Part shown: positions 1-33,971 of the stretch, piece after piece | Layout: each line of letters starts with the position of its first letter | Numbering within the stretch: position 1 is the first letter of the stretch | Assembly: GCA_937984095.1 (NCBI GenBank) | Contig: CALJYH010000011.1 | Location: 1 to 33,971, forward strand | Source of the DNA: an uncultured Gammaproteobacteria bacterium | GTDB taxonomy: Bacteria; Pseudomonadota; Gammaproteobacteria; GCA-001735895 | Length of the DNA: 33,971 nt | Reading direction: 5' to 3' | Translations under genes and position numbers: made by a program | Notes under the pieces: model-generated | Told to the model about the DNA's origin: nothing | Seen by the model: the letters and a program-made list of their open reading frames with translations, nothing else | Databases searched by the model: none

Positions 1-2294
1 ATAAAGAACTGCTGTTCCGGATACAAATCAAAGAACTGACGATTGAAGCGTTCGATGATCCCGTCGGCGTTTACGACCAGGAATCCTCCCGGCACATTTT
101 GGATCGCCGCTTCGAGCATTTCCTCGTTTTTCTGCTTTTCAAATTCCACCCGCTTACGCTCGGTCACGTCCTGTAAGGTGCCGATTACTTCAGTCACCCT
201 GCCATCGGTTACATTTGAGATATCCACGCGTTCCAGGATATTCCGAACCTCACCATCGCCGCGCATAATCCGGTATTCGATTTCAAACAAAACCGTTCCA
301 GCTTCACCTGCTTCGCTCAGCTTTGCTTTCTGATAGGTGGAGTCAACTCGCTCACGGTCTTCAGGATGCACGGTTTCAAGCATATAAGGATTGTTCTCAT
401 CTAGCTTGTCAGTATCCAATCCGTATATCCTGGCCAAATGCGGTGAAAAAGAAATCAACCGGTCGTTCACAAGATCCGTGCGGTAGCTACCGACATTCGA
501 AATGCGCTGTGCTTCATCCAGTTCCTCCTCGATCCTTTTGGACTCGGTCACATCCTGAGCGGTCCACAACTGCTCAACAGGCTTGCCGTAACGCCGAACC
601 GAGGTATTGCCGCGCTCGACAACATGACGAATGTCGCCATTTGGGCGCACAATACGTAACCTGATTTCAGAGAAACCTTCAGCATTATCTGCGCGCTCGA
701 AGTCCCGCCTGGCTCTCTCCAGGTCATCGGGATGTATTGCGTAAAAATTGTCTGCCTCAATCATCGCAAGCAGTTCCGCTTTGGGCCTATCGAAGATCCG
801 TGCAAATTCGTCGCTACATGAAATCATTCGACTGTTTTCGAGATCCCAGCGAAAACTGCCAATCTTGGCGATATTTTGCGCTGCCTCAAGCTCTGCCCCG
901 ATGCGTCGCGATTCGGTGACCTCCTGAACGGTACCGATCTGTTCGACAACCTTCCCGTCACGCCACACCGATGGCGTCAGGCGTTCAACAACATACCCGA
1001 CTTTTCCGTTGGGGGACTGAAAACGATACTCCATCTCGGTGACATCTCCCGAAACATCACTCGACTGGTAGGCAGCTTTTACCCTGTCTAAATCTTCCGG
1101 GTGGATAAATTTTTCCTGCCAATTAGCGCCACCTGCTTTTTGTTCATCTATCGAAAATTCAAATATCCTGGCATACTCCTTTGAACAGGAAATCAACTTG
1201 TCATGCTCGACATCCCAACGAAAACTCCCAACCCTGGCGATACGCTGGGCTTCATCAAGCTCATCCTGGATGCGCCTCGATTCAGTCACATCAGCACATA
1301 GACCGACCAATTCGCCACCTGGGAGTCTTTGTTCGACCAGACGGATGCGAACCCCATCTTTCAGGTTCAGATCGAACGGAGTTCCGATCTCGTCTTTCCA
1401 GTACTGTTGGCGCTCGACAATCCAGGCCTGCTTTGCTTCCTCGCTACTGAATTCGATTTGCTTTTCGATCGCGCCAGCAAACACTTCCTCGTAATGCGTA
1501 CCGGGTTCCAGCAAATCGCTAATGCGGTTACAGATTTCCTTAAGCTGCGGGTTACAGAATATCAGGCGCCGATCGGCATCAAACAAATAAAAACCGTCAT
1601 GTAACACCGAAGTCGCGTTGTATATCAGTTCCTGGCGATATTGTTGCCTGAGTTTCTCTGAGAGTACCCCAATGGCATCGGATCCTGTACCCCGATAACC
1701 GAGAAAGTTTCCCTCGTCGTCGAAAAAAGGTTTGCCGTTGAAATGGACCAGCACCTCCTTACCATTAGACAGCCTGGCCCGGTATTCAAAATCCTTGAAC
1801 GGAAGACGTTGCTCTATGCAGTGCAAATAGTTTTCCCATTGCACTTCCTCTTCCGGATTGGCGGCAGCAATACGAAGATCTTCACGTCGTTTGCCAAGTA
1901 CATCTTCACTCGAGATGCCCATTGCTTCGTACAGGTGAGTGGAAAAGAAAACGAAACGGTTTTCCGAGTCGGTTTCCCAGAACCAGTCGGTGGAAGATTC
2001 TGCATATTCTTGAAAGCGATCTTCGGTTTTCTTCAATTCTTCGGTGCGTAGATCGAATTGATCTTGTAGATTATCGTGCAGGCTATCTAAACGTTGCTGT
2101 AATAAACGCAATACAATAAAAGTGATACTTCCGCCGAGCACAAAGAAAGTCATCAGGCTTATAAAAGTTAAATTTCCAAAACCAAAACTTAGGCCTTGCG
2201 CAATGGAAGCTATCGACATCAACGCGATGCCACCGACAACGGCAACGATAACCGTGGGGTACTTGAAAACTCGGGGAGTTACTGCCTGCGACAT
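1..2294 (-). CDS. Membrane-anchored multi-PAS domain sensor protein; N-terminus present, C-terminus (output domain) runs off the left edge of the window
   Basis: Manual reverse-strand reading from the ATG at 2294 (MSQAVTPRVFKYPTVIVAVVGG...) is open in the segments I checked down to base 1. Two N-terminal hydrophobic segments are followed by repeated PAS/PAC-like modules (TDWFWETDSENRFVFFS, VGSFRWD, DVTESRRI, DVTESKRI, DVTERKRV). The ORF is missing from the supplied track because its stop lies outside the window. Confidence 0.85.
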   Translation of the reverse strand, partial: MSQAVTPRVFKYPTVIVAVVGGIALMSIASIAQGLSFGFGNLTFISLMTFFVLGGSITFIVLRLLQQRLDSLHDNLQDQFDLRTEELKKTEDRFQEYAESSTDWFWETDSENRFVFFSTHLYEAMGISSEDVLGKRREDLRIAAANPEEEVQWENYLHCIEQRLPFKDFEYRARLSNGKEVLVHFNGKPFFDDEGNFLGYRGTGSDAIGVLSEKLRQQYRQELIYNATSVLHDGFYLFDADRRLIFCNPQLKEICNRISDLLEPGTHYEEVFAGAIEKQIEFSSEEAKQAWIVERQQYWKDEIGTPFDLNLKDGVRIRLVEQRLPGGELVGLCADVTESRRIQDELDEAQRIARVGSFRWDVEHDKLISCSKEYARIFEFSIDEQKAGGANWQEKFIHPEDLDRVKAAYQSSDVSGDVTEMEYRFQSPNGKVGYVVERLTPSVWRDGKVVEQIGTVQEVTESRRIGAELEAAQNIAKIGSFRWDLENSRMISCSDEFARIFDRPKAELLAMIEADNFYAIHPDDLERARRDFERADNAEGFSEIRLRIVRPNGDIRHVVERGNTSVRRYGKPVEQLWTAQDVTESKRIEEELDEAQRISNVGSYRTDLVNDRLISFSPHLARIYGLDTDKLDENNPYMLETVHPEDRERVDSTYQKAKLSEAGEAGTVLFEIEYRIMRGDGEVRNILERVDISNVTDGRVTEVIGTLQDVTERKRVEFEKQKNEEMLEAAIQNVPGGFLVVNADGIIERFNRQFFDLYPEQQFF

Positions 2295-2343
2295 CTATCG
2301 ATCGATTTGCACGGGAGTGATTCGAATTAAGCCAGGATTTTGC

Positions 2344-3504
2344 CTATTGTGGCAGCAAAGGTGGCGCTTCCACCGTAACGAAAGCTTCCGGGAAAAAGCC
2401 GTTGAAACGAGTCGCAGCTGAATTGCTGTAAGCCCCGGTTTGACCGATCTCAATCCAGTCGCCCTCCTCTGAGTCAACCGGCAGGTAAAAGGGAGCCGGC
2501 AGGATATCCAGGTTATCGCAGGTTGGACCCAGGATCGTGAAATCCTGGTGCTCGGTCGCAATTTCGCGTGCCGGGTTGATGAGTCGTGCGGGCAATTTCA
2601 TTTTGCCCATCAGGGTTTCGGAGAGACTTTGGTAAACCCCGTCGTTGATATAGAGCTTGTTGTCCTTGCGCAGCTGAATTTGAGTCAGCAGGGTACAACC
2701 ACTCGCGACCAGGGCCCTTCCCGGTTCACACATCAGCACGCAGTCGCGCCGCAGACGGGACTGGTCGAAGGCCTCCTGGATTGCGTAGAAGTAAGCACTC
2801 AGAGCAGGCGGACGATCATCTTCATACAGGGCGGGAAAACCACCCCCGACATCGAGGTAATGCACCGGCACATTAGCGGCTTCGATAACGTCGAGCGCGG
2901 TGTTCATCCCGTCAACGAAGGCCTGTGGATTGCGGCATTGCGAGCCGACGTGAAACGCGACCCCGGTTTGAAAATGCGCGTCATGCACTTTTTTCAGCAG
3001 TGCCGGTGCGTCTTCCGCCGCGATTCCAAATTTATCGGAAAGCTGATACTGGGCATCATGTACCGGGGTGATGATCCGCACCAGTATTACCTTGCCGTCG
3101 CCACCACCGGTTACATCGACGATCTTGTTAAGCTCTTTCTCATGATCGATCACGAAGTGATCAATTCCGTATACCTTTTGTGCCGTCATGATCGACGCGC
3201 GTGCTTTCACCGGATGCATGAAATAACAATCGGCCTGAGGCAAATGCTCGCGCACCAATGCGATTTCGGCAAGCGATGCGGTATCAAAATGTCGAATGCC
3301 GGCCTCGTACAGGGCCTCTAAAACTGCCAGGTGGGGATTACACTTAACCGCGTACATAACCCGGCCTGGAAATGTGTCGAGGAAATAAGTCGCTTGGCGT
3401 TTTAGCTCTGCGGGACGCAGGCAATAAACCGGGTAGCCCGGCTTCAATTCTTCGACAACGTCTTCGACGGTCGCAAAGTTGGGGATCTGGATTTTGGCTG
3501 ACAT
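2344..3504 (-). CDS. Type III PLP-dependent ornithine/lysine decarboxylase (alanine-racemase-like fold)
   Basis: 386 aa ORF with the PLP lysine motif YAVKCNP, the glycine-rich HYLDVGGGFP, CEPGRALVASG, and the C-terminal GPTCDNLD motif typical of ODC/LDC. Confidence 0.88.
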   Translation of the reverse strand: MSAKIQIPNFATVEDVVEELKPGYPVYCLRPAELKRQATYFLDTFPGRVMYAVKCNPHLAVLEALYEAGIRHFDTASLAEIALVREHLPQADCYFMHPVKARASIMTAQKVYGIDHFVIDHEKELNKIVDVTGGGDGKVILVRIITPVHDAQYQLSDKFGIAAEDAPALLKKVHDAHFQTGVAFHVGSQCRNPQAFVDGMNTALDVIEAANVPVHYLDVGGGFPALYEDDRPPALSAYFYAIQEAFDQSRLRRDCVLMCEPGRALVASGCTLLTQIQLRKDNKLYINDGVYQSLSETLMGKMKLPARLINPAREIATEHQDFTILGPTCDNLDILPAPFYLPVDSEEGDWIEIGQTGAYSNSAATRFNGFFPEAFVTVEAPPLLPQ

Positions 3505-3564
3505 AGTTTTACTCGCGAAGTAACGAATATTCTCGCATAGTATCCTGGTAAAGAATATCCTCGA

Positions 3565-4581
3565 TCAAAGTTCAGGACTGTTACCGATCCAGTTGGAAAG
3601 ATTCCTATGCGGCCGCCAGAACTTCATTCTTGCGGTCGGCTTAAACTCGAAATCAAGTTCGTACCCCGCACGCAGTATCAAATGACTACGGTCTTTTGCA
3701 GCGGCGTCCAATAACGGATTCAATATATTGCGATCAATATCGATCAATAATAGGTCAAGTTCAGCAGCGACACCGGTTTTTAACAATTCGATTAAACGCA
3801 GATCGATCAAAATAGCATCCACAGAATCATCGACCTGATTGATATTCGCGCAAGATTCCGGATTCAATCCGAGGCTTAGGGCGAATTGATTCAGTACCGG
3901 ATCATCGCAATACCAGTCCAGGTTAGCGTTAAATCCCGGTGGTAAAACTCCCGCTCCCCAGCACCAGAGGCTGTTAATCGGCAACAATCCACGACTTATT
4001 CGCTCCGCGTTCACTTCGTGCTGGTGCATACACATCTGGATTTCGTTGAGCAACTGGTACCATGGCAAAACCTGACGCGATTGCTCGATATAGGGATTTG
4101 CGGTTTTTCCCAGGACCGACAGGATATGCGGATAGTGGGTAGGGGCAGCGAATCCTTTCAGATGCATCAGGTACAATCCATTCGTGACTGCAGTTATATT
4201 ACAATCAACTTTAAATATGTCATTTAAGTCATTGATTATAATATCTATATCTTGCAAATTATTCTGATTATTCTGAACTGGGACGATTACTGCGCTGTGC
4301 AGGCCAGCTTGCAAATGGATTGCCTGGGACAATAGCAGATGCCCCGGTTCCTGATCTTCAACCTGGGCAAAAGCCTGTGCTAACGGCAGCCCTGCCAGGC
4401 TATCGAAACCCAGCGCGGCTTTTAGTATCTCGTCGATGCTGTAAGACTGGGTGGATTGCGGTGTTGCGAGACGTAGTAATCTATTCAAATGTGGTAAATC
4501 GTTAGCCAACAGACCAGGGTCAAGCTCCTCGAGGGGCAGATCGAATAATCCGGGCAGGACTATCTGAACTATGGCAGGCAT
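3565..4581 (-). CDS. Conserved protein resembling the RpfE/phosphoglycerate-mutase-like family (COG4255-type)
   Basis: 338 aa ORF with an INSLWCWGAGVLPP motif resembling the NSLWxWGGG motif of this family. Sits 9 nt downstream of pepN on the same strand. Confidence 0.5.
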   Translation of the reverse strand: MPAIVQIVLPGLFDLPLEELDPGLLANDLPHLNRLLRLATPQSTQSYSIDEILKAALGFDSLAGLPLAQAFAQVEDQEPGHLLLSQAIHLQAGLHSAVIVPVQNNQNNLQDIDIIINDLNDIFKVDCNITAVTNGLYLMHLKGFAAPTHYPHILSVLGKTANPYIEQSRQVLPWYQLLNEIQMCMHQHEVNAERISRGLLPINSLWCWGAGVLPPGFNANLDWYCDDPVLNQFALSLGLNPESCANINQVDDSVDAILIDLRLIELLKTGVAAELDLLLIDIDRNILNPLLDAAAKDRSHLILRAGYELDFEFKPTARMKFWRPHRNLSNWIGNSPEL

Positions 4582-4590
4582 TGGGCTGAA

Positions 4591-7206
4591 CTAATCCTTC
4601 AGACTCGTCGTCAGCAGCTCATTCAGGTCGTTGGACATTTCGCTACTGGTGAGCATGTTTTCCACCTGCGACTTCATCAATTGCCCCTGCTGCGCGACCA
4701 GCTTACGCCAATGCACGAAAGGACTAGCCAATCGAGCCGCGACCTGGGGATTGATCGCATCCAGCTCCAGGATTTTTTGCGCGGCCAGGGCGTAGCCGGC
4801 ACCGTCGACCTGGTGGAAGGCAGTCGAATTGGCAATGGTTGACCCGAGCAGGGAGCGCGCACGGTTGGGATTGGCCAGGGTATAGGCCGAGTGATTGAAT
4901 AAGGGCTTTATTTCATCAAGCGCATTTTCGACGCTGCTTGAACCCAGAACGCTAAACCATTTATCCACCACCAGCGCGGTATCCTTCCATTGCTGGTAAA
5001 ATTGGGTAACGATTTGATCGCGCAAATCGTGACGATAATGAACCACCATCTGCAGGCAGGCGATTTGATCGGTCATGTTACCAGCCCGTGTAAACTGTTG
5101 TTTGCAGTGCTCAAAATATTTAGGCTTTTCGAGATGTAACAGGTAGGCCAGGCAATTGTTCTTCAAACGTCTGCTTGCAATTGCATCGGGCTCCAGCCGG
5201 TACTCACCATTGTCAGCACATTCCAGGTAATGCTTTAGTAACTGGTCTTCATTGTGCGCTGCAATTTGCAGTTTAAGTGTTTCACGCACCGTGCGGATGC
5301 GGTGTACGTCCGCCTGCTCCAGCATTTCGGCAATGTATTTCTCGCCTGGCAGCACCATCATCTCGGCTACCAGCGCTCGATCTATAGGGGATCCCGCAAA
5401 CACGTCGCCAAAAGCCGTCAATAACGGCTGCTGCAATTTCGACCACTGCTCTGTTTCCTGCTCCAGCATCGCCAGCATTACCCTGCTCGCAAGCTGCTGA
5501 GCAGCCTCCCAGCGATTGAATGGATCGCTATCAAAGACCATTAACCGGGCAAGCTCATCGTCACCCAGATCCGTGGTCAGGATAATGGGTGCCGAAAAAC
5601 CGCGAAACGCCGATATCATCACCTGCGCGGGCATATGCTGGAAACGCAACTCGGTCTCGGGTTCCTTGATATCGACTATCTGTTCAAGGGTCCCCATATT
5701 ATCCAGGGCCACTGGTTGACCCTGTTGATCGAACAAGGCCAGCCGCATCGGCATATGAAAAGCACGGTTAAGTTCACCTTTGGTGGTCCCGGCACGCTGC
5801 GAAACCATCAACGACAGGATGCTGTTTTCGGAATCGTATTCGCGCTTTATATCAACTCGCGGTGTCCCGGACTGCTCGTACCATCGCTGGAAACGTTCCA
5901 GGTTGATACCCGAGGCGTCCTGCATCGCAGTGCGAAAATCATCGGTCGTAACCGCCTGACCGTCATGACGCTCGAAGTATAAATCCATCCCCTTGCGGAA
6001 ATTATCCGCACCCAGTAGGCAATGCATCATCCGCACCACTTCCGCACCCTTGTTGTAAACCGTCGCGGTATAAAAATTGTTGATTTCCTGGTAAGACGCA
6101 GGGCGCACCGGGTGTGCCATTGGCCCCGCGTCCTCGCTAAACTGGTGATTGCGTAAACCTCGCACATCACTGATTCGTTGAATTGCAGGTGAAAACATGT
6201 CGGCACTGAATTCCTGGTCGCGAAATACCGTCAGGCCTTCTTTAAGGCTTAGCTGAAACCAGTCGCGACAGGTAACACGGTTACCCGTCCAGTTATGAAA
6301 ATATTCGTGCGCGATTACGCCTTCGATAGCCAGGTAATCGTCGTCCGTGGCGGTGTGAGGATTCGCCAGCACGTACTTGGTATTGAATACATTAAGTCCC
6401 TTGTTCTCCATTGCTCCCATATTGAAGTCATCCACCGCGACGATCATGTAAAGATCGAGGTCATACTCGAGACCGTAGACCTCCTCGTCCCAGCGCATCG
6501 CTTTTTGCAGCGAAACCATCGCATGATCACACTTGTCCCGATTATGATGCTCGGTAAAAATTTGTAACTGAACATCCCGCCCCGAGCAGGTTGTAAACTG
6601 GTCTTCAATGCAGGCCAGGTCTCCGGCCACCAGCGCGAATAGATAGCTGGGTTTTGGATAAGGGTCATGCCAGCTTACCCAGTGGCGCTCGTCATCCTCA
6701 CCTCCATCCACCCGGTTGCCGTTCGACAGCAACACCGGGTAAGTGGCCTTATCCGCATGAATCTCGGTGCTGAACACCGACATGACATCGGGACGATCAA
6801 GGTAATAGGTAATATAGCGAAAACCTTCTGCTTCACACTGGGTACAAAAGTTGCCATTGGACAGGTACAAACCTTCGAGGCGGGTATTTGCTGCGGCGTC
6901 GATTTCGACTTCACAACATAACTCAAACTGGTCGGGCACCGACTTGATTGTCAGCGTCTCGGTTCCCTGGCTATAGTCTTCCGGTTGCAGCGAATTGCCG
7001 TCCACGCACAACTCGATAAGTTTAAGCTCGATTCCATCGAGAACCAGCTCTGCGACATTGTTCTGAGATGTCCGCCGCATCTGCAGCGAACTGCTAACTC
7101 GAGTTCGGTGTTCGTCGAGATGAAACACCAGCTGCGTTTTAATGATCTCGAAGCCGGGTGGCTGATAGTCCTTTAAATGCTTGCGCAGGTGCTTATCGGT
7201 TTTCAT
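4591..7206 (-). CDS. pepN: Aminopeptidase N (M1 family)
   Basis: 871 aa ORF with the exopeptidase motif GAMENKGLN and zinc site HEYFHNWTGNRVTCRDWFQLSLKEGLTVFRDQEFS. Confidence 0.97.
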   Translation of the reverse strand: MKTDKHLRKHLKDYQPPGFEIIKTQLVFHLDEHRTRVSSSLQMRRTSQNNVAELVLDGIELKLIELCVDGNSLQPEDYSQGTETLTIKSVPDQFELCCEVEIDAAANTRLEGLYLSNGNFCTQCEAEGFRYITYYLDRPDVMSVFSTEIHADKATYPVLLSNGNRVDGGEDDERHWVSWHDPYPKPSYLFALVAGDLACIEDQFTTCSGRDVQLQIFTEHHNRDKCDHAMVSLQKAMRWDEEVYGLEYDLDLYMIVAVDDFNMGAMENKGLNVFNTKYVLANPHTATDDDYLAIEGVIAHEYFHNWTGNRVTCRDWFQLSLKEGLTVFRDQEFSADMFSPAIQRISDVRGLRNHQFSEDAGPMAHPVRPASYQEINNFYTATVYNKGAEVVRMMHCLLGADNFRKGMDLYFERHDGQAVTTDDFRTAMQDASGINLERFQRWYEQSGTPRVDIKREYDSENSILSLMVSQRAGTTKGELNRAFHMPMRLALFDQQGQPVALDNMGTLEQIVDIKEPETELRFQHMPAQVMISAFRGFSAPIILTTDLGDDELARLMVFDSDPFNRWEAAQQLASRVMLAMLEQETEQWSKLQQPLLTAFGDVFAGSPIDRALVAEMMVLPGEKYIAEMLEQADVHRIRTVRETLKLQIAAHNEDQLLKHYLECADNGEYRLEPDAIASRRLKNNCLAYLLHLEKPKYFEHCKQQFTRAGNMTDQIACLQMVVHYRHDLRDQIVTQFYQQWKDTALVVDKWFSVLGSSSVENALDEIKPLFNHSAYTLANPNRARSLLGSTIANSTAFHQVDGAGYALAAQKILELDAINPQVAARLASPFVHWRKLVAQQGQLMKSQVENMLTSSEMSNDLNELLTTSLKD

Positions 7207-7288
7207 TTTAGAAGCCTGAAAATAGGTCGCATAAGTGTACCCTAAGGAGTATCATTCGCGTCATTTTTCATTCCCCGGAGATTCAATA

Positions 7289-7720
7289 ATGGCCGTCGAA
7301 CGTACCCTTTCGATCATCAAACCCGACGCAGTAGCCAAGAACGTTATTGGCGAAATTTACAATCGCTTTGAAAAAGCCGGTTTACGTATCATTGCCGCGC
7401 GCATGGAACACTTAAGCGCCGAGAAAGCTGGTGAGTTTTACGCGGTACACAAGGAGCGTCCCTTTTATAACGACCTGGTCGAGTTCATGACTTCTGGACC
7501 GGTAATGGTGCAGGTTCTGGAAGGCGAAGATGCAATCGCAAAAAATCGCGAAGTCATGGGTGCCACCAATCCAGTCGACGCTGCTCCAGGCACCATCCGC
7601 GCGGATTTTGCACAAACGGTCGACGAAAATGCCGTGCATGGCTCCGATGGAACCGATACTGCCAGTGTAGAGATCGAATTCTTTTTCGGTAGTGATGGCC
7701 TCTGCCCCCGCACCCGCTAA
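7289..7720 (+). CDS. ndk: Nucleoside diphosphate kinase
   Basis: [18 protein letters not shown]...[43 protein letters not shown], including the active-site His motif NAVHGSD. ATG at 7289 has GGAG at 7277-7280. The supplied ORF starts further upstream at 7235. Confidence 0.97.
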
Positions 7721-7809
7721 AATCAGCCTGACCAAAGGCGCTGTTTCGAGTAATGGCGAGCTCATGCTTTTGCCGATCTGGAACCGGCCTGTACAAAATA
7801 CGAAGCCTG

Positions 7810-8622
7810 TTAACTCTTAGTCAGGATTTGTGTCCACCAGGCTGGCAGGTCGGCAAACGAGTCGAGCAAGGCGTAAGGTTTTATCGCGCCGCCTAAATCC
7901 GCATCACGAAACTTGCCGGTCCTGACCTGTATGCCTCGGATACCACAACGTTGCGCGGCATCGATATCACCGACGATATCGTCCCCGATCATAAAGGTTT
8001 GCCCGGCACTGCATCCTAAACTGGCCAGCGATGATTCAAAGAAAGCCGGTGCAGGTTTACCGACCACGACTGCTTCACAGGAGGCGGCATGTTCCAGCGC
8101 CTTCACAAAGGGCGCGACATCCAGCTGCAGGCCGTCCCGTCCGCGCCAGTAACGTGTCATCCCAAGGGCAACCAACCGCGGCGCTGGATCCTGCATTAAA
8201 AACCTGAAAGCGCTATTCAACAAGCGAAAATCCCAGGCCTCTCCCAGATCACCAATGACCACAGCATCGACGGCTGCATCCGAGTTCAGGGATACGGATT
8301 CAATATCGCTAAAATCCTGTCTTGTGCCCGAAGGCACAAATAATGCGGCTTTGCGTAACTGGTGTTCATCGAGCCATTGGGTCGCGGCGACCACGGGTGT
8401 CATAACTTCTTCGATTTGAGCAGTGAAACCGAGGGTTTCGAACTTGTCCAGTAATGCCCTGCGCGAACGCGACGTGGTATTGGTAACAAACAGGTGAGGA
8501 ATTTTCTGTTGCCTGATCCACGCGAGCGCATCGACCGTGCCCGCGATCAATCGATCACTCTGGTAAATGACCCCGTCAAGGTCAATCAATATACCATTGC
8601 AGACAGTCTCGTTATCCAACAT
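7810..8622 (-). CDS. HAD-IIA family hydrolase (NagD/LHPP-like phosphatase)
   Basis: 270 aa ORF with motif I DLDGVIYQSD, motif II LFVTNTTSRSR, and VVGKPAPAFFE...MIGDDIVGDIDAAQRCGIRGIQVRTGKF. Confidence 0.88.
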   Translation of the reverse strand: MLDNETVCNGILIDLDGVIYQSDRLIAGTVDALAWIRQQKIPHLFVTNTTSRSRRALLDKFETLGFTAQIEEVMTPVVAATQWLDEHQLRKAALFVPSGTRQDFSDIESVSLNSDAAVDAVVIGDLGEAWDFRLLNSAFRFLMQDPAPRLVALGMTRYWRGRDGLQLDVAPFVKALEHAASCEAVVVGKPAPAFFESSLASLGCSAGQTFMIGDDIVGDIDAAQRCGIRGIQVRTGKFRDADLGGAIKPYALLDSFADLPAWWTQILTKS

Positions 8623-8793
8623 AACCCTTATAAAGTAGTAACGAGTTGCAAATCAGAATACGCCTGTAACGGCACTGAATCAAGTTGCCCAGATTAGGCT
8701 ATATTACTACTGACACCCACCAGGACAGCCTGTTCCGGAGCATGGAATCATGCTAATGTGCGTCGCTGTCCGACAATCAGAGCTTACTTTTTC

Positions 8794-9906
8794 ATGAGAA
8801 TTGAAGACGACAGCAAACTCGACTACAAGGACGTCTTGATACGCCCCAAACGAAGTACACTGGGCAGCCGCAAGGACGTCGAACTGGAGCGGGAATTCAC
8901 ATTTCGTAACTACCAGTCTGATACCGACGAACACTATCGCGGCATTCCGATCATGGCGTCCAACATGGACGGCGTGGGCACCTTTGAGATGGCTGACAGT
9001 CTCGCCAGGATGGGGTTGTTTACCTGCCTGGTTAAAAACTACGAGGCCGACGAACTGATCGGCTTTTTCAGCGAAGAGAATACTCTCCGATGTGAAAATG
9101 TCGCTTACTCAACGGGAATCACGAGCCAGGATTTCGAAAAATTCGAAGCGGTTTATAACCAAACCGGCCCCCGTTTGAAATACGTTTGTGTCGATGTTGC
9201 AAACGGTTACTCGGAACGCTTTTCCGATTTTATCAAGCAACTAAGAGAGGCCTATCCTGGCGTCGTCATCATTGCCGGGAATGTTGTAACCGGCGAAATG
9301 ACCGAAGAGTTAATATTAAGTGGTGCCGATATCGTCAAGGTCGGCATCGGGCCCGGCAGCGTATGCACCACTCGAATCCAGACCGGGGTCGGATTCCCTC
9401 AACTCTCCGCAGTAATCGAGTGCGCCGACTCGGCACACGGTCTCGGCGGGCATATTATTGCCGATGGCGGTTGCACCTGTCCGGGAGATCTGGCCAAGGC
9501 ATTCGCGGCTGGCGCTGATTATGTCATGCTCGGGGGAATGCTTGCGGGTCATGACGAAGGCGGCGGTGAAATCATTACCCGTTACTTCAAGAGCGGTGAA
9601 GTCAGGAAAACTGACTCAGGCCTGGAAGATCTGATAGAGGAACGTAAGTTCGTTAACTTTTACGGTATGAGTTCAAAGGCAGCCAACGAAAAACACTTTG
9701 GCGGGCTCAAGGAATACCGTTCATCCGAGGGTCGGGAAATCCAGGTTCCCTATCGCGGCAAAATCGAAGACACGATCCAGAACCTGCTCGGCGGGGTGCG
9801 CAGCACCTGCACCTATGCCGGCGCCAAGAAGTTGAAGTGGCTGAGCAAATGCACGACCTTCGTCAAAACCAGCGAGCAGTTCAACTCGGTTTTCGCCGAC
9901 CACTAA
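8794..9906 (+). CDS. guaC: GMP reductase
   Basis: Reads [23 protein letters not shown]...[75 protein letters not shown], closely matching GuaC. The start is likely the internal ATG at 8794 rather than 8758. Confidence 0.95.
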
Positions 9907-9988
9907 AAATTCGACTTCGAACGAAGTAGCTAATTAACGGATAATAACCAGAACCAACCAGGTTTGGACAGCAGCATAACTTTTCAGA

Positions 9989-10044
9989 AACGCCGTAAAT
10001 ACATCCATGTAGGCTCGCGCGCAACATCCTTGTTGCGCAGCGTT
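9989..10044. repeat. Structured intergenic element with nested inverted repeats (REP/MITE-like)
   Basis: Outer arms AACGC (9989-9993) / GCGTT (10040-10044). Inner hairpin GCGCAACA (10019-10026), loop TCCT, TGTTGCGC (10031-10038). Lies between convergent CDS ends. Confidence 0.5.
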
Positions 10045-10047
10045 CAG

Positions 10048-12180
10048 TCAGGAGTTGCGACGCCAGCGGTGGAATTTGGCGACCCATTCGAGCAGGCGTT
10101 TGGGCACATGCGCACGCTTCCACTCCCCCGCGGCATACTTGTTCGCCTCGGCAAAAGTTGGATAGATATGTATGGTGCCGAGAATTTTGTTTAATCCAAG
10201 ACCATGCCTCATCGCCAGCACATACTCGGCGATCAAATCACCGGAATGTTCACCAACGATAGTAACCCCGAGAATTCGATCCTTGCCGGGTACGGTCAGC
10301 ACCTTGACAAAACCATGCGCCTCGCTGTCGGCAATGGCACGGTCGAGGTCATCAATACCGTAGCGGGTTACCTCGTATTTAATGCCCTGCTCCTGCGCCT
10401 CGCTTTCATTTAGTCCAACCCGCGCAATTTCCGGCTCGGTGAATGTGGCCCAGGGGATAACCGAGTAATCCGCCTTGAAACGCTTAACAATACCGAATAA
10501 AGAGTTTACCGACGTATACCAGGCCTGGTGGGCGCCAACATGTGTAAACTGGTAGGGACCGGTGACATCGCCACAGGCATAAATCGTCGGTATGTTAGTT
10601 TGCAGAAACTCATTCACCTCGATAGTGCGATTCGGATTCAGACGCACCCCGATTTCTTCGAGCCCGAACCCGCCTGACCTGGGTGACCTTCCAACCGCGA
10701 CAATAAGCGCATCAAATTCAATTTCGACCTCGCCGTCTTTATTTTCCGCCACCAGGTAATCCTTACCCCCGCGCTTGATAAAGCGTTTCGCGGTATGCGC
10801 GGTCAAGACCTGCACCCCTTCGTCACTGAACTTTTGCTGAACCATTTCCGAGATTTCTGGATCTTCTCGCAGCAGGATTCGGGGAAGCATTTCAATTTGT
10901 GTCACCGCGACACCGAGTCGGGAAAATGCCTGGGTCAACTCCGATCCAATCGGGCCTCCACCGAGGACCGCCAGCTTGCGCGGCTGGTCACGCATTTCCC
11001 AAAGATTATCCGAGGTATAATAATCAACCTGTTCTATTCCCTCGATAGGCGGCACAAAAGGACTTCCACCGGTGGCGACCACGATGTTACGGGTGCGAAT
11101 CGTGTCGCCGTTGACTTCGACGGTCCAGGGCGTGGTGATACGCGCCTCTCCAATCACAACATCAACACCGAGGCCGGTGTAGCGTTCGACCGAGTCATGC
11201 GGTTCGATTTTCCTGATGATCTGCTGAATTCGTTCCATAACCTCGGCAAAATCAAACTCGGCATCGGCGTGCTTGATGCCGAATTCCTGGCTGCGAGCAA
11301 TATGCGACAGGAATTTCGCGGAACGTATTATCGCTTTCGAAGGTACGCAACCATAGTTGAGGCAGTCACCACCCATCTTGTGCTTTTCGATGAGCGTAAC
11401 CCTGGCCTTGACCGCCGCGGCAATATAGGCCGTAACCAGACCCGCCGAACCACCACCGATTACAACCAGGTTGGTGTCAAATTCGTCCGGTTTGACAAAA
11501 CCTTCGAGTGCCTTACGATTGGCGATTAACACAACGATTTTCCTACCGATAAATGGCAGCATTGCCAACAGCAGAAAAGAAAATATAATTCCGCCACTGA
11601 AAATTCCGCTTGCCGATTCGATCTGGGCCAACTGAGTCCCGGCATTCACGTAAACTACAGTGCCAGCGAACATGCCCAGCTGACTAACCCAGAAAAAGGT
11701 CCACAGGCGCAACGTGGTCAATCCCATCACCAGGTTAATGACGAAAAACGGGAAGGCGGGCACCAGGCGCAGTGCAAACAGGTAAAAGGGGCCATCCTTT
11801 TCGATGCCATCGTTGATTGATTTCAGGGACGAACCAAATCGGGACTGCACCGCGTCCCTGAAAAGATAGCGTGATACCAGGAAGGCAATCGATGCGCCTA
11901 TCGTGCTGGCAAAGGAAACCAGTATTAATCCGGTAACCAATCCGAAAATTGCGCCCCCGGCGAGGGTCAGCACCGTTGCGCCCGGCAAGGAAGCCCCGGT
12001 AATCACCACATACAACACGAAGAATCCAATCAACGTAAGAACGCGGTTTTCAACATAATACTGGTCGATAATTTGTTGCTGGGATTTGACGTAATCAAGC
12101 GTCAGGTACTGTTCCAGGTCAAACTGGAAAAAAATCACCACGATTAGTGCCAACAGGCCCAGCAGGACAATTTTTTTCAT
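10048..12180 (-). CDS. Fusion protein: N-terminal TVP38/TMEM64 (SNARE-associated/DedA-like) membrane domain plus C-terminal FAD-dependent pyridine nucleotide-disulfide oxidoreductase (MerA/Lpd-like)
   Basis: 710 aa ORF. The N-terminus has several TM segments with GASLPGATVLTLAGGAIFG; the C-terminus has VVIGGGSAGLVTAYIAA, redox motif GGDCLNYGCVPSKA, NAD-site AVLGGGPIGSELTQAF, FAD-site IYACGDVTGPYQFTHVGAHQAW. Confidence 0.9.
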   Translation of the reverse strand: MKKIVLLGLLALIVVIFFQFDLEQYLTLDYVKSQQQIIDQYYVENRVLTLIGFFVLYVVITGASLPGATVLTLAGGAIFGLVTGLILVSFASTIGASIAFLVSRYLFRDAVQSRFGSSLKSINDGIEKDGPFYLFALRLVPAFPFFVINLVMGLTTLRLWTFFWVSQLGMFAGTVVYVNAGTQLAQIESASGIFSGGIIFSFLLLAMLPFIGRKIVVLIANRKALEGFVKPDEFDTNLVVIGGGSAGLVTAYIAAAVKARVTLIEKHKMGGDCLNYGCVPSKAIIRSAKFLSHIARSQEFGIKHADAEFDFAEVMERIQQIIRKIEPHDSVERYTGLGVDVVIGEARITTPWTVEVNGDTIRTRNIVVATGGSPFVPPIEGIEQVDYYTSDNLWEMRDQPRKLAVLGGGPIGSELTQAFSRLGVAVTQIEMLPRILLREDPEISEMVQQKFSDEGVQVLTAHTAKRFIKRGGKDYLVAENKDGEVEIEFDALIVAVGRSPRSGGFGLEEIGVRLNPNRTIEVNEFLQTNIPTIYACGDVTGPYQFTHVGAHQAWYTSVNSLFGIVKRFKADYSVIPWATFTEPEIARVGLNESEAQEQGIKYEVTRYGIDDLDRAIADSEAHGFVKVLTVPGKDRILGVTIVGEHSGDLIAEYVLAMRHGLGLNKILGTIHIYPTFAEANKYAAGEWKRAHVPKRLLEWVAKFHRWRRNS

Positions 12181-12228
12181 AGCGGAGTTTCCAGACTCGT
12201 ATTTTGCATAGGACGCTGTTATTGGTTA

Positions 12229-13338
12229 TTAACTAGTTCGCGCTGTGCAGTATTCTTCAGCCCATTGCAAAAACTCTGCTTCGGGGCCCTCGAAGATTAT
12301 TTCAGGTTTTTTGTCTTTAATCTGGTAACGGTACATTGGATCGTAATATTGTTCGAGTAAAATTTGAATTCCCTGGTCAAATTCTGCCACGCTGTCATTC
12401 TTAAAAAGCATTTTCAACGCGAATTCAAAGCACTGCTTCACCTGCTGATAGCGATCCCCGCCCAGGCGCTTTTGTATGCGTGCCAGGTTGTCCAGTACAA
12501 AACGAGTGAACTCTTCCTCGGCACTGTCGCCAAATGCCTGTTGGTAGTCAGGCCAGTTATGCAGGATATAGTCTTCACGGATGAGCTGGATGCGAGTTTC
12601 GATATCAACTTGCAGGATAGCGCGCGGCGCCTTCAATAAAGCGTTAAACAGACAATCAGGCATATTGATGCGCCCGATGCGTCGCCCTTCGTCCTCGACA
12701 AAAACAGGCTTACCCGGAAATCTATCACGGTGCTTGATAAATTCGATCGAAACCCCGTTCTCCCAGTCGATGACCGACGGTTGCTGGTCGAGGGCATCGC
12801 CCCCAAAAGCTGAACCACGGTGATTGGCAAGACCTTCAAAATCGATGTGTTGCCGAATTTTTCGCAATACCCTGGTTTTACCGACCCCCGTCAGACCGCT
12901 GACACAAACCAGCTGTACTTTCCTGGTTGCCTGTTCCAGTTCGTCGATCAGGAATCGCCGCATTGCCTTGTAGCCACCGTGCACCAGTGGATATTCAACG
13001 CCCTGCTGTTGCAACCATTGTTGGCTGGTCCGAGAGCGCAAACCGCCACGAAAACAGTACAAATATCCTTGCGGATTTTGGTTGCAATAGGTTGTCCAGG
13101 CCTCCAGACGCTGTGTTCGAATATCTGGCGTAGCCAGTTCGAGCCCCAGGCGAATCGCTTCCTCCTGTCCAGCATTTTTATAGCGAATTCCAATCTGCTC
13201 ACGTTGCTGATCATCAAGCAACGGTATATTAGTCGCCGTCGGAAAAGCACCCTGGCTAAATTCGACTGGTGCCCGTACGTCCATCAAGGGAATATCGTTC
13301 AAAAAAAGCTGTCGGTAGTCGTTGATATCTTCTCGCAT
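12229..13338 (-). CDS. selU: tRNA 2-selenouridine synthase
   Basis: N-terminal rhodanese domain (PLMDVRAPVEFSQGAFPTATNIPLL, GYLYCFRGGLRS) plus P-loop VSGLTGVGKTRVL, the SelU/MnmH (YbbB) architecture. The likely start is the ATG at 13338; the supplied ORF start at 13374 would overlap rlmKL. Confidence 0.92.
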   Translation of the reverse strand: MREDINDYRQLFLNDIPLMDVRAPVEFSQGAFPTATNIPLLDDQQREQIGIRYKNAGQEEAIRLGLELATPDIRTQRLEAWTTYCNQNPQGYLYCFRGGLRSRTSQQWLQQQGVEYPLVHGGYKAMRRFLIDELEQATRKVQLVCVSGLTGVGKTRVLRKIRQHIDFEGLANHRGSAFGGDALDQQPSVIDWENGVSIEFIKHRDRFPGKPVFVEDEGRRIGRINMPDCLFNALLKAPRAILQVDIETRIQLIREDYILHNWPDYQQAFGDSAEEEFTRFVLDNLARIQKRLGGDRYQQVKQCFEFALKMLFKNDSVAEFDQGIQILLEQYYDPMYRYQIKDKKPEIIFEGPEAEFLQWAEEYCTARTS

Positions 13339-13346
13339 GAGCGTTT

Positions 13347-15527
13347 TCAATCTTTGTACCGTAACTCCCAGCAACGATGTATTTTCGGATTCCGCTTGAA
13401 GTCTTCGGGCAGGGTCGCATGGCTTATGTCACGAGCTTCGCAAGATTGCTGGATCTCGTCGGCAAGCTTGAAACCACGGCGATTGGTTGAAAACAGCAGC
13501 AATCCATCCGGGGCCAAAAGTTTCATCGCCTGCTTTATTAAATCTTCGTGGTCCCGTTGGATGTCGAGGGTTTGTTGCATCTTGCTGGAATTTGAAAACG
13601 ACGGCGGATCAAGGAATATCAAATCAAAGTTGCGCGGTATCGAAAAGCTGTCCGGATTTTTTAACAGTTCAACGATATCGGCGCGCAAAAACTGGTACCG
13701 GGTTTCATCATCGAGCTGGTTCAGTAAAAAATTTTCGTGTGCCCACTTGAGATAAGTGGCCGACAGATCGACATTCATCACCGTGCTGGCACCGCCCAGG
13801 GCCGCTTGTACCCCGACAGCAGCCGTGTAACAAAACAGGTTGAGTACCGATTTTTCATGTGCTTGGTGGTACACCCTTTCGCGCGTAATACGATGATCCA
13901 GAAACAGTCCTGAATCTAGGTAATCACTGAGATTTACCAGCAACGACGCTGCGCCCTCTCGTACCTGGTAAAACTCGCCACGATGATCCTGTTTTTGGTA
14001 TTGCCCGGAGCCGCGCTGGCGGCTGCGGATCTTACAGAATAGCTGATCATCCGGGATCGAGAACAAATCCTTGACGACATCGGCCGCAATACGAATGCGA
14101 TATTCCGCCTTATCGGTCTCAATCGAGGTTGGTGCCTGGTATTCCTGCAGATGAAACCACTCAACTTCGGGCGCAATTTCACTCTGGTATCGATCCAGCG
14201 CGAACGCAAACTCTGGCAAATCCGCATCATATATTCGATAACAACTGACGCCATTCTTGTTGGCCCAGCGTTGTATATGCCTGGCATTCTTGGTCAGCCG
14301 ATTGCGCAACGGTATGGCTACTTCATCAGCAATCCTAGGCGACGAGGATGCCAGCTCCGCGCCTGCATCCTCGCCTGCGGTTTCAAAAATTGCAAACAGG
14401 CAATCGAGCGGACCATTTTTAACATCCTTTCTGCTAATTCGTTTCAATTTCAAACGATGCAGCAAATCCGGATTAGCCGATATTATCGCAAGTTTCGCAG
14501 GCGCCAGGTGCTGTAAGCAGGCGCCGATATCACTATAGAGCTGACCCAGATCCTGACCACCTTGCAAACGATGTCCATAGGGTGGATTACAAATCACCAG
14601 GGTATCCCCCTGCGTTGCCACCAAATCCAGGTCAGCAACCTGTTGGTGGGAGAACTCGATAATATTCTCAACGCCGGCGCGTTTCGCGTTGGCACGAGCA
14701 ATTTCCAACGCGCTAGCATCGTAGTCGCTGGCATAAATCTTCGCATCGGGATTCATGTCGACTGCCTGACGCGCCTGATCAACGCAGTCCTGCCAAAGGT
14801 CCGGGTTATGAAATAACCATTTGTTAAAACCGAAATAACGCCGCTCGAGCCCGGGAGCAATGTTGGCAGCCATCATTGCAGCTTCAATCGCAAAGGTGCC
14901 CGAGCCACACATTGGATCAACCAGTCGCGATACGTTCGAATCTGGTTTACACCAGCCTGCCTGGGTCAACAGCGCCGCGGCAAGATGCTCCTTGAGTGGG
15001 GCACCCGAGTGTTCAAGCCGGTAGCCACGTCGGTGCAGGCTTTCGCCGGATAAATCCAGGCTAATGCTCGCCTGGTTGTGGTGAATGTTGACGTGGACCT
15101 GGATGTCGGGTTGATTTTTTTCGACCACGGGTCGACTACCACAATTGTCCCTAAATCGATCGACGATCGCATCTTTTGACTTGAGCGCAACGAATTGCCC
15201 ATGATTAAGCTTTGAGCGGGACGAGGTCGCCGATACCGCAATACTGTCGCGCGCATTCAGATGCGATTCCCAGTCAATCTGGTAAATCGCCTGGTAGAGT
15301 TGCACTTCGTTTTCAACCCTGGCCTCGGCAAGTTCACAAAACACTCGATTAGCAAGCCGTGAATGCAGACAAATCTGATAGACGGATTCAATTCCTGCAC
15401 TGATTTGAACCCCGCCGTACACCTTCGTTAGCACCGCGCCGGACGAACTTGCTATTTGACGCAGCTCGTGGAACAAAAGGGTTTCAAAGCCCTTATGGCC
15501 GGTAACAAATAACTTCAGGTGTTGCAT
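13347..15527 (-). CDS. rlmKL: Bifunctional 23S rRNA m2G2445/m7G2069 methyltransferase
   Basis: N-terminal THUMP-like region, DPMCGSGTFAIEAAMMAANIAPGLERR, CNPPYGHRLQ, and a second methyltransferase half (LNLFCYTAAVGVQAALGGASTVMNVDLSATYLKWAHEN, LIFLDPPSFSNSSKM). Likely start is the internal ATG at 15527 (MQHLKLFVTGHKGFETLL). Confidence 0.94.
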   Translation of the reverse strand: MQHLKLFVTGHKGFETLLFHELRQIASSSGAVLTKVYGGVQISAGIESVYQICLHSRLANRVFCELAEARVENEVQLYQAIYQIDWESHLNARDSIAVSATSSRSKLNHGQFVALKSKDAIVDRFRDNCGSRPVVEKNQPDIQVHVNIHHNQASISLDLSGESLHRRGYRLEHSGAPLKEHLAAALLTQAGWCKPDSNVSRLVDPMCGSGTFAIEAAMMAANIAPGLERRYFGFNKWLFHNPDLWQDCVDQARQAVDMNPDAKIYASDYDASALEIARANAKRAGVENIIEFSHQQVADLDLVATQGDTLVICNPPYGHRLQGGQDLGQLYSDIGACLQHLAPAKLAIISANPDLLHRLKLKRISRKDVKNGPLDCLFAIFETAGEDAGAELASSSPRIADEVAIPLRNRLTKNARHIQRWANKNGVSCYRIYDADLPEFAFALDRYQSEIAPEVEWFHLQEYQAPTSIETDKAEYRIRIAADVVKDLFSIPDDQLFCKIRSRQRGSGQYQKQDHRGEFYQVREGAASLLVNLSDYLDSGLFLDHRITRERVYHQAHEKSVLNLFCYTAAVGVQAALGGASTVMNVDLSATYLKWAHENFLLNQLDDETRYQFLRADIVELLKNPDSFSIPRNFDLIFLDPPSFSNSSKMQQTLDIQRDHEDLIKQAMKLLAPDGLLLFSTNRRGFKLADEIQQSCEARDISHATLPEDFKRNPKIHRCWELRYKD

Positions 15528-15679
15528 CGAATGTTGTTTTGCGGGTACCAAAGGGGGTTGATTTTACGCCTTATGTCACAAATCTGCTGTAAAACGAATA
15601 GTAATGAAAATTGAAACAGGATTTTAGGAATATTTTCGCCTATATTAAGGGTTCTAAACCGATTTGAAATTCAACCCGG

Positions 15680-17680
15680 ATGACAGCTTCAAAACAGCGT
15701 CAGGATTCTACCTCGATATCAGGCGAGGATGCTTTTGCAGAGACCAGCAGCCTCAGTAAGAAATTAATTACTTCAATGCTGGTGGGCATGATCGAAAGCG
15801 CCGAGAGTTATCATGGCTGGAGTCTGCCTGATCAGGATGGCGCCCGCATGGTCAAGCTGATCAAACACAAGCAACGCATTATCTGCTCGGCGTTCTGGTT
15901 TCAGATGAAAAAGCATTTTTCCGATTTCAAATCTTCAGATCAAACCCCACCAGAAGGAAAAGGCGCTGGTGACTGGCAACGCCTGGGCCTGTCCGGGGCA
16001 AGTGAAACTGTTGAGATCGATGAATTGCAGACAATCACTTCTCGCTATAGTGAAGCTTTCGAAGAATTCGACCGTGCGATTTTGAAACGCCTGCAGACCT
16101 GCATTAAGAAATCTCGCGCGAACATCTACGAAAACCCACTACAGGTTAAGAGGCTGTGCGAGTCTTTCCAGTACGCAATTGACAGCCTCAACCTGGAAGT
16201 TAACTACAAAATCGCGCTCTACCATCTGTTTGCCGATCGCTTTATCGAAGCACTGGGTCCGACTTACCGACGTATCGACCAATTTTTATTCGATTCTGGC
16301 ATGCAGCCAACAATTCCGTTAGCACGAATTCATCTGCGTAGCATCGACGGTTTGAGCGAGTCAAAATCTCCGCAAACCTTTAAACCGAACCAAAGCGCCT
16401 GTCTGCTCGTGTTGCTGCAGCGATTCAAGGAGAAATCGCGCCAGGCCTCAAGCAGTTATAAAAACCTGTTCCCCGAACTGAAACAACGCTTCGCCACCTT
16501 TGAACTTAATGAATATGACGAGCAAATCGAACAACTGAACCAGATTTTCAAATTGATATTCGAAGATGAGGACCTGCCTTCACCAGTCAAGCAACAGTTG
16601 GCACGTCTACAAATTTACGTATTCATTACCGCAGTCCAGGAAGACGGGTTTCTGCGCCGTTCCAGCAACCCGGCACGACGCTTGCTAGACGGCATAATCG
16701 GCAGTGAAGTCGAAATTGCAAAAAGCGGCAATTCCGAGTTTTCAGGGATTCGATTCATTCGTGAACATATCGATGGCATGGCAAACCATGGATTTATTAC
16801 CGTCGATAGCTACTCTGAAATGCTCGAAGGCTATCAGGCCTATGTTAAGGAAAACGAGGCCTCGATTCGTAAGGCGCGCAAGCTCGAAGCGACTAAAAAG
16901 GTTATGCCACTCGTCACCTCCAGGCTTTCCGATCTCACTGCGCCACTCAAGATCCAGGGTACCCGGTTGATTCTGTTCGACAAAGTCTGGCTACCGCTGA
17001 TGGTGCAAATCGCGCTACGACAGGGGATGGACTCCGATCCCTGGCACAAGACGATTGCGATGGTAAAGAAACAGGTCTGGTCACTGATCCCAAAGTCGAA
17101 CCTGGAAGACCAGGAGAAGTTACAGAAGGTATTGCCGCAGGTTGCCCATTCGCTGCACCGCGCAATGCGCAGCCTTAAACTGGCCGAGTCTTTACAGCAA
17201 TCGTTAAGGGACTATCTCAAGCTCGAGCAGCAAAAAGTGGTCGAAGAAACGGCACACAACATCATCGAGGCCAAGCGCCGAACCCGTTCGCTTTCCGCCC
17301 AGTCATTCGCACCGGAGGAAGAAGATACCACTGAGTTTGACGAAATGATGCAGACCGGCATTTTCCAGGTTCCAGCCGAAATGATTGACGCCTTAAGTTC
17401 GGTAAAAGAAGACAAACCAAAGAAAATCAACCAGGTCGACTCGCTCTCAACCGGCGAATGGGTAAATATGAGACTGGACGGGAGCAAGCTTTTGGCCAAG
17501 GTAGCCTGGAAAGCAGAAGATTCCAGTCTTTTTATTTTCGTCGACCGCGACGGTAAGCGAATTTGTGAGCTCGATGCAAACAAACTGGCACAGCAGTTTG
17601 GATCAGGTGATATATCGCTGATGGATTCGGGTTCGGCTGACTCGGAAAAAACCCAGTTCAGCTTTATGAAAACCCTGTAA
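15680..17680 (+). CDS. DUF1631 family protein
   Basis: 666 aa ORF with a recognisable core (FLRRSSNPARRLLDGIIGSEVEIAKSGNSEFSGIRFI) and a C-terminal segment (DSLSTGEWVNMRLDGSKLLAKVAWKAEDSSLFIFVDRDGKRICELDANKLAQQ). Confidence 0.75.
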   Translation: MTASKQRQDSTSISGEDAFAETSSLSKKLITSMLVGMIESAESYHGWSLPDQDGARMVKLIKHKQRIICSAFWFQMKKHFSDFKSSDQTPPEGKGAGDWQRLGLSGASETVEIDELQTITSRYSEAFEEFDRAILKRLQTCIKKSRANIYENPLQVKRLCESFQYAIDSLNLEVNYKIALYHLFADRFIEALGPTYRRIDQFLFDSGMQPTIPLARIHLRSIDGLSESKSPQTFKPNQSACLLVLLQRFKEKSRQASSSYKNLFPELKQRFATFELNEYDEQIEQLNQIFKLIFEDEDLPSPVKQQLARLQIYVFITAVQEDGFLRRSSNPARRLLDGIIGSEVEIAKSGNSEFSGIRFIREHIDGMANHGFITVDSYSEMLEGYQAYVKENEASIRKARKLEATKKVMPLVTSRLSDLTAPLKIQGTRLILFDKVWLPLMVQIALRQGMDSDPWHKTIAMVKKQVWSLIPKSNLEDQEKLQKVLPQVAHSLHRAMRSLKLAESLQQSLRDYLKLEQQKVVEETAHNIIEAKRRTRSLSAQSFAPEEEDTTEFDEMMQTGIFQVPAEMIDALSSVKEDKPKKINQVDSLSTGEWVNMRLDGSKLLAKVAWKAEDSSLFIFVDRDGKRICELDANKLAQQFGSGDISLMDSGSADSEKTQFSFMKTL

Positions 17681-17693
17681 GCCGCCGCCGGGT

Positions 17694-18923
17694 TTATACA
17701 CCGAGCAATAATCTAGCCGGATCTTCCAATACGTTCTTGATGGTTACCAGAAATTGAACCGCTTCCTTGCCATCGATGATGCGATGATCATAGGTAAGCG
17801 CGAGATACATCATCGGTCGCACCACGATTTCCCCATCGACCACCACGGGGCGCTGCTGGATTGAGTGCATCCCGAGAATTGCCGACTGCGGTGGATTCAA
17901 GATTGGCGTGGATAGCATCGAACCGAATATGCCGCCATTGGTGATGCTGAACGTGCCACCGGTTAATTCCTCGATGCCCAGCTTGCCATCACGCGCACGC
18001 GTTCCCATGTCCCGAATTGAACTCTCGATCTCGGCATAACTCATTTGATCGGCATCACGCAGGATTGGAACCACCAGCCCACGATCCGAGCTGACTGCGA
18101 TCCCGATATCAAAATAATCATGGTAGACAATATCGTCACCGTCGATGGAGGCGTTAACAGCGGGAAAGCGCTTTAATGCCTCGACTGCGGCACTGGTGAA
18201 AAAAGACATCATGCCAAGCTTGACACCATGCGCCTTTTCGAATGCATCCCGATACTGGGCACGCGAATCCATCATCGGCTTCAAATTCACTTCATTGAAA
18301 GTTGTCAGCAAGGCCGCGGTGTTTTGTGCTTGCTTGAGGCGTTCAGCAATCTTTGCACGCAAGCGGCTCATTGGCACCCGGCGATCGTTACGACCGGCAG
18401 ACGGAATCGCCACTGCCGGCGGTGTGACGGCAGCGGGAACATCAGCTTTGGCGACGCTTTGTTGTTGCTGCAGATATCGTTCGACGTCTGCTTTTAATAG
18501 CGCACCCTTTTTACCTGTCGCTGGAATATCTTCAGCGGACAAATTATTTTCGCTGAGCAGTTTGCGTACCGCTGGGCTCGCCCTGCTTGCGGCGGTGCTT
18601 TCCTCCGCACCGGTTACAGTATCATCCTCCGCTTCGCTTGTTTCGGCCGTTTCCTGTTGCGGTGCTGCAGTGGCCGATGCCGCAGCCTCGGTATTGATCA
18701 CTCCAAGAACATCGCCATTCTTTACCGTGGCGCCCGATTCAAATGCAATCGATTCAATCACACCGGCTTTGCTCGCAACTATCTCAAGTACCACCTTGTC
18801 GGTTTCAAGGTCAACGATATTCTCATCAACGGCGACACTGTCCCCCACCTTTTTATGCCAGTCACCCAGAGTTCCCTCGGCCACAGATTCGGGTAGTACC
18901 GGTACTTTGATTTCAACCTGCAT
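17694..18923 (-). CDS. sucB: 2-oxoglutarate dehydrogenase E2, dihydrolipoyllysine-residue succinyltransferase
   Basis: Lipoyl domain ([22 protein letters not shown]), E3-binding domain ([37 protein letters not shown]), catalytic motif [15 protein letters not shown]. Directly downstream of sucA. Confidence 0.96.
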
Positions 18924-18955
18924 TGCTCGCTCCAGTCTTATTCTTTCTTGTTTCG

Positions 18956-21781
18956 TTAATCGAGTTTATCCGAGTATTCGGCTTCGAATGCATCTTTCAC
19001 CAAATGGGCTTCCTGGCTCTGGTGCAAAGCCATATAACCGACCGCGGGCGATGCAGCTGAAATACGGCCCGCGTATTGTACCTGTATTGGTGTAAAAATC
19101 TCGTTCAGTCGACTCTTGAACTCCCGGAACATCCCCTGGTTGCGAGGTTCATCCTGGCACCAGACAACATTTTCCAGTGCCGGGTAGCGCTCGTGAATGG
19201 CTTTCAGGTCCATCTTGGGAAACGGATATAACTGCTCGATCCTGGCAATCGCGGTGCTGTGATCATATTGCTGTTCGCGTGACTCGTATAGCTTGTAGTA
19301 TATCTTGCCGCTGCACAGGATCAGGCGTTTAACCTTCTTGTCATTGATTTCATCAATTTCCGGAATGACCTTCATGAATTCGCCCTCACTATAGGCGCTG
19401 AGCGGCGACACTGCCCGTTCATGACGTAACAGGCTTTTGGGACTCATGACGATGAGTGGCTTGCGGAAACCACAGACCATCTGGCTGCGCAGCAAGTGAA
19501 AGATCTGCTCCGGCAAAGTGGGTTGCACCACCCGCATATTGTGCTGCGCGCATAACTCCAGATAGCGTTCTATGCGCGCAGAGGAATGTTCCGGACCCTG
19601 GCCCTCGTATCCATGTGGCAACAGCATCACCAGGCCGTTGAGCCGACCCCACTTCATTTCACCCGAGCTGATAAACTGATCGATGACGACCTGGGCACCG
19701 TTGGCGAAGTCACCGAACTGGGCTTCCCAGATTACCAGCGAGTGCGGATCTGTCGAAGCATAGCCATATTCAAAACCCAGCACCGCCTCTTCCGATAAAA
19801 ACGAATTGATGACTTCGAAGCGTGGCTGATCTTCGGCAATATGTTTAAGCGGCTTGTAAATTTCCCCGCTATTCTGATCGTGCAGGGCTGCGTGGCGATG
19901 GAAAAAAGTGCCGCGTTCGCTATCCTGCCCCGACAGTCGCACGCGATGACCTTCATCCAGCAAGGTGGCATAGGCAAGATTCTCCGCGAAACCCCAGTCG
20001 CCGGGAATTTCACCATCGAGCATTTTCTGTCGATTCTCCATGATCTTGGCTACCCGCGGATGGAGTTTGAAGCCCTCGGGCAGGGTCAAAATGCTTTTAC
20101 CCAGCTGTTGAATCCTGTCAGCATCGACCGCGGTATTCGGGGTGTTATTGACATCGCCCTCGTTCAGGCCGGCCCAATCACGCGCTGCCGTCGGTTCGAG
20201 CCCTGAAATAACATTCAAAGCAACCGCTCCGCCCTCGTCCAGCGCACGGCGGTAGTCCGCTATCATTTGATCAACTTTCTCGCGCGTCGTGAAACCTTCA
20301 TTGATCAAACGCTCCGCGTGCAGTTCGGCCAGCCGTGGATGCTTTCGAATCGCGTCGTACATCAGTGGCTGAGTTACCGCAGGCTCATCAGCCTCGTTAT
20401 GACCGTAACGACGATAACAAACCATATCGATGACGACGTCCTTCTGGAAAGTTTCACGATACTTGACCGCGATCTCGGCGATAAATACGCAGGCTTCAGG
20501 ATCGTCACCGTTAACATGAAAAATTGGTGCCTGTACGATGCGAGCCACCTCGGTGCAGTAAAACGAGGAACGCATATCACGCGGATTACTGGTGGTGAAC
20601 CCGATCTGGTTGTTGACGATGATGTGAATCGTGCCACCGGTCTTGTAACCCCGGGTCTCACACATGTTAAAGGTCTCCATCACGACCCCTTGCCCGGCAA
20701 AGGCTGAATCGCCGTGAATCAATACCGGTAATACGTCATTGGTAGTACGGTCATCCAGACGGCGTTGACGGGCACGAACCGAACCCTCCACCACGGGGTC
20801 GACAATCTCAAGATGCGATGGATTGAATGCCAGGGCGAGGTGCATCGGTCCCGAATCGGTGTAAATGTCCGAAGAAAAACCCTGGTGGTACTTAACATCG
20901 TAGTTATAGCGTTCATCGAGTTCGATATTACCTTCGAACTCATCGAACAAATCGCTGGGCATCTTGCCAAAAATATTGGTGAGCACGTTCAGGCGCCCGC
21001 GATGGGCCATACCGATCACGACCTCGTGCGTACTGGTGACACCGGCCTGCTGCACGACCCGATCCAGAATCGGAATCAGGGATTCTCCACCCTCCAGGGA
21101 AAAGCGCTTCTGCCCGATGTAACGGGTATGCAGGTATTTTTCGAGATTCTCCGCGGCAATAATGCGGTCAAAAATCCGATTACGACGTCCTTCCCTGAAA
21201 TTTGGCTTCGCCAGTGTGGTCTCGATCTGTACCTGGATCCAGCGCTTTTGTGCGCGGTCCTCGATATGCATGTACTCCAGACCGATTGTTCCGCAATAGA
21301 TACTTTCCAGACGGTCGATAATCTGACGCAGCGGTGCATCCTCGATTCCGAATAAAGAGCCGGAACTAAAAACCGTGTCGAGGTCTGCCTCGGATAAATT
21401 GTTGCCCTCAAGCGTCATATCCTTGATTTCAGGGATCTTGGCGAGCCCCAACGGATCCAGGCGCGCTTTCTGATGCCCCTTGACGCGGTAAACGTTGATT
21501 AACTGGAACACCCTGAGCTGCCTGTCATCGTGTTCATGCAACTCGGTTGTGCTAATGCCATTGCCAAGCCGTTTGTTGAGTACCGCAGATCTCATTTGCG
21601 CCTGGATTTCGAAATGATCCTGGTCGGCGGTTAACTCTCCGTTTTTCAATTCTGAAAACCAGTCGCGCCAGTTTTCGTCGACAGCATTTTCGTCTTTCAG
21701 GTACCTCGAGTAGAGTTCCTCGATGAATGCAGCGTTAATCCCGTGCAGATAACTCTGTTGCTGCATTTTTTTCATGCTCAT
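18956..21781 (-). CDS. sucA: 2-oxoglutarate dehydrogenase E1
   Basis: 941 aa ORF with [56 protein letters not shown], and [12 protein letters not shown]. Confidence 0.97.
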
Positions 21782-22008
21782 GGCGGCTTACCTTTGGGCT
21801 GATTCGTCGGTCAGTGAAGCGGGTTTCATGGTCTACATAATAACTTAAGTCGGGGCATTAATAAGCTAAATATTCCGCATCGTTACGATGCGAAGAAACA
21901 GACAATTTGTCAATATCATTAGATGCACCACTGCAATATGCCAATCAAGGTGTTTTTAATTTTGTAAGCGCTGTTAGAATACGCGAATTCTCAACCTGGG
22001 TTAGCCGC

Positions 22009-23682
22009 ATGGCGCAATACATATATACCATGAGCGGAGTAGGCAAAGTAGTGCCTCCGCAAAACGAAATCCTGAAAAACATTTCGCTCAATTTTTTCCC
22101 GGGCGCCAAGATTGGAGTACTGGGTTATAACGGCGCGGGCAAATCAACACTGCTGCGCATCATGGCCGGTGTCGATACCGAGTATAGTGGGGAAGCACGA
22201 CCACAAACCGGAATCAAGATCGGTTACCTGCCGCAGGAACCTGAACTGGATAACGATCTGGATGTGCGCGGCAACGTTGAACTGGGCGTAGCAGAGACCA
22301 AAACGCTGCTCGACCAGTTCAACGAAGTCAACATGAAATTTGCCGAACCCATGTCCGATGATGAAATGAATGATCTGCTGGCGCGGCAAGCCGAATTGCA
22401 GGAAAAAATTGAAGCTGCGGGTGCCTGGGACCTCGACCGCAAGCTGGATGTTGCCGCTGATGCGCTGCGCCTGCCTCCCTGGGATGCGGCGGTAGAACAC
22501 TTGTCTGGCGGCGAAAAGCGGCGTGTAGCGCTTTGCCGTTTGTTACTGTCGAATCCTGACATGCTGATCTTGGATGAACCCACCAACCACCTGGACGCCG
22601 AGTCGGTGGCCTGGCTCGAACGTTTCCTCAAGGACTTCCCCGGAACCGTGGTCGCGGTGACCCACGATCGCTACTTTCTCGATAATGTTGCCGGCTGGAT
22701 TCTCGAACTCGATCGCGGGCACGGGATTCCCTGGGAAGGAAACTATTCTTCCTGGCTCGAACAAAAGCAGAAGCGACTGGAGCACGAAGAACGCTCCGAG
22801 AAGGCCCGCATGAAATCGATGCAGGCCGAACTCGAGTGGGTACATGCGAATCCGAAGGGTCGCCAGTCAAAAAGCAAGGCCCGCCTGAAACGCTTCGAAG
22901 AGTTGTCTTCGCAGGAATACCAGAAGCGTTCTGAAACACGGGAGCTCTATATTCCCCCTGGACCACGACTCGGTGACATCGTGGTCGAAATCGATGGCGG
23001 CAAGAAATCTTATGGCGACAAGCTGTTGTACCAGGACCTGGAATTCAAACTACCTCGCGGTGGTATCGTCGGCATCATTGGCCCCAATGGTGCCGGTAAA
23101 ACCACGCTGTTTCGCATCATCGTGGGTCAGGACAAGCTCGATGAAGGGAGCATCAAAATCGGTGATACGGTAAAAATTGCTTATGTCGATCAATCTCGAG
23201 ATGATCTCGATGGCAGCAAGACGGTCTGGCAAGAACTGTCTGACGGGCTCGATAATATCGTGGTTGGCAGCTACGAAGTTCCCTCACGTGCCTACGTCTC
23301 GCGCTTCAACTTTCGCGGTGCCGCACAGCAGAAATTTGTCAAGGATCTCTCCGGGGGCGAACGCAATCGTTTGCACCTGGCCAAGTTGCTAAAAAGCGGT
23401 GGTAACCTGCTGTTGCTGGACGAACCAACCAACGACCTCGATGTCGAGACCTTGCGTGCACTTGAAGAAGCAATTCTGGATTTTCCAGGTAGCGTGGTCG
23501 TGATTTCTCACGATCGCTGGTTTCTTGATCGAATCGCAACCCACATTATTGCGTTTGAAGGTAATAGCGAAGTCTATACTTACGAGGGAAACTATACCGA
23601 GTATGAATCCCATCGCAAGCAACGCCTGGGCCAGGATGCCGATCAACCGCACCGGATCAAATACAAAAAACTTGATGCCTGA
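22009..23682 (+). CDS. ettA: Energy-dependent translational throttle protein EttA (ABC-F ATPase)
   Basis: [54 protein letters not shown], two Walker A/signature sets ([30 protein letters not shown]) and an ABC-F linker region. The likely start is the internal ATG at 22009. Confidence 0.96.
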
Positions 23683-24521
23683 TGACTGATATCGACAAAC
23701 TTTTCAAACGCCTCGGTGGTCTGCTCGACCGGGTTGAGAAAATAGTTCCCGGTCCAAGCGAAATCAGGACCGAGCCGGGTTATTGTGCCTATCGCTGGTC
23801 AGCCGGTGGTCTGGATGGAATTTCGCAGTTCGATCAGGTCGATAAGACCGAGCTCTTGCATCTTGAACGCCAGCAAAACCTGCTGTTTCGCAACACGACC
23901 CTGTTCCTGGACGATAAGATTGCTAACAATGCCTTGTTATGGGGTGCGCGTGGCACCGGCAAGTCGTCCCTGATCAAGGCACAATTATCTGAATTTCAGG
24001 AGCGTGGATTATGCATCGTAGAAATCCCGAAATCAGCGACGAGCGAGCTTTTCGACGTAATCCGTCACCTCGCTAGTGATGGACGCAAGTTCATCGTCTA
24101 CCTTGACGATCTGTCATTTGAAGCCAATGACGATTCCTACAAGGCGCTCAAGGCCTGCCTCGAGGGCTCGCTGCAACCGCAGCCCGCCAATGTCATCATT
24201 TACGCCACCTCGAATCGACGCCACCTGATGCCTGAATCGATGCAGGATAATCTCGACAGCACCATGGTCGATGGCCAATTACACCCGAGCGACAGCATCG
24301 AGGAAAAAATCTCCTTGTCAGACCGTTTCGGGCTATGGCTTTCGTTCCATCCTTTCACCCAGGATCAATACCTGGCAGTAGTCGAGCAAACCCTGAAGGC
24401 CAGGACTTTGAAGATGAATGATGACGCGCGTATTGAAGCGCTGCGATTTGCAACCCAACGCGGTTCACGCAGCGGCCGCATCGCGGTGCAGTTCGTCGCC
24501 TACTGGGAAAGCATCAAGTAG
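23682..24521 (+). CDS. DUF815-family P-loop/AAA-type ATPase
   Basis: 279 aa ORF with Walker A LLWGARGTGKSSLIKA and Walker B-like KFIVYLDDLSFE, plus IIYATSNRRHLMPE. Its ATG overlaps the ettA stop codon by 1 nt (TGATG). Confidence 0.82.
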   Translation: MTDIDKLFKRLGGLLDRVEKIVPGPSEIRTEPGYCAYRWSAGGLDGISQFDQVDKTELLHLERQQNLLFRNTTLFLDDKIANNALLWGARGTGKSSLIKAQLSEFQERGLCIVEIPKSATSELFDVIRHLASDGRKFIVYLDDLSFEANDDSYKALKACLEGSLQPQPANVIIYATSNRRHLMPESMQDNLDSTMVDGQLHPSDSIEEKISLSDRFGLWLSFHPFTQDQYLAVVEQTLKARTLKMNDDARIEALRFATQRGSRSGRIAVQFVAYWESIK

Positions 24522-24580
24522 GTAGCCCCACTTTCGCGGCGGTCCGACGTATCGGGATAACGGAACTATTCAGAACGCTG

Positions 24581-26056
24581 TTAACGCATGGTGAACGGAT
24601 TTGCCATCGGCTCACTGGAGATATTAATCCAGACTGTCTTGGTACGCGTGTAATCATAAATCGTGTCGATCCCGCTTTCCCGGCCGGGGCCGCTGTTTTT
24701 GAATCCGCCAAACGGGGCAATCGGTGAAATCACGCGGTAAGTGTTAACCCAGACGATTCCCGAATGAATTGCATCGGATACGCGTAACGCGCGCGCGACA
24801 TTGGAAGTGAAGACACCCGAGCCAAGACCAAAATCGGAGTTGTTAGCCATTTCGACAGCCTCTTCCTCGGTATCGAAACTGAGTGCCGATAGAATGGGTC
24901 CGAACATTTCTTCGCGCACCGTGCGAATATCCTGATTCGGGCAATCAAGTATGGTGGGACTATAGTACCAACCGGTATCGAATCCTTCGGGCTGCTTACC
25001 GCCCAGTAACAGGTTTGCCCCTTCCTTGACCGCATCGTCGACTGACTCAGTGATATGGTCGAGTTGTTCCCGGGTGCACAGAGGTCCGACCTGGGTATCT
25101 TCGGCGAGCGGGTCACCAATGCAAATCTGGCTTGCGCGCTCGACCAGTTTTTCAAGCACCTGCTGGCGAATGCCAGACTGAATAAACACCCTCGAACCAG
25201 CAACACAACTCTGTCCGGTGGCACCGAAGTTGCCGGCGATTATGCCGTTAACGGCGCCTTCGATGTCGGCATCATCAAAAACCAGAATCGGGGACTTGCC
25301 ACCCAGTTCGAGCGATACCACGGCAAAGTTTTCAGCCGTATTGCGCACTATATGACGCGCAGTTTCAGGACCCCCGGTAAACGCAACCCGGGCAACATCC
25401 GGATGGCTGGTCAGCATACGTCCACAGGGCTCGCCGTAACCGGTAATGACGTTAACCACCCCTGGAGGAAATCCTGCCTCTTCTACGATCCTGGCAAACT
25501 CGAACATCGGTGCAGGAGCCATCTCGGACGCTTTTAACACCACCGTATTACCCGCGGCCAGTGCCGGCCCCAGTTTGGTCGCGGTTAGAAACATTTGCGC
25601 ATTCCACGGCACTACGGCAGCAACTACTCCGATCGGAACGCGCTTGGTGTAGACATGCATATTGGGTTTGTCGATCGGCAGGGTTGCACCCTGAATCTTA
25701 TCAGCGAGGCCTGCGAAGTAGTAATAGTAATCGGCAACATAACCGGTCTGGGCGCGAGTTTCCTTGGCCAGCTTACCGCTATCGATAGTTTCGATCTCAC
25801 CCAGCATCTGCGAATTTTCGGCTATCAAGTCACCGAGACGATGCAGCAATTTTCCGCGCTGGGTCGCATTCATCTCTGCCCAGGGGCCCGTATCCAATGC
25901 GCGCCTCGCGGCGGCAACGGCCCGATTTACTTCGGCTTCACCGGCGATGGCGGCAGTCGCCCATACCTCGCCCGTGGCTGGATTTATTGAATCGAGTTGT
26001 CCTCCGTCAGAGCCATCACACCATTCACCATCGATGTACATTTGATAATGTTTCAT
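24581..26056 (-). CDS. NAD(P)-dependent aldehyde dehydrogenase
   Basis: 491 aa ORF with VPWNAQMFLTATKLGPALAAGNTVVLK, catalytic Glu motif LELGGKSP, catalytic Cys motif GQSCVAGSR, and EMFGPILS. Confidence 0.94.
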   Translation of the reverse strand: MKHYQMYIDGEWCDGSDGGQLDSINPATGEVWATAAIAGEAEVNRAVAAARRALDTGPWAEMNATQRGKLLHRLGDLIAENSQMLGEIETIDSGKLAKETRAQTGYVADYYYYFAGLADKIQGATLPIDKPNMHVYTKRVPIGVVAAVVPWNAQMFLTATKLGPALAAGNTVVLKASEMAPAPMFEFARIVEEAGFPPGVVNVITGYGEPCGRMLTSHPDVARVAFTGGPETARHIVRNTAENFAVVSLELGGKSPILVFDDADIEGAVNGIIAGNFGATGQSCVAGSRVFIQSGIRQQVLEKLVERASQICIGDPLAEDTQVGPLCTREQLDHITESVDDAVKEGANLLLGGKQPEGFDTGWYYSPTILDCPNQDIRTVREEMFGPILSALSFDTEEEAVEMANNSDFGLGSGVFTSNVARALRVSDAIHSGIVWVNTYRVISPIAPFGGFKNSGPGRESGIDTIYDYTRTKTVWINISSEPMANPFTMR

Positions 26057-26171
26057 AGTTATATTCCCAGTATGTGACTGGCGCCAAGACTAGCGTTAAA
26101 TTCCGGCAGATAAAAGCGAAATTCGGTAACAAGCGCTATTATGCGCATAATCAATCGCGACCCGCACTGAC

Positions 26172-26882
26172 ATGAACGAAAATTCCTCACCAAACAAATC
26201 CAATCCGGCTGCAGAAGCCGCCATGGCGCGTCATCTCGAAGCCATTCGGCGGGTCACGGTAGACCATGAATATGCTTACGATAGCGAAGGCCTGATAACC
26301 AACAAACTTAAGTTCATGGCCAGTAATTGCAGCATGGTCCTGGACATAGGCCAGTCAACCCGCGAAAACGTCAAACTGTTCGAGCAGCGCAAGATAGAAA
26401 GCATGGACATTAATCTCGAGGAGCCAGCAGCAGATATTATCGATGACATCTGCGCCCCAAGCAGACTGCAATACGAGCGTTATGACGGCATTGTTTGTCT
26501 TTCCGTGCTGGAGCACGTCTATGACCCGTTCACAGCAACTCGAGAGATTTTTCGTTTGCTGCAACCCGGTGGCTATTTATTTCTGCACCTACCTTTCCTG
26601 TTTCGCTACCATGCTCCCCAGGACCTCAGCTTTACCGATTGTTACCGATTTAGCCGGGATGGCATAGCCTGGCTGCTGCGTGATTTTTCAGAAGTTACCC
26701 TGTATTCGATACGCGGCCCCTATTCGTCTATTTTCAACCTGCATCGGAGTTGGAAGAAAGGCGTCGAAAAACACCTCGGAATGGCGCCTGCTCGCTGGTT
26801 AGATCGAGTCGGAATGAGATTTTTCGGCCGCCCAACCAGCGAACTGCAGGTCTCTGGTTACTATGCCTGGGCCAAAAAATAA
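26172..26882 (+). CDS. Class I SAM-dependent methyltransferase
   Basis: 236 aa ORF with SMVLDIGQSTRENVKLF, DGIVCLSVLEHVYDPFTATREIFRLLQPGGYLFLHLPF, as in Methyltransf_11-type enzymes. Confidence 0.8.
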   Translation: MNENSSPNKSNPAAEAAMARHLEAIRRVTVDHEYAYDSEGLITNKLKFMASNCSMVLDIGQSTRENVKLFEQRKIESMDINLEEPAADIIDDICAPSRLQYERYDGIVCLSVLEHVYDPFTATREIFRLLQPGGYLFLHLPFLFRYHAPQDLSFTDCYRFSRDGIAWLLRDFSEVTLYSIRGPYSSIFNLHRSWKKGVEKHLGMAPARWLDRVGMRFFGRPTSELQVSGYYAWAKK

Positions 26883-26992
26883 CAGTTTTTTGTTGGAAAA
26901 TGCCGATTGACGCGCAAATGAGAAGGCCTAAACGTTACCGAAGCGCTTGAAATGTAAGCAATCACGTGCCAGTCTTTAGTCATTGACTCAAA

Positions 26993-27013
26993 AAAAACGC
27001 GTTTTTAGCGTTT
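26993..27013. promoter_or_regulatory. Overlapping inverted repeats immediately upstream of the Shine-Dalgarno of the CNB-domain gene
   Basis: Perfect palindrome AAAAACGCGTTTTT (26993-27006), and alternative hairpin AAACGC (26995-27000), 7-nt loop, GCGTTT (27008-27013), abutting GGAG at 27014-27017. Confidence 0.35.
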
Positions 27014-27025
27014 GGAGCACGTAGC

Positions 27026-27493
27026 TTGGATCTCGCTGAAGAAACCGATTTACTCCGAAAAATCCCGATGTTTGCCAAGATGGAAACCTCTAAGCTAAAG
27101 CTATTGGCTTTCGCTAGCGAGATCGTGTCTTTCGAGACCGGCGATACCGTTTTCCGTAGCGGTGAAAGCGCAGATTATGCCTACGTTATTATGAGTGGCT
27201 CGGTCGATATTGTTACCGAAACCGATTCCGGACCGGTGCTCGTCGCCACGCTGTCACAAAATCAGCTTATCGGTGAGCTGGGATTGCTTAATAATGCGCC
27301 CAGAAACGCAACTCTCATCGCCAAGGATAGCCTCAAGGCAATGAAGATTACCGGCGATATGTTTTTCCGAATACTCAGGGAAAATTCAGAGGTCGCACTC
27401 GATGTAATCCGGATGTTAAGCGACAAGCTATCCACGACCCACGCACGGCTCGAGGCCTTACAAAAGCAGGTGAATAAACAGGGCGAGTCTTAA
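27026..27493 (+). CDS. Stand-alone cyclic nucleotide-binding (CNB/CAP_ED) domain protein
   Basis: 155 aa ORF with a phosphate-binding-cassette-like motif LIGELGLLNNAPRNATL and no apparent C-terminal HTH. TTG start at 27026 with GGAG at 27014-27017. Confidence 0.87.
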   Translation: MDLAEETDLLRKIPMFAKMETSKLKLLAFASEIVSFETGDTVFRSGESADYAYVIMSGSVDIVTETDSGPVLVATLSQNQLIGELGLLNNAPRNATLIAKDSLKAMKITGDMFFRILRENSEVALDVIRMLSDKLSTTHARLEALQKQVNKQGES

Positions 27494-28152
27494 TGCCGTC
27501 ACCCGCAGCAGACAGTATCGTCGGTCTTGACCGCTTTCGGGACCTGTGGCGTCGCTGCTTAATCGACGATGAAAAGGATGAAAGCGCCTCTATTCACCAG
27601 CGATTGGTAAGCTCCTACTGCGAACCGCAACGCCACTATCATACACTGGCCCATATCGAGCATTGTCTTGGCATGTTCGATCAGTGTAAATCTCTCGTCG
27701 GCAACCCCGATGCTCTAGAACTCGCGGTCTGGTTTCACGATGTTATATTTGAACCTGGCAGGCACGATAACGAAGCCCTCAGCAAAGAACTCTACCTCTA
27801 TCTTTCCATAAGGGTACATGCACCAGAATTGAGAGAGTTAGTGGGTCGATTGATAATGGCCACCCTGCACGACGGCAGTTCGCTCGAAGACGACGATGCG
27901 CGCTACATGGTCGATATCGATTTATCAAGTTTTGGCCTGTCCTGGGATGAGTTTTTACAGGATAGCAACAACTTGCGACTGGAGAATCCACAGCTCAGCG
28001 ATGCCGAGTACTATTTTAACCAGGGAAACTTTCAGAATCATCTCCTGGGCAGGGAACGCTTTTATCTTTCTGATTTTTTTAGCCAGCGCTACGAATCACG
28101 GGCACGAGACAACCTGGCCCGTTATTTTGAACGCGTGCGCCAGTCATCCTGA
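27493..28152 (+). CDS. HD-superfamily metal-dependent phosphohydrolase (COG4339-like)
   Basis: 219 aa ORF with RHYHTLAHIEHCL, WFHDVIFEPGRHDNE, IMATLH, and VDIDLSSFGLSW. ATG overlaps the stop of the preceding CDS by 1 nt (TAATG). Confidence 0.82.
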   Translation: MPSPAADSIVGLDRFRDLWRRCLIDDEKDESASIHQRLVSSYCEPQRHYHTLAHIEHCLGMFDQCKSLVGNPDALELAVWFHDVIFEPGRHDNEALSKELYLYLSIRVHAPELRELVGRLIMATLHDGSSLEDDDARYMVDIDLSSFGLSWDEFLQDSNNLRLENPQLSDAEYYFNQGNFQNHLLGRERFYLSDFFSQRYESRARDNLARYFERVRQSS

Positions 28153-29607
28153 TCAAACCTTGGCTTTCGGTGGCGGTAATAGATCCGAGGCCACAGTATA
28201 AATTCTAACCGGACGATTCAGCCCGCGCACCAGTACTTCGCCCAGCTCCTGGAACTCGAACATGTTCGGGGGGATCTCGGCAAGGGTACTTTCGGAGACA
28301 ATAATGCGCGTCCCGTAGTCCTTGTTTAATTGCTCCAGGCGTGCCGTCAGGTTGACGTTATCGCCATGCACCGTGTATCCAACCCGGTCCCCGGAGCCGA
28401 CCAATCCACCCACCACTGAGCCAGTATTGATACCGACCCTTGTATTGAATGAAATTCCCTCGCCGAACTGCACACCGTCCAACACGGTTTGAATCTCAAG
28501 TGCCGCCCTGACCGCGTTGCTGGCATGATTGCTATCCGGCTTAGGAACATTGAATGTAGCCAACACCGCATCCCCCTGGAACTGGCTGATAACGCCGCCA
28601 AATTGACTTATCGGACCAGCTATCAAGCTGAAATAGCGGTTCAGGGCTTCGATCAACTCTTCAGGAGTCAGAGTTTCACTGATCGCCGTGAATCCTTCGA
28701 TATCGGTAAACAGGATGGTGCATTCGCTGACCTCCCCTTTGCCAGTGATTGCGCCCTCTTCTGACTGAATAACCTTTTGCGCGACCTCCTGGGGCACGAA
28801 TCTCGATAAGTCCCGTGCCGCACTGCCCTCGATAATCGATTCGATGAGCAAGCCCCTGGCACGGTGCAGTGCCAATGCAAGCACGCCGGTAACCATTAAA
28901 ATCGACACGATTTTGTCAAATTCCGCGCCGATCAAAACACTATTTGAAGTCATGTATTCGATGTAGTCGCGAGTAATCATATTGCTGGCAGGGTCATTCA
29001 GCAGTACGTAAACAACCATTAATACCCAGCCAGTCGCTGCACTCAGACCCGTTGAAATCACAAACCGTGGATCGAAGTGCAGCGCCCGTATCGAGATAAA
29101 GATAAACAGGTAAAGCAGCGTCGGTGCCTTAAGGTAAAAGGAAGGCGGTTGTTCGTACTGCAGATGAAAGCTCCAGATCAGACCCATTAATAGAACAATA
29201 TCGGCAACCGACGAAAGATATAACATCCAGTCTGGAAGTTTACGTTTTACCGCCAGGCCCAGGCGTATCAGGCTGAACACAAGATACAGCGCCAGCACCC
29301 AGGGCACCGGGGCAAAGTCAGCATCTTGCGTAAAAGTCTTTGGCGCAATTGAGTAGAGCAAACCGAATGTAAAAACAATCGCCAGCTGGATCACGCTAAT
29401 CAGAATTTCACTTCGTTCCTGCTGATCCTGTATCGATTTGCGCAGCCGATCCGGTAATATTTGATCCTGGAAACCGCCCCCAAGCAAAGACCGCCGGGGC
29501 TCAGAACTGTTACTTGTTAATTTATTATTCAATACAGGCTCCAACAGGCGCTTTCTGCATCTCGGATATAAGACAGAATCGGCCACCAATAATTCCCATG
29601 CTTGCAT
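28153..29607 (-). CDS. Membrane-bound class III adenylate/guanylate cyclase
   Basis: 484 aa ORF with an N-terminal hydrophobic multi-TM region and a C-terminal cyclase domain: CTILFTDIEGFTAISE, QFQGDAVLATFN, TRVGINTGSVVGGLVGS, YTVHGDNVNLTARLEQLNK. Confidence 0.92.
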   Translation of the reverse strand: MQAWELLVADSVLYPRCRKRLLEPVLNNKLTSNSSEPRRSLLGGGFQDQILPDRLRKSIQDQQERSEILISVIQLAIVFTFGLLYSIAPKTFTQDADFAPVPWVLALYLVFSLIRLGLAVKRKLPDWMLYLSSVADIVLLMGLIWSFHLQYEQPPSFYLKAPTLLYLFIFISIRALHFDPRFVISTGLSAATGWVLMVVYVLLNDPASNMITRDYIEYMTSNSVLIGAEFDKIVSILMVTGVLALALHRARGLLIESIIEGSAARDLSRFVPQEVAQKVIQSEEGAITGKGEVSECTILFTDIEGFTAISETLTPEELIEALNRYFSLIAGPISQFGGVISQFQGDAVLATFNVPKPDSNHASNAVRAALEIQTVLDGVQFGEGISFNTRVGINTGSVVGGLVGSGDRVGYTVHGDNVNLTARLEQLNKDYGTRIIVSESTLAEIPPNMFEFQELGEVLVRGLNRPVRIYTVASDLLPPPKAKV

Positions 29608-29685
29608 ATAAAATACTCAAACGACAGTGCGTTTAGGGCAATTTCAGTGTAGTCTGCGCCAAGTACTTAGCCAGGTACGGATAAA

Positions 29686-30891
29686 ATGACAGAGCGACTG
29701 GAACAATCCAGGATACTTATTTATAGCCATGATTCATTTGGCCTCGGTCACTTGCGACGCTGTCGTTCGATTGCCCATTCGCTGGTCGCACGTTACAAGG
29801 GGCTATCGGTCCTTATTCTTTCAGGTTCACCGATTATCGGCAGCTTTGACTTTAAGGCACGCGTCGACTTCGTGCGTATTCCAGGCGTCATAAAGTTAAA
29901 GGATGGCGAATATACCTCGCTGGCTCTGCATATCGATCTGGAAGAAACACTGGCGATGAGGGAATCGATTATTTATCACACCGCGGCTACTTTTAAACCC
30001 GATATATTTCTCGTCGATAAAGAGCCCACCGGTCTGAAGGGAGAAGTAACCAGCACCCTCGAAATGCTTAAGCAGCAGGGTACCGTCAACGTACTCGGTT
30101 TACGTGACATTATGGATGAAACTACGTTATTGAAAAACGAATGGGAGCGTAAAGAAGTTGCACCGGTACTCGAACATCTTTACCACGATATCTGGGTCTA
30201 CGGCCTGAAGGAAATGGGTAGCCCCATTGATGGCCTGGGTATGTCAAACACGATCGAAAACAAGATTTCCTTTACCGGTTACCTGGGACGGGAAATTCCG
30301 AGCGATCGTAACTGGATTACACACACTAACCTCGATGAACCGTTTATCCTGGTAACCGCTGGCGGTGGCGGTGACGGGATCGACCTTGTGGAATGGGTCA
30401 TCCGCGCATACGAGTCTGGCGGGGAGCAACCGCATCGTGCGATCATCGTAACCGGACCCTTTATGCCGGCTTCCGAACAACAGAACTTTCATGATCGCTG
30501 CGAAGATTTGCCAAATGTCGAAATTATTAGTTTCGACAGTCATATTGAATTACTCATGAAGAAATCGATCGCGATCGTTGCGATGGGTGGCTATAACACT
30601 TTTTGCGAAATCCTGACCCTCGATAAACCCTCCTTGATCGTGCCGAGATCGGTTCCCCGGCAGGAGCAGTTAATTCGCGCGGAACGGGCAGTCAGCCTGG
30701 GCCTCTCTACAATGCTCGATCCCGCACGTGGACTTGACCCGCTGCAGATGGCCGCAGCGTTACGTAACCTGCCACAACAATCCAGACCCTCGCTGGCGCA
30801 CGTACCCGGTTTACTCGCAGGACACGAAACCATAGCCGAAATGGTCCGCGAGTACCTCGAACCTTCCGAGCAGAAAAGCATTACCGCCTGA
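29686..30891 (+). CDS. Glycosyltransferase (COG4671-like, MurG/GT28-type C-terminal half)
   Basis: 401 aa ORF with N-terminal ILIYSHDSFGLGHLRRCRSIAHSLV, nucleotide-sugar-site-like FILVTAGGGGDGIDLVEWVI, AMGGYNTFCEILTLDKPSLIVPRSVPRQEQLIRAE. Confidence 0.8.
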   Translation: MTERLEQSRILIYSHDSFGLGHLRRCRSIAHSLVARYKGLSVLILSGSPIIGSFDFKARVDFVRIPGVIKLKDGEYTSLALHIDLEETLAMRESIIYHTAATFKPDIFLVDKEPTGLKGEVTSTLEMLKQQGTVNVLGLRDIMDETTLLKNEWERKEVAPVLEHLYHDIWVYGLKEMGSPIDGLGMSNTIENKISFTGYLGREIPSDRNWITHTNLDEPFILVTAGGGGDGIDLVEWVIRAYESGGEQPHRAIIVTGPFMPASEQQNFHDRCEDLPNVEIISFDSHIELLMKKSIAIVAMGGYNTFCEILTLDKPSLIVPRSVPRQEQLIRAERAVSLGLSTMLDPARGLDPLQMAAALRNLPQQSRPSLAHVPGLLAGHETIAEMVREYLEPSEQKSITA

Positions 30892-30917
30892 ATTCGGAGT
30901 TACCGATTAGTTCTTCG

Positions 30918-32066
30918 TTGCGAGTCATGATCTATGTCCAGCACCTGCTCGGTATCGGACACTTGCAGCGCTCGCTGTACCTGGCAGCCGAGCTCGCGCG
31001 GCAAAGCTTTCACGTCGAACTGGTATCCGGTGGTATGCCACATGCACTGACCATACCCGAAACCGTTCAGCTACGGCAATTACCACCTGTGTACAGTCCC
31101 GATGGTAACTTCAACCGCCTGTTCGATGTCCGTGGCAAAGACATTGACGATAACTGGCGGATCCGGCGTAAACAACAGTTGCTCGCGTTTTTCGAATCCT
31201 TCGCACCGCAGGTACTGATTACCGAGACCTTCCCGTTTGGACGGCGCATGATGCGTTTCGAGTTGATACCGTTGCTAGAGGTCGCCAGGCGCAGTGTCGA
31301 TTGTATTCAAGTCATCGCATCGATAAGAGATATTCTTCAACCGAAATCAAAACCCGGGCGAAACGAGGAGATTTGCGAGCTGATCGACCAATATTATGAC
31401 CATATTCTGGTCCACGGAGATCCGAAGATTGCGCGACTTGTCGATAGCTTTGACCTCGCCGCACGCATCGATGAAAAGGTCTCATATAGTGGCTATATCT
31501 GTGCACCCAGAAACGTGTTGGCACCTGCGCATGAGGGCGTCGATGAAGTGCTGGTTTCTGCTGGTGGCAGTACTACCGGCCTGCAAATATTGAAAACCGC
31601 AATCGCGGCGAAGCCTTTATCCCGATTAAGCAATCTACGCTGGCGCATCCTGGTGAGTCCATCGATTGATGATTCAGAGTTCCGAGCACTGCAACAACAC
31701 GCTGGTGAAGGATTTCACATCGAGCGCAATCGACCCGATTTTAGTGATCTGGTAAAACACGCCAGACTTTCAATATCGCAAGCTGGTTACAACACGGTCA
31801 CCGACATTCTCAATAGCGATACCGCGGCAGTCGTGATTCCCTATGCCGAGGCCGACGAAGTTGAACAAACCATGCGTGCACAAAAATTGCAGAACTGCGG
31901 CCGCCTGGTTCTGCTGCAACAGGATGACTTGTCCCCGGCAGCAATGGCAGCCGCCATCGCAAAGGCTGACCAACAAATTGCCACGCTCGAAGTGAACCTC
32001 GCGGGTGGAATAAACAGTGCCACCATGATCCTGGAATGGCTGCGTCGCGCGAGTAAAGAAAATTGA
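30918..32066 (+). CDS. Glycosyltransferase, related in layout to the upstream gene
   Basis: 382 aa ORF with VMIYVQHLLGIGHLQRSLYLAAELARQ, EVLVSAGGSTTGLQILKTAI, SISQAGYNTVTDILNSDTAAVVIPYAEADEVEQTMRAQKL. Start codon uncertain (TTG at 30918 or ATG at 30927). Confidence 0.78.
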   Translation: MRVMIYVQHLLGIGHLQRSLYLAAELARQSFHVELVSGGMPHALTIPETVQLRQLPPVYSPDGNFNRLFDVRGKDIDDNWRIRRKQQLLAFFESFAPQVLITETFPFGRRMMRFELIPLLEVARRSVDCIQVIASIRDILQPKSKPGRNEEICELIDQYYDHILVHGDPKIARLVDSFDLAARIDEKVSYSGYICAPRNVLAPAHEGVDEVLVSAGGSTTGLQILKTAIAAKPLSRLSNLRWRILVSPSIDDSEFRALQQHAGEGFHIERNRPDFSDLVKHARLSISQAGYNTVTDILNSDTAAVVIPYAEADEVEQTMRAQKLQNCGRLVLLQQDDLSPAAMAAAIAKADQQIATLEVNLAGGINSATMILEWLRRASKEN

Positions 32067-32869
32067 AAACCCTGACTGTCCAGGCCTGGCAGTGGCTCGA
32101 CCGCGAACTCGATAGCTGGGCGGATACGGGCCAAACAGCGAATTTCTGGTGGCGCGACGACGATGCGACCGAACCAAGTACCGCTCTAGACAGGCTGGTC
32201 GGATTAAGTCACAACTGGGATGTTCCGTTAGCGCTTGCTGTGATCCCGACCGGGCTCAAGCCTGAACTCGCTGATTTCCTGCGAGATGATTCTTTGAGCT
32301 GTGTATTCCAACACGGCTTCGCGCATGAAAACCATGCAACGCCGGGGCAACGCAAGCTAGAGCTCGGCGGCACACAAACCATCGAGAAATCGATTGCCGA
32401 GCTGCAGCAAGGTTACCAGGTACTACACGAACATTTCCCCGATCGATTCATACCGGTGTTAGTACCACCCTGGAATCGGATTGACGAAAAGCTTGTTGCC
32501 TGCCTTGCCGATATCGGATTTGCAGGAATTTCAACCATGAAGGTTTGCCGCAACGCATACCCCGCCCCCGGACTACACCAGGTAAACACGCATCTCGATC
32601 CGGTTAACTGGCGTCATCAAGGCGGATTCATCGGCGTCTATCCTGCAATTGCAATTCTGATCCAGCACTTGATTGCAAAAAGGCTCGGATACCGTGACAG
32701 CAACGAACCCACTGGCATCCTGACTCACCACCTCGCACAAAACGAAGCAGTGTGGCACTTTCTCGAAGACCTGCTGCAATTCCTGTCTGACCACCCCGCC
32801 GCCGACTGGCTCGACGCCTCCACCATCTGGGCAACACCAAAGTCACCCAAGGAAACCCCCGTCGACTGA
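32063..32869 (+). CDS. Polysaccharide deacetylase-like family protein
   Basis: 268 aa ORF with TANFWWRDDDATEPSTALDRLVGLSHNWDVPLALAVIPTGL, FQHGFAHENHA, VLVPPWNRID, and GILTHHLAQNEAVWHFLEDLLQFL, resembling NodB-like deacetylase metal and catalytic motifs. TTG start overlapping the upstream stop (TTGA). Confidence 0.75.
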   Translation: MKTLTVQAWQWLDRELDSWADTGQTANFWWRDDDATEPSTALDRLVGLSHNWDVPLALAVIPTGLKPELADFLRDDSLSCVFQHGFAHENHATPGQRKLELGGTQTIEKSIAELQQGYQVLHEHFPDRFIPVLVPPWNRIDEKLVACLADIGFAGISTMKVCRNAYPAPGLHQVNTHLDPVNWRHQGGFIGVYPAIAILIQHLIAKRLGYRDSNEPTGILTHHLAQNEAVWHFLEDLLQFLSDHPAADWLDASTIWATPKSPKETPVD

Positions 32870-32874
32870 CCGGG

Positions 32875-32966
32875 TGCAAAAGTGTAGCGAGGCATGGATG
32901 CCGAGCTCCAAGCGATTCCATGGATGGACCAACCGGCGCTCGCGCCGGTTGGGAGCGACTTTTGCA
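32875..32966. repeat. Multi-hairpin intergenic element (REP/MITE-like)
   Basis: Outer arms TGCAAAAGT (32875-32883) / ACTTTTGCA (32958-32966). Internal near-perfect stem CCAACCGGCGC-TC-GCGCCGGTTGG (32929-32952). Lies 5 nt downstream of the deacetylase stop, between convergent genes. Confidence 0.6.
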
Positions 32967-33036
32967 GCCATACATCCGGGGTGGCAAGGTGGCTCACTGG
33001 ACGATGTATTTTAAGGCCAGGGACCATGACGGTATT

Positions 33037-33624
33037 TCAGGACTTGAGGAGGGGGATGGACTGGTAGCTGTCGAGCAGCTTGCCGTCGGCAGAGAGTTCG
33101 AACAGGTGGAGCGAGTCCCAGGCGAAGTCGACCGGGGACTCGCCGCGCATATCCCAATCAAACGCGAGCGCATAAATACACCGAATAATACCCTTGTGCA
33201 CCACCGCCGCAGTATCCTGTTCTGAACTGGCAATCTTCCGCAACCAGGTTTGCAGGCGGGCCTGGACCTGGCGCGGGCTTTCCCCGCCAGGTGGGCAGAA
33301 ATCGAGCCCTCGACTCTCGTTATTGCGCATCTCGTCGCCGAGGTGTTTACGCAATGGTTTTAGAATCTCCCCTTCCCAGTCACCCCAGCTCATTTCGATT
33401 AACGCCGTTTCAATCTTGACCGCATTTAGATTCAGTAGCTCGGCGGTCTGGATGGCGCGCCGCAAAGGACTGCAGAACCAACGATAGGCACCTATTTCCG
33501 GCGGCACTGACAGGCGCTGGAATTGTTGTCGACCGAGTTCAGACAGGGGTTTGTCGATCCGTCCCTGCACACGTTTCTCGAGGTTCCAGTCAGTTACTGC
33601 ATGTCGAAGCAAAGCCAGTTTCAT
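33037..33624 (-). CDS. Histidine phosphatase (phosphoglycerate mutase-like) family protein
   Basis: 195 aa ORF with the RHG-type motif LALLRHAVTDWNLEKRVQGRIDKPLSELGRQQ, and later FCSPLRRAIQTAELL and AAVVHKGIIRCI. Confidence 0.88.
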   Translation of the reverse strand: MKLALLRHAVTDWNLEKRVQGRIDKPLSELGRQQFQRLSVPPEIGAYRWFCSPLRRAIQTAELLNLNAVKIETALIEMSWGDWEGEILKPLRKHLGDEMRNNESRGLDFCPPGGESPRQVQARLQTWLRKIASSEQDTAAVVHKGIIRCIYALAFDWDMRGESPVDFAWDSLHLFELSADGKLLDSYQSIPLLKS

Positions 33625-33629
33625 ATTTA

Positions 33630-33971
33630 TTAATCGTCGCCAAGTGATTCATTTAATTTGCCAACCAGGATATCAATTCCCCTATCCATCGAAAATTCCT
33701 GCCGTACGCGGGTAAATCCTGCCTGTGCCAAACGGTTACGTAATTCGGGATCTCTTATCAGCTTATCCAGCGCCTGTCCCAACTGCTGGGAATTCTTCTG
33801 TTCAACCAACCACCCGGTCTCGGTATGAACGACAAGTTCTGGAATGCCCGATATATTGGTCGACAAACAGGCCAGGTTCTGGCTTTGTGCCTCCATCAAC
33901 ACATTGGGTAATCCATCCCGGTCACCATCCTCAGAAATTTTACTTGGCAGTACGAAAAGGTCCGCTGCACG
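33630..33971 (-). CDS. GT4-family glycosyltransferase, C-terminal fragment (N-terminus off the right edge)
   Basis: Manual reverse-strand reading from the window edge: RAADLFVLPSKISEDGDRDGLPNVLMEAQSQNLACLSTNISGIPELVVHTETGWLVEQKN, a typical GT4 EX7E-region signature. The supplied ORF begins internally at a GTG (33902). Confidence 0.85.
   Translation of the reverse strand, partial: RAADLFVLPSKISEDGDRDGLPNVLMEAQSQNLACLSTNISGIPELVVHTETGWLVEQKNSQQLGQALDKLIRDPELRNRLAQAGFTRVRQEFSMDRGIDILVGKLNESLGDD

Follow-up and report, generated by a model that had tools for sequence, protein, structure and literature searches.

What does an HD-superfamily hydrolase do when its gene lies between those of a cyclic-nucleotide-binding (CNB) protein and a nucleotide cyclase? 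This arrangement is found in the window, the whole stretch of 33,971 nucleotides analysed here, which forms one 34-kb contig in a MAG of 63% completeness. Among named relatives, the Olavius algarvensis Gamma 3 endosymbiont is the nearest to the genome. CNB domains bind cyclic nucleotides (cNMPs), class III cyclases make them, and HD-domain enzymes include phosphodiesterases (PDEs). A preliminary description of the window proposed that the three genes form a self-contained module that writes, reads and erases a cNMP. Our analysis tips the balance slightly toward a cNMP signalling unit in which the HD protein erases the cyclase product, and the HD protein itself is best read as a cyclic-nucleotide phosphodiesterase or, failing that, a closely tied hydrolase.

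The gene order, the 1-nt overlap, the tail-to-tail junction and the motifs given in that description are all confirmed in the sequence. The CNB gene (27026-27493, plus strand) encodes a stand-alone CNB-domain protein of 155 aa, the putative reader, and is preceded by a GGAG ribosome-binding site (27014-27017, plus strand). Both this site and the TTG start are conserved in relatives. The HD gene (27493-28152, plus strand; 219 aa) begins within the CNB stop codon, its ATG sharing the last A of TAA (27491-27493). The HD stop codon TGA (28150-28152) abuts the stop codon (28153-28155) of the minus-strand gene for a membrane class III cyclase (28153-29607; at most 484 aa), so that the two genes meet tail to tail at TGATCA. 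The cyclase reading frame is present as described, but its start at 29607 is doubtful. The N-terminus is ragged in relatives, and the first 20-25 codons or so are unconserved and interrupted by stops in sister species. Therefore, the true start probably lies about 70 nt inside this position.

The CNB protein contains a PF00027 domain (E 1.8e-18) with a phosphate-binding cassette (GELGLLNNAPRNAT) that includes the Glu and the Arg, and it matches the CNB domains of PKG and PKA. The Gly and Arg of the cassette are invariant, and the Glu is present in 18 of the 19 relatives compared, the only exception being the CNB protein of G033. The protein would bind the cNMP made by the cyclase. The cyclase consists of five hydrophobic segments, by estimate, followed by a PF00211 domain (E 1.1e-28) with the metal-binding Asp pair and the transition-state Asn and Arg; these residues are assigned according to what is established for class III cyclases. 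The purine-specifying positions are occupied by Gln and Thr, which are conserved in window-type orthologues and replace the canonical adenylate cyclase pair (Lys with Asp or Thr), absent from the window cyclase. Therefore, the identity of the product is uncertain. The cyclase would make a 3',5'-cNMP, with cAMP the most likely product, if not a certain one, and cGMP left open by the Gln/Thr pair.

The HD protein has no match in Pfam or NCBIfam, a PDB sequence search with it returns no relatives, and comparison with other HD families (HD-GYP, SpoT, and GlnD) gives nothing significant. The preliminary description called it COG4339-like, a label that we take to fit the family. The H..HD..D motif of the HD superfamily is present in a predicted all-helical fold. 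The metal site, YHxxxH...HD...D with the upstream catalytic His, comprises H50, H54, H82, D83, and D143 and is common to the generic COG4339-like phosphohydrolases, with which the window protein shares all catalytic residues and the length. In the subfamily linked to cyclases and CNB proteins, residues H50, H54, H82, D83, N93, E94, S97, T124, D141, D143, and E164 are invariant, and the same set is nearly invariant in the generic relatives. In contrast, S146, F147, W151, and D157 are present in at least 93% of the linked subfamily and in at most 6% of the generic relatives; the latter have I146, L147, and Y157, and W151 is an addition of the subfamily. These residues directly follow the last metal ligand, where a change of substrate would be expected to leave its mark. 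The linkage to cyclases is a trait of the window subfamily that the generic members lack, and in the HD tree the linked subfamily is nested inside the generic family. In a literature search that covered few subscription papers, neither COG4339 nor a module of HD, cyclase, and CNB proteins turned up as the subject of a paper.

The AlphaFold2 model of the HD protein (pLDDT 96.6; 58 related sequences) was compared with the PDB using Foldseek. The top matches are class I PDEs (PDE10A, PDE1B, and PDE4B) with TMq up to 0.68 and probability near 1, at E-values of 0.05 or worse and with PDE entries over-represented in the PDB; the best non-PDE HD protein listed has a TMq of 0.53. By TM-score, class I PDEs (PF00233; PDE4, PDE10A) are the nearest PDB fold, and they share with the window protein the fold of the HD superfamily, the YHxxxH and HD motifs, and a late D-L-S motif. 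They are larger (about 310-330 residues versus 201 modelled residues), and the region of their purine-binding Gln is not recognised in the HD protein. Sequence kinship is unsupported in a profile comparison with four PDE sequences: hhalign of the HD family against PDE4D, PDE5A, PDE7A, and PDE9A (sequences checked against the PDB) gives a probability of 0.8%. PF00233 (PDEase_I) is also absent among the matches of 58 HD family members at E up to 1, and a search of 274 Gammaproteobacteria shows next to no class I PDEs of this Pfam family. The modelled fold supports phosphodiesterase activity, short of showing it.

Two cautions weigh most on the biochemical claim. The first is CpdA. The class III (metallophosphoesterase) bacterial cAMP phosphodiesterases to which it belongs have the role proposed here for the HD protein and an unrelated fold. 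A cpdA gene lies elsewhere in the window genome, separate from the trio, so the HD protein would share the role of cAMP phosphodiesterase, and the idea that it alone has this role is rejected. The second is SpdA of Sinorhizobium meliloti, which, like the window HD protein, is a predicted phosphodiesterase at a cyclase locus (cyaD1); it belongs to the metallophosphoesterase family and acts on 2',3'-cNMPs (PMC4222275). Therefore, genomic context can mislead on activity.

The preliminary description suggested searching related genomes for the trio. In the order, the HD gene is present in 29 of 41 genomes, and by gene coordinates CNB and HD are adjacent in 23, HD and cyclase are convergent in 21, and the trio is complete in 20, one of which has it divided between two contigs. 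The HD gene occurs in all 24 genomes with a window-type cyclase and in 5 of the 17 without (Fisher p 8e-7, the genomes being phylogenetically non-independent). The recurrence is well beyond chance. The CNB gene is the part most readily lost: G006, G007, and G008 hold HD and cyclase genes without an intact stand-alone CNB gene. Upstream in G008, a truncated CNB reading frame alone remains.

Beyond the genus, neighbourhoods of the HD subfamily were surveyed with local HMM searches in one genome per GTDB species (80 loci), and whole-genome searches added more. A cyclase gene, a CNB gene or both lie within 3 kb of the HD gene at 73 of 87 sampled loci, while a single one of 35 loci of generic relatives (L196) has an adjacent cyclase. 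Within 1.5 kb of HD (246 kb in all), there are 59 cyclase and 40 CNB genes, compared with 6 and 7, respectively, in the 788 kb lying 1.5-8 kb away; the density near HD exceeds that further out 31-fold for cyclases and 18-fold for CNB genes. Some Granulosicoccaceae members of the subfamily have no cyclase or CNB gene nearby, and neither an HD-cyclase nor an HD-CNB fusion was found in the surveyed loci.

The arrangements vary. In the window type, CNB and HD converge on the membrane cyclase. In Competibacteraceae, NudC (NADH pyrophosphatase), HD, and an FHA-domain cyclase follow one another in a conserved order (L083:957-3546, plus strand, and about 20 further loci of this type). Elsewhere, HD precedes a CHASE2-cyclase beside a glutaminase-STAS-CNB or SulP-STAS-CNB protein; HD faces CNB and CHASE2-cyclase genes on the opposite strand (Halieaceae); a cyclase precedes HD (L147 and L196); CNB precedes HD alone; or a patatin/NTE-CNB gene lies beside HD. 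The HD subfamily adjoins at least five unrelated kinds of cyclase, the partners being of membrane, FHA, two CHASE2, DUF5939, and 1154-aa types. In the cyclase tree the partners come from several lineages, and well-supported branches force at least five label changes. Two labels of this tree are wrong (L101_other_467 lies near HD and is not 'other'; L087 is of the FHA type though tagged MEM), which leaves the separation of lineages unaffected. The partner CNB proteins are likewise diverse: stand-alone, patatin/NTE, glutaminase-STAS, SulP-STAS, and redox-CNB. The recurrence of cyclases of several lineages beside the HD gene is the strongest evidence for a functional association. Together with the joint occurrence of HD, CNB, and cyclase across genera, it bears out the functional link proposed for the trio.

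Several individual loci deserve mention. At L118 (10955-12856, minus strand), a glutaminase-STAS-CNB fusion adjoins HD and a CHASE2 cyclase, suggesting cNMP control of glutaminase. At L196 (4390-8489, plus strand), the 1154-aa cyclase is co-directional with a borderline HD relative and overlaps it by 1 nt. In another genus of the family (L035:2186-3535, minus strand), a CNB domain ends what by eye appears to be an RND/MMPL-type transporter near HD. A histidine phosphatase and an HD domain share a single reading frame at L085 (7251-8621, plus strand). Among distant relatives, an HD domain is fused behind domains that by eye resemble CoaD and CoaE of coenzyme A biosynthesis (L140:6729-8612, plus strand), and G251 carries three HD paralogues inside 7 kb (L141:4971-11908, minus strand).

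The HD protein might instead be the output enzyme, a hydrolase that is switched by cNMP-bound CNB and acts on another nucleotide or phosphate, such as AMP, a 2',3'-cNMP, a dinucleotide, or a nucleotide-sugar product. We regard this as unlikely, with an appreciable chance of being right. The translational overlap of HD with CNB in the window genus is in accordance with it, as is the presence of CpdA in the genome. The NudC-HD-FHA-cyclase operons and the histidine phosphatase-HD fusion point to other phosphate substrates, and generic relatives occur in other contexts, including the CoaD-CoaE-like fusion. However, pairs of an HD gene and a cyclase also occur with no CNB gene adjacent (Competibacteraceae; G008), so CNB gating is not the common theme, and cyclases and CNB proteins are the only partners that recur across all arrangements. 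Removal of the cNMP by the HD protein is the reading that we retain.

The output of the unit is likeliest to be control of glycan synthesis or export. Adjacent to the trio lie two glycosyltransferase genes (Glyco_tran_28_C; 29686-30891 and 30918-32066, plus strand), a gene for a 268-aa protein with no Pfam match that looks deacetylase-like by eye (32063-32869, plus strand), and a histidine phosphatase gene (33037-33624, minus strand; PF00300, E 3.2e-38), all conserved neighbours, followed by a group 1 glycosyltransferase gene that is cut by the window end (33630-33971, minus strand). In distant genomes, too, window-type HD loci have these families in their vicinity, together with an ABC exporter. 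In G006, where the stand-alone CNB gene is gone, the exporter encoded in this glycan cluster, an ABC protein, has a C-terminal CNB domain with 37% identity to the window CNB protein (L216:12309-15398, minus strand), a connection between the reader and glycan export. The HD protein itself could be a phosphatase of the glycan pathway, with the cyclase and CNB protein regulating the pathway and merely adjoining HD. Such a role would fit the surroundings of the trio, where genes for glycosyltransferases, a histidine phosphatase, and an ABC exporter form a conserved cluster, as they also do at distant loci. We nevertheless consider it doubtful, since loci with an FHA-cyclase or CHASE2-cyclase arrangement showed no glycan cluster and yet have HD next to the cyclase.

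The linkage could also be an inherited neighbourhood of no functional meaning. The whole region is syntenic within the genus, and therefore the genomes of the genus are not independent evidence. This explanation is very improbable: gene orders, orientations, and cyclase lineages vary around the same HD subfamily, and cyclases are enriched 31-fold in its immediate vicinity. An anti-phage system of the Pycsar kind was considered and rejected as next to impossible; the cyclase and the CNB protein match the models for PycC and Pycsar effectors because they share domains with them, whereas the 155-aa CNB-only protein lacks a TIR, a membrane, or any other effector domain, the trio lies in conserved chromosomal synteny, and to our knowledge an HD protein is not a Pycsar component.

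Taken with its surroundings, the trio is not self-contained, as the preliminary description had it. The CNB protein is dispensable, CpdA and many cyclase and CNB domains are encoded elsewhere (the genome has 10 PF00211 and 11 PF00027 domain matches in total), and the glycan cluster adjoins. In the mechanism that we favour, HD translation begins at the CNB stop codon, the HD protein would remove the cNMP by metal-dependent hydrolysis, and the likely output would be the adjacent glycan synthesis and export cluster; we infer the substrate, the CNB gating, and the glycan output. The HD subfamily would then form a new HD-type family of bacterial 3',5'-cNMP phosphodiesterases beside unrelated cyclases, possibly gated by a coupled CNB protein in one lineage, a fuller proposal that we hold tentatively, at somewhat less than even chances. 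The genomic prediction of the preliminary description holds and extends beyond the trio, and its biochemical claim is a hypothesis that we think marginally better supported than its negation.

Bacteria with at least ten class III cyclases need to remove cNMPs, and CpdA-type enzymes are the usual explanation. With its repeated occurrence beside unrelated cyclases, the HD family offers a specific candidate for this task that is cheap to test. If the proposal is true, the COG4339-like HD family gains a function, the HD protein could be a compact bacterial counterpart, in fold, of the human drug-target PDEs, and the link to the glycan cluster offers a testable output. Judged from its sequences and neighbourhoods, the HD subfamily may represent messenger-degrading enzymes that have so far gone unrecognised as a family.
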